This document shows positions 1 to 64,000 of a stretch of 64,000 nucleotides of DNA, piece after piece (the stretch's first letter is position 1; every line of letters starts with the position of its first letter). The position numbers and the translations under genes were made by a program. Below the pieces are notes generated by a model. It saw only the letters and a program-made list of their open reading frames with translations, made no database searches and had not been told where the DNA came from. The stretch is from Opitutaceae bacterium EW11 (GTDB taxonomy: Bacteria > Verrucomicrobiota > Verrucomicrobiia > Opitutales > Opitutaceae), in the NCBI GenBank assembly GCA_003054665.1, contig QAYY01000001.1:237501-301500 (forward strand), read 5' to 3'.

Positions 1-491
1 GTTTTTTGCCGATCAGACCGCCGTCACTTCAAAGAACTAGTCACTCAGGTCGCTCGCGCGGCGCGCTCACATCCAGAGGAAAAGGGTTCCGAAAGAACCG
101 GCTCTCGTCTTTTCGGTCAAGAGATTTTCCAGAAGTTTTTTCGCAGAATTTCCTGACGCCTGTTGTTCAAAATCTTCAAAGAACTTCCTTCATTTTCGCG
201 CTGTTTTTTACGCGGCGCTTCGTGAAGGGAGTGCGGACAATGGGATTCATCGAGCTGGGCACAAGAGGATTTTCTTAGAGTCCGAGACGTAGGCGGTAAC
301 AAACTGTACTACAGCTGCTTACGTGGATTTATTTTTGCAGGCCTGGCGAGATCCGGCGGTTGAGACCAGCCATGCGAGATTGTCTGAGGCTCACTCCAGC
401 GCGTATTCTATGTGTGGATACAGACGGCGTTCTGCCCGATCTGTCGCGAGGATTTCCCCACGCTTGCCTTGATCCTCTCTGAGGCGCGGAA
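1..491. other. Upstream non-coding stretch before fkp
   Basis: No convincing gene is visible. The longest open frame on the + strand (6-278) has no family resemblance. An imperfect hairpin is possible between 183-191 and 223-231. A 36-codon open frame starts with ATG at 372 and ends about ten bases before the fkp start; it could be a leader peptide, but nothing supports translation. The left boundary of the window cuts whatever lies further upstream. Confidence 0.4.
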
Positions 492-3419
492 TTGGCCATC
501 CCAATGACGCAAACCCTGCTCACGGTCCCCCCCGCGCTGGCGGGCTTTCTCAATAGAGGCAAAGACGAGTCTCCGGCCTGGCTGCGGCGACTCGGAGACT
601 CTGGCGCCACCCAGCCTTATATAGATTCGGATCCGGCGGGGAAACGGCTCGGTTCGGGCGGCGGCACGGTGCAACTGCTCTGCCAGGCCTGGAGAGCGAC
701 GGGCCGCGGCACTTCCTTCTCCTCGTGGTTGCGCTGCTCCCCAAAGCTCGTGCTCCACGCGGGAGGACAGAGCCGACGGCTCCCGGCGTACGCCGCTCTG
801 GGCAAGGCGTTCATGCCGTTGCCGAACCTGGATGGGCTCAAACCGGCGCTGCCGGACCCCGTTCTGGCGGACTACCAGCTCCCCGCTTACCGGCTGGCCC
901 TGAGGGAGGCGGGCGACAAGGCGGCTGTGCTCGTCACCTCCGGCGACGTATGGCTCGACTTCAATGCCCTCGAGATCCCAGAGGTTTGCGCGGACATCGT
1001 CGGAATCGGCATGACGGTCACTCCTGAAGTGGCCCAGCATTTCGGCGTGTATTTCGTCGCCAAAGACGGCCGCAGCCGGACCGCGAGTGAAAGGCCCATC
1101 GCCTTCTTCCGCCAAAAGCCGTCGATCGCGGAGATTCTGCGGGAGACCGGGAGCCACGACTTCTTCGTGGACACCGGAATGTGGCTGCTCAGCGGCAAGG
1201 CGGTGGAGATGCTGTTCCGGCGGTGTGGGTGGAACCCGCGTACTGAAACGTTCACTACAAAGGACGGCCTGCCGCTTCCCCTCGACCTCTACACCGAGGT
1301 GGGCACCGCCCTGGGCAACCCGCGTACGGCGAGTCCCGCGCTCCGAAAGGCCGGGCTTGCAGGTTTGACGGCCAGTGTCGTCCCCCTTCGAGCCGCCCGG
1401 TTTTATCATTTGGGGTCCAGCCGACAATTGCTGGAGTCGATGGAGCAGCTTCAGTGGCGGAGCCTGGCGCCGCAAAAAACGTTCCGCGTCGCGGTCCAGG
1501 ACGGGGCGACGGCGCCCCTGGGCCGGACCCTGAGCTGGGTGGAGGGGGCAGCAGTGCCGGCAACCCTCAATCTGGCCGGCTCCAACCTCATCACCGGGCT
1601 ACCTCCCGGCGCGTCGGTGTCGAGGCTCGCCACAGGGCAGTGTCTGGATATCGCCCCGATCCAAGGAGGGGGCTATGCCGTCCGCCCCTACGGCATCGAC
1701 GACACCCTTCGAGGCCGCTTGGAAGATGCGACGATCTGCGGACAGCCTGCGGTCCGGTGGCTGGCCGCCCGGGGATGGAGAATCGAGGCGGAGGATATCT
1801 TTCAGCTCCCCCTCTACCCGGTTCTTGCGGCGGAGGAGATCACGGACGCCCTGATCGATTGGTTTTTTGCCGATCAACCAGACACCGCACTCGGCACGCC
1901 GCTATTTCAGGCGCGACGGCTGGCGGCGGCAGAAATTCCTGACGTAGTAGACTTCGCCCGCTATTTTGCCCAACGGCGGGCGGGCTATGAGTCTGCCATG
2001 CAGCGGGCGTTCGAGGCGGTCCTCCGCCAGGAGAGCGAGCAGATTTTCGAACAGGACTTCGCCGCGATTGCCCGCTTCATCGGCAACACGGAGTCGCCGC
2101 TGAAACGCTGGATTCTGCGGCATGCAGGGTCCATTCGCGAAGCGGCGGAACGCCCTGAACACCGCGCCCGCTGGTTGATGCTGCTTTCAGAGCTCGCATC
2201 CGGTGAACACAGGCGCCTCTCGCTTCGCCGACAGGGTTTCCAGTGTCTTCAGGAAGCCCTTGTGTCGGCCAACCAACAGAGGAAGTCCGCCCCCTACCTG
2301 GCGCTAAAGGAAGACCAGATCGTCTGGGCGCGCAGCCCCGTCAGACTGGATCTCGCCGGAGGCTGGACTGATACGCCGCCGTTCTGCCTTGAGGAAGGCG
2401 GCACCGTCCTCAACGTGGCCGTCCTGCTCAACGGGCAACCTCCGATCCAGGCCTTCGTGAGGCCCACTCCGGATCCGGTTGTGCGGCTAAGGTCCATCGA
2501 TCTCGGCACGACGGAAACGGTGACCGATTACGCAGCGCTCGCCGACTTCAGGAATCCTCGGGGCCATTTCAGCCTGCCCAAAGCGGCGCTGGCCATGGCC
2601 GGATTCCTCCCCGAATTTGCCGAGGACGCGCGCCACCGCACCTTCAAGGCACGCCTGAAAGCGTTTGGTGGGGGACTGGAAATCTCGCTCCTGAGCGCCG
2701 TGCCGAAGGGCTCCGGCCTCGGCACCTCATCGATTCTCGGAGCCGCCGTCCTGGCTGCTTTGAACCGTGCCTGCGGCCTCGGCTGGGACGACGTGGATCT
2801 CTACAATCGCGTCCTAGCGGTGGAGCAGCTTCTTACCACCGGAGGTGGATGGCAGGACCAGGCTGGAGCGCTTTTTGGGAGTCTGAAGCTGATTCAGACG
2901 GAGCCGGGCATGAGCCAGTCGCCGAGCGTCCGGTATGTGCCCACTCATGCCCTGCAAGGCCGCGCCAACCGGGCGCACCTTCTTTACTATACCGGCGCGA
3001 CCCGGATGGCCAAAGGCATCCTCCAGGAGATCGTGAAAGACATGTTCATGGGCGACACCCGCACACGCCGGACCCTGGAAGCCATCCGGGCGAATGCGTG
3101 GGCGGCGTATCACGCGCTGCAGCTGGGCGATCACCCCGCAATTCTCCGGGCGATCGCGCGGTCCTGGCAACTCAACCAAGAACTCGATCCCGGCACCACG
3201 ACACCGGAGATTGAGGCGATCATCCGGACCTGCGGCGCCGACTTGGCGGCCTGCAAACTCCTCGGAGCGGGCGGCGGAGGTTTCATGCTGATGTGCGCCC
3301 AGGATGCAGAAGCGGGTGATCGTCTCCGTTCGAAACTGGAGTCCTGCCCTCCGAACCGCCGCGCCCGTTTCGTTGACTTTGCAGTTTCAGACCGCGGGCT
3401 GGAGGTCTCAGTGAGCTGA
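492..3419 (+). CDS. fkp: Bifunctional L-fucokinase / GDP-L-fucose pyrophosphorylase
   Basis: Makes GDP-L-fucose from free L-fucose: the C-terminal GHMP kinase forms fucose-1-phosphate and the N-terminal half transfers it to GTP. The 975-residue length and domain order match Bacteroides Fkp. The N-terminal half carries the nucleotide-binding glycine motif LGSGGGT near residue 53. The kinase half starts around residue 610 with RSPVRLDLAGGWTDTPP, then has the GHMP loop PKGSGLGTSS near 738 and a third motif LGAGGGGFML near 925. I chose the TTG at 492 because GAGG lies seven bases upstream; an ATG at 504 is the alternative. It stands alone, with 334 bases before accB. The product probably fucosylates surface polysaccharide or protein, but no fucosyltransferase is in this window. 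Confidence 0.93.
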   Translation: MAIPMTQTLLTVPPALAGFLNRGKDESPAWLRRLGDSGATQPYIDSDPAGKRLGSGGGTVQLLCQAWRATGRGTSFSSWLRCSPKLVLHAGGQSRRLPAYAALGKAFMPLPNLDGLKPALPDPVLADYQLPAYRLALREAGDKAAVLVTSGDVWLDFNALEIPEVCADIVGIGMTVTPEVAQHFGVYFVAKDGRSRTASERPIAFFRQKPSIAEILRETGSHDFFVDTGMWLLSGKAVEMLFRRCGWNPRTETFTTKDGLPLPLDLYTEVGTALGNPRTASPALRKAGLAGLTASVVPLRAARFYHLGSSRQLLESMEQLQWRSLAPQKTFRVAVQDGATAPLGRTLSWVEGAAVPATLNLAGSNLITGLPPGASVSRLATGQCLDIAPIQGGGYAVRPYGIDDTLRGRLEDATICGQPAVRWLAARGWRIEAEDIFQLPLYPVLAAEEITDALIDWFFADQPDTALGTPLFQARRLAAAEIPDVVDFARYFAQRRAGYESAMQRAFEAVLRQESEQIFEQDFAAIARFIGNTESPLKRWILRHAGSIREAAERPEHRARWLMLLSELASGEHRRLSLRRQGFQCLQEALVSANQQRKSAPYLALKEDQIVWARSPVRLDLAGGWTDTPPFCLEEGGTVLNVAVLLNGQPPIQAFVRPTPDPVVRLRSIDLGTTETVTDYAALADFRNPRGHFSLPKAALAMAGFLPEFAEDARHRTFKARLKAFGGGLEISLLSAVPKGSGLGTSSILGAAVLAALNRACGLGWDDVDLYNRVLAVEQLLTTGGGWQDQAGALFGSLKLIQTEPGMSQSPSVRYVPTHALQGRANRAHLLYYTGATRMAKGILQEIVKDMFMGDTRTRRTLEAIRANAWAAYHALQLGDHPAILRAIARSWQLNQELDPGTTTPEIEAIIRTCGADLAACKLLGAGGGGFMLMCAQDAEAGDRLRSKLESCPPNRRARFVDFAVSDRGLEVSVS

Positions 3420-3753
3420 CTGTCGCCACTTAGATGCAGTAATGGCATTCCGGCCAAGATTGCCCCATTTTTGGGCAAAACAGGCCTCAAAACGGGCAAA
3501 AATGGCCTGATACGAGGCATTTTCCAACAAGCGCATCCTCGAATCAGCCGCGTTCAGCGCCTGGATCGGTGCTGGATGTGGAGCGGAGATTCGGGGCTGG
3601 AAGGTGTGTTTTTGCCCAAAAACGCGGGATTTTGGAGCATTTCGGTGAAGAATTCGGGTATTGCGTTGATTGTCGAAAGTTCTTTTGAACGCGACCCCTT
3701 CGAAGTCTACTAACACCCAGTTCGCTCCGCTCCAACTTAACCCAGGCCGTTCC
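3420..3753. other. Non-coding stretch with interlocking AT-rich inverted repeats
   Basis: No gene is visible between fkp and accB. Nine-base arms CCATTTTTG (3465-3473) and CAAAAATGG (3497-3505) can pair around a 23-base loop. A second inverted repeat pairs 3468-3480 with 3610-3622 over 13 exact bases, so two alternative folds compete for the same left arm. The first hairpin could end fkp transcription; the alternative pairing resembles an attenuator. The accB promoter should also lie here. Confidence 0.4.
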
Positions 3754-4233
3754 TTGGACCTCAAACAAATCAAACTGATCATCGATCTGATGAAGCGCTC
3801 CGACCTGACCGAGTTCGCGGTGGAGGAGGAAGGCTTCAAGTTGAAGATTCGGCGGGGCACCGGGGGACTGCCCGTTGTATCGAGCGGACGAGGGTCCGCA
3901 GCACCCTTCCCGGTGGTTGCAGACACGGTTGCTCCTGTTCCCACGGCCGCCACTCCTGCAGCGCAGGCTTCCGCCCCGGCAGAAGAGCCGGGAGTCACTT
4001 ATATCAAATCTCCGATGGTGGGCACTTTCTATCGCTCTCCGTCGCCCGAGAGTAAGTTCTTCGTGGAGAACGGCTCCAAGGTGGTTGAAACGAGCGTCGT
4101 CTGCATCATCGAGGCGATGAAGATCATGAACGAGATCCAGGCGGAGACCAAGGGCACGATTGTCGAAACCCTGGTGGAGAACGGCCAGCCGGTGGAATAC
4201 GGCCAGCGTCTCTTCAAGGTCAAACAAGGCTAA
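3754..4233 (+). CDS. accB: Biotin carboxyl carrier protein of acetyl-CoA carboxylase
   Basis: Carries the biotin that AccC carboxylates and that carboxyltransferase uses to form malonyl-CoA for fatty-acid synthesis. The N-terminal motif (LDLKQIKLIIDLMKRSDLTE) is the usual start of this family; the middle is an Ala/Pro-rich linker; the C-terminal biotinyl domain has the EAMKIMNEI motif whose Lys is biotinylated. I chose TTG at 3754 because the family begins there and it gives 159 residues, close to the usual 156; the frame is open upstream to a TTG at 3670 but that adds 28 residues without family likeness. It is followed after 94 bases by accC, so the two are an operon. Confidence 0.93.
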   Translation: MDLKQIKLIIDLMKRSDLTEFAVEEEGFKLKIRRGTGGLPVVSSGRGSAAPFPVVADTVAPVPTAATPAAQASAPAEEPGVTYIKSPMVGTFYRSPSPESKFFVENGSKVVETSVVCIIEAMKIMNEIQAETKGTIVETLVENGQPVEYGQRLFKVKQG

Positions 4234-4247
4234 CTGGAATTCCTTAG

Positions 4248-4314
4248 CCACTAATCCACACCTGTTTCCACTAATTGGGGCCTCCCGTTAGTGCCGACTG
4301 GTGTGCGTTAGTGG
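4248..4314 (+). promoter_or_regulatory. Nested inverted repeat with 20-base period between accB and accC
   Basis: CCACTAAT occurs at 4248-4255 and 4268-4275; its complement TTAGTG(G) occurs at 4288-4293 and 4308-4314. The four copies begin exactly 20 bases apart, the first pair direct and the second pair inverted. In RNA the outer copies pair, the stem continues with CACACC (4257-4262) against GGTGTG (4300-4305), and the inner copies form an apical stem. It ends 13 bases before accC. It could be a protein operator on one DNA face or a processing/translation-control hairpin; the sequence does not decide. Confidence 0.55.
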
Positions 4315-4327
4315 TTTCTTCGTCTTT

Positions 4328-5692
4328 ATGATTCAGAAGATCCTCATCGCCAATCGCGGTGAAATTGCCCTCCGCATTGTCCGTGCCTGCCGCGAACTGG
4401 GCATCAAGACCTTGGCGGTCTATTCCGAAGCCGATGTGCAGTCGCTGCATGTCCAGCTCGCCGATGAGGCAATCTGCATTGGGGGGCCCAAGAGCGCGGA
4501 CAGCTACTTGCGTTCTGACCGGATCATCAGCGCCGCCGAGATCGCCGACGTCGACGCGATTCACCCCGGCTATGGTTTCCTGTCGGAAAACGCCAAATTC
4601 GCGGAGCAGTGCGAGTCCTGTAACATCAAGTTCATCGGCCCTACCTCCAAGAGCATAAAAATCATGGGCGACAAAGCCGTCGCTAAAGACACGGTGCGCA
4701 AGGCTGGGGTACCGACCGTGCCTGGTAGCGACGGCCCTGTGGACAGCGAAGCGGACGCCGTGAAGGTTGCCCGCAAGATCGGCTATCCCGTGATCATCAA
4801 GGCGGTCGCGGGCGGCGGCGGCCGGGGAATGCGGATCGCGCACAACGATGTATCGTTCGCCAAGGAATACCACGTCGCCCGAGGCGAGGCAGAAAAGGCG
4901 TTTGGCAACGGCTCGGTATACGTCGAAAAGTACATCGAAAAGCCCCGCCACATCGAATTTCAGATCTTGGCGGATAGCCACGGGAAGGTGCTCCACCTGG
5001 GAGAACGCGACTGCTCGGTTCAGCGCCGTCACCAGAAACTCATTGAAGAGTCGCCCTCGCCGTTCCTAAACGCCGACCTCCGCAAACGAATGGGCAAGGC
5101 TGCGGTGCGTGCCGCGGAAGCCGCAGAATACGAGAACGCGGGCACGATCGAGTTTCTCGTAGATGCGAAAGGCAACTACTACTTCATCGAGATGAACACC
5201 CGAATCCAGGTGGAACATCCCGTGACGGAAGAAGTTACTGGCATCGATCTGATCAAGCAGCAGATTCGCGTCGCAAACGGCGAAAAACTGGATCTCGACC
5301 AAGGCGACATCACCTTCGATCGCCACGCAATCGAGTGTCGCATCAATGCCGAGGACCCGGCCCGCAATTTCGCACCGTCCCCCGGCACGATCGGCCTCTA
5401 CTATGCGCCCGGTGGCCATGGCGTGCGCGTCGACAGCCACGTGTACAGTGGATACACGATTCCGCCCTACTACGATTCGATGATCGGAAAGCTGATCTGT
5501 TACGGCTCGAATCGGAAAACGGCGCTTGAGCGCGCGTACCGAGCCCTCAGCGAGTACCTCGTGCGTGGAATCAAGACCACGATTCCGCTGCATAAGGCGA
5601 TCATGAGCGATCCGACGTTTATCGAAGGAAAGGCCACGACGGCCTATATGGAAGACTTCCTCAGCCGCACACCGACCGACCTCTTCTCCTGA
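4328..5692 (+). CDS. accC: Biotin carboxylase subunit of acetyl-CoA carboxylase
   Basis: ATP-dependent carboxylation of the biotin on AccB. The 454-residue protein begins [20 protein letters not shown], the family signature, and contains the glycine-rich ATP-grasp loop [12 protein letters not shown] near residue 160, the [11 protein letters not shown] stretch, and the catalytic [14 protein letters not shown] block near 290. Length matches the usual 449 residues. I chose ATG at 4328 over the open frame from 4301, which would place the start inside the inverted-repeat element. accA and accD are not in the window. Downstream, after 74 bases, lies an Asp23-family gene. Confidence 0.96.
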
Positions 5693-5766
5693 GTGCCGGC
5701 TGAATGCGCGAAAGTCGCCTCGCGCATGCCTTGAAACCTTCCGTACGCTTCCGCTACATTAGCCCG

Positions 5767-6213
5767 ATGCAAGCGAACGAGTTCTCACCTCCCACGCGAT
5801 TGGATGACCAGCCGGAGCTCGGTGAGATCCGGATCAACCACGACGTGGTCGCGAGCATCGTGCGATTGGCGGCCCTTCAAGTCTCGGGTGTTGCCGGAGT
5901 GGGCGGAGGTTTCGCCGATGGCCTAAGCGAGCTTCTTTCGAAGCGCGAAGCCGACAAGCGCGGGGTTCGCGTGACGGAGGACCAGCACGATAACTACACC
6001 ATCGAGGTTCGACTGGTTATCGTCTACGGGTCGGAAATCGGCAAAACGGCTTACGACGTGCAGGCTGCCGTGCGAAAACAGGTTATCGGCATGACAGGGA
6101 AAGGCGTTTCACGCGTTGATGTCGTTGTTGAAGGCGTACGCCTTCCGGCCGACACCAACGCCGGTGCAGATAAACCGGACGACCTTTGGCCGGATCTGGT
6201 GACTTCAGACTGA
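5767..6213 (+). CDS. Asp23/Gls24 family envelope stress protein
   Basis: A 148-residue soluble protein of the Asp23/Gls24 family, known in Gram-positive bacteria as an abundant membrane-associated envelope-stress protein. The family core is clear: GEIRINHDVVASIVRLAA, a VSGVAGVGGG stretch, the conserved IEVRLVIVYG strand and a V-x-R-VDVVVEGV C-terminal strand. ATG at 5767 fits the family start better than the upstream frame from 5704. The next gene begins five bases after its stop and encodes a membrane protein of the AmaP type, its known partner. The location behind accBC suggests a link to envelope lipid supply, which is inference. Confidence 0.88.
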   Translation: MQANEFSPPTRLDDQPELGEIRINHDVVASIVRLAALQVSGVAGVGGGFADGLSELLSKREADKRGVRVTEDQHDNYTIEVRLVIVYGSEIGKTAYDVQAAVRKQVIGMTGKGVSRVDVVVEGVRLPADTNAGADKPDDLWPDLVTSD

Positions 6214-6218
6214 CTTCC

Positions 6219-6644
6219 GTGACTTCGCTCACCGACTTTCTTTCACAACCAACGGTGCAGTGGATCCTGCTCTGGCTTCTGCTAGCGCTCGTTGTCGTCC
6301 TCCTGTTCGTCCGGAGGCCACGGACGCTTCTTCTCTCCGCGGGGAAAGAAGGTCGTCTCGAGATTTCCCGGCATGCGCTGCATCGGCTGCTGGAGGCCTG
6401 TTGCGAACAGCTTCAGGGCATAGCCTCGGCTCGAGCTCAAGTCACCCGGAGTCATGGCAAATTCCGCACCACCCTCAGGCTGAAGGTTCGCCCAGACGCA
6501 AAACTGGATGCGATTCGTGGCTATCTCACAGAGGAAATCGCCGGAATCTACCGAGATAACCTTGGGCTACCGGACGAGATCGGGCCGATTCACATCGAAG
6601 TCGTCGGCGTGCTGCCGCAGGCAGATACGTTCTCGGCCCGATAG
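6219..6644 (+). CDS. AmaP-like membrane anchor for the Asp23 protein
   Basis: A 141-residue protein with a strongly hydrophobic segment near residues 12-32, followed by a soluble domain with helix and mixed strands (LEISRHALHRLLEACCEQL, then FRTTLRLKVRPDAKLD). This resembles AmaP, which holds Asp23 at the membrane. GTG at 6219 is taken as start because the preceding stop is at 6211-6213 and the hydrophobic segment then sits at the N terminus; a TTG at 6186 overlapping the upstream gene is the alternative. Family assignment rests partly on the neighbour. Confidence 0.7.
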   Translation: MTSLTDFLSQPTVQWILLWLLLALVVVLLFVRRPRTLLLSAGKEGRLEISRHALHRLLEACCEQLQGIASARAQVTRSHGKFRTTLRLKVRPDAKLDAIRGYLTEEIAGIYRDNLGLPDEIGPIHIEVVGVLPQADTFSAR

Positions 6645-6676
6645 GCCCGCGCGGTTCGGTTGAACAGCAAAGCAGT

Positions 6677-7546
6677 CTAGGCAGGGCGACGAAGCAGTAG
6701 GTCGGACCATTCTCCCATCGTCCGCGAATCTAGCGACCATCCAGTCGCGGCTTCGGCAAACGCCCCGCGAACTTGTTCGAGTTCACGAGAGAGAATACCA
6801 CTGAGGATCAGCGCACCGCCAGGCTCCACCGCGCCCAGAAGCTGATCGGCAAACCGCATCAGCACGTCGGCCTGAATATTCGCAAAGACGATCTTGCCGG
6901 TGCGCCCGGCCAGTCCGGTGATTAGGTCGCCGACAAAGAAATCCACCGCCCCGGTCATGTTGTTGAGTGCCGCGTTCTCTACGCTGACGCGTACCGCTTC
7001 GGGGTCGTTGTCAAATCCAACAACCCTCGAAAAACCGAGTCGGGCCGCCGAGAGGGCGAGAATTCCGGAACCGCAGCCAGCATCGATGACCGAAGTGTCG
7101 GGCGGGTATGCAGGAGCAAGCCGCACCAGCCGCTCACAGCAGAGCCTCGTCGTTTCGTGGTTCCCTGTTCCAAATGCCAAGCCGGGATCAAGCCAGATAA
7201 CCGCATCCCCTGTAGGTATACGGTAGCTCTCGCGCTCCCAGATTGGCACCCAATGTAGCCGACCGAATTGCGAGGGCTTAAAATGCGCTTTGTAGCTATC
7301 TTTCCAGTCCTGCTCAGCTAACTGGCGGCGATGCGGCACAGCGCTCGTTGGGAAAAAGGAGGACGATGCGCGCAAAGCATCCCACGCTTCGTTCGCCTCA
7401 TCTTCTGAGGCGAACAGGCCAACCAACTGGGCCTGCGCAGAGGGAAGATCCTGCATCACCATCCAACGTGGATCGCCGAATTCGAGGAGGAATTCGTCGA
7501 TGGCATCGATCGCGGCAACGGGAAACGACAGCGTCAGTTCAATCAC
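6677..7546 (-). CDS. prmA: Ribosomal protein L11 methyltransferase
   Basis: S-adenosylmethionine-dependent enzyme that methylates lysines and the N terminus of ribosomal protein L11. The central block DPGLAFGTGNHETTRL and the SAM-binding motif VIDAGCGSGILALSAARLG are diagnostic, and the C-terminal half has the FANIQADVLM motif (the family's NI post-motif). GTG at 7546 gives 289 residues, matching the usual 293, and aligns with the family start; a longer frame opens at GTG 7618. It is the last gene of the minus-strand run that begins at manA, 273 bases behind purN, and may have its own promoter. Confidence 0.94.
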   Translation of the reverse strand: MIELTLSFPVAAIDAIDEFLLEFGDPRWMVMQDLPSAQAQLVGLFASEDEANEAWDALRASSSFFPTSAVPHRRQLAEQDWKDSYKAHFKPSQFGRLHWVPIWERESYRIPTGDAVIWLDPGLAFGTGNHETTRLCCERLVRLAPAYPPDTSVIDAGCGSGILALSAARLGFSRVVGFDNDPEAVRVSVENAALNNMTGAVDFFVGDLITGLAGRTGKIVFANIQADVLMRFADQLLGAVEPGGALILSGILSRELEQVRGAFAEAATGWSLDSRTMGEWSDLLLRRPA

Positions 7547-7819
7547 GCCCTCTTTTTCATGTGCCTCTCGCAGAGAGAGCGAGTGGAAACAGCTCCCGAA
7601 TTTCGCGCTCAAGCGCACAGGAGGCGGCCTCCACCTACGGGAAACCGCCGCGGGGGGAAGAACTCGTCAACGCCGCCTCGCACAGAGGCTCACACAGGGG
7701 GCAACCGGGCAGACCCAATCACACCGACAATCTAGCCCGACCATAGATTGCCGAAACGCAGAAGCACGGGCTGCACGCCACCGTTCGAAGCGAACCGGCT
7801 AAGGCACGCGTAACGGCGT

Positions 7820-8395
7820 TCAAGCGCGGCTGCTCAACGCCGCCACCACCGCCGGCAACAAGGCATGCTCAGCCGCATGAACTTTCTTCTCCAGGGATTC
7901 CAGCGTATCTTTGGGCTCAATACGCACGACCGCTTGGTCGATGATCGGTCCTCCATCCACCTCGGCGGTGACATAGTGCACCGTGCAGCCGGTGACTTTC
8001 ACTCCTCTGCGCCACGCTTGGCCGATTGCGTCCAGCCCCGGGAAGCTCGGCAGAAGACTCGGATGGAGATTGATGATCTTGCCCGCAAACGCGTCGATGA
8101 ACGTCGGCCGCAGGATTCGCATGAATCCCGCCAAGACTACAAGGTCGGGCGCGAGGCTACGGATACGTTCAACGTAACGACGCTCGCCCGTCTCGTCGAA
8201 TTTGGTCTTGAACGGTCCCGGATCCAGAAACGAGGCCGGAACGCCAAAACGTTCGCCAAGGGCCAGGATACCTGCAGCAGGCTTGTCGGAAAGGATCTGG
8301 ACCACAGTCGCGCATCCGAGCTGTCCGGCCGATTGGGCCTGGAGGATCGCCTCGGCGTTGCTGCCGCGGCCGGAACCGAGGATGACGACGTTCAT
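7820..8395 (-). CDS. purN: Phosphoribosylglycinamide formyltransferase
   Basis: Third step of purine synthesis: transfers a formyl group from 10-formyltetrahydrofolate to GAR. The 191-residue protein starts [18 protein letters not shown], and has the folate-site motif GFMRILRP, the catalytic [12 protein letters not shown] block and [17 protein letters not shown], all in the usual order. ATG at 8395 gives the family length; the frame opens further upstream but without likeness. It lies 193 bases downstream of the heptose adenylyltransferase on the same strand; no other purine gene is nearby. Confidence 0.96.
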
Positions 8396-8588
8396 GGCCA
8401 ACGTTGTGATTGGCAGCCTTTCCGTAGCGAGGAGAAACTCTCCGAAAACCTGCCGGCCGAAGCATTGGACAGGTTGGCAGAACCCGAGTGATGTCGGTTG
8501 AACTCCCAACAGTAGAACCTCGGCGCATTCGTTCGAAGTGCGCCCAGGGCGATCCGGATGTCGATCGTCCAGACGCGCCTCCCGTCAG

Positions 8589-9083
8589 CTAAATCTCGCC
8601 CGCCGCTTTGATCTTTGCGATCAGCTCCGTGGTGCTGAAGCCGGGGAGAAACGGCATGAACCGGATTTGAGTCCCCACCTTCTCAAGCGCACCACGTTCG
8701 TCCGGGTCCAGTTTTTCCAGAGTGTAGTCGCCCGCCTTGCAGTAGAAGTCGGGCTTGAGGGCGAGGATCTCCGGTACCAAGCGTTTTTCGCGGAAAATCA
8801 CTATTCCATCCACAAACCACGTCGCCGCGAGAGCATAAGCCCGCTGTTCTTCGTTTTGGATAGGGCGCAACGGACCTTTGAGCGCTTTGACGCTGGCATC
8901 GCTGTTCAGCGCTATGTAAAGCGCATGCCCTAACGCGCGCGCCTGCTGCAGATAGTACAGGTGGCCCGTATGAAGCAGGTCAAACACGCCATTCGTCAGG
9001 ACGACCTTCTTTCCTGCGGCGCGGAACGATTCGCGTCGAATCACCGCAGTCTCGAGGCTGAACAGTTTGGGATTATGGAGCAT
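8589..9083 (-). CDS. rfaE2: D-glycero-beta-D-manno-heptose 1-phosphate adenylyltransferase
   Basis: Nucleotidyltransferase that makes ADP-heptose for lipopolysaccharide inner core. The 164-residue protein is the stand-alone C-terminal half of HldE: VVLTNGVFDLLHTGHLYYL includes the HxGH catalytic motif, with LNSDASVKALKGPLRPI and a C-terminal STTELIAKI as in the family. The kinase half is not in the window. The presence of a heptose pathway argues for an outer membrane with LPS. It follows dnaJ by 118 bases on the same strand. Confidence 0.93.
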   Translation of the reverse strand: MLHNPKLFSLETAVIRRESFRAAGKKVVLTNGVFDLLHTGHLYYLQQARALGHALYIALNSDASVKALKGPLRPIQNEEQRAYALAATWFVDGIVIFREKRLVPEILALKPDFYCKAGDYTLEKLDPDERGALEKVGTQIRFMPFLPGFSTTELIAKIKAAGEI

Positions 9084-9201
9084 GGATCTGCGACGCCCTT
9101 TCGCTCAGCGGATCCGGCCAGCCATCGATTCGCACAAACGGCGGTATTCTGTTTGCGGAGACATTACGGAACAAAAGAAGCGCGAGGTCGGGCAGGTCGG
9201 A

Positions 9202-10347
9202 CTAGAAGAATTTCTTGGCCTTTTCGAAGAAACTTTTCGACATCGGCTCGTCAGCGTCGCCGCTGAGGATCGCAAACTCTTCAAGCTTCTTCTTCTGCTC
9301 CGCGGTCAGTGAGGTCGGGACCTCGACATGAACCCGGACGAGTTGGTCACCGTGCGATCCGGAACGGAGGCTCGGCATCCCCTTCCCTTTCAGCCGAAAC
9401 GTAGTGCCGCTCTGAGTGCCCACGGGGATTTTGAGCGAAGCACGGCCGGACAGTGTGGGCACTTCGATCGTGCCGCCCAAGGTCGCTAGCGTGAACTTAA
9501 TCGGAATCTCGCAGAAGAGGTCTTCACCCTGGCGCTCGAAGATCTCATGATCCGCGACGGTAATCACGATGTAGAGATCGCCGGCTTCTCCACCGGCGAT
9601 ACCGGCCTCACCGTTGCCCACGGAGCGCAACCGCGATCCGGTGTCGACGCCGGGCGGCACACGAACATGCAGCTTTGTCGTTTTGGCGACGCGGCCTTCG
9701 CCCCGGCACGCCGTGCAGGCTTTCTCAACTTTCGTCCCCGCACCTCCGCAAGTGGGACAGGTCTGGGTGAAGGTGATGATGCCGCCCGAGCGGCGAATCT
9801 GCCCCGCACCTCGGCACGTTGGGCAGGTTACCCGTTTTGAGCCCGGCTCGGCGCCGGTCCCGTCGCAACGCTCGCAGGTGGCGGCCTTGCGAAACGAGAT
9901 CTCCTTCTCTACGCCGCGCGCTGCTTCTTCGAGTGAAATCTCGAGATCGTAACGGAGGTCGGCGCCATCCCGGCCACCATCGCGGGAGCCCCCTCCAAAA
10001 AACTCTTCGAAAATCCCTCCGCCACCGCCGCCGCCTGCGCCGAAAACTTCGCGGAAGATGTCGAACGGGTCGTGGAAGCCTCCTCCCATGCCGCCTGGGC
10101 GGGGTCCCGCCGCGCCTGCCTGCTGGAATGCCGCATGACCATATCGATCGTACGCCGCGCGTTTCTGAGGGTCTTTCAACACCTCGTACGCCTCGGAGAC
10201 CTTCTTGAACATCTCCTCGGCCTCCTTGTTGCCGGGGTTCTTGTCCGGATGATACTGAATGGCCTTCTTGCGGTAGGCCTTCTTCAGCTCCTCCTCAGAG
10301 ACGCTTTTCTCGACGCCGAGAAGTTCGTAGTAGTCTTCCTTAGCCAT
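9202..10347 (-). CDS. dnaJ: Chaperone protein DnaJ
   Basis: J-domain co-chaperone that delivers clients to DnaK and stimulates its ATPase. The N-terminal J domain has the HPD motif in YHPDKNPG at about residue 33. A Gly/Phe-rich linker follows (residues 77-125), then four CxxCxGxG zinc motifs ([32 protein letters not shown]), and the two-part beta client-binding domain. The 381-residue length is normal. It lies 93 bases downstream of grpE in the same direction; dnaK is not in the window. Confidence 0.97.
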
Positions 10348-10440
10348 GGATCAAATTGGGGGGCAAACAGACGTGGCGAGGCACTCGCCGGCCGCTCGGA
10401 GTGTCACTAAAAACCACTACTCGAGCGCCGGCCCTTCTGC

Positions 10441-11058
10441 TCACTGTGCAGACTTCGGCTCCTCCTTTGCAGGACCGCTTGAGATAACGACCGAAGCCGG
10501 GCGCAGCAAACGACTGTTGAGGGTGTAGCCCACACGCACCACCTGCAAGACCGAGCCCTCGGGGACCTCTTGGCTGGGAAGCGAAGAAACCGCTTCGTGC
10601 TGATGCGGATCGAATGCCTGGCCAACGGGATTAACCTCACGGAGACCGTGATTGGAGAGTGCCGAACGGAGCTGCTCCTGGACCATGCCTATTCCCGCCT
10701 GAAGTGTTTTCAGGTCGGCATTGGCCGCCTTAGCAGCCGCTAGGCCGAGAGCCAAATTGTCCAGCGCCGGAAGCAGGTCCTCCAGGACCTTTCCGGCGGC
10801 GTATTGACGCAACTCGTCCTTCTCGCGCATCGACCGGCGCCTGAAATTATCCAGATCCGCCACGGTCCTGACATAACGATCGTAGTTCTCGGCAGCTTCT
10901 TTCTTTGCGGCAGCCAGTTCCTCCTCGATCTTGTGGGCCTCCGGAGGCGGGACAGACTCCGACGCGGGAGCCGCGTCGGTCATCGCCGGAAGGTTCTCCG
11001 GGATCGAATCGGGAGCGGGTGAGTTGTCGGAAGTGCCTGCTTGATCGGGTGCGGTCAT
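10441..11058 (-). CDS. grpE: Nucleotide exchange factor GrpE
   Basis: Releases ADP from DnaK. The 205-residue protein has an acidic Pro-rich N-terminal tail, a long coiled helix (AAAKKEAAENYDRYVRTVAD), the family hinge FRRRSMREKDE, and a C-terminal beta domain ending VLQVVRVGYTLNSRLLRPASV. It starts 18 bases after the AsmA-like gene and is followed by dnaJ. There is no CIRCE operator with the standard nine-base spacer upstream of either chaperone gene, so heat control is not obvious from the sequence. Confidence 0.95.
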   Translation of the reverse strand: MTAPDQAGTSDNSPAPDSIPENLPAMTDAAPASESVPPPEAHKIEEELAAAKKEAAENYDRYVRTVADLDNFRRRSMREKDELRQYAAGKVLEDLLPALDNLALGLAAAKAANADLKTLQAGIGMVQEQLRSALSNHGLREVNPVGQAFDPHQHEAVSSLPSQEVPEGSVLQVVRVGYTLNSRLLRPASVVISSGPAKEEPKSAQ

Positions 11059-11076
11059 AGGAAACCGCCGAATTAA

Positions 11077-11919
11077 CTATGGCTTCCGACTTTCTTCAAG
11101 CGTCTCAGTAATCGACTTCAGCTCGTCCTTAACCGGCTTCTGGTCACCAGTGTCAGCAGCCGCGCTCAGCACTTTTCCAAGATCGCCGGGAATCAGTCCG
11201 CCGATCACCGTTCCCACCGGAGAAATGGCCTTCAGCATTGCAGGAGTCATCAGCTGCTTTGCACCGGTGACGTTCTCAAACGTTTGATTGATACCAAGCG
11301 TGAAGTCGCGAGGCGTCGAACCACGCGCCGCGCGATCGTCAACGGTTACTCGGTCCAGCTTCAACTCAAGGTGACGAATGAGGAACGCCATCGGCTTGGG
11401 CCGCGGGCGCTGAGGCTCCGGCGGGGGCGTCGGCTGTTTTGCCTTAGGAGCCGGATGCACGGGGGCCTTCTTTCCGGCGTCTTCGGGCTCCGCCGCAGGT
11501 TTTTCAACCGGGAAAAGCCGGTCATAGAACAGCGTCGCATTGAGCGTGCCCTCTTGATTCCGGACAAACACTATATGCGAAATATCGATACGGACAGAAT
11601 CGAACTCCGGACGCTCACTGAACAGCGTCTTCAGTGGCGCACGCGCCTCGAAACTGCGGACCCAGACGTAATCTGTTCTGGGGAATGACGACGGATTGTT
11701 GATCAGCAACCCGGATACGCCGACTGAGGCCGAAAACGGATTCAGCGCCAAACGTTCGACGGTCACTTTGAAACCGGTGCGCCGCTCAAGCGTGCTCGTG
11801 AGAAGCATCGGCATGAAGAAGATCCATGCGAACGTCAGGACACCGCCGAAAATGACTAGGAAAACGAGCAGCTTTACCAACGCCCCGCCACGGTCACTGG
11901 ACACCCGGGTCAATTGCAT
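11077..11919 (-). CDS. AsmA-like membrane-anchored protein
   Basis: A 280-residue protein with one N-terminal transmembrane segment (about residues 16-38) followed by an LTSTLERRTGFKVTVERLALNPF-type stretch, typical of the start of AsmA/DUF748 proteins, which act at the inner membrane facing the periplasm and are linked to lipid transfer to the outer membrane. Only the N-terminal part of such proteins is present, so it is a short member; a Pro-rich linker with repeated Pro-Lys follows near residues 150-175. ATG at 11919 is nine bases behind the manA stop, so the two are probably cotranscribed. Confidence 0.65.
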   Translation of the reverse strand: MQLTRVSSDRGGALVKLLVFLVIFGGVLTFAWIFFMPMLLTSTLERRTGFKVTVERLALNPFSASVGVSGLLINNPSSFPRTDYVWVRSFEARAPLKTLFSERPEFDSVRIDISHIVFVRNQEGTLNATLFYDRLFPVEKPAAEPEDAGKKAPVHPAPKAKQPTPPPEPQRPRPKPMAFLIRHLELKLDRVTVDDRAARGSTPRDFTLGINQTFENVTGAKQLMTPAMLKAISPVGTVIGGLIPGDLGKVLSAAADTGDQKPVKDELKSITETLEESRKP

Positions 11920-11928
11920 GGACAAAGC

Positions 11929-12885
11929 CTAGGAGAATTTCTCCGTCAGGAGCAACATTGCCGGCTGTTCTGCCCGAAACGTGAAGCTCCCTGCATACGG
12001 TACGATCACATTGTCGCCCCGGCTCAGCACATCCCGAGGACTCAAGTTCTCCGCGGCCACCTTGCCAGTGACGACGGAAAGGATGCGCACCTCTTCGCCT
12101 GCATTCAGCACGAATGATTCGCCTTTTTCCAGCGGCACACGACGGATCCGAAACTCCGGCGCTTCGGCAATCACGGCTTTGGTCCGCTCGCCTCGCACTG
12201 GTTGCGGCTCGAAATCGCTCCAAAGGATCGATGCGAGCGACTCGGCCACGTGCATCTGGCGAGGCTTCCCGTCGAGACCGACCCGGCCCCAGTCGTAAAC
12301 GCGGTAGGTGGTATCCGAATTCTGCTGAATCTCCAGAATGAGATTCCCTCCGTCGATCGCATGCACTTGCCCGCTGCGAACGAGGATGGAATCGCCCGGC
12401 GAAACAGGGAAACGATGCACACAATCCTCCAAAGTCTGTTCGTGGATGGCGCGCTCGAACTGCTGGCGAGTCACTCCACGTTTAAGCCCCACGATCAGAT
12501 GAGAACCCGACCCTGCGTCCGCAATGTACCAGTTCTCCGTTTTCGGTTCTCCTTTGAGCTGAGCGGCCACCGAGGCAGGCGGGTGCACCTGAAGGCTCAA
12601 GCGCTCTCGGCAATCGAGCCACTTCACGAGGATCGGAAACGGCCGATCCTTCGGCCAACGAGGCCCCATGATCGACCCGACATCCCGTTCGATCGCCACT
12701 CGTAGCGGTTGGCCGGCGAGCGGGCCGTTCGCAACCACGGACTGCGCTTCGGGACGATCGACAATCTCCCAGCTCTCACCTATGGGACGTCCGGCAGGTA
12801 GTACACGACTGAGTGCCGTCTCGAGAATGCGGCCGCCCCAGACACGTTCCTGATAGAGCGGCTTCAGATGAATCAACTGTTGCAT
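11929..12885 (-). CDS. manA: Mannose-6-phosphate isomerase, short type
   Basis: Interconverts fructose-6-phosphate and mannose-6-phosphate, feeding mannose-derived sugar nucleotides. The 318-residue protein starts MQQLIHLKPLYQERVWGG; PIGESWEIVDRPEAQSVV is family-typical, and the zinc-site region is HPPASVAAQL with the later GSGHLI/VHAIDGGNLILEIQQNSDTTYRVYDW block split over residues 170-215. Short-type (Bacillus-like) enzymes have about 315 residues. ATG at 12885 is preferred over an upstream frame start at 13041, which would run into the divergent ftsK gene. Confidence 0.9.
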   Translation of the reverse strand: MQQLIHLKPLYQERVWGGRILETALSRVLPAGRPIGESWEIVDRPEAQSVVANGPLAGQPLRVAIERDVGSIMGPRWPKDRPFPILVKWLDCRERLSLQVHPPASVAAQLKGEPKTENWYIADAGSGSHLIVGLKRGVTRQQFERAIHEQTLEDCVHRFPVSPGDSILVRSGQVHAIDGGNLILEIQQNSDTTYRVYDWGRVGLDGKPRQMHVAESLASILWSDFEPQPVRGERTKAVIAEAPEFRIRRVPLEKGESFVLNAGEEVRILSVVTGKVAAENLSPRDVLSRGDNVIVPYAGSFTFRAEQPAMLLLTEKFS

Positions 12886-12994
12886 GCGAGTGGTGAGAAT
12901 TCTGTGAAACCTACCTGCGATAATATTACATTTGACCGACCTCGCCCTAGGCGTGGAATTCGGCCAAAAAGGGTAGCACGGTCGCTCAAACCAC

Positions 12995-15547
12995 ATGGCA
13001 AAGTCTGCGAGTTCAAACTCAAACAGTGCTCCGTCTTTCAACGCTCCGCGCTACCAGCCGCGTTGGGGCATCGCCATCATCTGTCTGCTCTTCGGACTGC
13101 TTCTGACGGTAGCGTTCATCGATTTCTCGCCAGAACAGAGTATCCAAGTCAGCACGCATCCGGAAGGCAGGAACCTCGTTGGGCGATTCGGTGCGGAGAT
13201 CGCTTGGTGGTCTCTTCATGTGATCGGAATCAGCACTTGGTTGCTGCCAGCATTCCTTCTCTGGATGGCATACATCGCAGTCCGCAACGCGCGGCGTTTG
13301 GTCGGAACGCGGTTCGCCGCGATGCTGATCTGCATCGCCGCCGCTTCAGGCCTCGCCGCCATGGTCGAGAGTTTTCCGAAGTCCCAGTACTTTTCCGAGG
13401 GGCTGGGAGGACTCCTGGGCATTCAGCTCTACAAGAACATTCTGGAAGATTCTCTCGGCGTTTTCGGTTCCGGACTGCTGCTGAGCATGGTCTATGCGAT
13501 CGGGCTGACGTTCATCATCACCCGAGACATCACCGCGGAGTTCGAGCGTTTCGTCACGGGTTTCCACGAATGGCGCGAACGCCGAGCCGCTGCCAGCGCG
13601 GAACGCGCAGAAATCAAGCGCCAGTTGAAAGAGGAGCAATGGCGCGCCAAACACTCCACGCCTCCGATCCCGGTAGGTCCGCCGTCCGCGAAGAAGCTCA
13701 GCATTTCGAGTCGTACGACTCCACCCATTGGGTCCACCCCACCGATACCCGTGGGCGACAAGGCGACAGCCCCCTCCCCCGCCGCCGCAAAAACCACCGG
13801 TGGCGACGCGACGGTTGCCCCGTCAAAGTCGGCAGCAGTCGAGCCCGCAACGGCTCCCGAAACGGGCAAGTCGTCCAGCAAGGGGACCGTCAGTCCTTTC
13901 GGCGACACAGCGCCTCTCTCTACCGCGACCAGCACGACTCCTTTGGCAGTGAACGCGGCAGGACGGATCGAGCTGAACATTGTGAAGCCCGAGGAGCCCA
14001 AGAAAGCGGCCCGCCCCACCGTGCCGCAAACGACAGAGGGCAACTATCAGTTCCCGCCCCTCACCCTTCTCCGAGAACAAGCCAAACCGCCGGCAGGCAA
14101 TTCTGAAGAAGAGCACCGCCGCAACGCAGAAAACCTCCTGCGCATTCTGAGCGAATTCGGCGTGGACGTGAGTCTCGGCGAGATACACGTCGGCCCGGTA
14201 ATCACGCGATACGAGGTCATTCCGGCGCCCGGCGTGCGCGTCGAAAAGATCGCGGGCCTGGACAAAAACATCGCACTCGGCATGCGGGCACAATCGGTGC
14301 GCATCTTGGCTCCAATCCCCGGCAAAGCTGCGGTCGGTGTAGAAGTACCGAATCAATACCCAACGCCTGTCGGGATGCGCGAGCTCCTCGAAAGTGAGGA
14401 TTGGGTCGGAGCGAAGGCAGAACTGCCGATCGCCCTCGGCAAAGACGTTTCAGGACGTCCGCTCGTCTCGGACTTGTCCAAGATGCCCCACTTGCTCATC
14501 GCCGGCGCGACCGGCTCCGGAAAGTCGGTCTGCATCAACTCGATTGTCGCTTCGGTACTCTATTCAAAGAGTCCCAAGGACGTACGGCTGCTGATGGTGG
14601 ACCCGAAGATCGTCGAATTGAAGATCTTCAACACGCTCCCGCACATGCTCATTCCGGTTGTGACGGAGCCGAAAAAAGTCCCTGCAGCTCTGAAATGGCT
14701 GCTCGGAGAGATGGAACAGCGTTACCAGATCTTCGCCAAAGTGGGTGTCCGCAACATCACCGGTTTCAACAACCGGAAGAAGGGTCCAAAAACCGAAGCC
14801 GAGCCGACCGAGTCACAGCAGGATCTGGCCGGAGTCGATCCTGCCGCAGCAGACGAAATCGAAATCCCGGAGCGCTTGCCGTACATCGTCGCCATCATCG
14901 ACGAACTCGCCGACCTCATGATGGTCGCCCCCGCCGAGGTTGAGACTTCTATCGCGCGTCTGGCCCAGCTGGCCCGTGCAGCCGGTATCCACTTGATTAT
15001 TGCGACCCAGCGTCCGTCGGTGAACGTCATCACCGGCGTCATCAAAGCCAACCTCCCCTCGCGCATCGCGTTCCAGGTCGCCTCGCAGGTCGATTCGCGC
15101 ACCATTTTGGATACCAAAGGGGCGGATACGCTGATCGGCCGCGGCGACATGCTGTTTTCTCCCCCGGGATCGTCGCGACTCGTCCGAGCTCAAGGCGCTT
15201 TTGTCTCGGATGACGAAGTCCAGGAGTTGGTGGACTTCCTCAAGAAGAACGGGCCGCCGAAGTATGCGCAGGAGGTACAAGCGCAGATCGACCGTGATCC
15301 GGATGCTGATGAAAGTGGCGACGAGGGGGGTGACGGCGATCTGGGCGACGACGAAGAGCTCCTGAAAGAGGCGATTGGCGTCCTAAAATCGACGCGTCGG
15401 GCTTCGACTTCCATGCTCCAGCGCAGGCTACGGATTGGGTACAACCGGGCTGCACGCCTGATGGAAATCATGGAGGACAAGGGCATCGTCGGCCCAGAAA
15501 ACGGTGCTCAGCCGCGAGAGATCCTGGCAGATCTGGATAAGCTCTGA
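12995..15547 (+). CDS. ftsK: DNA translocase FtsK/SpoIIIE
   Basis: Membrane-anchored hexameric motor that pumps chromosome termini through the closing septum and activates dimer resolution. The 850-residue protein has four hydrophobic N-terminal segments (residues 25-180), a Pro/Ala/Thr-rich linker (215-350), the motor domain with Walker A GATGSGKS at 504-511 and Walker B YIVAIIDELADLMM near 635, and a C-terminal winged-helix gamma domain (about 785-845) that reads KOPS sites. It is transcribed divergently from manA across 109 bases and is followed by a RodZ-like gene, so cell division and shape functions sit together. Confidence 0.96.
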   Translation: MAKSASSNSNSAPSFNAPRYQPRWGIAIICLLFGLLLTVAFIDFSPEQSIQVSTHPEGRNLVGRFGAEIAWWSLHVIGISTWLLPAFLLWMAYIAVRNARRLVGTRFAAMLICIAAASGLAAMVESFPKSQYFSEGLGGLLGIQLYKNILEDSLGVFGSGLLLSMVYAIGLTFIITRDITAEFERFVTGFHEWRERRAAASAERAEIKRQLKEEQWRAKHSTPPIPVGPPSAKKLSISSRTTPPIGSTPPIPVGDKATAPSPAAAKTTGGDATVAPSKSAAVEPATAPETGKSSSKGTVSPFGDTAPLSTATSTTPLAVNAAGRIELNIVKPEEPKKAARPTVPQTTEGNYQFPPLTLLREQAKPPAGNSEEEHRRNAENLLRILSEFGVDVSLGEIHVGPVITRYEVIPAPGVRVEKIAGLDKNIALGMRAQSVRILAPIPGKAAVGVEVPNQYPTPVGMRELLESEDWVGAKAELPIALGKDVSGRPLVSDLSKMPHLLIAGATGSGKSVCINSIVASVLYSKSPKDVRLLMVDPKIVELKIFNTLPHMLIPVVTEPKKVPAALKWLLGEMEQRYQIFAKVGVRNITGFNNRKKGPKTEAEPTESQQDLAGVDPAAADEIEIPERLPYIVAIIDELADLMMVAPAEVETSIARLAQLARAAGIHLIIATQRPSVNVITGVIKANLPSRIAFQVASQVDSRTILDTKGADTLIGRGDMLFSPPGSSRLVRAQGAFVSDDEVQELVDFLKKNGPPKYAQEVQAQIDRDPDADESGDEGGDGDLGDDEELLKEAIGVLKSTRRASTSMLQRRLRIGYNRAARLMEIMEDKGIVGPENGAQPREILADLDKL

Positions 15548-15737
15548 GTCGCTCTTCCGGCGGATTCCGTGCCGGTCAAGGGCATCCATCGCCAATCGCG
15601 GCGGGAGCACTCAAACTTCATCGCGCGTCGCATTTCTCTGCTCGGCACATAGCGCTTCGCGATCTGCGCCGAATCGCTTGCAGTCGTGCCCGCTTTCTCC
15701 TTCCCCTCGAACACGTTTTTGCGCTAACTGACTTTCC

Positions 15738-16571
15738 ATGCAATCGATCGGCGAACGGCTCGAAGAAGCTCGCAAACGGAAGGGCATCTCTATCCGCGAA
15801 GCGGCGGAGGCCACCAAGATTCGCGGCGATTATTTGCACAAGTTCGAGAGCAACCAATTCGACATCAAGTTGCCCGAAATCTACGTCCGCGGATTCCTTC
15901 GCACGTACGCCAATTACCTCAAACTTCCTCCGGACAAAGTCATGAGCGACTACAACGCTCTCGGCCTGGGTGAAGTGAAAGCCCCCCGCAATCTGAGTCG
16001 AGAGGTCTACGGGCGGATGGATCTCTCCATTTCCTCCACCAAGCCCGAAAAGGAAGGTGAACCCGTTACGCCGGCGCCTGAAGCGCCCGCCGCCACGTCG
16101 GAGCCCGCTGCGCCCCGAAACCCGGCGACGTTCGTTCCGCGCCCGTCCGGCGGTCTTCAAATCGACAAGGCGCTGCTGATGAAAGCGTCCGTCCTCGTCG
16201 GGGCCACCGCGATCGTCCTCTTCATCGTCATCTATCTTCTCATCGGCCGTGGCGAGAAACGTGCCGGCACCGCCGTGCCCCCCAGCAGCGACGTGACGTG
16301 GGTTCATCCCCAGGCTGGCGAGAGCTACATCACTCTCGTCGCAATGGACCGGGTTCAGGTCACCGTGACGCAGACGTCCAACGGAACGGTCCTCTACCAG
16401 GGCACGCTGCCGCGCGGGGATCGTCGCGATGTGCCGGGGCGCGGGAAGCTTCGCCTCAACAGCGATACTCCGGAGAATCTCCGAGTCATCATCGGCGGCA
16501 AAGAATACGAGCTTCGCGACGATAAAGGCTCGTATCTGAAATCTGCGGACATTACTCCGCCGGCGCGCTGA
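15738..16571 (+). CDS. RodZ-like helix-turn-helix membrane protein
   Basis: A 277-residue bitopic protein. Residues 1-75 form the cytoplasmic helix-turn-helix of the RodZ family (MQSIGERLEEARKRKGISIR start, LPEIYVRGFLRTYANYL). A Pro/Ala-rich linker leads to a transmembrane helix at 149-170 and a periplasmic beta domain (DUF4115-like: ESYITLVAMDRVQVTV, then GDRRDVPGRGKLRL). RodZ links MreB filaments to wall synthesis. Its place 190 bases after ftsK agrees with a morphogenesis role. No mre genes are present here. Confidence 0.82.
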   Translation: MQSIGERLEEARKRKGISIREAAEATKIRGDYLHKFESNQFDIKLPEIYVRGFLRTYANYLKLPPDKVMSDYNALGLGEVKAPRNLSREVYGRMDLSISSTKPEKEGEPVTPAPEAPAATSEPAAPRNPATFVPRPSGGLQIDKALLMKASVLVGATAIVLFIVIYLLIGRGEKRAGTAVPPSSDVTWVHPQAGESYITLVAMDRVQVTVTQTSNGTVLYQGTLPRGDRRDVPGRGKLRLNSDTPENLRVIIGGKEYELRDDKGSYLKSADITPPAR

Positions 16572-16700
16572 GTCGCACGCCGCCGGTAGCAGCAGTGGCA
16601 CTACAGCTTTCGTCGACGGTATAGGAGAGAACTCAGCGAGGTTCTCACACCGCCCTCAGCCAACCACCAGAAGACGGTGGATGAGCATCGCCCGCCGGCC

Positions 16701-17300
16701 TCACCTGAGTCCGACCGGCGTTCCCAAAATCTCTCTCAAGAGAACGGCGCGGCGAACGCTCGCCGGATCACGAAGGCTCGTCACGAGGTTCGCCGGCGTA
16801 GCAGCCTGATCGCGAGTCGGAGCTGCTTCCGGTCGTTCCTCCGCCAATTTCGAAAGCCGCCGCGTCTCGCGGCGACGTTCTTCTGCGCGCCGGAGCTCCT
16901 CTGCCCACTCCCGACTCTCTTTCGCCTCCGCCATGATCGTTGCCGTCGGCACTTCTGCCCGACCGCGCTTCGCAAGCGGAATGGGCGGCGGGACCGATTG
17001 CGTCCCTGCACGTGGCATCTCATCGGGAACGGCAGGCCGGCTGGGCTGCACTGACGGAAGCGGCGGTGGAACCGGCATTCCGCCGGTGCGCGCCTGCACT
17101 TTTCTGCGTATCTCTTCCTGGATACGACGGACACGCTCGTCGACAGAATCGGTATTGATCTGCGTGGGCGCCTGCCGGCGTTTGACGGGGGGCGGTGTCT
17201 GAGAATCCCCGCCGTCCGCCGCACGTCGCTGCTTCAGCCAAATCGCGACCGCGGCCGCGATCGCGATGAGTATCTGAACGTGATCGAAGAGCCATTCCAT
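16701..17300 (-). CDS. Unknown membrane-anchored protein of the floA operon
   Basis: I do not recognise a family. The 199-residue protein has one N-terminal hydrophobic helix (residues 4-21), a basic/Pro-rich middle with repeated PPP and PxP runs, a charged helix at about 125-150 rich in Glu and Arg that could be coiled coil, and a C-terminal helix VRRAVLLREILGTP. It is the fourth gene after nfeD, nfeD and floA, 67 bases behind floA in the same direction, so it is a candidate partner of the flotillin microdomain. Confidence 0.65.
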   Translation of the reverse strand: MEWLFDHVQILIAIAAAVAIWLKQRRAADGGDSQTPPPVKRRQAPTQINTDSVDERVRRIQEEIRRKVQARTGGMPVPPPLPSVQPSRPAVPDEMPRAGTQSVPPPIPLAKRGRAEVPTATIMAEAKESREWAEELRRAEERRRETRRLSKLAEERPEAAPTRDQAATPANLVTSLRDPASVRRAVLLREILGTPVGLR

Positions 17301-17367
17301 GGGAGCAAGCCAGGTGTCAGGATTCAGGAATCACTATCGCGATTCGATTCCTCACAGAAATGCTGCA

Positions 17368-18369
17368 TCACTTCTTGCCTTCCGGATGGGCAATGGAGCT
17401 GCGCATCGACGTATCGGCCTGCACATTCTCCATCCGATAGTAATCCATCACGCCAAGACGACCTTGGCGGAACGCTTCAGCCATCGCTTGAGGCACCTCG
17501 GCCTGGGCTTCGACGACCTTGGCCTGCATTTCCTGAACTTTGGCCTTCATTTCCTGCTCAAGCGCCACCGCCGCAGCGCGGCGGATTTCCGCCTGCGCCT
17601 GGGCCATGTTCTTGTTCGCCTCGGCTTGGGCTTCCTGAAGCTTGGCACCGATATTCTCGCCGACGTCCACGTCAGCGATGTCGATCGAGAGGATTTCGAA
17701 CGCCGTTCCGACGTCGAGCCCGCGGTGGAGCACGTTCTTCGAGATCGCATCCGGCGACTCGAGCACGATCTTGTAGGTCTCGGCGGAACCGATGGTGGTG
17801 ACGATGCCTTCGCCCACGCGGGCAATGATTGTATCCTCCTTCGCGCCGCCGACAAAGCGGTCGAGATTGGTGCGCACGGTGACACGAGCTTTCACCTTCA
17901 CCTGGATGCCATCCTTAGCGACACCGTCGATTGTCGTGCGTCCGCTTTCCGGATTTGGGCAGTCGATCACCTTCGGGTCGACCGAAGTGCGGACCGCCTC
18001 GACAACGGACTTTCCAGATCCCTTGGTGGCGAGATCGATCGCGCAGGCCCGCTGCCAATTGAGCGCAATTCCGGCTTTCTGCGCTGCGATAATGGCCTGG
18101 ACCGTGGGGATCACATTGCCGCCCGCCAGATAGTGGGCCTCGATCTCATCGATCGAAATATCGATGCCAGCCTTCCGTGCAGTGATTCGTGCATCGACGA
18201 CCAAACCGTAGGGCACTTGGCGGAGACGCATAGCAACGAGGTTCAGCGGACTGACGTAGGCTCCGGCAAGCCATGCGCGTAGCCACACGCTGAAGAATGA
18301 AATGAAGACGCCCAGAACAATCAGGACGACGACACCGAGGACGATGAGAACAACCAGCGACAGGTTCAT
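17368..18369 (-). CDS. floA: Flotillin-like protein FloA
   Basis: Scaffold of bacterial functional membrane microdomains. The 333-residue protein has an N-terminal hydrophobic hairpin (5-35), the [21 protein letters not shown] block and [29 protein letters not shown] of the FloA family, a PHB/SPFH core, and a C-terminal Ala/Glu-rich coiled coil ([20 protein letters not shown]). Length equals Bacillus FloA (331). It follows the short nfeD gene by 12 bases; NfeD proteins are known genetic and physical partners of flotillins. Confidence 0.95.
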
Positions 18370-18381
18370 GGAGAGAAAGGT

Positions 18382-18849
18382 TTAGGTTTTGGTGACTTTC
18401 AGCGTGAGATAGTCGACCGCCGTCACGCGCAACTTCGTGCCTTTGGCGGCGTGGCCATCTTGGCAGAATGCCTCGTAGCGTTTTCCACCGCACAGGACGT
18501 ATCCAGACGGGGCGAGGACGGTGATGGCCTCGGCATCTTTGCCCACAACTTCAGCGGCGTCTGCAGGAGGCGGTTGGCTCGTAGCCGTAACCGCACTTCG
18601 GAGAAAAATCTTTTTGCCGGTTCGCGTACGAGGCAGAAGGACAAACTCCACGTACATTGTAAGTGCGACCAGGATCACTCCGGCAGCGACGGCAGTCACA
18701 CCGCCCGAGAGTCCATATCGGCTGAACGCGATGACACAGCCGATGATCATCGCACAACCGCCAAGGATTCCCATCACCGCCCCTGGCACTACGACCTCGA
18801 ACGCCAGAAAGACGATTCCGATCAGAAAAAGGAGGATGATCGCGTTCAT
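18382..18849 (-). CDS. NfeD family membrane protein (short form)
   Basis: A 155-residue membrane protein with hydrophobic helices at about 3-20, 24-43 and 48-68 and a C-terminal OB-fold domain (DAEAITVLAPSGYVLCGGKRYEAFCQD), the layout of the NfeD C-terminal module. These proteins associate with SPFH proteins such as FloA. The start codon overlaps the stop of the long NfeD gene by four bases (ATGA), so the two are translationally coupled. Confidence 0.82.
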   Translation of the reverse strand: MNAIILLFLIGIVFLAFEVVVPGAVMGILGGCAMIIGCVIAFSRYGLSGGVTAVAAGVILVALTMYVEFVLLPRTRTGKKIFLRSAVTATSQPPPADAAEVVGKDAEAITVLAPSGYVLCGGKRYEAFCQDGHAAKGTKLRVTAVDYLTLKVTKT

Positions 18850-20273
18850 GCCGCCACCTCCACCGTTAGTCCAAAGTCGCTCCGGCCCGTGACGACAACG
18901 CGTGTACCTGAGGCCGCCGTGCCGAAGTTCAAGCGAGCTTCATACCGAGTTCCGGCGATTTCCACCTGGCCGAAGGGCCTCAGCGGAGTAATCGCAACGC
19001 CTTCCTGGCCGATTAGCGTGTCGGTTTTGGCGGATACTTCGGGTGCGACCCCGGCCAACTGCGCGGAGGAGCCGACGGACGAAGTGAGGACCATGCGATC
19101 CCAGAACCAACTTTTCGGGAGAAATCTTAGCACCAAGGCGGCCAGAACGGCTGCGATGGCAAGTCCAAGTCCGACGTTCATCAGCGGCTTCACGAACGCT
19201 CCGCCAGACCATGTGATGGGCTCGTTTGGCCACAGGTCGGCCATCGCCCAAACCAGCGAACCGAGCATGAGTACGATGCCTGTGAGCGCGACCACGACAA
19301 CTCCCGGAAAAAACAAGACTTCGAGAATGAGCAGGACCAGCCCTACCGCAAAAACCAGGATGGGTTCGTGTCCGGAGAGACCGGCGACGTAGCTGCTGAG
19401 AAAAACCACCGCCAGCAGAACGATTCCCGCCACGCCGAAGAACCCGAAACCCGGGGTCTTGAATTCGATGAACAGGGCGAGCATACCCAGCCCCAGAAGA
19501 ATGGGCGAAATCCCGGTCAACAACTGGGCGAGCCTTTCCGACCACGTGACCTCGAGCTTGGTGATTGTGTAGTTGCCAACGCCATACTTTGCCACGAGCA
19601 GCGCGTCCAGGTCGCTGGCGATGCCTGCGCCCAGCAGCGGTTGGGGCGGATTCCCGTATTTTTCCATTGCTTCCTCCGCCGTAAGCGAAAGCAGCTCGCC
19701 GGGTTTCTTCAGCACCTTGTCGTCGATCTTGAGCTCCAGGTCCTTGTCGATCATCGCGGACACAACCTGGCCGCGGTAGCCCTTGCCTTCGGAAACGGCG
19801 CGGATTTTCGCGCGGAGGAAGCTGTTGATCTTGAGGCGCATGGTTTCGGGGATGTCCTGCCCCTGGGATGTCACCGCCGCAGCGGCGCCGATCACGCTCT
19901 TCGGCCGAAACCAGATTTCATCCGTGGATGCGGCGATGAACGCCCCGGCCGACATCGCCTCCTTGTTCACATAGGTGATGCTCCGGCCGGAAAACCTCCC
20001 AATCGCCTCCATCATATCGAAGGCGGTTTGCCCGCTTCCGCCCGGTGTATTCATGTCGAGCACGACGACGTCGAACCTCTTCTCCTCGGCTTCCTTCAAT
20101 CCGCGACGGAGAACGTAAAGCACCGGATCGGAAATCTCGTTCCGTATCGGGATTACCGTGACCTGCACGCGTTTCGCGCCCGCGCGCGTTGGAGCCGCAA
20201 CTGGCGCGTCCGCTCCATGAACAGCGCCTGCGAGCAGCGACACCCATAGCACCGTGAGAAGGTAACGAAGCAT
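18846..20273 (-). CDS. NfeD family protein with ClpP-class serine protease domain
   Basis: A 475-residue long NfeD. It has a signal peptide (1-20), a periplasmic ClpP/Crotonase-type protease domain with NTPGGSGQTAFDMMEAI and the nucleophile Ser108 in AMSAGAFIA, and a Lys near 148 that suits a Ser-Lys dyad. Four to five transmembrane helices (about 255-390) and a C-terminal OB fold (QEGVAITPLRPFGQVEI) follow. In archaea this family cleaves stomatin. It opens the operon nfeD-nfeD-floA-unknown; the divergent neighbour starts 265 bases away. Confidence 0.9.
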   Translation of the reverse strand: MLRYLLTVLWVSLLAGAVHGADAPVAAPTRAGAKRVQVTVIPIRNEISDPVLYVLRRGLKEAEEKRFDVVVLDMNTPGGSGQTAFDMMEAIGRFSGRSITYVNKEAMSAGAFIAASTDEIWFRPKSVIGAAAAVTSQGQDIPETMRLKINSFLRAKIRAVSEGKGYRGQVVSAMIDKDLELKIDDKVLKKPGELLSLTAEEAMEKYGNPPQPLLGAGIASDLDALLVAKYGVGNYTITKLEVTWSERLAQLLTGISPILLGLGMLALFIEFKTPGFGFFGVAGIVLLAVVFLSSYVAGLSGHEPILVFAVGLVLLILEVLFFPGVVVVALTGIVLMLGSLVWAMADLWPNEPITWSGGAFVKPLMNVGLGLAIAAVLAALVLRFLPKSWFWDRMVLTSSVGSSAQLAGVAPEVSAKTDTLIGQEGVAITPLRPFGQVEIAGTRYEARLNFGTAASGTRVVVTGRSDFGLTVEVAA

Positions 20274-20538
20274 GGCGATGACAACTGTCTATCGAACGCC
20301 GCTTTACAGGCAAGCGCGGCGATGCGGCACGACGTTACAACCCGGCTCCGGTTTTCCAGAAGACGAGGTTGTGTATCCACATCCTCCCGACGAAGCAGGG
20401 GAACAATGCGTTTCGGCCAGCGCGCGGGCGCAAATCTACGTTGGCCGTCCAAGTCCGCCCGAGTCCGTCACCTGGTCGTCTCTGTCGTGCGAAGAAAAAC
20501 CTTTGCCTGCCCGCGACGGTTCACCGTACAGAACGGGA

Positions 20539-21462
20539 ATGGAAAAGGTTCCTTATCTCGGCCAGCATCTCACTCGCTGGGAAGTCGGCACGTCCACTTT
20601 CCTCGCCCTGCCGGAAAAAGGGGCGCGATTGATGCATTGGCATGTGACGCTCGGCGACGGAACCGTCCGTGAGGTCATTCACTGGCCAGACCTCCAGAGC
20701 CTCGACGCAGTGGAAAAGGTCAGAGGCGGAAATCCTATCCTGTTTCCGTTCTCAGGTCGCTCTTTCGACCAAGGCGAAATCGGGTTCTGGCGCGGCCCTG
20801 ACGGCATTCGCCGTCCGATGCCCATGCATGGCATCGCGCGTCAGGGCGAGTTTAAGGTGACTCGCATGGACGAACGAGGCTTCGCCGCCCAGCTGATCCC
20901 AAACGAAGCAGCGCGGGAAGCCTATCCCTTCGATTACGAATTCACGGTTACCTATCGCTTCGCCCCTCTGGGACTCATCTGTGAGTTCACGCTTCGCAAT
21001 CTCGACAAGCAGCCAATTCCCTGGAGCGCCGGGCATCACTTCTACTTCACTGTGCCTTGGGCCGACGGACAAAAGCGCTCTGACTACGCAATTCGAATCC
21101 CGGCCGGCCGCTCGCAGAAGCAGAATCAGGCGAACGGTGAAGTGATTCCTGTCGCGACGGTCGCTGCACAGGAACCGCTTTCCAATCCGGCGCTCGTCGA
21201 CACCCAGCATCTCGCCCTGAAGAACAATACGGTCGTCTTCGGACCGGCGAAATCGCCCGGCGAAGTGGCGGTCAAGATCGGCACTTCGAGAATACCGCCG
21301 CCCGACGCAACGATTGTTACTTGGACGGCCGCGGAGGATTCGCCGTTCTACTGTGTTGAACCTTGGATGGGGCCGCCGAACGCTCCTGGCACCAAGACCG
21401 GCCTCGCCTGGGTGCCTCCAGGACAGACGCAAAGCTTCATTGTAGAGCTTGCGGTTAAGTGA
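20539..21462 (+). CDS. Aldose 1-epimerase (mutarotase) family protein
   Basis: A 307-residue protein with the galactose-mutarotase beta-sandwich pattern: GGNPILFPFSGRSF near residue 55, MPMHGIARQGEF with the conserved His near 95, FDYEFTVTYRFAP, and SAGHHFYFTVPW with the second catalytic His pair near 180. A Glu near the C terminus (PFYCVEPWMGPPNA) fits the general base. Substrate is unknown; related proteins act on glucose-6-phosphate or free aldoses. ATG at 20539 is chosen because the frame upstream (to 20272) lacks likeness. Confidence 0.82.
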   Translation: MEKVPYLGQHLTRWEVGTSTFLALPEKGARLMHWHVTLGDGTVREVIHWPDLQSLDAVEKVRGGNPILFPFSGRSFDQGEIGFWRGPDGIRRPMPMHGIARQGEFKVTRMDERGFAAQLIPNEAAREAYPFDYEFTVTYRFAPLGLICEFTLRNLDKQPIPWSAGHHFYFTVPWADGQKRSDYAIRIPAGRSQKQNQANGEVIPVATVAAQEPLSNPALVDTQHLALKNNTVVFGPAKSPGEVAVKIGTSRIPPPDATIVTWTAAEDSPFYCVEPWMGPPNAPGTKTGLAWVPPGQTQSFIVELAVK

Positions 21463-21537
21463 CCGTGCGCCGGCCGAGACTCGCTGGACGAATCGAGGAA
21501 CCCCGCTAATCTCACGGAGACCCATTTCGCCCGCGCC

Positions 21538-21900
21538 ATGAACCTCCCCGTTTTTGCCTTTCTCGATGTCGGCACGCCCGAGCTGCTGCTGATCATGTTC
21601 GCCATCCTGCTGCTCTTCGGCGGCGAGAGGCTTCCCTCGTTGGCCCGCGGGCTCGGCAAATCGATCCGGGAATTCAAGAAGGCCTCGGCCGGAGTCGAGG
21701 AAGAGATCAAGCGCGCGATCGAGGCCGCACCGGAGCCAAGCACGAAAACGCGACCGGTCACTCCTGCGAATACGATCTCCACGACCGCAAAGGATCAGCC
21801 CGCACTGTCGCCCGCTCACGTCGAGTCCGCCGAACCGGAGTCGCATGTGGAGCCCGATGCAAACGTGCACCCCAGCATCAAGCCGGGGCCGCAAGGCTGA
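21538..21900 (+). CDS. tatA: Twin-arginine translocase subunit TatA/TatB type
   Basis: Pore-forming subunit of the Tat system for folded proteins. The 120-residue protein has an N-terminal transmembrane helix (about 10-27) with the family motif PELLLIMFAILLLFGGERLP, followed by the amphipathic helix LARGLGKSIREFKKASAG and a long acidic/Pro-rich tail. The FG before a Glu-Arg and the GK-x-IREFKKA helix favour TatA over TatB. tatC is not in this window. A Smr-domain gene starts 14 bases after its stop. Confidence 0.9.
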   Translation: MNLPVFAFLDVGTPELLLIMFAILLLFGGERLPSLARGLGKSIREFKKASAGVEEEIKRAIEAAPEPSTKTRPVTPANTISTTAKDQPALSPAHVESAEPESHVEPDANVHPSIKPGPQG

Positions 21901-21914
21901 ACCCCTCCCGCACC

Positions 21915-22196
21915 GTGGATGATTCTGAGAAACCCGTGTCGATACCGATCACGGGTGAACTCGATCTCCACACCTTTTCGCCTCGCGATCTGCCAGAACT
22001 GCTCGACGCGTATTTCGAAGCGTGCCGCGGCCAGGGAGTCTTCACCGTACGCGTCATTCACGGGAAAGGGACGGGGACACTTCGAGAAACTGTGCACGCG
22101 CGACTGCGCCAGCATCCGCTCGTTACCAGTTTCCGCCTGGGTGACGAAACGACAGGCGGCTGGGGCGCAACAATCGTGACGCTCCGCGCTAAGTAA
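21915..22196 (+). CDS. Small Smr-domain protein
   Basis: A 93-residue stand-alone Smr domain, the nuclease fold found at the C terminus of MutS2. Visible motifs are GELDLHTFSPRDLPELLDAY, the VRVIHGKGTGTLRETV core (HGKGxG) and a C-terminal WGATIVTLR strand. Small Smr proteins in other bacteria cleave DNA or RNA, including at stalled ribosomes. GTG at 21915 is the only sensible start. It is closely spaced behind tatA. Confidence 0.88.
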   Translation: MDDSEKPVSIPITGELDLHTFSPRDLPELLDAYFEACRGQGVFTVRVIHGKGTGTLRETVHARLRQHPLVTSFRLGDETTGGWGATIVTLRAK

Positions 22197-22414
22197 GCGG
22201 TTTCTTAGAGGGTGGGCATCTCGCGCCCCGCTTCGCTAACTCGAAGGCGGCGTGTCGGGCGCCTCTTCGCAGCAACCAACGGTCGCGATTGAAGGATGCA
22301 GTGACCGTTTTCGCCTCGGAGCGATGCGCAGTCCGCTGGCATCTCAGAGCCGATCTCAATTTCTGTAACTTTCCACGAGTGGGAGTGTTTTCGGGATATC
22401 AAAAGCTCACACAC

Positions 22415-22690
22415 ATGAAGATCACGACCCTCCTTTCATACGCCTCTGCCGCGGCCCTGGCCGCTCTCATCGCCGGCCTGTTTTCCGCACCCTCCGCCAT
22501 GACAGCGGGCGGAGTTTTCATCACGCTGCTCGCCAGCCTGATCGTAGTCCGCGACTACTCGCCCCGTAACCATTTTGTGGTGACAACCGCCGGTCCAGTC
22601 CTCCCGAAGCCGACGCCGATGCAGTCGGCGGTGCCGTTTCCTGCGCCACGCCGGCAAGTTCGGCGTCATTCGGTTGCTTTGGTCAGCTGA
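22415..22690 (+). CDS. Small membrane protein of unknown function
   Basis: No family recognised. The 91-residue protein has two hydrophobic segments (about 4-24 and 28-45), separated by a short PSAMTAGG turn, then a Pro/Arg-rich C-terminal tail. ATG at 22415 removes an unlikely 42-residue extension. It is followed by a hairpin at 22701-22735 that may end its transcript. Confidence 0.6.
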
Positions 22691-22700
22691 ACCTTCGAAC

Positions 22701-22735
22701 CTGGTCCGGACGGGACCATTCATCCGCCGGACCAG
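22701..22735 (+). terminator. Probable terminator after the small membrane protein gene
   Basis: Perfect nine-base arms CTGGTCCGG (22701-22709) and CCGGACCAG (22727-22735) flank a 17-base loop and are followed by TTAAATTT. The T-run is interrupted, so termination may be partial. Confidence 0.45.
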
Positions 22736-22758
22736 TTAAATTTCCCCTACCTCCCACC

Positions 22759-23547
22759 ATGGCCTTGATGCACGAGATCGATTACCGAATCAGCGGCGAC
22801 GACCTACAGTATGTGGACATTGAATTGGATCCTTCCGAAGCCGTCGTGGCTGAGGCCGGCGCCATGATGTACATGGACGATGGGATCGCGCTTGAGACCG
22901 TCTTCGGAGATGGATCCAGCCAGAATCGCGGTTTCGTCGGTGCCTTGATGGGCGCAGGCAAACGGCTCCTTGTCGGCGAGTCGCTCTTCATGACGGTGTT
23001 CCAGAATCAGTCGTCGGTCCGCCGCCGCGTCGGCTTTGCCGCCCCGTTTCCCGGAAAGATCGTGCCGGTCCATCTCCGCGATCTCGGTGGAGAGCTCATC
23101 ACGCAGAAGGACGCGTTTCTGTGCGCAGCGAAGGGCGTGAGCATCAGCATAGCCTTCCAAAAACGACTCGGAGTCGGCCTCTTCGGCGGCGAAGGCTTTA
23201 TCATGGAGCGGCTCAGCGGCGACGGTTACGCGTTCGTCCATGCCGGCGGTACTCTGATGGAGCGGGATCTCGGACCTGGTGAAACGATCCGGGTCGACAC
23301 GGGTTGCATCGTCGCGCTCCAGCCGACGGTCGACTATGACATCCAACTGGCAGGTGGGATCAAGACGGCGCTCTTCGGCGGCGAAGGGCTGTTCTTCGCG
23401 ACGTTGCGAGGCCCTGGTCGCATCTGGCTACAATCCCTTCCCTTCTCGCGGATGGCGGGACGTATCGTTGCCGCTGCCAAAGGCGGACGTGAAGAAGGTT
23501 CGGTGCTCGGAAAGTTCGGCCGTCTGATTGACGGCGATAACGACTAG
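22759..23547 (+). CDS. TIGR00266 / AIM24 family protein
   Basis: A 262-residue beta-rich protein of the TIGR00266/AIM24 family, which forms trimers with three-fold internal symmetry; the biological role is not known. Family features are [22 protein letters not shown] at the start, [35 protein letters not shown] in the middle and [23 protein letters not shown] near the end. The repeated GGEG motif reflects the internal repeats. It appears monocistronic between two hairpins. Confidence 0.88.
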
Positions 23548-23583
23548 GCACGAGCCGCCTGCCCGCGGTGTTCCTGGCGAAAA

Positions 23584-23606
23584 TCGACCGCCGGTGAGGC
23601 GGTCGA
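23584..23606. terminator. Hairpin between the TIGR00266 and DUF4199 genes
   Basis: Nine-base perfect arms, 23584-23592 and 23598-23606, with loop GGTGA. On the minus strand four T follow; on the plus strand there is no T-run. It lies 37 bases after the TIGR00266 stop and may act as a weak terminator or an mRNA 3' end stabiliser. Confidence 0.35.
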
Positions 23607-23685
23607 GCCGCTTGTCCCTGCCTCCGTTCCTCCGGCCACAACGGGCCTTGCTGCACGGGGGCGCGGCTTGCAGGTTGAGCGGGCC

Positions 23686-24231
23686 ATGAAAACCCCGCTC
23701 ACCTACGGCGCGTACACTGCGCTGGGCAACGCTCTGCTCGTTCTGATCGCTTATTTCCTGGGCTATCACTCCGATCCGGCAAAACTCGCGTCATCGCAAA
23801 TGGTGATGACGGTAGCCGGTCTGGCAGTGTCGATCACCGGCATCACGCTCGGTATCCGTGCTCGCCGTACAGAAATCGCACCCGACGTCGACTTTTCCTA
23901 TGGCCGCGCTCTAGGCGCAGGAGTCCTGGTTGCTCTGTTCGCGGCGCTGTTCGGGACTGTGTTCCAGCTGCTCTACCAGAACTTCATCAACCCCGATATG
24001 ATCGACGTGATCATGCAGCAACAAGCCGCTGCCATGGAAGCGAAGGGCCTAGGGAGTCAGCAGATTGAACAGGCCCAGAAATTCATGAAGATGATGTTTC
24101 ACCCCGCCATTCAGTTCGTGACCGGAATCCTGTTCGGCACGCTCTGGGGGGTCTTGGTAGCGCTTGTAGCCGCGGCATTCCTGAAGCGGCCCGCCCAAGC
24201 GCCTACCGAAGAGGTCGCTTCCGGCAGCTAA
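23686..24231 (+). CDS. DUF4199 family membrane protein
   Basis: A 181-residue integral membrane protein with four hydrophobic segments (about 9-27, 36-55, 73-97 and 143-165) and a Met/Gln-rich loop between the third and fourth (IMQQQAAAMEAKG). This topology and the YGAYTALGNALLVLI start match the DUF4199 family, common in Bacteroidota and Verrucomicrobiota; function unknown. ATG at 23686 is preferred over a frame start six codons upstream. Confidence 0.75.
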   Translation: MKTPLTYGAYTALGNALLVLIAYFLGYHSDPAKLASSQMVMTVAGLAVSITGITLGIRARRTEIAPDVDFSYGRALGAGVLVALFAALFGTVFQLLYQNFINPDMIDVIMQQQAAAMEAKGLGSQQIEQAQKFMKMMFHPAIQFVTGILFGTLWGVLVALVAAAFLKRPAQAPTEEVASGS

Positions 24232-24253
24232 AAGCCCTCCCTCTCAACTTAAA

Positions 24254-24279
24254 GGGCCCGAGGATCGCTCCCCGGGCCC
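24254..24279. terminator. Bidirectional hairpin between convergent genes
   Basis: GGGCCCG (24254-24260) and CGGGCCC (24273-24279) pair, and two further G-C pairs form past one mismatch. It lies between the ends of the DUF4199 gene and a convergent small gene. T-runs are short on both sides, so strength is uncertain. Confidence 0.5.
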
Positions 24280-24310
24280 AGGTTATGGAAGAAAGGAAAA
24301 ACTGGCGGCC

Positions 24311-24499
24311 TTAACGGCGGCCAGGGACGCGGCGAAGCCCGCCGCGGTAGTCGACCGCTGCAAGAGCCAATACGGCTCCCACCACGGCGAATCCGAACCA
24401 TCCATCCGCGCCAACCGCCACAGGGGCGCTGGCAACTGCGACCACAGCAGCGACCAAGGCGGCTGCGATGAGCGCAAAGGTGAGGCGTTTCGTAGTCAT
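24311..24499 (-). CDS. Small alanine-rich membrane protein
   Basis: A 62-residue protein with two hydrophobic segments (7-29 and 34-50), rich in Ala and Val, ending in a basic tail. No family recognised. It is preceded by a purine-rich AGAAGA stretch and transcribed divergently from the OxyR-like gene; the operator-like repeats lie between them, so it may be under that regulator's control. Confidence 0.5.
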   Translation of the reverse strand: MTTKRLTFALIAAALVAAVVAVASAPVAVGADGWFGFAVVGAVLALAAVDYRGGLRRVPGRR

Positions 24500-24571
24500 T
24501 TTTGTCTTCTGTTTTAGGTTAATCGCCCGACTCGAATCGGGCGGCTAGGTGTATCATACCTCTAGAATTCA

Positions 24572-24617
24572 ATAGTTGAAATAGTTGATCCCTATTGATT
24601 CCATAGCCGTGGCCTAT
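24572..24617 (+). promoter_or_regulatory. OxyR-type operator overlapping the regulator's start codon
   Basis: The four tetranucleotides ATAG (24581-24584), CTAT (24592-24595), ATAG (24603-24606) and CTAT (24614-24617) are separated by exactly seven bases each. This is the published E. coli OxyR pattern of ATAG-N7-CTAT-N7-ATAG-N7-CTAT. A fifth ATAG lies at 24572-24575. The last CTAT overlaps the ATG at 24616, so binding would block initiation at the gene: autorepression is the likely effect, and the divergent small gene at 24499 shares the region. Confidence 0.8.
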
Positions 24618-25560
24618 GGAATTTCACCAGTTGAGGTACGCGCTTGCGGTAGCGGACACGGGCAACTTCACCCGCGCGGCGGAACGGAGCTTTGTCTCCC
24701 AACCCTCATTAAGTCAGCAGATTCTGAATCTGGAGAGTGAGCTTGGCCACAAACTCTTCCACCGGCTGGGGCGACGGGCGGTTCCCACTGAAGCGGGGGC
24801 AGCTTTTCTCCAGCGAGCCCGCACAATTCTCCGTGAAGTCGAAAACGCCACCCGCGAAATTCGCGACGATCCCGGTTTTGGAAGACAGATCGTCGTGGGG
24901 GCCATTCCCTCGGTTGCGCCCTACCTCCTGCCACGAATCATCGCCCGCTGCCGCGAGCTGCATCCGAACCTCGAGGTCCACGCCCGTGAAGACTTCCGGC
25001 CTTCGCTCTGTCGCTCGGTGACCGAAGGCGAACTCGATTTGGCGCTCGTATCGCTCCCCATCGCAGAGCCTCAGCTTCTGGTTGAGCCGCTTTTCTCCGA
25101 ACCTCTGCTCCTCGTAGCGAACGGAAATCACCCGCTCGCCAAGAAGCCAGCAGTGTCCGCGCCCGATCTGGAAAACGAAACGTTCATTCTCCTCGGGGAC
25201 TCCAGCACCCTTGCGTCGCAAATTCAGCGTTTCTGTGGCGAACACCACTTTCAGCCCAAGATCGGTTACCGCTGCTCCCAGATCAAAACGGTGAAAGCGT
25301 TCGTGGCGCTCAATCTCGGCATCTCGATTCTGCCCCGGGTCGCACGATCTCCGGACGACCGCGATCTCACGTACCGGGAACTCAGCGGCCGGGCACCGAA
25401 GCGCGAAATCGCCGTGATCCGGCACCTACAACGCTATCAAAGCACCGGCGCTCAGGCATTCCTCGCCGTGACGCAGGAATTGGTGAAATCGTACCAGGCA
25501 GGAACTCCGGCAGCGGCGGTCGCGACTGCGCCGCCCTCCGATGTCCCCGCGAGCGCCTAA
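24616..25560 (+). CDS. OxyR-like LysR family regulator lacking the peroxidatic cysteine
   Basis: A 314-residue LysR regulator whose closest recognisable type is OxyR. Residues 1-60 are the winged helix (MEFHQLRYALAVADTGNFTR), followed by the linker helix and substrate domain. Aligning FILLGDSST onward with E. coli OxyR without gaps places Thr198 where peroxidatic Cys199 belongs and Ser197 where His198 belongs; the resolving Cys208 position is kept as Cys207. An extra Cys220 sits close by. The protein therefore should not sense peroxide by the known disulfide unless Cys220 or Cys207 acts. Start ATG is embedded in an OxyR-type operator. The U32 peptidase downstream is separated by a convergent gene. 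Confidence 0.88.
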   Translation: MEFHQLRYALAVADTGNFTRAAERSFVSQPSLSQQILNLESELGHKLFHRLGRRAVPTEAGAAFLQRARTILREVENATREIRDDPGFGRQIVVGAIPSVAPYLLPRIIARCRELHPNLEVHAREDFRPSLCRSVTEGELDLALVSLPIAEPQLLVEPLFSEPLLLVANGNHPLAKKPAVSAPDLENETFILLGDSSTLASQIQRFCGEHHFQPKIGYRCSQIKTVKAFVALNLGISILPRVARSPDDRDLTYRELSGRAPKREIAVIRHLQRYQSTGAQAFLAVTQELVKSYQAGTPAAAVATAPPSDVPASA

Positions 25561-25916
25561 CCCCGCCGGGCAGTCTCCAGCTTTCGCATCAGCTCCGCTC
25601 GGGCGAGTTCGTATTGGGCCTTGACTGAGTCGAATCTCGAAGGTCCGGCCACTTTCAACTGCTCGATGAGTCTCTCGCAGTCCTCGACTGCATTCTTCAC
25701 GGGCACGTAGGCCGCACTCCGGGGGCCGTTCTCGTTTTTCTTCACCTCAGCCCCGACCGCAGATGTCTCCGCGCGGGCGGCACGCACATAGTCTTGAACG
25801 GCCTGCGTGTACGGGTCGAGCGGCGTCGCTGTCTCCGCCGCTCGGATACCGCCGCCAGAACCCAGCATTCCAGCCAGCGCACCGAGAGCCAGAAAGAGGC
25901 GAAAAACACGCTTCAT
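25557..25916 (-). CDS. Small secreted protein, helical
   Basis: A 119-residue protein with a signal peptide (about residues 1-25, ending IRAAETA) and a helical, charged mature part (PYTQAVQDYVRAARAETSA, later VEDCERLIEQLKVAG). No family recognised. Its end overlaps the OxyR-like stop by four bases in convergent orientation. The single Cys and repeated Glu/Lys helices give no clear function. Confidence 0.6.
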   Translation of the reverse strand: MKRVFRLFLALGALAGMLGSGGGIRAAETATPLDPYTQAVQDYVRAARAETSAVGAEVKKNENGPRSAAYVPVKNAVEDCERLIEQLKVAGPSRFDSVKAQYELARAELMRKLETARRG

Positions 25917-26002
25917 TCGCGAATAGACGCGCCTGTGCTGGAAAGTTCCGCACCCTTTTGAAATCAAGTTGCCGGGCCAGGAAGGCTACATACCCGTATC
26001 CT

Positions 26003-28591
26003 ATGTCCGAAACCGTCCGTTCCGCATCCCCCAGCCGATTCGCCGCCGGTCCGCTTCGCCGGCCCGAGCTGCTGGCGCCAGCGGGCGACTGGGAATGCGC
26101 GAGGGCCGCGGTCGAAAATGGCGCCGATGCGATTTATTTCGGGCTCGAGCGTTTCAACGCGCGGATGCGGGCAAGGAATTTCACGCAGGCGGATTTGCCG
26201 GCGTTGATGGAGTTCCTGCACCGGCGAGGCGTGCGGGGTTACGTCACGTTCAACACGCTTGTTTTCGCGGACGAGGTGGAGGCCGCGCGCGACTACCTGC
26301 GGACGATCATCTCCGCCGGAGTAGATGCGGCGATTGTTCAAGACGTCGGTATCTGTCGCTTGATCCGCCGCCTTTCTCCGGATTTTCCGATCCATGTCTC
26401 CACCCAGATGACGGTGACAAGTGCTGCTGGGATCGATTTCGCGCGCGACCTCGGCGCTCAGCTTGTGGTACTCGCGCGCGAGAACTCCCTGGCGGATATC
26501 GAGCAGATCCAAGTGGCACAGTCCGCTTCAGAAAAGCCGTCGATGCCCCTGGAGGTGTTCGTCCACGGCGCGCTGTGCGTGGCTTATTCCGGCCAGTGCC
26601 TGACGAGCGAATCACTCGGCGGGCGCTCGGCGAATCGCGGTGAGTGCGCCCAAGCCTGCCGTCTACCGTACGATCTCGTTTCGGATGGCAAAAAGGTGGA
26701 TCTGGGAGACCGTCGGTATCTCCTCAGCCCCCAGGATCTCGCCGGTATCGACGTATTGCCCGACTTGGTACAGCGCGGGGTGGCCTCGCTCAAGATTGAA
26801 GGCCGGCTGAAAAGCGCCGAGTACGTCGCCAGCATCACTCGGGTTTACCGGCAGGCGCTGGACCGCGTGCTCGGTGCGGTGCCGTCGGTCGTGAACGATC
26901 CCGGACCGGTGGCCACGCCCGCCGAACGCTACGAACTCGAGATGAGTTTCTCCCGTGGGCTCTACACCGGATGGTTTCGTGGCATCAACAACCAGGAACT
27001 CGCGCACGGTCGTTTCGGGACCAAGCGCGGCGTTTTCCTGGGCCAAGTCACCCGAGTACTCCACGACGCAGTAGCCGTCGCGCTGATCGCGCCCTTGAAA
27101 CCGGGCGATGGTGTGGTCTTCGACGCCGGCAATCCGGAGCAACGTGAGGAGGGCGGACGTGCTTATTCGGTCGATGGGCAAGGCAGCGAATCCATCCTTC
27201 GATTCGGCCGAGGAGACATCAACTTCGCCCGGATTCGCCCGGGCCATCGGCTATGGAAGACCAACGACCCCGAACTGGATCGCCGTGTTCGGCAGACGTT
27301 TCAGGGCGAAAAGGTGCGCTTCCAGCGTCCCCTTTCGATCGAGGTCCACGGTCACGCGGGCGCGCCGCTCACTCTTGTTTTCAAAGACACAGAAGGCCAC
27401 ATCGCCCAACAGCAGTCGGCACAGCCACTGTTGGAAGCCAAGACGCAGCCGCTGACTCCCGATCGACTCCGCGAGCAGCTTGGACGGCTCGGGGGCACCC
27501 CATTTCGCCTCGGCAATCTGGAGTACTCGCTCGAGGGGAACGCTATCCTGCCGCTTAGCGAATTGAACCGCCTCAGGCGAGAAGGGTTGGCTGAACTGGA
27601 ACGCCAGCGATCTACGCCCAAGAGGTGGCAGCTAAACGGCTCGGCCAAGTGCACGGTCGACGCGATACCCGCCGGACCGATCCCGTCCGCGGCGCCGGCG
27701 GAGCTGATTCTCCTCGTCCGAAATCTGGAACAACTCGATGCCGCACTTACTTGCCGGGCCGTCGAGACGGTTTACTGCGAGTTCGAGAATCCCAAACGCT
27801 ACCGAGACGCAGTGGAGCATTTCCGCACCGATGCCGCCCGTCGCCCATCCGAGGAGGCTGCGAAGAGGTCGATCTGGGTCGCGCCGCCTCGCATCTCAAA
27901 GCCGGGCGAAGAGTGGATCCTCAAGCAGGTCCGATCGTGCGACGCCGATGGGTATTTGGTGCGCAATTACGACCACCTCCGTTTCTTTTCGAACGACAGG
28001 AAGCGCGGCGATTTTTCCCTGAACGTCGCGAATCCGCTCACTGCCGAGCTCTTTCTCCGCCGCCACGGCCTGGAGCGGGTCACGGCGTCGTACGATCTGA
28101 ACATCTCGCAGCTAGAAGCGCTCCTTCGGAGAGCCCCGGGAGATTGGTTCGAAATAACCGTGCACCAGCACATGCCGATGTTTCACATGGAGCACTGCGT
28201 GTTCTGCGCCTTCCTCTCCACGGGCAGAGACTACCGGGATTGCGGTCGACCTTGCGAAGCACACGACGTGCGGCTTCGCGATCGCGTCGGTGCAGAGCTG
28301 CCGCTGAAAGCCGACGCTGGCTGCCGAAACACCGTCTACAACAACCGCGCCCAGACAGGCGCAGAGTACGTCGGCCGCCTTAGAACTCTCGGAGCACGGG
28401 CTTTTCGAGTCGAGTTCGTGAACGAAAACGCCGACGAGGTCGTGCAGACCGCTTCACGCTACCTCGCGGTGATCAGGGGCGAAGTCGACGGCACGTCGCT
28501 CTGGCGCGAACTCAAGCTTCTCAACCAGCTCGGCGTCACACGCGGGCAGATGGAAGCAACGCCCCAAATCATCCTGAAGAAGGGGTCCTGA
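26003..28591 (+). CDS. U32 family peptidase / RlhA-like protein, long form
   Basis: An 862-residue member of the U32 'peptidase' family. E. coli members of this family with the same cysteine pattern (RlhA, YegQ, UbiU/V) carry an iron-sulfur cluster and hydroxylate RNA or quinone precursors rather than cut protein. Residues 21-48 hold PELLAPAGDWECARAAVENG, and a four-Cys set is at 192, 199, 215 and 219. The middle resembles DUF3656. A C-terminal part absent from short family members contains another Cys-rich block (HMEHCVFCAFLS, DYRDCGRPCE, residues about 724-755). ATG at 26003 is chosen by family start. rRNA C5-hydroxylation is the best guess. Confidence 0.85.
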   Translation: MSETVRSASPSRFAAGPLRRPELLAPAGDWECARAAVENGADAIYFGLERFNARMRARNFTQADLPALMEFLHRRGVRGYVTFNTLVFADEVEAARDYLRTIISAGVDAAIVQDVGICRLIRRLSPDFPIHVSTQMTVTSAAGIDFARDLGAQLVVLARENSLADIEQIQVAQSASEKPSMPLEVFVHGALCVAYSGQCLTSESLGGRSANRGECAQACRLPYDLVSDGKKVDLGDRRYLLSPQDLAGIDVLPDLVQRGVASLKIEGRLKSAEYVASITRVYRQALDRVLGAVPSVVNDPGPVATPAERYELEMSFSRGLYTGWFRGINNQELAHGRFGTKRGVFLGQVTRVLHDAVAVALIAPLKPGDGVVFDAGNPEQREEGGRAYSVDGQGSESILRFGRGDINFARIRPGHRLWKTNDPELDRRVRQTFQGEKVRFQRPLSIEVHGHAGAPLTLVFKDTEGHIAQQQSAQPLLEAKTQPLTPDRLREQLGRLGGTPFRLGNLEYSLEGNAILPLSELNRLRREGLAELERQRSTPKRWQLNGSAKCTVDAIPAGPIPSAAPAELILLVRNLEQLDAALTCRAVETVYCEFENPKRYRDAVEHFRTDAARRPSEEAAKRSIWVAPPRISKPGEEWILKQVRSCDADGYLVRNYDHLRFFSNDRKRGDFSLNVANPLTAELFLRRHGLERVTASYDLNISQLEALLRRAPGDWFEITVHQHMPMFHMEHCVFCAFLSTGRDYRDCGRPCEAHDVRLRDRVGAELPLKADAGCRNTVYNNRAQTGAEYVGRLRTLGARAFRVEFVNENADEVVQTASRYLAVIRGEVDGTSLWRELKLLNQLGVTRGQMEATPQIILKKGS

Positions 28592-28692
28592 GCAACAGCC
28601 CCGCCGGCCCGGTCGGGATCTCTGACGCGCGATACTGCTTCAGGCTCTCCCAGGCGGGCGAGGGGCGTCTCGTTGAGTATGCGCGCCCTGAT

Positions 28693-28920
28693 CTACCCTG
28701 CTCGGCGCAATGCCACCACGATGCCAACGAGGATCAGCGCTCCCCCTCCGACGAAATAGAGCGTGTGGTCGGTCACACGCGGCTTTCCATCGAAAGTCGA
28801 AGCCACTTCCTGGCCGGCGGACTGCGCATGGCCCGCAATGGAATCTTTGCGCTGGCTGCCAAGGTAGAGGAGGACGCCACCGAGGGCGATAAGGACGATG
28901 GCGATCAAAGTTTTGCTCAT
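28693..28920 (-). CDS. DUF3185 family small membrane protein
   Basis: A 75-residue protein with helices at 4-20 and 53-71 and a polar stretch between them (QRKDSIAGHAQSAGQEVAS). This is the DUF3185 pattern. It lies 30 bases after the YqjE-like gene on the same strand and shares the theme of small membrane stress proteins with its neighbours. Confidence 0.75.
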   Translation of the reverse strand: MSKTLIAIVLIALGGVLLYLGSQRKDSIAGHAQSAGQEVASTFDGKPRVTDHTLYFVGGGALILVGIVVALRRAG

Positions 28921-28950
28921 AGGACTAGGGGTTGGGGTATGAAGTACGGG

Positions 28951-29235
28951 TTAGTGCGAAGTGGAAAACGCGTGGGCAAAGCGAACGAAGCGCGGGAGCC
29001 ACTTGAGCGCAACTCCGACGATGCCAATGCGCCTGTGATCTTTCCCGAGGGCATGAAGAACGGCAGGGAAGGCCGCGGCGGCCACCCAGATGAAAAGTTG
29101 AATGAACCGGAGCTTCTCTTCCTGCACTTCTACGGACAGCAACTGAACTCGGTGTCGTGCCGAGTTCAGCACACTGTCGAGCAGATCTCCGGCTGCGGCG
29201 AACAGCCCGAAGCGCTTGGCAGCCGCAACATCCAT
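28951..29235 (-). CDS. YqjE/holin-X (DUF1469) like protein, apparently shortened
   Basis: A 94-residue protein whose first half matches the DUF1469/YqjE type: GLFAAAGDLLDSVLNSARHRVQLLSVEVQEEKLRFIQLFIWVAAAAF. The family normally continues with a full first transmembrane helix, a short loop and a second helix; here a Pro follows AAAAF and the segment to the second helix is missing, so the protein looks as though an internal piece was lost. Neither other frame continues the family. It starts four bases after the DUF883 gene, as in the E. coli yqjD-yqjE pair. Confidence 0.6.
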   Translation of the reverse strand: MDVAAAKRFGLFAAAGDLLDSVLNSARHRVQLLSVEVQEEKLRFIQLFIWVAAAAFPAVLHALGKDHRRIGIVGVALKWLPRFVRFAHAFSTSH

Positions 29236-29239
29236 GGAC

Positions 29240-29545
29240 TCAGTCGCGACGGATAAGGGCGCCGATGAGCACCCCCACACCCAGCGCCACCGCGAGAGAC
29301 TCGTACGGATGAGCACGGATCGTCTCGTCCGTGCGGCGCGCACCCGCGACAACCTTGTCCCTGGCTCCTCCGTAATAGTCGTTGAGTTTCTCCAGGCCCG
29401 CCTGAAGACGATCGCGAAGATCGGCGACGATATTCGATGAAGTCTCGGTCACGCCGTTGTTCACCACCCTCTCCGCTTCGGCAATGAGACTGCGAAGCTG
29501 CTCAAGCATCTCTTCGGCGGCCTGCGATTCGGTTCGGTTTTTCAT
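29240..29545 (-). CDS. DUF883 (ElaB/YqjD) family membrane-anchored protein
   Basis: A 101-residue protein with a soluble helical N-terminal part (MLEQLRSLIAEAERVVNNG, LRDRLQAGLEKLNDYYG) and the characteristic C-terminal anchor HPYESLAVALGVGVLIGALI-RRD. YqjD and ElaB are tail-anchored, ribosome-associated stationary-phase proteins in E. coli. A strong GGAGG six bases before the ATG supports the start. It leads the operon DUF883, YqjE-like, DUF3185. Confidence 0.88.
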   Translation of the reverse strand: MKNRTESQAAEEMLEQLRSLIAEAERVVNNGVTETSSNIVADLRDRLQAGLEKLNDYYGGARDKVVAGARRTDETIRAHPYESLAVALGVGVLIGALIRRD

Positions 29546-29641
29546 TTTATCCTCCGGGTTGAGAGTTGCCTACGCGTTGAACTGGACCCTTGTCGCCAGA
29601 CAACGTGAGGCCACGCCGGTTTCGGTCGCCGAGAAGCTGCC

Positions 29642-31438
29642 TCAAGCACGATCCGTCGGGAGGAGAAAATGGAAGTCGCTCCCGCTTCCTACTTTGCTGG
29701 TGCAAGCGATCGTTCCCCCGTGGGCCACTACGATCTCTCGCGCTATCGTCAATCCGAGGCCTGCCCCCTTCTTCGTCTGGCCAGGCACCCGATAGAATTT
29801 CTCGAAGATGTACGGTACGCTCTCCTCCGGAATCCCTGGCCCTTGGTCGCGGACGCCAAACCGGACATAGCCCGCCGTATCCGATCTTGCATACAGTCTG
29901 ATCGTGCTGTCCGATGGCGAATATTTGGACGCGTTTGCGAGCAGATTGATGAATACGTGCCGAAGCCGCTCGGGATCGACGACGATCGTCGTGAGGACGG
30001 GTTCGATTTCGATTCGAACGTCCTGCTCCGCCGCTTCCACGATGGGCCGGATCTCGCGCGCCATTTCCTCCAACAGCGCAGGAATCTCCACTTCCCGTTT
30101 GTTCAACGAGGCCACTCCGCTTTCAAGCCGTGCGAGGTCGAGAATGTCGTTGAGGATCCGGATCAGCCGGTCGGCATCGTCTCGAGCCGTCTCGAGCAGT
30201 TCCTTCTGCGCGCGGGACAGCGCCCCGACGTTCTGCTCGAGCAGGAGGTAGATCGCCATCCGCAGGCTGGTAAGTGGCGTTTTCAGCTCGTGGCTCACCG
30301 TTCCCACGAGGTTGCTCTTCGCGTCGTCCAGTAACCGGAATTTGGTGACATCCTGCAGGATCATCGCTGCGCCCCCGAATCCCGTGAGGGCATCTCCTAT
30401 AGCGAGAATGCGTGGGAGGTAATGCCGTTCAGTTCGTTCGATTTCAACCGTGACGACCTGGTCGTAACCGGTCGGCAAGTGGTGATTACCCGACGTGAGC
30501 ACCTGATGGAGCCGCTCACGAAGCGGCTCGGGAAAACCGTCTCCAAAGGCCGGCGTCCTCGCGATGGCCTCTGCAGCGGGATTCCGAACGACCAACTGCC
30601 CTTCGCGGTCGACGACGAATAGAGGGTCCGGAGTTGAGGCAAGAGTCGCCTCCATCGTGCGCTGAGCCTGCACGACTTTGGCCGTGGTCGCTTCACGGTA
30701 CGCCCGAAGCTTTGCGGCCATGGTGTTGAAAGAGCGCGCGAGTTCTCCGATCTCGTCGCCCGACGTGATAGGAACGTCGCGGTCAAGCTGCCCCTCGCCG
30801 AGGGCGGTCGCGGAGGCGGTGAGCATCTTGATCGGTTGCAGCAGCGACCGGGCGAGCCGATACGAGAGGAAGAGGGAAAGCACGATTCCGCCCACCATCG
30901 CCCCAGCAAGAACGTTGATGCTGCGCCGCACGATTCGGGAAAGACGCTGCTGCTCGGCCTTCACGTCTTGGTAGTCGTGATCGGTGAGGTCTTCGAGCGA
31001 GCGCATCGTCTGAAAGAACGCCGCCTGGGTCTGCTGGTACGTCGCCATCGAGGCACTCGCTCCGTGCTCAAAAAGGCCATCTCCGAACTCAGCCAGCCGG
31101 TCGTAGGCGTCCGCCACCCGTGCAACGGCGGCGGCGCGCGGCGTTCCCGCCGAGGAGAACGACTGGTCCATCAGGTTGCGCTGAAACCGGCTCCTGTATT
31201 CGGAAAATGCCGACTTCGCTTCGAGAACCCTGCCGTTCAGCGCTTCCTCGATGGCCTGCGTCATCAGGTTTGCAGCGTCGCGCATCGCATAGCCGCTGAC
31301 CATCAGGCGATAATTCTCAACCAGCCGCTTCTCGACCGACTGGGCCAGTTCGCGGCAGATCAGCATCGCCGCCATCGCAGCCGCCATAAACAGCAGCAAT
31401 AGCGGAAGCAGGCCGAGGTAGAGCCGGGTGCGAAGCAT
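29642..31438 (-). CDS. KinB-like sensor histidine kinase
   Basis: A 598-residue inner-membrane kinase. TM1 is at 7-28, an extracytoplasmic helical sensor spans 29-175, TM2 is at 176-195, then HAMP (196-250), a PAS domain (262-370), HisKA with phosphorylated His383 in VSHELKTPLTS, and HATPase with N box INLLANASKYS and G boxes DQGPGIPEES and GAGLGLTIAR. Size, domain order and pairing with an NtrC-type regulator closely match Pseudomonas KinB (595 residues). It follows the response regulator by 171 bases, the algB-kinB order. Confidence 0.85.
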   Translation of the reverse strand: MLRTRLYLGLLPLLLLFMAAAMAAMLICRELAQSVEKRLVENYRLMVSGYAMRDAANLMTQAIEEALNGRVLEAKSAFSEYRSRFQRNLMDQSFSSAGTPRAAAVARVADAYDRLAEFGDGLFEHGASASMATYQQTQAAFFQTMRSLEDLTDHDYQDVKAEQQRLSRIVRRSINVLAGAMVGGIVLSLFLSYRLARSLLQPIKMLTASATALGEGQLDRDVPITSGDEIGELARSFNTMAAKLRAYREATTAKVVQAQRTMEATLASTPDPLFVVDREGQLVVRNPAAEAIARTPAFGDGFPEPLRERLHQVLTSGNHHLPTGYDQVVTVEIERTERHYLPRILAIGDALTGFGGAAMILQDVTKFRLLDDAKSNLVGTVSHELKTPLTSLRMAIYLLLEQNVGALSRAQKELLETARDDADRLIRILNDILDLARLESGVASLNKREVEIPALLEEMAREIRPIVEAAEQDVRIEIEPVLTTIVVDPERLRHVFINLLANASKYSPSDSTIRLYARSDTAGYVRFGVRDQGPGIPEESVPYIFEKFYRVPGQTKKGAGLGLTIAREIVVAHGGTIACTSKVGSGSDFHFLLPTDRA

Positions 31439-31609
31439 GGATTACTGCTGGTGGCCGCGGTCGGAGATCGGTCGATCAGCGTCGGCAACCCCGGTCAGCT
31501 TGGCCGATCCAACGCGGATGACCAGCAACGACTCGAATCGGCCGGCGTTTCGCACCCGTCCAAGCGAGGTATGGAAGGCTGTTGAACATCCGCCGCGCCC
31601 CAAGGGCCA

Positions 31610-32947
31610 TCACTGCATCAGGCCAAGCTTTTGACGCTTGCGGTACAACGTGGCCGGATCGATGCCGAGAGTTCGGGCAGCCTCGTCCAGGTTCCGGGAC
31701 GTCGCGAGAACGCGGCGGATATGCTCGGCTTCAAGATGGTCGATCGTAACTCGCGCTCCGACGGAAACGGTCGAATCGGTACGATGGGAAAACTCCTCGG
31801 GCAGGTCCTCGAGCTCTATCACGGATCCGCTCGAGAGGATGACCGCTCGCTCAACGACGTTGCGCAGCTCCCGGAGATTTCCCGGCCAGCCGTATTGAAC
31901 GAAGGCATCTCGCACGCGCGGCGAGAACCCCGTAATTTTTTTCCCGATACGATCGGCGAAGAATTTCCGGTAGTTGTCCGCCATCCGCATGAGATCACTC
32001 GGACGGTCTTTCAGCCCCGGTAGCGGAAGGTTGATGACATTGAGCCGATAGAACAGGTCCTCCCGAAAACGACCGGATTTCACCTCCTCTGCGAGATTGC
32101 GGTTGGTTGCCGCAATCACGCGAACGTTGGCTCTGCGAATCCTCGATTCACCAATCCGCTCGTATTCGCGTTCCTGAAGCAGCCGCAGCAGCTTCGGCTG
32201 GATCTCAAGCGGCATCTCGCCGATCTCGTCGAGGAAAAGCGTGCCTCCTTCGGCAGCCGCAACTTTCCCGAACGTATCGCCAACCGCGCCCGTGAACGAT
32301 CCTTTCACATGGCCGAAGAGCTCACTCTCGAGAAGCTCTTTGGAAAGGCTCGGACAATTGACCGTGACGAACGCGTTATCCTTCTGCAGCGACCGTCTAT
32401 GAATCTCGCGGGCGAGCACGCTCTTTCCGGTGCCACTGGGCCCGAGGATGAGTATCGTGGCGGGAGTCTCGGCCGCTTTGAACGCGATCTGCAGCATCTT
32501 CTGCATCGCCGGCTCATCCGAGTTGAGGTCGACCTCCGGCGACTGCTCCGTGAGCTGGGTTTCAAGTTGCTGAACCTTCTGTTCGAGCCGCCGCGTGCGG
32601 CCGACCTTTTCCAGCACTTGGCGAATCTGGTCCGGAGTGAACGGCTTCGGGATGAAATCAAACGCACCGCGGCGCATCGCCTCCACCGCCGTGCTGATGC
32701 TTGCATAGGCGGTGAACATCACCACCACCAAGTTCGGTTGAGCTTTCAGGAGCTTTTCGAGGACGGTAAGTCCGTCCTCGTTTCCCAGATTCACATCGAG
32801 GAAGCAGACGTCACACGGCTGCTCCTCCAGCGCCTTCAGCGCCTTCGCCCCATTCGCCACCGCAACCACTTCATGGCCCATCGTCTCGACCGCGAGGCCG
32901 GTGGTTTTCCGAATACTGGTTTCATCGTCGACGATCAGAACGCGCAT
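31610..32947 (-). CDS. AlgB-like sigma-54 dependent response regulator
   Basis: A 445-residue NtrC-family activator that remodels the sigma-54 holoenzyme. The receiver has acidic D7/D8, phospho-acceptor Asp51 and Lys101. The AAA+ domain has Walker A GPSGTGKS at 169-176, Walker [11 protein letters not shown] near 235-244, and the sigma-54-contact loop reads GSFTGA (216-221) in place of the usual GAFTGA. A Fis-type helix-turn-helix ends the protein ([20 protein letters not shown]). Pseudomonas AlgB has 449 residues and the same layout. Likely targets include the small membrane genes on either side, but no clear -24/-12 promoter was found. Confidence 0.88.
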
Positions 32948-33083
32948 AGGCTTTTGCAGGAGGCCGCCAGGCCACTGGCGAATGTCTTCAAACCTGCCTC
33001 AGCCTGCGTGGCCAGGAAATTGAGCAGGCGGTCAGATCGATATCGATCCACGCGCTTCGGCACAGCTCAACCGCCGTTCCCAT

Positions 33084-33119
33084 AAAAAGCCAAGGCGGGG
33101 CCGCAAAAGCGACCCCGCC
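33084..33119 (-). terminator. Rho-independent terminator of the DUF1328 gene
   Basis: On the minus strand, a GC-rich hairpin (33119 to 33094) with arms GGCGGGG and CCCCGCC, extended by three more pairs past one mismatch around a TTTT loop, is followed after five bases by TTTTT (33088-33084). It lies 73 bases past the DUF1328 stop. Confidence 0.75.
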
Positions 33120-33191
33120 AGGTCCAGCTTCAACTAACAATCCCGGAAGTAGCACCTCCGGGAAGTGATAAATTGGGCGAACGTGAAAGAA

Positions 33192-33377
33192 CTAATGAGC
33201 TCCCGGGCGACGATGGCGATGCTTGAAGTGCCAGACGAAAGCTGCAACCGCCGCGATTAGGAAGCTCGCCGAAGCAAGGCGCGCGAGTAGACTCGCGATC
33301 TCACCGGCAGTTCCGACCACTGTGAAAAAGATCGAAACCAGACTGAGGAGAAGAAATGTGATGGCCCAGTTCAACAT
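33192..33377 (-). CDS. DUF1328 (YtjA) family small membrane protein
   Basis: A 61-residue protein beginning MLNWAITFLLLSLVSIFFTV, the hallmark of DUF1328/YtjA, with two transmembrane helices (3-22 and 30-48) and a His/Arg-rich tail. Members are stress-induced membrane proteins of unknown function. It has its own terminator downstream and lies upstream of the AlgB-like gene in the same direction. Confidence 0.88.
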   Translation of the reverse strand: MLNWAITFLLLSLVSIFFTVVGTAGEIASLLARLASASFLIAAVAAFVWHFKHRHRRPGAH

Positions 33378-33398
33378 GGGAACGATGGGGATTATCCC

Positions 33399-33524
33399 TC
33401 AGTCATGCGTCCGAAAATTTCCGGAGACCGGAATACGTTCCACTGAACCGGCGAAGACCGCTGCCGCAAGTGCGGCAAGGTCGATAAGGGAGTTGGCTTG
33501 GTCGTAGTCATAGTTCGTCGCCAA
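33399..33524 (-). CDS. Possible 41-residue protein
   Basis: A minus-strand open frame with TTG start reads as a protein-like sequence containing DLAALAAAVFAGSVERIPVS. The composition is plausible but there is no ribosome-binding site and it overlaps the inverted repeat, so it may be chance. It ends 21 bases upstream of the DUF1328 start and would be cotranscribed with it. Confidence 0.18.
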   Translation of the reverse strand: MATNYDYDQANSLIDLAALAAAVFAGSVERIPVSGNFRTHD

Positions 33525-33547
33525 GTAAGCGACGGGGCCAAACTATG
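33509..33547. promoter_or_regulatory. Doubled inverted repeat in divergent region
   Basis: CATAGTT (33509-33515) pairs with AACTATG (33541-33547); inside it, CGTCGC (33516-33521) pairs with GCGACG (33529-33534) around CAAGTAA, with six unpaired bases on one side. It may be an operator serving DUF1328 and the ECF sigma operon, or an RNA hairpin. Confidence 0.4.
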
Positions 33548-33756
33548 CGCAGCGTGTGCCAACCCATTTCCTTTCAGATGAAGACCGCTGGTTCAAAACC
33601 AGTTATGGTATCCATGCAGAGCCGGCAGCCGGGATTTGATACAAAAAACGTGCATTGTGCGCGTCGACCGACCGGCAACGTCCCGCACTTTGCACGAGGC
33701 GCTGGCGCAACTTCGGAGCACTTTCTCCGTCTTGCGAGTCACACGGATGCACACGC

Positions 33757-34302
33757 ATGCAGCAGTCCGATACCCCAGAGCTGACGAACACCGTTCGTCA
33801 GGCACAGGCAGGTCGCGAATCCGCGCAGCGCGAACTCATCATCGCGTATCAACGACGAGTGGCGGGCTTCGTCTACTCGGTCCTCGGCCGGACTGATGCC
33901 GTCGAAGACGTTTCCCAAATCGTATTCGTCAAAATGATCCGCGCGCTCCCCAAGCTCGATCAGCCGGCACAGTTCGAACCATGGCTGTTTCGTTTGGCGA
34001 AGAATGCCTGCATCGACCACTTGCGGCGGCGCAGATGGCAGCAGCTCTTCTCCCCTTTGGAGCAGGAAGAGCACGCGGAAATCGCCGAGATTCCGACCAG
34101 TGTGGACAGCGAAGAACTCGACGCTCTGCGGCACGCTCTATCCCAGCTAAAACCAAAAGATCGCGCCTTGCTCGCATTGGCTCAGGAAGGCTATAGCCAG
34201 AATGAAATGGCCGAGGCTACCGGCATCAGCGTCGTCGCGTTGAAGGCACGCCTCCACCGAGCACGCGAACAACTCAGGCAATACTATGAACACGCCTTTT
34301 GA
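33757..34302 (+). CDS. ECF-type RNA polymerase sigma factor
   Basis: A 181-residue sigma-70 family factor with region 2 (YQRRVAGFVYSVLGRTDAVEDVSQIVFVKM split over residues 29-60, WLFRLAKNACIDHLRRRR for the -10 contacts) and region 4 (LKPKDRALLALAQEGYSQNEMAE, then the recognition helix ISVVALKARLHRAREQL). ATG at 33757 fits the family start. The next gene overlaps it by 17 bases and encodes a small membrane protein, the usual place for an anti-sigma factor. Confidence 0.92.
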   Translation: MQQSDTPELTNTVRQAQAGRESAQRELIIAYQRRVAGFVYSVLGRTDAVEDVSQIVFVKMIRALPKLDQPAQFEPWLFRLAKNACIDHLRRRRWQQLFSPLEQEEHAEIAEIPTSVDSEELDALRHALSQLKPKDRALLALAQEGYSQNEMAEATGISVVALKARLHRAREQLRQYYEHAF

Positions 34303-34579
34303 GCCCGCCCCCTGGCGCCATCTCCAGGACCGCGCTGCCGCGCAGCTCGGGCCAGATTTCGCCGACCGCGTGCTTGCAGTTGCGCGCGAGCGCTCCGCCT
34401 CCAACGCGTGGCAGCTGTGGGGCGGAAATCCTCTTGTTGTCTCGATCGCGACCGCTGCGCTGTGCGTATTGCTCCTATTCGTCGTCCATACGCGCCTGAC
34501 CGACGCCGCAAGCGCTCGTCACCTCGCGGCGTGGCAGGAAATCTCCGTCGAAACCGCCAGCCTCGATCGCGGACCATGA
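34286..34579 (+). CDS. Small membrane protein, probable anti-sigma factor
   Basis: A 97-residue protein with a cytoplasmic helical N terminus (FEPAPWRHLQDRAAAQLG), one transmembrane helix (about 47-68) and a short outer tail. No HxxxCxxC zinc motif is present, so the anti-sigma role is inferred from overlap with the sigma gene. Its stop overlaps the next start by four bases. Confidence 0.6.
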   Translation: MNTPFEPAPWRHLQDRAAAQLGPDFADRVLAVARERSASNAWQLWGGNPLVVSIATAALCVLLLFVVHTRLTDAASARHLAAWQEISVETASLDRGP

Positions 34580-35202
34580 AAAACATCCTCCTCACGATGG
34601 CAGCCACGATCGCCGTCTTCGCTCTCGGCGTGCTAGCCGGACGTTGGATGCAGCGGACGCAGCCTGTGCCTCCGCCGCCGATCGGCATCATGGGTGAGAT
34701 CCGCGACGTCCCTCTTTCGGGCTCACCTTACGCCCCTGGGCCAGCTCCCCTACGCGATCCACGTCAACTCCGCGCCGAACTGGACCGGATGCGGCCGGCT
34801 ATCGAGGAGTTCCGCCGGAAAGTGGAGCCGATCAAAACGGAGTTTCGGGAAAAGCTCCAAGAACTACTCACGTCCGAACAACGGGAGAAACTGAATGCGT
34901 TGGATGAACGTTTTTCCGCATCACCTCCTGCAAACTCCAATGGACCAGGCAGCCGGAGGCATCCGCGAATGTCGCATGACGGAATCGATTCCATCTTCCC
35001 CATCGTCATCGTTTCGGCAGCACTCGATCGGCTCACGGAGGAGCTGAAGCTGAACGAGGGTCAACAAACCGCAGTGCGAGCATTGCTCGTCAAGCGACGC
35101 GAACAGTTCCTTGAACTTGTCGACACGTCTCCTCCACCGAGCCTGAGGCTCGGCCGGATTGCTCCTTGGGTCCCCCGGATCGCAGAGCCTCCCGCAAAAT
35201 AG
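34576..35202 (+). CDS. Spy/CpxP-like periplasmic protein
   Basis: A 208-residue protein with an N-terminal anchor or uncleaved signal (5-22), a Pro-rich linker and a helical domain: LRAELDRMRPAIEEFRRKVEP, then FREKLQELLTSEQREKLNAL resembles the LTxEQ motif of Spy/CpxP periplasmic chaperones. A second such helix pair follows (TEELKLNEGQQTAVRALLVK). The sigma/anti-sigma/Spy-like operon suggests control of an envelope-stress response by this sensor-like protein. Confidence 0.65.
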   Translation: MKNILLTMAATIAVFALGVLAGRWMQRTQPVPPPPIGIMGEIRDVPLSGSPYAPGPAPLRDPRQLRAELDRMRPAIEEFRRKVEPIKTEFREKLQELLTSEQREKLNALDERFSASPPANSNGPGSRRHPRMSHDGIDSIFPIVIVSAALDRLTEELKLNEGQQTAVRALLVKRREQFLELVDTSPPPSLRLGRIAPWVPRIAEPPAK

Positions 35203-35287
35203 GAGCTATTAGCGAACGCTCAGATTCCGCATTTCTCGCGTCGAAACTGGACCCTCGCGACGGTTGCTGTCTCTCTCGGACAAGCAA

Positions 35288-36517
35288 ATGAACGTGTCAA
35301 CCGCCGCAACCCCCGCGATCCCGCCGACGCAATCGGGCTCCAATCGCCGCCATGGCGATCTGGAAATCAAGGACGCGCAGATCATCTTCGATTCCGTTTG
35401 GCAGGAGCTGGAATCGGAGCATGGCCGGGAGAACCTCCGCTTTCCCAAGGAATTCATTCTCCTCGGAGGCGCCCCAGGTGCCGGCAAAGGCACGAACACG
35501 GCGTTCATCGGCAAAACGCGCGGGCTGACTTGTCCCCCGGTCGTCATCAGCTCCCTGCTCGACAGTCCGGAGGCCCGCCGGATCAAGAATGCAGGCGGCA
35601 TGGTGGGCGATCGCGAAGTGATTGGCATTCTTCTCCGCGAGCTGCTCAAGCCGGAGTACCGAGACGGAGTCATCCTCGACGGTTTTCCGCGCACCAAAGT
35701 CCAGGTGGAGTGCCTGAAGCTGCTCGTGACCCGGATGCAGACGCTTCGCCGGGAATTCGACGGGACGCCGCTGAGCATCTACTTCCGCCAAACGACGATT
35801 CACATCATGGTGCTGTTCGTCGACGAGAAGGAGAGCGTCGCGCGCCAGCTCAAGCGCGGTCGCGAAGTCCGCGAGCACAATGACGAGGTCCGGCGTTCCG
35901 GCGTTGGGGAACTCTGGGAAGAGCGTCCCACCGACTACGACGAGACTCTCGCCCAACGGCGTTATCGAGTTTTCAAGGAGCAGACGTGGTCAGCCCTCCA
36001 ATCGCTGAAGGAGATATTCCACTACCACTTCATCAACGCCCACGGCTCCATCGCCGAGGTGGAGATGAATATCCTCAAAGAGCTCCAGTATCAGAGCTCG
36101 CTCGAACTTGAGCCGCGAACGAATGATAGGCTGCGGTCCTTGCCTGTCGCGAGTGAGATCATCGTCCACGCCCGCCAAGAACTCGTAAAGCGGCTGGACG
36201 GATACGAGCTGGAGCACACGGAGCTGTTCTCCCGCGTCGTCTGTTTTATCGAAAAGAAGATCATCCCGATCGTGCTCCGCCACGCAATTTCGGGTGTCGC
36301 CCAGGTCAACACTGAGGACGTGGTCCTGGAGGATCCCCTAGCTCTAGCGATGTTGATCGATATCTTTTCCGAACGCGGATACCACGCTGTCGTCGACCTC
36401 CATCGCATCGAGATTCCGGAACGGGTGGATCTCAACACGGGCTTAATTAAGTGTCGGGTGAAGAAAGTCTTCCGCATTCAGATTCGCTTTCACGGATCGG
36501 AGATTCGTCGCGGCTAG
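35288..36517 (+). CDS. Adenylate kinase-like protein with extra C-terminal domain
   Basis: A 409-residue protein. The N-terminal half is a nucleoside monophosphate kinase: [16 protein letters not shown] with Walker A at 61-68, the [13 protein letters not shown] and [15 protein letters not shown] motifs of the NMP-binding part, and a LID-like charged stretch ([16 protein letters not shown]). Canonical Adk has about 215 residues. The C-terminal 140 residues ([19 protein letters not shown] to the end) are not recognised; they may be regulatory. It may supply Adk activity or act on another nucleotide. ATG at 35288 is preferred over TTG at 35264. Confidence 0.78.
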
Positions 36518-36717
36518 AAGAGCGAAGCGAGCGGGTGTTTTACGTTTTGGGCATCGGTTTCTCAGATACTTTTTTACATCGGTTTAACTTTTTGCAGAAG
36601 TGACCGATATCGGATTCGTGAAGGAATGAACTCATGGATCCCGCCAAGCCCACCCAGCTCGATCGCCTATCGCTTTCCGCGAATAATGGCTGCGGCTCCA
36701 CTGCGTCATAGGCCAGG

Positions 36718-37710
36718 ATGAGCGTCGCCGTCGTCGAACCCATGTCCGATACCAGCCCATTCGCGGAAATGACTCCCGCGGTCGTCGCCATGCTACGCGA
36801 CGAGGCCAATCTTTCGACTGCACGGCACGTTCTCGACGACGCCCGGCAGGATTGCATGAACCGGCTGGAGTCGGTCCGAAGCCAGCGCCCGGCCTTCGGC
36901 TTTCTCGCATCCAAGAAGGATCGCGAAAACTACGCGGAATCTCTGGCGGCCGTTGAGGGCCAACTTCGGACGATCGACGACATGATTTCCCGGGTGAGCA
37001 GCGCACGCGAACGTCTCCAACCCGGTTTGCGCGCGGCCTTGGTCGATCACCTCAATCGCGTCGACCCGATGTACCGGCAGGGGCTGCGCGCCTCGCGCTT
37101 CCATGAACACTGGCGGCGGGCCCATGCCATCGTGGCCGACCGGCTAAAAGCCTTCATCCGCGACACACGCCAGGTTCGCATCGCTGTCGCCGCCGACGCC
37201 TCCGCCGCACGCGCGCGGCATTCGAGCGATGCGCTTTACCGACTCACTCAGGCCCGCGCCGCAGCGGCAGAGTTGGACCGCGAGATCGACAACCTGAACC
37301 AGGTCTGCAACGAGCACCGCGCGCTCGTATGCGGAACGCCGTTTGCGGAGATACGCCTGCCCGCGATCGAACTCTGGAAGTGCATTCAGAGAATCGATAC
37401 AATCACGCTGCGCTCGCCCGCCGACGCCCTCGCCGAAACGGACCGCGTGGTTTCCGAGTTCACCGATCTTCGCCAGCACAGTCTGGAGACGATCATGGGA
37501 ATGTTCACGACCGCTTCCTCAGAGCATGCCCAAGTGGCGGAAGCGCGTCTGCGCCAGTGTTGGAGTTCGCTTCTCGCCCACGCGGAAGCCCACCTCGTGA
37601 GCGACGCGGAACTGGAGCCCACGCTCGCCGACATCGAACAACGCCAGGCCGAGGCGGAACGCGCCCGCATCGTCGCATCCGTTCCTCGCCCGTTCGAGCA
37701 CGAGCGCTGA
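36718..37710 (+). CDS. Unknown helical protein
   Basis: No family recognised. The 330-residue protein is almost entirely alpha-helical with heptad-like Ala, Leu and Arg spacing (LESVRSQRPAFGFLASKKD, AAAELDREIDNLNQVCNEH) and no signal or membrane helix. It is soluble, Arg-rich and has four Cys. ATG at 36718 follows AGG; a second ATG at 36742 is possible. Direct repeats CATCGGTTT at 36552 and 36577 lie in its upstream region. Confidence 0.6.
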   Translation: MSVAVVEPMSDTSPFAEMTPAVVAMLRDEANLSTARHVLDDARQDCMNRLESVRSQRPAFGFLASKKDRENYAESLAAVEGQLRTIDDMISRVSSARERLQPGLRAALVDHLNRVDPMYRQGLRASRFHEHWRRAHAIVADRLKAFIRDTRQVRIAVAADASAARARHSSDALYRLTQARAAAAELDREIDNLNQVCNEHRALVCGTPFAEIRLPAIELWKCIQRIDTITLRSPADALAETDRVVSEFTDLRQHSLETIMGMFTTASSEHAQVAEARLRQCWSSLLAHAEAHLVSDAELEPTLADIEQRQAEAERARIVASVPRPFEHER

Positions 37711-37760
37711 GGGCCAAGCGGCCCACGGTCCGCGCGTCGCCGAGCACCGCGGATTTCCTC

Positions 37761-38468
37761 TCACTCCGATTCGGACTTGCCCGTCATGGGCACGAATCGA
37801 ACGGGCATCACGTCCGAATAGACGAATCCATCCGGTTCGCGCGTAATCACCGTGAGGTGCTGGATTCCGTGGCCCAAGGGCAATACGAGCCGCCCGCCGA
37901 TCTTCAGCTGATTGAGCAATGGAGGTGGGACGGTTTGCGGTGCAGCGGCTCCGAGAATCGCGTCATAGGGGGCATGCTCCGACTCCCCATCGTAGCCGTC
38001 GCCCTGCCGCACATGCACCCGGTCGTAGCCAAGCCGCGCCAGAAGCTCGCGCGCTCGGCTCGCCAAGTCGGGAATGATTTCCAGAGAGTAAACATCCGCC
38101 CCCATCTCCGCCAGAACCGCGGTTTGGTAGCCCGACCCGGTGCCTATCTCCAGCACGCGGGCCCGCTCCGGCAGGCGGGCTGCCTCCGTCATGAAGGCGA
38201 CGATGTAGGGTTGCGAAACCGTCTGGCCCGAGCCGATGGGAATCGGATAGTCCTCGTACGCCTCCTCTTTGAGCGAAGCAGGGACAAATTCGTGCCGCGG
38301 GACACGCGCCATGGCCGCAAGCACTCGCGTATCCGACACTCCACGACGAATGATCTGCTCCGACACCATTTCATGGCGCCACTGGCGATAGGTTGCTTCG
38401 GTCCCGACCTCGGGCCCCTTGTCGGCGTCGGATAACTCCTCTGCGTGCCTAAAACCGAACCTCCGCAT
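37761..38468 (-). CDS. pcm: Protein-L-isoaspartate O-methyltransferase
   Basis: Repairs isoaspartate in aged proteins by SAM-dependent methylation. The 235-residue protein has the post-motif PIPIGSGQTVSQPYIVAFMTE, the SAM site VLEIGTGSGYQTAVLAEMG and ending GGRLVLPLGHGIQHLTVI. An alternative start at Met34 (MVSEQIIRRG) gives the usual 202 residues. It converges with the unknown helical gene and follows the last ABC permease by 106 bases. Confidence 0.92.
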   Translation of the reverse strand: MRRFGFRHAEELSDADKGPEVGTEATYRQWRHEMVSEQIIRRGVSDTRVLAAMARVPRHEFVPASLKEEAYEDYPIPIGSGQTVSQPYIVAFMTEAARLPERARVLEIGTGSGYQTAVLAEMGADVYSLEIIPDLASRARELLARLGYDRVHVRQGDGYDGESEHAPYDAILGAAAPQTVPPPLLNQLKIGGRLVLPLGHGIQHLTVITREPDGFVYSDVMPVRFVPMTGKSESE

Positions 38469-38574
38469 TCGGCTAACCTACCCTTCTTTCAACCGCCGCT
38501 CAAGATGCCCGGGCAACTTGCCGGAAGCCGCGGAGTCGAATCGTCACTAGGCACCGCCGTGCCGACCCGCTGCG

Positions 38575-39801
38575 CTACTCGTACCGAAGTGCCTCGATCG
38601 GATCGAGCGAGGCAGCCTTCCACGCGGGATACAGGCCGAAGCCCACACCGATCCCGCAGCAAACAGCCACGCCGATGAGCGCCCAATCCCAGGGGAACAC
38701 CACGGCTGCGTTGAACATGCGGCCGGCGACGTTTCCTCCAATAACGCCGCCAAGAATCCCGATCAGTCCGCCAAAAACCGACAGAACCACGGCTTCGATG
38801 AGAAACTGCGTGAGAATGTTTTTCTTCCGGGCACCGATGCTCTTGCGCACCCCGATCTCTTTCGTGCGCTCGGTTACGCTGACGAGCATGATGTTCATCA
38901 CGCCCACCCCCGAAGCGACCAAGGCAATGCCGCTGATCACCAGCGCGCCAACAGAGACAATCCCGGCGATCTTGTTGAACGCCTCCACGAGCGACTCGTT
39001 CGAGAAGATCTCAAAATCGTTGGAGTCTTCCGGAGCAAGCCGGCGGACGAGCCGCATCGCGCCGATCGCCTTCTCCTGGACGTCGGGCAGCACCGTGGTG
39101 CTCGGCGCCTGAACGTTGATGGAAATCGAACGATGGGAGCGTCCGTAGACCTCCAGGAATTGCGTGATTGGAACGATCACGAAGTTGTCCTGGCTCTCGC
39201 CGAAAGCCGAACCCTTCGGAGCGAACACCCCAACGACTTGGTAGGTCTGTCCGTCGATGCGGACCTGCTTTCCAAGCGGCTCTTCGTTCGGAAACACGCG
39301 CTTCGCGATGTCGTTGCCGAGAATCACGACCGAACGCCCAAACTCCACGTCGCTCCCCGTCAGGTTTCGTCCCGCCGCGATCGAATAGTCGCGGGCCGTC
39401 GTGAAGTTTTCGTCCGAGCCGCCCAACGCAACGTTGGGATTCGTGCGGCGATCGGCATAAGTCACCCGCCGCCCCCCGCGCCGAATCATCAGACTCACGG
39501 TGGCGTCGTCGGCCATCATATCCTTGAAGCGGCGCGCCATCGGAAAATCGATGTCCCGGCGATTCCGAAACCGCTCGCGAGGATCGCTGAAGTTGATCGC
39601 CGGATACTTATTGATCTGAAAGGAGTTCGCCCCGAGGAAATTCAGGCTGCTCTCGATGTTCGAGCGTATCCCCGACAAAATGGTCATCACGCCGATCACG
39701 GTGAATACGCCGATCGCGATGCCCAGCATCGTGAGGCTGGAGCGAAGTTTGTTCGCGCGCAGCGCGTCGACCGCAAGGGCTAGTATTTCGCCGAAGATCA
39801 T
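38575..39801 (-). CDS. MacB-like ABC transporter permease (second)
   Basis: A 408-residue FtsX/MacB-type permease: N-terminal transmembrane helix (about 20-45), a MacB periplasmic domain, and three C-terminal helices with the signature MNIMLVSVTERTKEIGVRKSIGARKKNILTQFLIE region. The start overlaps the stop of the upstream permease by four bases. Together with the adaptor and ATPase it forms a tripartite macrolide/efflux-type or lipoprotein-type exporter with two different permease subunits. Confidence 0.9.
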   Translation of the reverse strand: MIFGEILALAVDALRANKLRSSLTMLGIAIGVFTVIGVMTILSGIRSNIESSLNFLGANSFQINKYPAINFSDPRERFRNRRDIDFPMARRFKDMMADDATVSLMIRRGGRRVTYADRRTNPNVALGGSDENFTTARDYSIAAGRNLTGSDVEFGRSVVILGNDIAKRVFPNEEPLGKQVRIDGQTYQVVGVFAPKGSAFGESQDNFVIVPITQFLEVYGRSHRSISINVQAPSTTVLPDVQEKAIGAMRLVRRLAPEDSNDFEIFSNESLVEAFNKIAGIVSVGALVISGIALVASGVGVMNIMLVSVTERTKEIGVRKSIGARKKNILTQFLIEAVVLSVFGGLIGILGGVIGGNVAGRMFNAAVVFPWDWALIGVAVCCGIGVGFGLYPAWKAASLDPIEALRYE

Positions 39802-41045
39802 TCGTAGCGGAGGGCTGTCACCGGATCGAGTTTGCTCGCCTGCATCGCCGGCAGAAATCCACTGAGAACGCCGGTAAACGTCGAAACTCCGAGCCCGAGC
39901 AGAATCAGCCACGCGGAGAAGACCAACGGGAACTTGGGAAAGGCTGCGCCGACGCCCGCCGAGATCGCGCCGGTCAGGACCAGACCCGTGATCCCGCCGA
40001 CCAGGCAGATGGACACAGCTTCGATGAGGAACTGAAGGAGAATCGTCCGCCGTCGGGCGCCGAGCGCCTTTCGCGTGCCGATTTCACGCGTGCGCTCCTT
40101 CACCGACACGTAGGTGATGTTCATGATTCCGATCGCCCCGACCAACAGGGCGAGTCCGGTGATCAGCAGGCCCGCAACGGCGATGAAAAACTGGATTTTA
40201 CTGAGCTGCTCGCCGACGGTGTTCTGGCTGTTGATTTCGAAATCGTCGGGCAACTCGGGCGGGAGTCCGCGAATCCGGCGCATCAAACCGCGAAGCTCGT
40301 CGCGAGCCTCTTCGTTCCGAGTGGTGTCGATCTGGACCCTCACTTCTCCGTCGTCCTTCGTGCTGAAGTAACGCCGGTAGGTGGTGAAGGGCAGCGCCAT
40401 CATCGAGTCCCAGCTCCACAGTCCGAGAAAACTGCCCTGGCGCGCGAAGACTCCGATGACTTCGAAGTTCTGGTCGCCGATTTTCAGCCGTTTGCCGACC
40501 GCGTTCTCATTCGGGAAAAGGGCATCCGCCACATCGAAGCCGATGGCGATGACATTCCGTCCGAACTGGACCTCGGCCTCCGAGAAGAACCGGCCTTCCT
40601 TCATCTCGCTCTTGCTGATGCGAGCCAAGTCGGCGGTGGTGCCCATCGTGTAGATGTTGTTCACCCGAGCTTCGCCGCGCGCGACGTTGCTCATGCGCTG
40701 GCCAACCGGCACCGCGAGTTTGAGCGCGCTGCCGGGATTCTTGGCGATCCATTCGTTGATCTGGTCGGCGTACTGCGGCCGAATTTCGCGGCGGTTGCGG
40801 TAGTTCCACCAGTCCTCGACTTCACGCCACGGCCACTTGCCGACGTAGAGCACGTCGTCTCCGAAGCCGGAAAGGCTGCGCTTCACGCCCTCGCCGATTC
40901 CGTTGATTGCGGTGCCCATGAGCGTGACGGCGACGATGCCGATGATCACGCCGAGCGCTGTGAGCGAAGACCTCATCTTGTTCGCGCGGATTTGCGCGAC
41001 CGCGATGCGGAACGACTCGAACAGCTCGTAGATGAACCGTTTCAT
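39798..41045 (-). CDS. MacB-like ABC transporter permease (first)
   Basis: A 415-residue permease of the same type as its neighbour: N-terminal helix ([22 protein letters not shown]), periplasmic MacB domain, and C-terminal [23 protein letters not shown] signature. The two permeases are paralogues and probably form a heterodimer. It overlaps the ATPase stop by four bases. Confidence 0.91.
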
Positions 41046-41779
41046 GCGCCGGCGCGCACATCGCTCTCGATCAGTCCGTCGCGTAGGCGGACGATGCGCC
41101 GGGCGTGTTGCGCAATGTCTTCTTCGTGGGTCACCACGATGAGCGTGTTGCCCCTGGCATAGAGCTGTTCGAACACGTCCATGATCTCCACGCCGGTTTT
41201 CGAATCGAGGTTACCCGTCGGCTCGTCGGCCAGGATGATCGAAGGACGGTTCACCAGCGCGCGGGCGATCGCGACGCGCTGACGTTGGCCACCGGAAAGC
41301 TCGTTGGGTTTGTGGCTCATTCGTCCGCCAAGGCCCACGCTCTCGAGCGCTTCCCGCGCCCGTTCGAGCCGCTCTTGTCGCGGAATGCCGGCGTAGATCA
41401 GCGGGAGCTCGACGTTGTGCAAGGCGGTGGAACGAGGCAGGAGGTTGAACGTCTGGAAAACGAAGCCGATCTCCTTGTTTCTGATCTCAGCAAGCTCGTC
41501 GTCTTCCATGTGGGCCACGCTCTTTCCGTTGAACTCATAATGCCCCGCGGTCGGCGTATCGAGGCACCCCAGCATGTTCATCAGCGTCGACTTTCCGCTT
41601 CCCGACGGCCCCATGATCGCGAGGTACTCGTTGCGGTGGATCTTCAGTGCGATCCCGCGCAGCGCGTGGATGATCTCCGTGCCCATCTTGTAGAGCTTGG
41701 TCACGCCATCGATCTCGATGACAAGTGAGCCGGGCGTGCGATAGGGCCGCGAGGCGAGGACGGGAGCAACAGTGTGCAT
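41042..41779 (-). CDS. MacB/LolD-type ABC transporter ATPase
   Basis: A 245-residue ATPase with Walker [11 protein letters not shown]-loop [11 protein letters not shown], signature LSGGQRQR, Walker [13 protein letters not shown] and H-loop VVTHEEDIA. This is the MacB/LolD subfamily, which works with FtsX-type permeases. It lies 34 bases behind the adaptor gene and overlaps the first permease by four bases. Confidence 0.95.
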
Positions 41780-41813
41780 GACCGGTGAGAGGCGGAGGCG
41801 AGGAGGCGGAGCG

Positions 41814-43202
41814 TCAGCTCTTCTTCTCGGGCGCCTTCGGCTTTTCGATGCGAACCTTCATCCCGTCCTTCAGTTTCCGGGTGATCACGCTGAAACTGCC
41901 GCTGACGACTTCGTCGCCTTCCTTGATGCCGGACTTGATCTCCATATGGGAGGAGTCGGCGATCCCGGTCTCGACCGACACCTGCTTCACGTGATCTCCG
42001 TCGCGAACGAAGACGACGCGCTGGAGGCTTTCGCGATCCGCGCGCAGACGCTCCTTCTGCTGCTTCTCGTTGACCGCGGTGGCCGCGCCTTCGCCTTGCG
42101 TCTCCTTCGCCTTCTGGTCGCGTTCGGCGGCGAGCTGCTCGACGGTCTTGGCGCCCTCGCGGGTGCGAACGGTGACCGACTGTATCGGAACGGCCACGAC
42201 ATTGGCGACGGTCTGCGTCTCGATGTCGGCGTTGGCGCTCATTCCGGGCCGCAGCGCAACGCCGCGGTCCTCGACTCGGATCTTGACCTGAAAATTCGTG
42301 ACCTCCTCCTGGGTATTCGCGCCCTGCGTCTTCGCCGTGGCGGCGATCTCCTTCACCGAGCCGGTGAATTTCCGATTCGGAAACGCGTCGATCGTGATGC
42401 GGGCCTTGTCGCCGATCTTCACGTTGACCACGTCGTTTTCGTTCACGTTTACCCGGACCTCCATCTCCTCGAGGTTCGCGACGCGCATGACCTCAGTGCC
42501 GGTGAACTGGCCTGTCGCCACGACGCGTTCGCCGACCTCGCTGGTGCGCGAGCTGACGGTGCCGTCCATCGGCGAATAGATGGTGGTTTTTTCCAGGAGG
42601 TCCTGGGCTTGTTTCACCAGCCCCTCGGAACGAAGGATCTGGGCATTGGCGTTCTCAACGGCAGCCTGCGCCACTTCATAGGTGCTCTTGGCCGCAGAGA
42701 AATCGGAGTCAGAAAGGAGCTGCTTGTTGAACAGATCGTCCGCTCGACGGAAGTCCTGCTCGGCTTTCGTCAGCTTCGATTTGCTGTCGAGCAATTGTGC
42801 TCGCGCCGCGGCAAGGTCAGCCTGGCGCTGGTCGAGCTGGTAGACGTAATTGTCGGGTTTGATCTTCACCAGCAGGTCGCCCTTCTTGACCGTGGCGCCC
42901 TCCTTCAGCGGCAGATCGACGATTTCGCCAGCGACTTCCGGCGAGATTTTCACCTCGGTCTCGGGCTGAATCTTCCCCGTAGCGGAGACGACTTGAGTGA
43001 TGGTCTTGACGATTGCCTTTTCCGTCGTGACCGGGGTGATGTCGGCTTTTCCGGCGTTGCGCATACGCGCCGCCACGGCCAGTCCCACGACAGCAACGAT
43101 ACCGATGGCCACGTAGAGCCATTTGCGGGATTTCTTCTTTTTCGCGACATGCATGTGCGGGGCCGCCGGGCGCTGCGGAGCGGTGGGGACTGGTTGGGAC
43201 AT
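41814..43202 (-). CDS. Membrane fusion protein of the MacAB-like exporter
   Basis: A 462-residue periplasmic adaptor with an N-terminal helix (about 29-48), the lipoyl-like [20 protein letters not shown] motif, a long alpha-helical hairpin ([20 protein letters not shown] to about residue 200), a beta-barrel and a C-terminal membrane-proximal domain. A charged insertion rich in Glu, Lys and Gln (about 330-385) is longer than in MacA. It leads the operon; an upstream terminator at 43343-43366 may attenuate it. Confidence 0.88.
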
Positions 43203-44002
43203 GATCTCAGGATGTGAAGGGCTCACGGGCTTAAGACGGCGGCGAAGTTGAAGCGAATGCTGGGGTCGCCGGGCCCCACCGCACGTGCCCTCAAAACGGG
43301 AGGAGTATTGACGCGAGGTGCCGGGCAACGAGCAAAAAAAGCGGAGGGGCCAGAGACGACCCCTCCACCACACAACCGAATACACCAAACAACACCGAAG
43401 CTCGGTGGAATATTGCCAAGTAGCGATCGGCTGCGGCCACGAAACGCCCCGCCACGGCTCAAAACAGCCGTGGGAAAAGCGCAGGTGGTCAGGATCGCCA
43501 TGGCAGTGAGAACACCGCACCGCCGGAAAAGTTACAGCTCGTTAGGACAAACGGCTGTTCAGCCGGAAGAGCGGACCGACCCATCGTCGACGTACGCGTG
43601 CGCAGTCCGGCGACCCACGGGAAACGTCATCGCATGCGGGAAGAGGCACGCTGCGGATTCCTGTTGCTCGCTGCACCGACTCGCAGGAGCCGCGCCGGCA
43701 GGTGGATGTCGCGAACGCGAGGCACCGGCCACGCCGGACAGCTCATCGACGGGGATGACAACCTTGGCGATCCCGGCGCGGTTCTGCAGCCGCTCAAGGA
43801 CCCGCTCTGCGCAGGTTCCTTTGCGACGGAGAGATCTCTCGAGCTTCGCGGGAGCACGATCAGGGCGCTCGGCCGCCCGATCGCCGCGGAGCGATCTCTG
43901 TTCTGTATTCGCACGTAGCCTACAACCGCAAACAGGGCGCTCGGAGCCCCCGAGACCGAACGCTAGAAATAAGGACGCTTCTTCGGCGACGGCTGGTCCG
44001 AC
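43203..44002. other. Eight-hundred-base region without a recognised gene
   Basis: Between the SlyD-type gene and the exporter operon, both on the minus strand. Open frames exist but none shows family likeness. Features on the minus strand are a perfect eight-base hairpin (43452-43473, arms CCACGGCT/AGCCGTGG) and a terminator (43334-43366). The slyD reading frame stays open for 147 codons past its TGA, to 43559. A noncoding RNA, an exporter leader or decayed sequence are all possible. Confidence 0.4.
43334..43366 (-). terminator. Rho-independent terminator upstream of the exporter operon
   Basis: On the minus strand, GGAGGGG (43366-43360) pairs with CCCCTCC (43349-43343) around a ten-base loop, and is followed after two bases by seven T (43340-43334). 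It is a textbook terminator, but no gene ends just before it: slyD stops about 640 bases upstream, and the adaptor start is 132 bases downstream. Confidence 0.75.
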
Positions 44003-44479
44003 TCAGCACCCTTCGGTACCGGAAGCGCCGTGCGGATGCCCGTGCTTCAGCTCGTCGTCGGTTGCCGTTCGAGAAGCCACGAGTTCGACGTCAAATGTCA
44101 GGTCCACCCCGGCCAGGGGGTGATTCGCATCCAGCAACACGTCGTCTCCCTCGATTCCGGCAACGGTCACGGTGGGAGAAAAACGGTCATCCCCGATCTG
44201 AAACTGATCCCCGACCCGGAGTTCGCCTTCCACCGGCAGGAGCGCGCGAAGCACTCGCTGCACCTGTGAATCGTCGCGAAGACCGTAGGCCTTCGCCGCC
44301 GGCACGCTAATCCGCGTCTTTGCACCCGGCGAGACACCGGTCAGTTGCTCTTCGAGTCCTTCGATGATCATTCCGGCGCCTTCCAGGTAAGTGATCGGAT
44401 CACCTCCAGTAGACGTATCGAGAAGTCGACCCTGCGGGTCCCTGAGCGTGTAGTGAAAGGTGACAACGTTGCGCGCCAT
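44003..44479 (-). CDS. SlyD-type FKBP peptidyl-prolyl isomerase
   Basis: A 158-residue FKBP-type isomerase and chaperone. The start MARNVVTFHYTLRDPQGRLLDTS, the GDPITYLEGAGMIIEGLEEQL core and the insert-in-flap domain (AKAYGLRDDSQVQRVLRAL, NHPLAGVDLTFDVELVA) are SlyD features. The C terminus has a short metal-binding-like tail with HGHPHG. ATG at 44479 fits the family start. Confidence 0.88.
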   Translation of the reverse strand: MARNVVTFHYTLRDPQGRLLDTSTGGDPITYLEGAGMIIEGLEEQLTGVSPGAKTRISVPAAKAYGLRDDSQVQRVLRALLPVEGELRVGDQFQIGDDRFSPTVTVAGIEGDDVLLDANHPLAGVDLTFDVELVASRTATDDELKHGHPHGASGTEGC

Positions 44480-44560
44480 AAGTGAAAATCTAACTTCGAA
44501 TCGAAACCGCGCCACAAGACGCAAAAATCGCCGGCGTTGAGCACTCTGCCGGTACCGGCC

Positions 44561-47089
44561 CTAGACTTCCTGACGCAGCACCTCGAGCGGCGGTTGGTTC
44601 GCCACGCCGCGGCCGGCGATCGAACCGGCCAGCAGAGTCAATCCCGTCACGCCGACGACGGCCCATGCGAGCAGCCCGAGGGGAGCCACCACGGGCACAT
44701 GGAAAACGAACGTCGCGAGCAGTGCGTTGCCGCCGAAGGCCAGTCCGCCGCCCGTCAACGCCGCCAGGGCGCCAAGCACCGCATACTCCGCCAGCTGTAT
44801 TTGCCTGAGCTGCTGGCGGCTCGCACCGAGCGTGCGCAGGAGCACCGACTCGCGGATCCGCTGGAACCGGCCGGTCAACACTGCGCCCACAAGCACGATC
44901 ACGCCGGTGGCGACCGTCAGCAGCGCAAGGAACCGCACGACGAATTCCACCTTCGAGAAAACACCGTCGAGCGTCTGCAACACCAGCGCGAGATCGATGG
45001 CCGAGACATTGGGGAATCTCTGCACCACCTGCTGCTGAAGCCGTGCGGATTCGGCGGAGGACGCAGCCCGGGTTGCGGCGATGAACGACTTCGGCGCCAT
45101 CTCGAGCACGCCAGCGGGAAAGACGAAGAAGAAGTTCGGTTGGAGGCGCTGCCAGTCCACAGACCGCATGCTGGTGATCCGCGTCGCGAGCGGGACCCCC
45201 TGGATATCCCAGACAAGCTCGTCGCCGAGCTTGAGCTGCATTTCCTTGGCCAAACCGTCTTCGATCGAGACAGGAATCGGGTCCGTCGGCTCGGTCAGGC
45301 GCCCGGTGAAGGCACCGGAGACCAGCTTCTCCGTGTCGGTCAGTCGATCGCGATAGGTGGAGCGGTATTCACGTCTCAACGACCATGCCGGGATGCGAAG
45401 CTGCGGATCCTTCATCACCTCCTCGACGGGCCGCCCCTTCCAGCTCTTCAAGCGCATGGTGACGATGGGAGCCTGGGCCTTGAGCGGGGCGCCCTGGGCA
45501 GACATCAGTTCGCCGAGCGGGACGATCTGGTCGTCCTGGATGTCGAAAAACAACAGATTGGGCCGATCGCCTGCGCCGCGTCCGCGGATTTGCTCGAGGA
45601 GGGTCGCCCGGGCGAGTGCCAGCGTGAGGATCAGGAAGGTGCCGAGCCCGAGCGAAACCAACAAGAGGACCGTCCGGTTGTTTGGACGATAAAGGTTCGA
45701 GATTCCCTGTCGCCACACGTACGGCAGCCGGGCGGGCAAGAACCGACGCGTCAGCCAGGCCACGGTGCGGGCAAGGGCCGCCAGGACGAGAAAGGTGGCT
45801 CCAAGCGCCCCCGCAAACCCGACGCCGATCGACCAGCGTCCCGTTTGCCAGACGGCGAAACCGACCACGGCTGCGGCGACTAGTCCGTACAGCGCCAACC
45901 GCCAGGGATCGCGGCCGCGCTGCACCGGAACAACTGAGCGCAGGGCAAGCAACGGCGAAACGGTACGGATCGCGAGCAGCGGGAGCAGTGTGAAAACGAT
46001 ACAAATTGCCAGGCCCGCGCCCATGCCCCGGACCACCGCCGGCCAAGAGACGAAAAACGCCACGTCGAACGGCAGAAAATCCTTCACCAACGCCGGGACG
46101 ATCAGCTGCGCACCGATACCGAGCAAGGCGCCCAGGACCGCTCCGATCACACCAAGGCCGACTCCCTGCGCCAGGTAGACGGAAAAACTCTGGGACGCGG
46201 AGGCGCCAAGACAGCGGAGGATCGCGACGGTCGCCAGTTTTTGGCGCACATGTACGGCCACGGCGCTCGCCACTCCGATACCTCCCAGAAAAAGCGAGAT
46301 GAACCCCACCAAGCTCAGGAACGCGTAAACGTTCGTCAGCGCCTGCCCAAGTTCCTGCTTCCGGTGGTCGACCGTGTCGAAACCGAGGCGCAGGGACGCG
46401 AAGCGCTCCTTCAGTTCAGTGACCAATGGTTCCACCTGCACCGACTCGGGAAACCGGAAATAGGTGCGGTACCGGACCAGGCTCCCCGGACCGATCAGTC
46501 CCGTGCCGTCGAGACGATCGAGCGCGATGATTACGCGGGGGGAAAGCATCGCGACCGCGGCTGAATCCCCGGGGAGCTTTTTCAGAGCGCCGACAATCCG
46601 AAAGGTCTGCTGCCCGAGCTTGATCGGGTCGCCGACCTTGGCGCCGAACTGAGCGAGCAGCGTCTCCTCCACGACCGCTCCGTCCGAGCCGGGGCGGAGC
46701 ACGTCGCGATACGCGCTCTCGGGAACGGAGGAGGCATCACCGTAGAATGGATACCCACCGGCCAAACCACGGAGCGAAACGAGACGCGTCTGCTCTCCAC
46801 TCGCAGGGAACACCGCCATCGTGGCCAGCACCACGTCTCTCGCCCGCTCACCGCCAAGCCGGTTCAGATAGGCGTCCACCTCCGCGGAAAGGGGCTGCCT
46901 GGATCCGATCGCGAGATCGGCGCCAAGCAGCGTCTTCGCCTGCGCCTCGATCCCCCGGCGAAGGTTGTCGGCGAACGAACCGATCGCGACGAGTGCGGCA
47001 ATCCCAAGCACGACCGACAGAGAGAATAGGACGAGCCGACGACGAGAACGCCGGGAGTCCCTCCACGCCATGCGAAGGATGAAGCTCAT
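44561..47089 (-). CDS. ybbP: YbbP-like ABC transporter permease
   Basis: An 842-residue permease with two FtsX-like halves: an N-terminal helix (about 19-40), large periplasmic region, several helices in the middle (about 260-480) and a second FtsX block near the C terminus. E. coli YbbP has 804 residues. The motif VHVRQKLATVAILRCLGASA and the later ESVLLRTLGASRQQLRQIQ are the paired coupling regions. It overlaps ybbA by four bases. Function is thought to be export of lipophilic or fatty-acid compounds. Confidence 0.9.
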   Translation of the reverse strand: MSFILRMAWRDSRRSRRRLVLFSLSVVLGIAALVAIGSFADNLRRGIEAQAKTLLGADLAIGSRQPLSAEVDAYLNRLGGERARDVVLATMAVFPASGEQTRLVSLRGLAGGYPFYGDASSVPESAYRDVLRPGSDGAVVEETLLAQFGAKVGDPIKLGQQTFRIVGALKKLPGDSAAVAMLSPRVIIALDRLDGTGLIGPGSLVRYRTYFRFPESVQVEPLVTELKERFASLRLGFDTVDHRKQELGQALTNVYAFLSLVGFISLFLGGIGVASAVAVHVRQKLATVAILRCLGASASQSFSVYLAQGVGLGVIGAVLGALLGIGAQLIVPALVKDFLPFDVAFFVSWPAVVRGMGAGLAICIVFTLLPLLAIRTVSPLLALRSVVPVQRGRDPWRLALYGLVAAAVVGFAVWQTGRWSIGVGFAGALGATFLVLAALARTVAWLTRRFLPARLPYVWRQGISNLYRPNNRTVLLLVSLGLGTFLILTLALARATLLEQIRGRGAGDRPNLLFFDIQDDQIVPLGELMSAQGAPLKAQAPIVTMRLKSWKGRPVEEVMKDPQLRIPAWSLRREYRSTYRDRLTDTEKLVSGAFTGRLTEPTDPIPVSIEDGLAKEMQLKLGDELVWDIQGVPLATRITSMRSVDWQRLQPNFFFVFPAGVLEMAPKSFIAATRAASSAESARLQQQVVQRFPNVSAIDLALVLQTLDGVFSKVEFVVRFLALLTVATGVIVLVGAVLTGRFQRIRESVLLRTLGASRQQLRQIQLAEYAVLGALAALTGGGLAFGGNALLATFVFHVPVVAPLGLLAWAVVGVTGLTLLAGSIAGRGVANQPPLEVLRQEV

Positions 47090-47775
47090 CCGGCTCCGCC
47101 TTCCTTCACCACCTCTCCTCCGCGAAGCCGGATCACGCGGCGGCAGCGCCGGGCCAGCTCGAGGTCGTGCGTGACGAGGACAAGCGTCGTCCCTTTCTCG
47201 CGATTGAGCCCGAAGATCAGCTCCACCATCGCATGGGCCGTATCCGCGTCGAGGTTACCCGTGGGCTCGTCGCAGAAAAGGATCTTGGGCCGGTTGACGA
47301 AGGCACGGGCCAAAGCGACACGCTGCTGTTCGCCACCCGAAAGCTGGACGGGATAATGGTCGGTTCGTTCGGAAAGCCCCACGCGATCCAGCAGGGCGCG
47401 TGCTTCCGCCTCACCGCCCCGATCCCCGCGAAGCTCCAGAGGGACCAGCACGTTCTCCAGGGCGGTGAGCGTGGGGATCAGCTGGAAATTCTGGAAAACG
47501 AAACCCACGTGCTCGTTTCGCACCTTCGCCCGTTCATCCTCGCTGAGGCCGCCGATCTCGCGACCAGCCAGGGTGACGGTCCCGCTTGTCGGCTGATCGA
47601 GTCCCGCGCACAAACCGAGGAGCGTCGTCTTTCCGCTACCGGAGGGCCCGACGATCGCAAGCGCGTCGCCGGCCTGGAGGGCGAAGTCCACCGAATGCAG
47701 AACGGTCAGCGTGCCGTGAACCGTCGGATACGCTTTGGTCAGTTGCTGGACTTTCAGCATGGATTGATCACTCAT
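47086..47775 (-). CDS. ybbA: YbbA-like ABC transporter ATPase
   Basis: A 229-residue ATPase with Walker A GPSGSGKTT, signature LSGGEQQR, Walker [11 protein letters not shown] and H-loop LVTHDLELA. The partner permease ybbP follows with a four-base overlap, and tesA starts divergently about 45 bases away; ybbA-ybbP with divergent tesA is the E. coli arrangement too. Confidence 0.92.
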   Translation of the reverse strand: MSDQSMLKVQQLTKAYPTVHGTLTVLHSVDFALQAGDALAIVGPSGSGKTTLLGLCAGLDQPTSGTVTLAGREIGGLSEDERAKVRNEHVGFVFQNFQLIPTLTALENVLVPLELRGDRGGEAEARALLDRVGLSERTDHYPVQLSGGEQQRVALARAFVNRPKILFCDEPTGNLDADTAHAMVELIFGLNREKGTTLVLVTHDLELARRCRRVIRLRGGEVVKEGGAG

Positions 47776-47819
47776 GCGAAATGTCGCGAGCAAAGCGGTT
47801 CCTGATGTTTATTCAAACG

Positions 47820-48446
47820 ATGAACCCGTTTCGTTGGGCCCTCCTGCTTGCGTTCACAGCCCTTGCGGCGACAGCGGCGGATGCGCGCAAGACCGTGCTC
47901 TTCTTCGGGGACAGCCTCACGTTTGGCTACGGCCTCGAGGACCCGTCGCTCGCCTTCCCCTCGTTGATCGCGAAGAAGATCGAAGCCGAAAAACTCCCCT
48001 ACCGTGTCGTGAACGCCGGGCTCAGCGGAGAGACGAGCGCCGGAGGTCTACGTCGAATCGACTGGGTGCTTCGTCAGCCGATCGCCGTGTGTGTGATCGA
48101 GCTGGGCGCCAACGACGGCCTGCGCGGGCTGTCCCCCTCCGATACGGAAAAAAACCTGCAGGCGATCATCGACAAGGTGCGCGCGAAGGAACCGGGGACA
48201 AAAATCGTCCTCGCCGGAATGCAGCTGCCGACGAGCCTCGGACCCGAATTCCGCGACCGGTTTGCCGCGTTGTATCCGGAACTCGCGAATAAGAACCACG
48301 TCGCACTGATTCCATTTCTGCTCGAAGGCGTCGGCGGCGTGACGGAGCTCAATCAGCCCGACCAAATCCACCCCACCGCACGCGGCCACGAACGCGTGGC
48401 CGAAAACGTCTGGACAATACTCCGGCCTCTCCTCACCCAGCCGTAA
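47820..48446 (+). CDS. TesA-like GDSL arylesterase / lysophospholipase
   Basis: A 208-residue secreted hydrolase: signal peptide (about 1-20, ending TAADA), GDSL block I FFGDSLTFGYGLE with the nucleophilic Ser, block III GANDGLRG, and block V DQIHPTARGH with catalytic Asp and His. Starts at 47781 and 47805 are alternatives; 47820 gives the best signal peptide. E. coli TesA is a periplasmic thioesterase/lysophospholipase, and the ybbAP transporter is its genomic neighbour there as here. Confidence 0.9.
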   Translation: MNPFRWALLLAFTALAATAADARKTVLFFGDSLTFGYGLEDPSLAFPSLIAKKIEAEKLPYRVVNAGLSGETSAGGLRRIDWVLRQPIAVCVIELGANDGLRGLSPSDTEKNLQAIIDKVRAKEPGTKIVLAGMQLPTSLGPEFRDRFAALYPELANKNHVALIPFLLEGVGGVTELNQPDQIHPTARGHERVAENVWTILRPLLTQP

Positions 48447-48588
48447 CGGCTATAGCACTACAACCACCGCCTGCTCGGCGGGCGGCGAGGGTTCGACGAA
48501 CTCGAAAAACCGGCAGCCGAGGTGTGAATAGTTCGTAAAGACACTTGCACAGAAAAACTAATCTCGTTTGTTAACCGATGCTGGTTCG

Positions 48589-48834
48589 CAGAGAGCTTGG
48601 GGGCATGGGCGGCCACGTGGATGCCTGCCTCCGCGCCGCTCTTCAGCCAGCGGTTCTTCCGAGGGGTTCCGACGCCCATGGAGCTCCCGCGGTTTGAAGT
48701 CTCCCCTGTTCAAAGAGTTGTTCGACCCTTGTTCGAGTCTGGTCTGAGCCACTCGGTCCGAATTCTTCCGCAGAGGGCAGTCTCTCTGTGGTGCAAGTGC
48801 AGCCCGGTTCCGCATCGGCGGAGCCGGGCTTTTC
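48589..48834 (+). ncRNA. Putative structured noncoding RNA
   Basis: CAGAGAG (48589-48595) and CTCTCTG (48782-48788) can close a 200-base domain; inside, CATGGGCG and CGCCCATG (eight pairs, about 48604-48682) form a long internal arm. A separate strong terminator follows directly. The size of the closed domain is near that of 6S RNA, but I cannot match it to 6S, tmRNA, SRP or RNase P RNA. It may instead be the 3' end of the tesA transcript. Confidence 0.35.
48801..48834 (+). terminator. Strong Rho-independent terminator
   Basis: A 13-pair stem (48801-48813 with 48818-48830, one G-T wobble) and tetraloop ATCG are followed by TTTTC. No protein gene ends within 350 bases upstream, so it terminates either the putative RNA or a long tesA transcript. 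Confidence 0.8.
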
Positions 48835-48954
48835 ATTGCGCTTTTTGATAACGTCGCCGGTCGACGAACGCCGCGGCGTAAAACGGGTCTGAATTCCCCC
48901 ACCTGTTCCGGCTAGCTGCTTGCATCTAGATAGGGCTGGGGCTAACTCCCTACC

Positions 48955-51393
48955 ATGCGCTGGTTGCGCCTGCTCCTTTTCGCCATCACAGCCCCGTGCA
49001 TGGCCGCTGCCACGTTTTTGTGGACAGGCGGCGCGGGGGACGGAGCGTACACAAATCCCGCCAACTGGTCGGCAGGAGTGGTCCCACCCAACGACGGCTC
49101 CGCGGTAGTGATTTTCGGCAATGCCGGCGCCGGCGTCGTCCGGGTTTCGGGGCTGCTCAATCTAGCCCAGATCCAGTTCGCGAATACCACGTCGTCGGCC
49201 TACACGTTCTCCGCCGGCACGTCGGCCGCGGTGGTCACGCTGCAGAAGGGCTTTCTTTCGCAGGACGGCTCGCGGGCGACCTTTACGTCGGACGTCTTTT
49301 TCAATCTCACCGGCTCTGAAGCGTTCGAGATTGGCGCCGGTTCGCTCGAGATTGACGGCTCCATCGTCGGAATCGGCAGCCTGACCAAGTCCGGCAGCGG
49401 AAACCTCAAGCTGCTCGGACTCAATCTTTGGACCGGCGGCGTCACGCATGCGTCCGGCACAATCACACTCGGCTCTTTCGCGAACCTGGGAATCGGCACA
49501 CTCAGGCTCGCTGGAGGGGAACTCGCCCTGCCGGCTCACGACAACGTGGTCGTTCCGAACGCGGTTGTGATTCAGGCCAATACGCGCATCTCCGGCGTCC
49601 AGGATCAGTTCGCGGTGTTCGCCGGGCCCGTGACCCTGGCCTCCTCGGTCACGCTGACCGCGAGCGGCTCCTCGGCCATCTTCATCACCAACGCCGTGCA
49701 GGAGACCGGCGGAGCCCGGCAACTGACTGTGTCGGGGCTGGCGCCGGTGATCCTGTCCGGACCGAGCAGCTACACCGGTGGCACGGTGATCGACAACGGA
49801 GCCCTGATCTTCGCCTCGGCATCGTCCGTGCCCACGACCGGCTCGATCAAGGCTTCCACGCTCGGCTACGTGGGCATCGGCTACACCAACGACGTTCAGT
49901 CCGGCGTTTTGAGCCGCATCGATAACACGAATTTTCTCGGTATCATCGGCTTCGATACATCGCCGATTCAGGGCGGGACGAATGTCTTCGACAAGACGAT
50001 CGATCTCACGGGCCTGACGAACTACGCCAGCATAGGCTCGCGGACCTCCGCCGTGATCAGCGGCGAGGTGAAGGTAAACCAGGCACAGGATTACCGTTTC
50101 GGCGGCGGAGGCGGCTCGATCTATCTCGAGAGCAATCTGACCGCCCGCGGCGCCAACCTGCAGGTCGTGTCGCCGTTCGGTCAGCCGCTCACTCTCGTGC
50201 TGCGTGGAAACAACACGTTTTCTGGTTCGACCAACGTCCTCTACTCCGTCCTGGTGCTCGATCGGGCCGGGACGATTGCCTCCTCGACGCCGCTCAATCT
50301 GACCGGGCCGGGCTACATCGGAGCGACGGAGAATGCCGGGTTCACGCCCAACCAGTTTCTCGGAAGGCTGACAAAAATCGCCAGCGCGGACGCGATCGCC
50401 GGATTCGACTCGGCCTCCATGAGCGCGCCCCGAACGATTTCCGATCCCATCGACCTTTCGGTGGGCGGGCGCCGTACGGATCCGTATTACCTGGGCACAA
50501 GCAGCCGAGTGACACTCACCGGCACGATCACGCCCACGGTGGGTGACGCCCTTTATCTCACCGCGGTGAAAGGCGGCCGGCTCGTTGTCCAGTCGAAGCT
50601 CGGAAACAACATCCCTGGGGTCGTCGTCGGCCAGTCCAACTCCTTCGATCCACAAGGAGGCACGGTGGAACTCGCCAGTGCCAATAGCTACACGGGGCAA
50701 ACTCAAGTGCGCGGCGGTACCCTGCTGGTGAGCAACTCCGGGGCGCTCAGCACCGGAATCGTCAGCGTGGCAGATCGCGCAAGCCTCAGCCTCGCCGATG
50801 GGGTGACGCTCTCCAACGGCCTCTCCCTTTCTTCGGGCGCCCGCCTGAGCGGCACCGGCACGTTCTCTTCGCCCGGCGGGCTGACCATCGATCACGGCGC
50901 CATCATCTCGCCGGGAGGCCTCTACTCAGTCGGCACGCTCCAGTTCGGGTCGGGCCTGACGCTCGGGCCCGGCGGAATCCTGGAACTCGACGTCAGGTTC
51001 AATTCGTCCGGTTTTTACGGCGACCGCGTCGTCGTTTCCAACGGCGCGCTCAACATCGCCGGCGCCGCGAGCGGAAAATTCACGGTCTCTCTGTATTCAC
51101 TCGGAAGCGACGGGGCTCTCGGCTACCTGACGGGTTTCGACCCGACAAAGGCGTATTCCTGGGAATTCGCGACCGCCGGCAACATCGTCGGCTTCAATTC
51201 GAACCTCTTCACGGTCGATACTTCGAATTTCCTCAGCTCGACCGGCAGCGGTTCCTTCTTCGTGTCGCAGAACGGAAATTCGCTGATGATCAATTTTACT
51301 CCGGTCCCCGAGCCTTCGACTTTGATCTTGTATGGCATCGGCTTGGTCGCGATCGCCGCGTTCGAGTTTCGTCGCCGGCGCAATCGCCCCTGA
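48955..51393 (+). CDS. PEP-CTERM protein with autotransporter-type beta-strand repeats
   Basis: An 812-residue secreted protein. The signal peptide covers about residues 1-19. The body is a Gly/Ser/Thr-rich beta-helix with repeats of the autotransporter-associated type (TWTGG-like start WTGGAGDGAYTNPANWSAG, later GTVIDNGALIFASASS and QTQVRGGTLLVSNSGAL). The C terminus is a classic PEP-CTERM sorting signal: VPEPST at 784-789, a transmembrane helix and RRRR. It is expected to be processed by exosortase and exposed on or released from the surface. No exosortase is in this window. Confidence 0.92.
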   Translation: MRWLRLLLFAITAPCMAAATFLWTGGAGDGAYTNPANWSAGVVPPNDGSAVVIFGNAGAGVVRVSGLLNLAQIQFANTTSSAYTFSAGTSAAVVTLQKGFLSQDGSRATFTSDVFFNLTGSEAFEIGAGSLEIDGSIVGIGSLTKSGSGNLKLLGLNLWTGGVTHASGTITLGSFANLGIGTLRLAGGELALPAHDNVVVPNAVVIQANTRISGVQDQFAVFAGPVTLASSVTLTASGSSAIFITNAVQETGGARQLTVSGLAPVILSGPSSYTGGTVIDNGALIFASASSVPTTGSIKASTLGYVGIGYTNDVQSGVLSRIDNTNFLGIIGFDTSPIQGGTNVFDKTIDLTGLTNYASIGSRTSAVISGEVKVNQAQDYRFGGGGGSIYLESNLTARGANLQVVSPFGQPLTLVLRGNNTFSGSTNVLYSVLVLDRAGTIASSTPLNLTGPGYIGATENAGFTPNQFLGRLTKIASADAIAGFDSASMSAPRTISDPIDLSVGGRRTDPYYLGTSSRVTLTGTITPTVGDALYLTAVKGGRLVVQSKLGNNIPGVVVGQSNSFDPQGGTVELASANSYTGQTQVRGGTLLVSNSGALSTGIVSVADRASLSLADGVTLSNGLSLSSGARLSGTGTFSSPGGLTIDHGAIISPGGLYSVGTLQFGSGLTLGPGGILELDVRFNSSGFYGDRVVVSNGALNIAGAASGKFTVSLYSLGSDGALGYLTGFDPTKAYSWEFATAGNIVGFNSNLFTVDTSNFLSSTGSGSFFVSQNGNSLMINFTPVPEPSTLILYGIGLVAIAAFEFRRRRNRP

Positions 51394-51549
51394 ACGCCGC
51401 GCAGATCGTCAGCGGCGTCAGCATCGGTACCGCGGTTGCCGTGCGCAGCCGGAGAGGAATGCCAGGCGAGGCCAGCTTGGCCTGCTCCGGCGAACGGACT
51501 GCTGCCCCCCCTCAGCCGCCTGCGCTGTTTGCGCGCGTTTGCCCCTCCG

Positions 51550-51589
51550 AAAAACAACCAGCGCAGGGCCGCGTGGCCCTGCGCTGGTT
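51550..51589. terminator. Strong terminator between convergent genes
   Basis: A perfect 15-pair stem (51556-51570 with 51575-51589) has loop GCGT. On the minus strand it is followed by G and five T (51554-51550), which suits the minus-strand gene ending at 51619; it can also stop the PEP-CTERM transcript. Confidence 0.85.
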
Positions 51590-51618
51590 CCCCGTCTCCT
51601 CCAAAAACCGTGGCAGGC

Positions 51619-53289
51619 TTATTCGACTGGCGCGTCTTTGGCTCGCTTGACCAAGTCGATGAAATCGCGGCGCTTGTCCGACTTATCCTCCTTGTCCTGC
51701 CCTTCCTGGGCCCAGGTGAGAACCTTGTCGTAAGTGGCGGTGCCCTTGTGCGGAGATTCCGTCAGGAGCATGCCGAATCCGGCAACGGCGGCGGCAAACT
51801 TGAAGTCCTTGCTGGCCACGGAGAAATCGGCGCCGGTGTCGATCAGCGGAATCTCCAGCTTCTGGCTCACTTCCACCACCGGCAGCTTGTAGTGGACCTT
51901 CAACGTCAGCAGCTCGCGGTGCTTCGGATCATCCGTGCTGGCGAGGCGGCTCTCCGTTCCTGCGTAGCGCAGGGGATCGCCGTCGATCGCCGAGTCGCTG
52001 GGCGCGCCGACGGGCACGACCTCGAAAAGCGCGGTGATCATGTGCCCCGCCGGCATTTCCGTGCCGGGGATTTTGGCGCCGTTCGCGTCCGTCCTGGCAG
52101 CCGAATCCTCGTCGTAACCGATCAGACGATACGACTTGGCCTGCTCGGGATTAAACTCCACTTGCAGCTTCACGTCCTTCGCGACGGCCACCATGCCGTT
52201 GCCCATCGATTCTTCGAGGGGACGCGAGTCGGAGGCGCGCTGCAGTTCCGAAACGTCGCGACCCTTCAATCCGATACGGACGAGGCGGTGCGAGGGATTC
52301 CACGGGGCCGCGGCGACCTCCAGAGAGGCGGCAAGCGGGTTCGCGTCGCGCGGAGCGATCGAACCATACGAGAAATAGTTGAGCAGCTCTTCCACGCGCA
52401 CCGAGTCAGGCGGAGGAAGACGTCCGTTGCGGAGGAAGCGGCGGACGTTGGCATAGCTTTCGGTACCGACCACCGTCGGGAAGGCCGACAGCGGATAGCC
52501 TGCGACACCGAGGAAACCCTTGGCCGGCTGATACGCGTAGTTCGGGGAGCTGTGGTGCGGTTGAGTCGCAGAGGCAGCTTCCGAGCCGTAATTCGCAAGC
52601 GGGCTGAGCTGACGATTGCGGCGAGCGTCGGCCGCGCCTCGAGTCGTACGAAGGGCAATGGCCCCCGCATCAGACGGTCCGCTCCACGATTCAGAACTTC
52701 CGCCGTCTGAAGCCGCCGCGCCGGGGACGACTTTGATCGCGGGTTGTTCAGCAGAAGCGACGGCCCGAGCGGCCGGAATCGGAGAACTCGTTTCGACTGA
52801 GATCGGGGAATCGTCCGGACCAACCTGCGGCAGACTCGCCTTCACTTCGGTGCTGGCCAGTGCCGAGCCCTTTGTGTCCGCCGGGACGGAAGAGCTCGCA
52901 ATAGGAGCCTCGGTGCGCGCTTGCGCCACCGTCGCCGAAGAAGTCTCGGTTCGCGAACCGGAGGTGGGGCGGAGCACCAGAAGCACCGCGAAACACGCTG
53001 CCGCGGCAAGGCCTGCAGCCCAAGCGTACGGGAAATGGAGCACTTTCCGGTCTTCGCCGAGATCGGCCGCCGGATTGTCGTGCTGGCGGGCCGACACGGG
53101 CTCGATGGGCTCGTCGGCCAAAACATCCTCAAGACGCCCAGCCAGGACGCGGACTTCGTCCACGACGGCCTGAGCCTCGTAATCACCATCGATCGCCCGG
53201 GCGATCTCGGCACTCTCCTCCGCATCCAGCTCACCGAGGGCGTAAGCGGTCAGGCGCGGATCGTCAGGGAGTATCTTCTTTTCGTTCAT
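51619..53289 (-). CDS. YfbK-like anti-sigma/von Willebrand protein lacking its vWA domain
   Basis: A 556-residue protein. Residues 1-60 resemble a cytoplasmic anti-sigma region (DPRLTAYALGELDAEESAEI), a transmembrane helix is at 88-107, and a long Ala/Ser-rich linker follows. From 275 it matches the von Willebrand N-terminal domain (ESYANVRRFLRNGRLPPPDS, LVRIGLKGRDV) and from 357 the DUF3520 C-terminal domain (AKDVKLQVEFNP, SYRLIGYDE). In YfbK-type proteins a von Willebrand A domain of about 170 residues separates these; here only some ten residues (346-357) connect them, in frame. No DxSxS metal site remains. It follows an ECF sigma gene by 16 bases. Confidence 0.85.
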   Translation of the reverse strand: MNEKKILPDDPRLTAYALGELDAEESAEIARAIDGDYEAQAVVDEVRVLAGRLEDVLADEPIEPVSARQHDNPAADLGEDRKVLHFPYAWAAGLAAAACFAVLLVLRPTSGSRTETSSATVAQARTEAPIASSSVPADTKGSALASTEVKASLPQVGPDDSPISVETSSPIPAARAVASAEQPAIKVVPGAAASDGGSSESWSGPSDAGAIALRTTRGAADARRNRQLSPLANYGSEAASATQPHHSSPNYAYQPAKGFLGVAGYPLSAFPTVVGTESYANVRRFLRNGRLPPPDSVRVEELLNYFSYGSIAPRDANPLAASLEVAAAPWNPSHRLVRIGLKGRDVSELQRASDSRPLEESMGNGMVAVAKDVKLQVEFNPEQAKSYRLIGYDEDSAARTDANGAKIPGTEMPAGHMITALFEVVPVGAPSDSAIDGDPLRYAGTESRLASTDDPKHRELLTLKVHYKLPVVEVSQKLEIPLIDTGADFSVASKDFKFAAAVAGFGMLLTESPHKGTATYDKVLTWAQEGQDKEDKSDKRRDFIDLVKRAKDAPVE

Positions 53290-53305
53290 CTTGTCGGTTC
53301 CTCGG

Positions 53306-53830
53306 TTAGAGCCGCTGAGCGGCAAATTCGTCACGCAGCCGATGCACGGCATGGTGGATCAAGACGCCGACGTTGCTCACCGACAGAGCGGTGATTCGGC
53401 TAATCTCTTTGTAGCTAAATCCGTTTTGGAATTTCAGGCGGATGACTTCCTGCTGATTGGGCGGAAGCCGATCGATCAGTTTCAACACCGTCTCCTGAAT
53501 CTCTGCATTCTCCATACGACGCGATACGCGAGGTTCATCAGCCGTAACACGCTCGGCTTGGCCTTCCTCGAAACGCTTCATCCGACCTTCCTTCCGGAGG
53601 ACGTCCAAGGCCCGGTGGCGACAGACAGTGAACAACCACTCAGCGAGGTGGCCGTTGAGACTGTCTGGGGATTGCGACATGAGCTTGAGAAACGTATCTT
53701 GCACCACGTCGCGAGCACGGTCGGGATCGCCGACCAGCCGGGCAGCATAACGCGTGAGCGGAGTTTGGTACTCCGCCACGGCAGACTGCACGAAATCGCT
53801 GGTGTATTCATTGGGGCTTTCCCGATTCAT
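53306..53830 (-). CDS. ECF-type RNA polymerase sigma factor
   Basis: A 174-residue sigma factor with region 2 (LTRYAARLVGDPDRARDVVQDTFLKLM, residues 25-51, and WLFTVCRHRALDVLRKEGR) and region 4 (IDRLPPNQQEVIRLKFQNGF, then SYKEISRITALSVSNVGVL). The neighbouring gene behind it encodes a membrane protein with an anti-sigma-like N terminus, so the pair is likely sigma and regulator, although the partner is a vWA-less variant. Confidence 0.93.
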   Translation of the reverse strand: MNRESPNEYTSDFVQSAVAEYQTPLTRYAARLVGDPDRARDVVQDTFLKLMSQSPDSLNGHLAEWLFTVCRHRALDVLRKEGRMKRFEEGQAERVTADEPRVSRRMENAEIQETVLKLIDRLPPNQQEVIRLKFQNGFSYKEISRITALSVSNVGVLIHHAVHRLRDEFAAQRL

Positions 53831-53970
53831 GAGGTTCTTGGGGTGCGAAACCTTCGCTGGTATGACGTTTTGAGTGGAGATTTCTTACCAAAATCGACCG
53901 CTTTAGCGATCTGCGAAGCCTCTGATTTGCGATCCGTAAGACAAAAACGGTAGATCGATACTACGCAGCG

Positions 53971-53994
53971 GCTTACGCGGGACATAGCGTAAGC
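53971..53994. promoter_or_regulatory. Perfect inverted repeat between the RDD and sigma genes
   Basis: GCTTACGC (53971-53978) and GCGTAAGC (53987-53994) with an eight-base spacer. It could be the operator of the downstream sigma gene, whose start is at 53830, or a terminator hairpin after the RDD gene; no T-run follows on either strand. Confidence 0.4.
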
Positions 53995-54039
53995 AGGGGG
54001 CGCGCCAAAGCAGCCACGCAGAGCTTCTGCGGCCACCCA

Positions 54040-54819
54040 TCACTCGCCTGCCGGAGCTCGATTCACATACAGCACGTCCACCACGTTCCGCACAAACTGC
54101 TCGTCCGAAACCCCTTCAATTGCCTCCGCAGGGACGGGAGTGAGGCTGCGGAAATGGTTCGCCAGCACGGAAAAGAGCCTTACCCGCGCCTCAGCGTCCA
54201 GCCGTTCGCGCCGGGCCAAGGCCTGCCATGCCGCTCGCGCTTCGCGTGGGTCTACCGCCTGGCGAAGCCTCGCCACGACAGGAGGATGAGCGCGAAGGGA
54301 GTTATATTTCTCGTTTCCAAATACCGACGGGTCCGGCGCCGGCTCGGGCGGCTCCCAGATCACGAGCGTCCCGGCCGCCAGATCGCCCAAACGCTGGCTG
54401 CGGCGCGACAAAAGCCCCGCCGCTCCGCCCACGAGGTAGGCACCCGGCAGCACATCGACAAATCGGAGCAGGTTTCGGAGCGCGATTTGGGAAAACGTCA
54501 GACGCAGGCCACGTTCGTCGACGACCCGCAGCCGCATCAACCGCTTTCCGAGAGTCTGCCCGCGCCAACGCCATTCGGCGATCATCCGGTATCCCTGGGA
54601 GAGAAGAAAGTATCCCACCACCGCAACCAGGTTCGCCACGTCCGTGCCGACGATGCTCAGGAGCATCAGAAAAATGCCCACCACACTCCAGGCCGCTGCC
54701 ACGACAGCCGTATCGATGCTGAGGGCCACCGCTCGCAGAACCGGACTCGCGAGCCGATACGAAAAAGTCACGCCTTCCGGCGTCCGCACCTGCCAACTTT
54801 GGACCCGGTCGTCGCTCAC
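54040..54819 (-). CDS. RDD family membrane protein
   Basis: A 259-residue protein of the RDD family with about three transmembrane helices (about 33-60, 62-80, 135-155) and the motif LASPVLRAVALSIDTAVVA with the Arg-x-x-Asp core, followed by a helical C-terminal region. GTG at 54819 has AAAGGAG about eight bases upstream, and its GTGA overlaps the stop of the SpoIIM-like gene. It is the last of the ten-gene MoxR cluster. Confidence 0.85.
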   Translation of the reverse strand: MSDDRVQSWQVRTPEGVTFSYRLASPVLRAVALSIDTAVVAAAWSVVGIFLMLLSIVGTDVANLVAVVGYFLLSQGYRMIAEWRWRGQTLGKRLMRLRVVDERGLRLTFSQIALRNLLRFVDVLPGAYLVGGAAGLLSRRSQRLGDLAAGTLVIWEPPEPAPDPSVFGNEKYNSLRAHPPVVARLRQAVDPREARAAWQALARRERLDAEARVRLFSVLANHFRSLTPVPAEAIEGVSDEQFVRNVVDVLYVNRAPAGE

Positions 54820-55820
54820 GGACGGCTCTCCTTTCGATTCCGCCCCGCCCGAGCCAGGAACCACGTCAGCGCTGTCGCCTCGACGAGCCCGAAGACGATT
54901 TTCACCCAGTACGGGATTACCGGCTCGTGGTACTGCGAAAGAAACGCCTCCACCACTCCTGCCCAAACGAGCATCAGGGCAGCACCAAAACACAAAGTCA
55001 CCACGTCCGGCGCAACCTCCCGCAGCCGGCTAGAAAGCGGCGCACGACGTCCGCGCCCGAGGAGGGCCGACGCCAATACGAGCCCCGCCTGCCCGCCGAC
55101 AAGGATCGCCGGGATCTCGACGGTCCCGTGAGGCAGAAGCCAGCCGGCGAGAAACACGCCCTGGCCGGCGAGCAGGTAATCGACGGCCACGGCCCCGAGG
55201 ATCACTCCGTTGTAGAAAAGGAGGACGATCGTGCCGACGCCGTAAGTCATGCCGAGACCGACAGCCGTCAGCGTCACCTGGGTGTTGTGCGTCATCAGTT
55301 GGCCGGAAAACGCCGCCTTGTGGCCCGAGAGATCCTTGCCGCGCTGCTGCTCTTCGCGAGCGACGCGCTCCGAGGGGTCCCCTTGAAGGTGGGCAAACGG
55401 AAGCAGCACTTCCTTCGCATCGGGATCGAAACCCGCCGCAAAACCGCCGAAAGCGACGCCCACGAGCGTCAAAACAACCGCGAGCCCGAACGCGCCGATG
55501 CGGCGCCGAAACGTGTTCGGCCAGACAACGGTGAACCAATGCCAGAGGCGGAAGCGACGCCCGCCCTCCCTCGCCCCGTGAATCTCGGCGTAGCCGCGAG
55601 CCACCAATCTTTCGAGAAACCCCCGCGTCTCCGGCTCCGCTGCGAATGTCGCCAGTCGCGCGAGATCCGCGGAAGCGCGCTGGTAGAGGCGCTCGAGATT
55701 CCGAGCCTCGTCCACGGTGAGCTGGCGCCAGGGATCCCGCGCAAGCCGCTCGAGCGTGACATCGAGCTCGAGCCATTTGGGCCGCTCCTCCGCGATGAAC
55801 TTGTCGAGGTTGACGATCAT
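54816..55820 (-). CDS. Stage II sporulation protein M-like membrane protein
   Basis: A 334-residue membrane protein with a cytoplasmic helical N terminus (ERPKWLELDVTLERLARDPW) and about five transmembrane helices from residue 105. The family motif THNTQVTLTAVGLGMTYGVG and LPHGTVEIPAILVGG are SpoIIM-like. The organism is not a spore former as far as one can tell, and in such operons this family accompanies MoxR and DUF58. It starts eight bases after the DUF58 gene. Confidence 0.88.
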   Translation of the reverse strand: MIVNLDKFIAEERPKWLELDVTLERLARDPWRQLTVDEARNLERLYQRASADLARLATFAAEPETRGFLERLVARGYAEIHGAREGGRRFRLWHWFTVVWPNTFRRRIGAFGLAVVLTLVGVAFGGFAAGFDPDAKEVLLPFAHLQGDPSERVAREEQQRGKDLSGHKAAFSGQLMTHNTQVTLTAVGLGMTYGVGTIVLLFYNGVILGAVAVDYLLAGQGVFLAGWLLPHGTVEIPAILVGGQAGLVLASALLGRGRRAPLSSRLREVAPDVVTLCFGAALMLVWAGVVEAFLSQYHEPVIPYWVKIVFGLVEATALTWFLARAGRNRKESRP

Positions 55821-55828
55821 GGCACGGT

Positions 55829-57163
55829 TCAGAGCAGTTGGCGCTGTTTCACCGCGAGGTACTGGGTTACCAGCTCGGCCGCCAGCGTTTCGTGCTCCAG
55901 CAAGCTCGCCGTCACACCGAGCGGCTTGAGCGTCTGGGCGAGCGATTTCGCCTCGGTCCAGCGCGCGTGCCCTGCGAGCTTGGAGTAAACTTCGTCGGAA
56001 TCGGCGATCTCCTCACCCGAAAAGAGACGTTCCACGCCGGGAGCGCGGAGCTGGTTGACGAAAACCAGGTGCTGGCGGGAGAGCAGCTTCACGTGCCGGG
56101 CGAAATCCTCGGCAAGCACGGGATCGGCGAGATCGGTGAGAAAAACCAGGAGCGCGCGCCTACGGATACGGCTTCGCAGATGCCGGACGACTTCGGCCAT
56201 GTCGGGCGATACCTGGCTCGGTTTCAGCCGGTAGATCGCCTCGCGGCACGCCGCGTAATGACCTTCGCCGTACCCGGCCTTCAACGACAGGCGAACCCGG
56301 TCGTCGTACACCATCAGGCCGAAATGATCGCCCTGACGCTCAGCCGCCAGCAACAGGACCAGCGCGGCGGTGAGATAGCGCTCGAGCGCCGTCTGCCTGA
56401 CACCCTCGTGAACCAAGGGTCGGGCGCTCAGGCGGGAGGCATCGAGGATGACATAGATCTCCTGGGTGCGCTCGACTTGGAACACCTTCGTCACCGGATG
56501 GCCGCGCTTCGCCGTGGCCTTCCAGTGGATTTCGTCGAAGCCGTCGCCGGGCAGATACTCGCGGAGTTTCTCGAATTCGCGCCCGCGCCCCACCGTTCGC
56601 TGGAGTTTGGCCCCGAACTGTCCTCGCGCGAGAAATAGCGCCGCCAGTTGGCGCCGTTCGCTGAAAAGGTTCGGATATACCCTCAGTTCGCACGGAACGC
56701 TCCACCGTCGGCGAAGGGTCCAGAGCCGAAACCGGGAGAAAAACTCGAAACAGGCCAGCACCGACGAATCGCGTCCGCGCGAGCGGGGTGTCGCCATCCA
56801 ATCGATACGCGACTGCTTCGCGTCGCCCGGAAGATCGATCCACAGCTCCTCCACCGCCGGGGTGAACGTCGCGGGCAGCCCCAGCGCGAAACGGATTCGG
56901 AGCGCCGCAGGCCTCGGACGGACGAACGTCACGGGGATCGCGCCGGCCCGATCCTTCGAGAAGCGGACGACATCGGGCACCTCGATCGCGATCTCGGCGG
57001 GTCGGGCAAGGCCGAGGATCAGGTCCAACAACGCCACCACGAAGGCCCCGACGCCGAGCAGCAACGCGAGCGGCCTCAACGAGGCCAACGGTCCCGCCGC
57101 CGCCGCAACCGGGACGAGGGCTGCGACGACCACGAGCAATCGTTGCGCGGGGACCGGCGTCAT
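55829..57163 (-). CDS. DUF58 domain protein of the MoxR operon
   Basis: A 444-residue protein with an N-terminal hydrophobic pair (8-50), a beta domain and the DUF58 motif REYLPGDGFDEIHWKATAKRG near 205-225, followed by a von Willebrand A-like domain (IYVILDASRLSARP; the usual DxSxS site is only partly kept). MoxR ATPases are thought to remodel or activate such partners. It follows MoxR by three bases. Confidence 0.9.
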   Translation of the reverse strand: MTPVPAQRLLVVVAALVPVAAAAGPLASLRPLALLLGVGAFVVALLDLILGLARPAEIAIEVPDVVRFSKDRAGAIPVTFVRPRPAALRIRFALGLPATFTPAVEELWIDLPGDAKQSRIDWMATPRSRGRDSSVLACFEFFSRFRLWTLRRRWSVPCELRVYPNLFSERRQLAALFLARGQFGAKLQRTVGRGREFEKLREYLPGDGFDEIHWKATAKRGHPVTKVFQVERTQEIYVILDASRLSARPLVHEGVRQTALERYLTAALVLLLAAERQGDHFGLMVYDDRVRLSLKAGYGEGHYAACREAIYRLKPSQVSPDMAEVVRHLRSRIRRRALLVFLTDLADPVLAEDFARHVKLLSRQHLVFVNQLRAPGVERLFSGEEIADSDEVYSKLAGHARWTEAKSLAQTLKPLGVTASLLEHETLAAELVTQYLAVKQRQLL

Positions 57164-57166
57164 GGC

Positions 57167-58132
57167 CTAGCGGGGCACCGCCACCTGTTCGAGTATCCGA
57201 CCAAGCACTTCATCGAGCGTAAGCCCTTCGATCTCGAATTCCGGACGAAGCACCAAGCGATGGCCGAGCACGGCGGGGGCGAGACCGCGCACGTCGTCCG
57301 GGCTGACGAAGTCCCTTCCGTCGAGCGCCGCCCGGGCCCGGCTGCCGAGCAAGAGGGCCTGCGTCGCGCGCGGACCGGCCCCAACCAGCACGCTCTCGTG
57401 CTGGCGCGTGGCCCGCACGAGGTCGACGATGTAGCCCACCAGTTCTTCGCGCACCATGACCGCGTCCAGCGCCTGGCGCACCGATCCAAGTTCGCCGGCC
57501 GCCAGCACGGGCTTCACTCCACCGTGGGTGAGCACCGCCTCCGGCGATTCCGAGCCGAGCGTCCGTCGCGCCAAGGTGAGCTCCTGCTCCCGCGACGGAG
57601 GCTCCATCTTGATCTTCACCATGAACCGATCCTTCTGCGCCTCCGGTAACGGATACGTGCCTTCCGAATCGGCCGGATTCTGCGTGGCGAAAACCGTGAA
57701 GTTGGCGTCCAGCGGATGCGTCTCCCGGTCGATGCTGACGGCGCGCTCCTGCATGGCCTGGAGCAGCGCCGCCTGCGTTTTTGCGGGAGCGCGGTTGATT
57801 TCGTCGGCGAGCAGGAAGGTCGTGAAAACCGGTCCGGGGATCAGCGTGAACTGGTTGCTCTGAAGGTTAAATACGTTCGTTCCCGTGATGTCCGCCGGCA
57901 TCAGATCCGGCGTAAACTGCACACGTCCGCTCGGCACGCCGAGCACTTGTCCGAGCGTCCGGACGAGCAGCGTCTTCGCCACGCCCGGCACACCTTCGAC
58001 GAGCGCATGGTTGCGGGTGAGCAGCGTGATCAGGGCCAGATCGACGACCGGTTCCTGGCCGATGATCACCTTGGCGATCTCGGCTCTGGCGGCAGAAAGC
58101 GTGGACGCGAATCTTTCGAGGACGGGGTTCAT
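57167..58132 (-). CDS. MoxR family AAA+ ATPase
   Basis: A 321-residue AAA+ ATPase with Walker A GVPGVAKT at 47-54, Walker B FLLADEINRAPAKTQ near 105-120, sensor 1 ATQNPADSEGTYPLPEAQKDRF and C-terminal lid. MoxR ATPases act as chaperones for partner proteins encoded beside them. It lies four bases after the DUF4350 gene and leads into DUF58. Confidence 0.96.
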   Translation of the reverse strand: MNPVLERFASTLSAARAEIAKVIIGQEPVVDLALITLLTRNHALVEGVPGVAKTLLVRTLGQVLGVPSGRVQFTPDLMPADITGTNVFNLQSNQFTLIPGPVFTTFLLADEINRAPAKTQAALLQAMQERAVSIDRETHPLDANFTVFATQNPADSEGTYPLPEAQKDRFMVKIKMEPPSREQELTLARRTLGSESPEAVLTHGGVKPVLAAGELGSVRQALDAVMVREELVGYIVDLVRATRQHESVLVGAGPRATQALLLGSRARAALDGRDFVSPDDVRGLAPAVLGHRLVLRPEFEIEGLTLDEVLGRILEQVAVPR

Positions 58133-58136
58133 AAAG

Positions 58137-59360
58137 TCATCTGCGTTTCAACGCCCGCACGATGGCGTTGTAGCGCTCGGGCACCGAGGCATTCGGAGGA
58201 AGGGCGGCAAGCGCGGCATGAACCCGGGCTTCATCGGAGGATCGTGTCGCCTGTTTCCATTCCCCGATACAACAGGATATCAGATCGGCCGGCTTCACGG
58301 CCCGGCGCAGGAGCGCTTCAAGCCCCGCCGTCTGGCTGTACGCGAGCTCCGTTTCCTCCGACTCGGGCAAAGGTGGGACGAACAACGCCGTGCGCCTCCA
58401 AATGAAGAGAGCGGCAAGAACCAGCGCGAGGGCTGCGGCTCCCGTCAGCCCATAGCGACGGGCAAGCGCGGCAATGCCGAGGTCCTCCTTCACGCCGAGG
58501 TGCGTTTCGCAGAAAACGACGGAGGCCTGTGAGCCGACGAGCCACGACAGCAGTTCCGGAAACCGTCGGTCCCGGAGGGCTTCGTTGCTCAGGAAGTAGG
58601 CGTCGCTCGCCAGGACGATGCTTCCCAAGCCGCGGCTGCGCTCGATCAGCACGGGGAACGATGCCCGGGTGTACAGCGACTTCCAACCCACCCGGGCCAG
58701 GGCGGCGGACGAGGCGACCGAGTTGGACGAGCCGGACGAGGCGTCGAAGTACACTTCGCTCTTCCAAGGAAGGGTCGGCGGCAGCCGGTCGGCGGCACCC
58801 TCAACACGCACAGCACCCTGACCGCGATCAGCCATCCAGCGTAGCTTCGCCGCGACGCCCCAGAGCTGAACCCAATCGGTTCGCCTCAAACGTTCCGGCA
58901 ATTCCGCCTCCCGTTTCGCCTCTTCCTCCTCGCGCTTCTTTTTCCGAGCCGCCTCCGCGGGCGATCCTTTGCGAACCGAAGCCGGCGCACTCTGCGGCGT
59001 CAGTTCCGGGGCAAAAACCACCACGATCCGCGAACCTCCGCGGACCAGGGCGTCGAGCGCATCGGACTCCTGCCGCACAAAACCCGCCCAAGCCTCCCGC
59101 GTCATTCCGGGAAGGATGATTGTCGCCGGTCTCGACGTATCCAGTTTTTGAAATGGCCTCATCCAACGTCTCACCGTCAGGCCCGGCATTTCAGACAGGG
59201 CCTCGAAATAGGCCCGGGTGCCGAGCGGATCCGCACGGAGGGTCGAATACGGTGGAAACAAATCCCCGCCCGAAAGCCGGTCGGAGTAGAGGCGCGCAAA
59301 ACCGACGATCAGGAAAAGCACGATCGCGACGAAACCCAGGATCTGCAGGCGCCGACTCAT
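58137..59360 (-). CDS. DUF4350 domain protein
   Basis: A 407-residue protein with an N-terminal transmembrane helix (7-25), a periplasmic-type domain with the DUF4350 pattern (PYSTLRADPLGTRAYFEAL, later YFLSNEALRDRRFPELLSWL) and a second helix near 310-330, followed by a cytoplasmic helical tail. The central stretch (EEEEAKREAELPERLRR) is highly charged. DUF4350 proteins are regular members of MoxR/DUF58/DUF4129 clusters. It overlaps the DUF4129-like gene by four bases. Confidence 0.85.
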   Translation of the reverse strand: MSRRLQILGFVAIVLFLIVGFARLYSDRLSGGDLFPPYSTLRADPLGTRAYFEALSEMPGLTVRRWMRPFQKLDTSRPATIILPGMTREAWAGFVRQESDALDALVRGGSRIVVVFAPELTPQSAPASVRKGSPAEAARKKKREEEEAKREAELPERLRRTDWVQLWGVAAKLRWMADRGQGAVRVEGAADRLPPTLPWKSEVYFDASSGSSNSVASSAALARVGWKSLYTRASFPVLIERSRGLGSIVLASDAYFLSNEALRDRRFPELLSWLVGSQASVVFCETHLGVKEDLGIAALARRYGLTGAAALALVLAALFIWRRTALFVPPLPESEETELAYSQTAGLEALLRRAVKPADLISCCIGEWKQATRSSDEARVHAALAALPPNASVPERYNAIVRALKRR

Positions 59361-61024
59361 CGAACCGCTCCCCCGAATTCGTCCGCCCAGGCCTTCACCC
59401 GCTCGCCGGCGGCTTCGGCCCGTCCGTACCAAACCGACTCGAACTCGCGCCGCCGCTCCGCGAAAGCCCGCACGACTTCAGGAAATGCCGCCGCGCGCCG
59501 CCGCAGTTCCCGCTCGTAATCGAGGTTCGTCTTCGACTTTCCGAGCGAGAGCAGTCCCTCGGCGGCGAGACGCGCCAGAGTCGCCAGATAGAGCGCCCTC
59601 AATGCGAGACGCCACTCGCCGCGCGCCATCTGCTCGCGGGCGAGTGCGAGCCACCCGTCGGCCGGGAGCTGCGCGGCCTGCACGGAGTCGTCGGTCAGAT
59701 CCGGCCGCGCGGAGACCGGCCGGGCAGAAATCGGTCGCACGGGCGCCTGTCGCCGCTGCCGCACGATCACGACGAGAAGCGCGACCAGCAAACCAACCGC
59801 CAGGAGAATGAGCCCGTAGAGGAGCACCCGAAGAAGCACGAGCCCGCCTCCCGGCGCAGGGCGTTTCTCGCCCGACGACGTCGGGAACAAGTCCCGCAGC
59901 CAGCGGGCAACCCGTTCAATGAACCGAAAGACCGACCGCGCCATCGACCGCAGAGCCTCGAACGATTGACGGACGAACCTCTTCACCGAGCCCTCCTCCG
60001 CGGTATCCGCGCTTTTTTCCCGCAGGGCTGGCCTGAGACGCCATTCGAACTCGGGCTGCGCGAGCACCCGATCGATTGCGCCGTCGAGTTCCTTTGCTGG
60101 AACGACGGTCCCCGTGGAAAGTTTCTCCGCCGGTTCACCGGAAGCCCCCCGTAGCGGACGATCCACTACGAACGTAATCATCAGCAACGCCGCCAGAACC
60201 AAGCCCGCCCGTCGAGCGCGAGCAGCCGCCGCCAACTCCACCTGCAGGTCTTCACCCGAACGCTGGGAACGTCCGTAGAAAACGCGCAGCACGTAGAACG
60301 CCTTCACCAGCGGATCCACAGCGAGCCAGGTGAGTGCGCAAACCGACGCGAGGAAGGTCGTGTTCAGTCCCCACCAGCCGGTGAAGCCGAAGAGATTCTG
60401 GATTCCGAAAAACCGGTTGGCCACCCACGGCAGGACATAAAACGCCGCTGCGACATTGAGCAGGGCGGCGGAGGCGATGACGGAAAGAAAAAGCAGGCCG
60501 AGATGATTCTGCTTCGGCCATCGCTTCGCCTCGATCGCGGCTTCGGCCGTCAGCCCCTGCCCGTTCTCGTTCTCAAGACCAAGGACGGTGGCGTTCTGGA
60601 AAAACGCATATACCCAGCCAAACGGGAAGCTCAGCACGAGCGAGATCGGGACGGCGATGGCTCCCCAGGCTTGCACGCGCAGCTGCGTCGCCGAGAGCCG
60701 TAGCAGCCGCTTGAGCGAGAGGCTTGGCGGGGCCGCTCCGAGCCGGCGCGCCAGGAGCCTCGCGCAGAACTCCGACTGCGCGGCCTTCATCCCGGCGAAC
60801 AGCAGCACGAGCCCCAGGGCGAACCACGCCACCTGCGCCTCGCTGGGCGCAAACCAGGTCGTACGGGCCCAGAAGAAGAGGAACGCCAGCACCCAGGCTC
60901 CGGTGCCGGCATAGTAGACCGACCAGGACGCAAGGTCCGTCGTGCGGAGGAGATGAATCGCCTCTTCGATCAGCCGCACGGGTTGCGGCTCCGAAAGCCG
61001 GACGGCGTCACTTTTCCGGTTCAT
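59357..61024 (-). CDS. Large membrane protein with DUF4129-like C terminus
   Basis: A 555-residue protein with about six helices (44-62, 66-85, 115-140, 180-205, 225-250, 275-295), a periplasmic stretch rich in Glu and Arg, a further helix near 395-420, and a C-terminal cytoplasmic domain resembling DUF4129 (DGWLALAREQMARGEWRLAL, YLATLARLAAEGLLSLGKS). It overlaps the B-box gene by 17 bases. Confidence 0.75.
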   Translation of the reverse strand: MNRKSDAVRLSEPQPVRLIEEAIHLLRTTDLASWSVYYAGTGAWVLAFLFFWARTTWFAPSEAQVAWFALGLVLLFAGMKAAQSEFCARLLARRLGAAPPSLSLKRLLRLSATQLRVQAWGAIAVPISLVLSFPFGWVYAFFQNATVLGLENENGQGLTAEAAIEAKRWPKQNHLGLLFLSVIASAALLNVAAAFYVLPWVANRFFGIQNLFGFTGWWGLNTTFLASVCALTWLAVDPLVKAFYVLRVFYGRSQRSGEDLQVELAAAARARRAGLVLAALLMITFVVDRPLRGASGEPAEKLSTGTVVPAKELDGAIDRVLAQPEFEWRLRPALREKSADTAEEGSVKRFVRQSFEALRSMARSVFRFIERVARWLRDLFPTSSGEKRPAPGGGLVLLRVLLYGLILLAVGLLVALLVVIVRQRRQAPVRPISARPVSARPDLTDDSVQAAQLPADGWLALAREQMARGEWRLALRALYLATLARLAAEGLLSLGKSKTNLDYERELRRRAAAFPEVVRAFAERRREFESVWYGRAEAAGERVKAWADEFGGAVR

Positions 61025-61385
61025 CTTTCCCGAATTCCGGACGTTCCCAGACCGTGCCGTCGTGAAACGCCGGCGGCAGTTTCAGCAATAGGCCCGCCAG
61101 GCCGACAAACAGCAACCAGAGCGCAAACGCCCCCGCCAGCAGGGTCGCGCCCGATCGGATACGTTTCCCGACCGGAGGCCGACGGGGTCCTGCCTCAGCC
61201 GCCGCCAGCCGCGCCAGACAAGGAGCGCACAGAAGCCTTCCATCGTGTTCCACCAGGCATTCGCGGCAGAAGAACCCGCCGCACGCCGGGCACTTGCCCG
61301 CCGCTTCGCGCGTCGCGTGCCGCACGCAACGGCGCGTGCGAAGCGCAGAGGGAACAGCTGTCGCGGAAGGAACTTCGGGCGGCAT
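61008..61385 (-). CDS. B-box-type zinc finger membrane protein
   Basis: A 125-residue protein. Residues 18-60 hold a B-box-like metal site: C-x2-H, C-x2-C, C-x2-C and C-x2-C spacings (RCVRHATREAAGKCPACGGF, then FCRECLVEHD and LLCAPCLARL). A C-terminal transmembrane helix follows (about 82-102). The start ATG shares one base with the upstream stop. Zinc and a membrane anchor suggest a scaffold role. Confidence 0.75.
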   Translation of the reverse strand: MPPEVPSATAVPSALRTRRCVRHATREAAGKCPACGGFFCRECLVEHDGRLLCAPCLARLAAAEAGPRRPPVGKRIRSGATLLAGAFALWLLFVGLAGLLLKLPPAFHDGTVWERPEFGKDEPEK

Positions 61386-61894
61386 CACACGTTGGGCGGG
61401 ACAACCGATGGGACCGCGGCGGGCGTCGGCTCGACCAAGTCGGCCTGCGCAGCCTCGATCAGGGGAGTCAGGCGCCCCAGCACGTCCTCCGCTTTGCGCC
61501 GGCGGCGGATCGGCAGTTTCACGGTGCGGATCCGAGTCATCAGGGTCACGTTGCAGGTCGGACCTCGAAGCAGGTTGATCACGAGCGGCACGAGAAACAC
61601 AGCCAGGAGAACGAGACTGACAATCGGCGAACCTCCCCGGGCCCACCTCACCAGCGTTCCGAGCGCGATCAGCCCGGAGAGCACACTGAGGACCACCGTC
61701 CAGACCGTGCGCCGACTCGAGGGTGTGATGAGGAACGATTGAATGTCCCCAAACTGAAAGCGCTGGTACTGCTCGCGGTAGCCGGTCGAGGTGGCGAGCA
61801 GGAGATGATCCGGGCCCTGCCAGAGGCTGGAGTAGGAGGCCAGGCCGGCGACCGGACGGGAAAGACGAATGTAAATGCGTTCCTTCGCGGCCAT
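61385..61894 (-). CDS. Unknown two-helix membrane protein
   Basis: A 169-residue protein. The N-terminal 60 residues form a beta-rich domain (LWQGPDHLLLATSTGYREQY, QRFQFGDIQSFLI) that may be a PH-like fold, then two helices (65-83 and 90-110) and a C-terminal basic strand region. No family recognised. It sits between the two zinc-finger membrane genes, four bases after the first. Confidence 0.65.
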   Translation of the reverse strand: MAAKERIYIRLSRPVAGLASYSSLWQGPDHLLLATSTGYREQYQRFQFGDIQSFLITPSSRRTVWTVVLSVLSGLIALGTLVRWARGGSPIVSLVLLAVFLVPLVINLLRGPTCNVTLMTRIRTVKLPIRRRRKAEDVLGRLTPLIEAAQADLVEPTPAAVPSVVPPNV

Positions 61895-61898
61895 GACA

Positions 61899-62471
61899 TC
61901 AACGCAGCCAGAGTTTCAGGAGAATGAAGATCCAGCCTCCGATCTGCGCGAGGGAGGCCAGACCGGCGAGGGCAAGCCTCCAACGCCGCGGCCCATTGAC
62001 GAGACTGCCGGGTTTGTTCCAGCCGTAGATCACGAGACCGAGGGCGATCGGCGCGGTGAAAAGCGTGAAGAACCAGAGCAGCAGCGGGAGAAACGCGAGG
62101 CTCAGCGCGGCCGAATCGTAGAGGATCCGGCTGGGGATTGCGACGGCGCTGCGTTCGTTCTGCTTCGAAAGGCACGCCGGGCAGTAGGTCCCGCCGCTGG
62201 ACGGCACGGCGCAGACCGCACAGAGAAACCGCCCGCAGCCGTCGCAGACTTTCTCCGCCTGATTCTGGTGGTGAAAGAAGCACGTCGAATCCTCCGCGAG
62301 CACGACGGCCTGGGGTCGCGCGGCGGGTTTGGTCCGGGAGAGGGCGGGAAACCTGATCGCCTCAAAATCCGTGAGGCAGAAGTGGCACCGGCCAGAACGA
62401 TCGTCATGCCAATCGACCGAGCTATACGATCGACGGCATTGGGGACACTTCAGGGCCGGCGCACTCGTCAT
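61899..62471 (-). CDS. Zinc-ribbon and B-box membrane protein
   Basis: A 190-residue protein with two metal sites: an N-terminal CPQC...CHFC zinc ribbon (residues 9-32) and a B-box-like module (CFFHHQNQAEKVCDGCGRFL and C-x2-C pairs, about 64-100), followed by transmembrane helices (about 115-145 and 165-185). The start overlaps the GYF-RDD stop by four bases. It is paralogous in layout to the B-box gene two positions downstream. Confidence 0.75.
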   Translation of the reverse strand: MTSAPALKCPQCRRSYSSVDWHDDRSGRCHFCLTDFEAIRFPALSRTKPAARPQAVVLAEDSTCFFHHQNQAEKVCDGCGRFLCAVCAVPSSGGTYCPACLSKQNERSAVAIPSRILYDSAALSLAFLPLLLWFFTLFTAPIALGLVIYGWNKPGSLVNGPRRWRLALAGLASLAQIGGWIFILLKLWLR

Positions 62472-63280
62472 CTCGCGATGATCACACGCGTGTCGCAGAT
62501 CATGTCATGCAGCGCCCGCTTTTCGTCGTCGAACGCCGCAATGATATAGCCGATGTAGAGGATGATCGCGCTCACCATCTCGGCGAAATAGCGGCCGATG
62601 ATCCGGCCGTTGCTGAGATTCGAGCCGTCCGCCCGGACCACCTTCAGTCCGAGGGCCATCTTCCCCGGGGTCGCGGAGAAGCGGCTCAGGAAAAACCAGC
62701 TGTAGAGCAGGCCCAGGCCCATGTTGATCAGCATCAGAAGCCCCTGCTTGGCGAGGAGGGTGAAGATGAACGTGGGATCGTTGGCATTGATGGCGCTCTG
62801 ATGCGCGAACATTCCCATTCCGAGGATCAGCGCGATGACGCTGTTGGCGACGAAGAGGATGATGCCGTCGATGAGTTTCGCGGCAAAACGTATCCAGAAT
62901 CCGCCATAGCGGAACGAGCCCGGGAGCGTGCCGCCTTCGCGCAGCCGCTGGAAATAGGCGTCGCGATGCTCGGCGCTGATCCATTTGCCCTCGTACTGGA
63001 TCATCTCGCGCTTCGGATAGCGTTTGCCGCTCTCGGCACAGATCGCGGTGTCGTCTTCGACGGGTTTGACCGTGCCGTCGGGCGTCACGGACCCGGCGGA
63101 GGAGGCGGCCGGCGTCGGAGCCGCGGCGGGGGCGACATCCCCGTGGCGCTGCCAGTTGGCCATGCCTTGCCGCCACACCAACGTGTCTGGGCGGATAACG
63201 CCGTCTCGCAGCAGCTGTTCAAATTCCGCCTCGGTCACCGGTCCCTGCCGCTGACCATTGATCGCGTAGTACCATTGCAT
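62468..63280 (-). CDS. GYF_2 and RDD domain membrane protein
   Basis: A 270-residue protein. Residues 2-50 are a GYF_2 domain (WYYAINGQRQGPVTEAEFEQ, LVWRQGMANWQRH), which binds Pro-rich peptides. A central Cys/His-containing segment (about 80-115) leads to an RDD domain with helices from about 130 (RYGGFWIRFAAKLIDGIILF, later FLSRFSATPGKMALGLKVV). It opens the ten-gene cluster and could bind the Pro-rich stretches of nearby proteins. ATG at 63280 is chosen by family start. Confidence 0.85.
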   Translation of the reverse strand: MQWYYAINGQRQGPVTEAEFEQLLRDGVIRPDTLVWRQGMANWQRHGDVAPAAAPTPAASSAGSVTPDGTVKPVEDDTAICAESGKRYPKREMIQYEGKWISAEHRDAYFQRLREGGTLPGSFRYGGFWIRFAAKLIDGIILFVANSVIALILGMGMFAHQSAINANDPTFIFTLLAKQGLLMLINMGLGLLYSWFFLSRFSATPGKMALGLKVVRADGSNLSNGRIIGRYFAEMVSAIILYIGYIIAAFDDEKRALHDMICDTRVIIAR

Positions 63281-63435
63281 GCGTTTTGCTCCGTACTGGA
63301 TTGCCGGACACGCCGCACGAGGCAAACGGAAACGACAGCCATCAGGCAAGTTGGCGAGTTCTCGCCGGAGTCCGATCGGGCCGACACTCCCGGCTGTTTC
63401 TTTACTCCCGGCATTGCCCGTGCTTCCGTGCGGCC

Positions 63436-64000
63436 ATGCGTGCCCCTCTCCTTCTGCTCGGTTTAGCCGCCGTCCTGAGTCTCGCGGGATGCACCCGCCG
63501 CGAGAGTCCCGCCGAGGAGGGGCGCAGGACCCACACGCTGCACATCGGCAACTATGCTGAGCCGCGCGATCTCGATCCGCACGTGGTGGTGGCCTACTCG
63601 GACTACAACATCCTCATCGCGCTTTTCGAGGGCCTCACGGTGATCGACGAGGCGACCTCCGAGGCCAGGCCGGGCATCGCCGAATCCTGGGACATCTCGC
63701 CCGACGGCTTGACGTACGTGTTTCACCTGCGCAACGCGCTCTGGTCCGACGGCGCGCCGGTCACGGCCGAGGACTTCGCCTTCTCGATCCAGCGGATCCT
63801 CACCCCGAAGCTCGCCTCGGAATACAGCTACATGCTCTACCCGCTGAAGGGCGCGGAAGAATTCAATCTCGGCAAGACGACGGACTTCTCGACCGTCGGC
63901 GTGCAGGTGATCGACCCGAAGACGCTCAAGCTGACGCTCGGGCGCCCGACGCCGTATTTCCTCACCCTGCTCGGCCACCAGGCCTGGTATCCGGTGCAGA
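63436..64000 (+). CDS. Peptide ABC transporter substrate-binding lipoprotein (partial)
   Basis: The first 188 residues of an OppA/DppA-type binding protein, cut by the window end. A lipoprotein signal peptide ends with LSLAGC (lipobox, Cys about residue 19). HIGNYAEPRDLDPHVVVAYSD, LFEGLTVIDEATSEARPGIAESWDIS and YVFHLRNALWSDGAPVTAEDFAFS are family hallmarks. It is divergent from the GYF-RDD gene with 155 bases between. The permeases and ATPases would lie beyond the window. Confidence 0.92.
   Translation, partial: MRAPLLLLGLAAVLSLAGCTRRESPAEEGRRTHTLHIGNYAEPRDLDPHVVVAYSDYNILIALFEGLTVIDEATSEARPGIAESWDISPDGLTYVFHLRNALWSDGAPVTAEDFAFSIQRILTPKLASEYSYMLYPLKGAEEFNLGKTTDFSTVGVQVIDPKTLKLTLGRPTPYFLTLLGHQAWYPVQ

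Follow-up and report, generated by a model that had tools for sequence, protein, structure and literature searches.

Architecture of the vWA-less locus

The window, by which we mean the whole stretch of 64,000 nucleotides that was analysed, carries on its minus strand a gene (P0001; 51619..53289) for a putative YfbK-type anti-sigma factor of 556 residues that lacks the von Willebrand A (vWA) domain, as judged from Pfam, the list of open reading frames (ORFs) and the translation. The ORF list starts this frame at an earlier ATG, at 53352. Unless stated otherwise, the features described below lie on the same strand. Residues 249-338 (52276..52545) matched the Pfam model vWF_A (PF12450), the N-terminal half of a split beta-sandwich, with an E-value of 7.2e-25 and 87.3 bits against a cut-off of 25. 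Residues 366-551 (51637..52194) matched YfbK_C (PF12034; E 1.1e-48, 166.3 bits against a cut-off of 25), which comprises the remaining sandwich strands and, in the AlphaFold (AF2) model, a C-terminal helical bundle. Neither PF00092 nor any other VWA model matched P0001 in Pfam at E-values up to 1, and the sole other Pfam row was zf-HC2 (E 0.11), which falls under the Pfam cut-off. This agreed with an earlier sequence-only reading of the locus, according to which the entire vWA domain is gone in frame; the search it had proposed for PF12450, PF00092 and PF12034 in order returned PF12450 followed by PF12034, with PF00092 absent. The module order given there thus stood, while its module limits (about 275-345 and from about 357) were slightly off, and the Pfam matches are separated by 27 residues rather than by the mere ten or so that had been claimed.

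The site of the missing domain is the junction at residues 344-367 (52189..52260), which in the AF2 model is flanked by the strands 331-343 and 368-379. Alignment with vWA-carrying relatives showed that the approximately 170 residues found between HRLVRIGLKGRE and AKDVKLQVEFNP in the relative L032 correspond to approximately 24 residues in P0001. Here, the conserved strand ends with GLKGRD and is followed by the ∼24 residues and then by AKDVKLQVEFNP, and the reading frame is unbroken across the junction. In L032-type relatives, the ∼170 residues include the motifs DVSGSM, STNG and TDGDFN. By eye only, the P0001 residues ahead of AKDV (PLEESMGNGMVAV) look like the last vWA helix of the relatives (LLVEQVNGTLVTI), and their placement by MAFFT differs. 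Within the vWA domains of 12 relatives, D8, S10, S12 and D106 were invariant. A separate observation concerns the vWA-carrying locus L043 (5610-6089), where the position of the MIDAS threonine reads SAQS and not STNG; judging from its sequence, this vWA domain is possibly MIDAS-dead.

The N-terminus of P0001 (residues 1-59; 53113..53289) forms an anti-sigma-like domain with three predicted helices, assigned from the AF2 model, NCBIfam and a profile match. Residues 13-145 matched the NCBIfam anti-sigma factor model NF052375 with an E-value of 1.5e-6 and 28.4 bits against a cut-off of 100. The N-terminal profile gave a weak match (E 0.0076) to 3hug_B, which carries only the name 'probable conserved membrane protein' in the search output; 3HUG is what we take to be the RslA anti-sigma complex. 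A search of the P0001 sequence against the PDB gave no match at E≤1. The anti-sigma-like domain is followed by a predicted membrane helix (residues 89-105; 52975..53025), which is helical in the AF2 model and hydrophobic by eye, and by a disordered linker (residues 110-247; 52549..52962) with pLDDT values below 50 at residues 110-158 and 160-247. As the linker is predicted to be disordered and has no Pfam match, a vWA domain hidden within it was ruled out; the sequence-only reading had named an ordinary vWA fold in the linker as a finding that would overturn its view.

Directly upstream, at 53306..53830, lies a gene for an ECF sigma factor of 174 residues with Sigma70_r2 and Sigma70_r4_2 matches above the Pfam cut-off, in line with the sigma partner noted in the sequence-only reading. 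This gene is preceded by the promoter-like motif TAAGAA-N14-CGTC (53864..53887), which occurs once in the window against 0.11 expected matches and which many relatives have; a scan for housekeeping promoters found none. Downstream of P0001, a hairpin resembling an intrinsic terminator (51556..51589) consists of a 15-pair stem (51589-51556) followed by GTTTTTC. The gene had been said to possess a strong terminator of its own, and this holds for the length of the stem, on which the assignment rests, and not for the count of terminator-like sites, which at three in the window is no higher than in shuffled sequences (mean 2.5). On the plus strand, a convergent gene (48955..51393) specifies a PATR/PEP-CTERM surface-type protein, which neighbourhood comparison identified as a recurrent 3′ neighbour. 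Upstream, on the same strand as P0001, an operon-like run (54040-61024) comprises RDD, SpoIIM, DUF58, MoxR-type AAA, DUF4350 and DUF4129 genes, the DUF4129 assignment falling under the Pfam cut-off. RDD-to-MoxR homologues also adjoin the sigma gene in L040, L041 and L110. We considered the DUF58 neighbour as a split-off vWA domain and rejected it, since the same DUF58 operon flanks the vWA-carrying loci L040 and L110.

Distribution and neighbourhood of vWA-less genes

We collected 36 distinct vWA-less YfbK-type ORFs, in which YfbK_C was detected in all 36, vWF_A in 35 and a VWA model in none (E≤0.01). Four of these (L055, L088, L228 and L229) are short or cut, and L168, L171 and L172 had been missed by the HMM filter and were added by hand. 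Within the family, 103 of 200 genomes matched the vWA-less profile; most of these matches come from vWA-carrying genes, each hit in two separate pieces, and at least 21 of the 103 genomes have a vWA-less gene verified by domain HMMs, including G022 via the short L055. Furthermore, vWA-less genes were present in f19, another family of the order (G371, G216, G302, G319 and G164, corresponding to L168-L172), and in other families of the class (G432, G404, G675, G650, G487, G509 and G535). Among the matches listed in a search of the phylum, there was no single-span match outside the class. The vWA-less locus L090 stems from a record titled Acidobacteria and groups with L087 and L112 from Verrucomicrobia; it is possibly a mislabelled metagenome-assembled genome (MAG) or a transfer. 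In the vWA-less L093 (7001-8519), the anti-sigma part and the core apparently lie in different frames, indicative of a frameshift or an assembly error.

The sigma gene adjoins or overlaps the vWA-less ORF in 32 of the 36 loci, at a distance of at most 220 nt. Three of the other four (L088, L228 and L229) reach the end of a contig, and L055 has room for a sigma gene, which was looked for beside the ORF and not found; once the contig-end cuts are set aside, the sigma gene is retained in 32/33 loci. The pattern TAA(G/T)AA-N14-CGT(C/T/G) was present upstream of the sigma gene in 17/32 vWA-less loci (shuffle mean 0.015) and in 41/71 vWA-carrying loci (shuffle mean 0.07), an enrichment that is not independent, because the 55 loci from which the motif was derived overlap with those counted. 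The exact pattern is absent from 15/32 vWA-less loci, and, as noted by eye, the vWA-less loci L139, L155, L210, L221 and L222 have the motif with CGTA, which lies outside the counted pattern. Loci with the record titles Acidobacteria, Planctomycetota and Bdellovibrionia also have the promoter-like motif. Counted across six genomes, matches to the exact pattern showed no overall excess, at 42 against 50 for the reversed control (10 versus 13 in the window's genome, G000, and 10 versus 6 in G004), and we therefore claim no regulon beyond the operon. Going by sequence, the motif supports at most an autoregulation of the sigma operon.

A convergent PATR/PEP-CTERM neighbour was found at 7/33 vWA-less and 10/82 vWA-carrying loci, and of the 1771 long open frames as a whole, the counted neighbours included, 26 have a PEP-CTERM-type tail. 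The figure of seven was obtained after removal of two false regex matches (L139 and L219) from nine; the looser of two regexes was used, as the stricter version missed the neighbour of the window gene itself. Five tandem fusion genes were excluded from both the motif and the neighbour counts. Single frames joining an ECF sigma-like domain to a YfbK-type vWA module were observed in L155 (4730-7513), L210 (9268-12063), L139 (3730-6372), L219 (2198-4837), L220 (302-4861), L095 (3727-6261), L099 (3829-6375) and L135 (8587-10524), with an anti-sigma-like motif and a hydrophobic stretch, recognized by eye, between the two parts. For the L155 fusion, Pfam finds sigma region 4 and not region 2 (E≤0.01), and its sigma part may be degenerate. 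Fusions of sigma and anti-sigma factors as such are known, the accessible part of PMC8999054 describing IutY and ECF48/52/53.

Repeated loss of the vWA domain

To place the loss, we built an unrooted tree from the flanking domains only, with 59 of 128 core rows, 18 of which are vWA-less. This tree requires 12 changes of the vWA state, and its starred branches force at least eight of them. A single origin of the vWA-less state was recovered in 0/200 bootstrap trees, and an AU test rejected one vWA-less clade with a p-AU of 1.18e-5, a value which presumes a group chosen in advance of the tree, as is true only in part. A second, quick tree with a wider set of 110 rows, 29 of them vWA-less, likewise gave 12 changes, of which seven were forced, with long branches meeting in this tree. 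It omitted 18 of the 128 core rows, including L055, L228 and the f19 proteins L168-L172, and the divergent f19 proteins are in neither tree. By the tree counts, the bootstrap and the AU test, one loss inherited by all vWA-less genes was ruled out.

In the main tree, the window protein pairs at 97/89 with its nearest relative, the vWA-less protein of G004, and the vWA-carrying G002 stands next to this pair (92/89, not starred). The quick tree instead placed the window protein and G004 among six vWA-less rows (82), and the depth of this loss thus differs between the two trees. Several vWA-less clades have more than one member. One of the clearest isolated losses is that of L093 against its sister L160 (100/99), with the reservation that L093 is maybe frameshifted upstream.

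Comparison of 17 junctions showed that the cut ends vary and that both flanking strands are kept in 17/17. In the vWA-less ORF of L088 (3-1028), a stub of the first stretch of the vWA domain remains, with the MIDAS start DVSGSM in it; the deletion here is apparently an independent one. The junctions of L210, L045 and L103 retain residues of the last vWA helix, and L166 is cut at GRE/AGGTLVTIAKDV. The trees and the junctions indicate that the vWA domain was lost several times independently in these relatives, with the rest of the protein kept. This bears out the earlier proposal of a natural in-frame domain-deletion variant, for which a comparison of orthologues had been suggested: the loss is common to the window and G004, has been repeated independently and can be explained structurally.

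Predicted structural basis for the removal of the domain

The AlphaFold model of P0001 has a mean pLDDT of 72.9 and is largely above 90 over residues 250-553, with weak loops near 350-369, 390-409 and 430-449. Its order is three N-terminal helices, the helix 89-105, the disordered residues 110-247, the sandwich and three C-terminal helices, and the two sandwich strands bordering the junction are joined by a short stretch. The model of the vWA-carrying L099 shows the same order of strands and helices, with a vWA fold (331-506) between two sandwich strands. In structural comparisons, the P0001 model aligned with ArnB (8s05_A), a chain of the ArnAB complex, at Z 8.3 and an rmsd of 3.9 over 155 residues, 317..556 on chain residues 2..355. 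A second row was 5a8j (Z 7.1), the next unrelated rows had Z 6.0, and a Z of 8.3 is just above the level where chance arrangements are common. The vWA-carrying model aligned with 8s05_A at Z 19.6 (rmsd 6.4, 325 residues, chain 2..357). Foldseek ranked the gamma-adaptin ear domain (1gyu, E 5.7e-4) first and ArnB (E 6.4e-4) second for P0001. In the accessible part of PMC12852372 (2026), the ArnB sandwich is described as split by the vWA domain and followed by a helical bundle, and the predicted structure of E. coli YfbK is counted among the structural orthologues of ArnB. On the models, the vWA domain is thus most readily understood as an insertion into a split beta-sandwich, which without it is predicted to close as one domain. 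Because the insertion lies in a split sandwich, excision would leave a continuous domain.

Selection and alternative explanations

Conceivably, the loss of the vWA domain could be the first step in the loss of function of a decaying gene. The vWA-less side has the longer branch in 13/13 comparisons, which share rows and are not independent, and such branches indicate that constraint is relaxed or shifted; moreover, the L093 copy, with an open frame from 7194 against a tblastn match from 7001, may be broken or misassembled. We nevertheless regard decay as highly unlikely. The dN/dS ratios (NG86) are 0.07-0.37 for eight vWA-less pairs and 0.08-0.25 for seven vWA-carrying pairs, several pairs being near saturation and row L227 being used twice. 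In addition, vWA-less sequences that are 35-51% identical to the window protein keep an open frame and a conserved core, the sigma gene and in many cases the promoter-like motif are retained, as detailed above, and several vWA-less clades comprise more than one member. An assembly or binning artefact has a negligible chance of being the explanation, even though many relatives are MAGs and L088, L228 and L229 lie at contig ends: the same architecture is present in G004 and G172, both single-contig genomes listed as 100% complete, and on the window's own contig of 1.18 Mb, and the 36 distinct sequences differ in their junctions. That the vWA-less form is ancestral, with the vWA domain inserted later and several times, appears very improbable. 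Counts of changes on an unrooted tree cannot by themselves separate gain from loss, but the records with vWA-carrying forms span several phyla, vWA-less rows are nested within well-supported vWA-carrying groups and L088 preserves a stub of the vWA start. Compared with the vWA domain of L032, those of 10 other YfbK-type relatives show 61-88% identity, in keeping with one old domain (33% for the paralogue L052), and, L090 being the exception among the named loci, no single-span match outside the class was among those listed in the phylum search.

Alternatively, a paralogue or a split-off gene might provide the vWA domain in trans, such that the switch would still use a MIDAS domain. Indeed, the window's genome has a second YfbK-type protein with a vWA domain on contig C15 (L052:2670-5498), with its own ECF sigma gene just upstream. 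At L155, L139, L219 and L220, only a separate sigma gene stands between the vWA-less gene and a sigma/anti-sigma/vWA fusion gene upstream of it, and the L210 fusion gene is located ∼2 kb further away. Against this, G172 encodes a single, vWA-less YfbK_C protein and yielded nothing in a search with the YfbK-type vWA profile (E≤1e-6), and in G004 and in G016, too, the vWA-less protein is the only one with YfbK_C. The best vWA-profile matches in the latter two genomes are open frames of 473 residues (G004, E 4e-23) and 465 residues (G016, E 3e-24). Altogether, a single YfbK_C place was found in 8 of 20 vWA-less genomes, in some others the two places being halves of one gene; the eight include G1007, in which a divergent fusion gene (L139/L218) carries a vWA domain. 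We consider a supply in trans unlikely.

Proposed mechanism and comparison with known systems

P0001 probably encodes a membrane-anchored anti-sigma factor for the upstream ECF sigma factor, with a sensor that works without a MIDAS domain. Architecture, loss, recurrence, selection and synteny are steps read from sequences and predicted structures, whereas we infer the topology, the binding and release of the sigma factor, and the signal. The sequence-only reading had suggested that the anti-sigma region may now work without the adhesion domain, and this suggestion, while still conditional, gains from the purifying selection, the retained sigma synteny and the retained promoter-like motif. Upon in-frame excision of the vWA insert, the two halves would close into a contiguous beta-sandwich with its helical bundle. 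The N-terminal region would hold the sigma factor at the membrane, in the predicted topology, and a signal acting on the sandwich/helical module on the far side, by binding or by exposure to a protease, would release it. The freed sigma factor could then transcribe its own operon from the TAA(G/T)AA-N14-CGT motif. Having lost the metal-dependent (MIDAS) ligand input that the parent protein had, the switch would answer a different signal or have a different threshold. More tentatively, and with some doubt on our part, the vWA domain may serve as a plug-in module for input, while the real sensor-transducer would be the split beta-sandwich with its helical bundle; each of the repeated excisions at this seam would then re-wire the switch in evolution, a metal-dependent ligand signal giving way to one sensed directly by the sandwich.

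The repeated losses, with the rest of the protein under selection, provide paired natural deletions with intact close relatives (L166 versus L100, L086 versus L121), with which the assignment of sensing and of transduction to individual parts can be tested directly. They also document the convergent removal of a topologically inserted domain and indicate that a domain inserted into a split fold stays removable. If the plug-in idea is true, vWA-less proteins are natural deletion experiments on signalling between vWA domain and sandwich. Literature searches on YfbK/von Willebrand, ECF/vWA/anti-sigma and missing vWA domains, with subscription papers mostly outside their scope, returned no description of a vWA-less YfbK or a YfbK-type ECF anti-sigma factor, nor is either described in the accessible parts of PMC12826043, PMC3174227 and PMC8999054. 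A search on DUF3520 found nothing, and the literature searched gave no answer as to the function of the vWA domain in the widespread YfbK-type proteins.

With the YfbK family (PF12450 - VWA - PF12034; E. coli YfbK), P0001 has in common both flanking modules, their order and the predicted sandwich and bundle, while the family has a vWA domain with a MIDAS and P0001 has neither. The N-terminal anti-sigma-like region and the predicted membrane helix are present in P0001 and in the vWA-carrying relatives studied here. To our knowledge, E. coli YfbK has neither of these two elements. Sulfolobus ArnB and ArnE (VWA2; PDB 8s05 and 5a8j) display a vWA-split beta-sandwich followed by a helical bundle, and the alignment of the P0001 model spans nearly the whole length of the chain. 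Unlike P0001, ArnB retains its vWA domain; it is a phosphorylation-regulated partner of ArnA, for which the accessible part of PMC12852372 describes no sigma partner. Of the ArnB and Sec23-24 core, the predicted P0001 model thus has the split sandwich and the helical bundle but not the inserted vWA domain. With membrane-bound ECF anti-sigma factors (the RskA/RslA type, FecR and IutY), P0001 shares a weak N-terminal likeness, a predicted membrane helix and an adjacent ECF sigma gene, and it differs from them in its far side, which is a YfbK/ArnB-type sandwich. Together, these comparisons describe a protein that departs from the canonical YfbK architecture in its vWA domain and that is probably an ECF anti-sigma factor.
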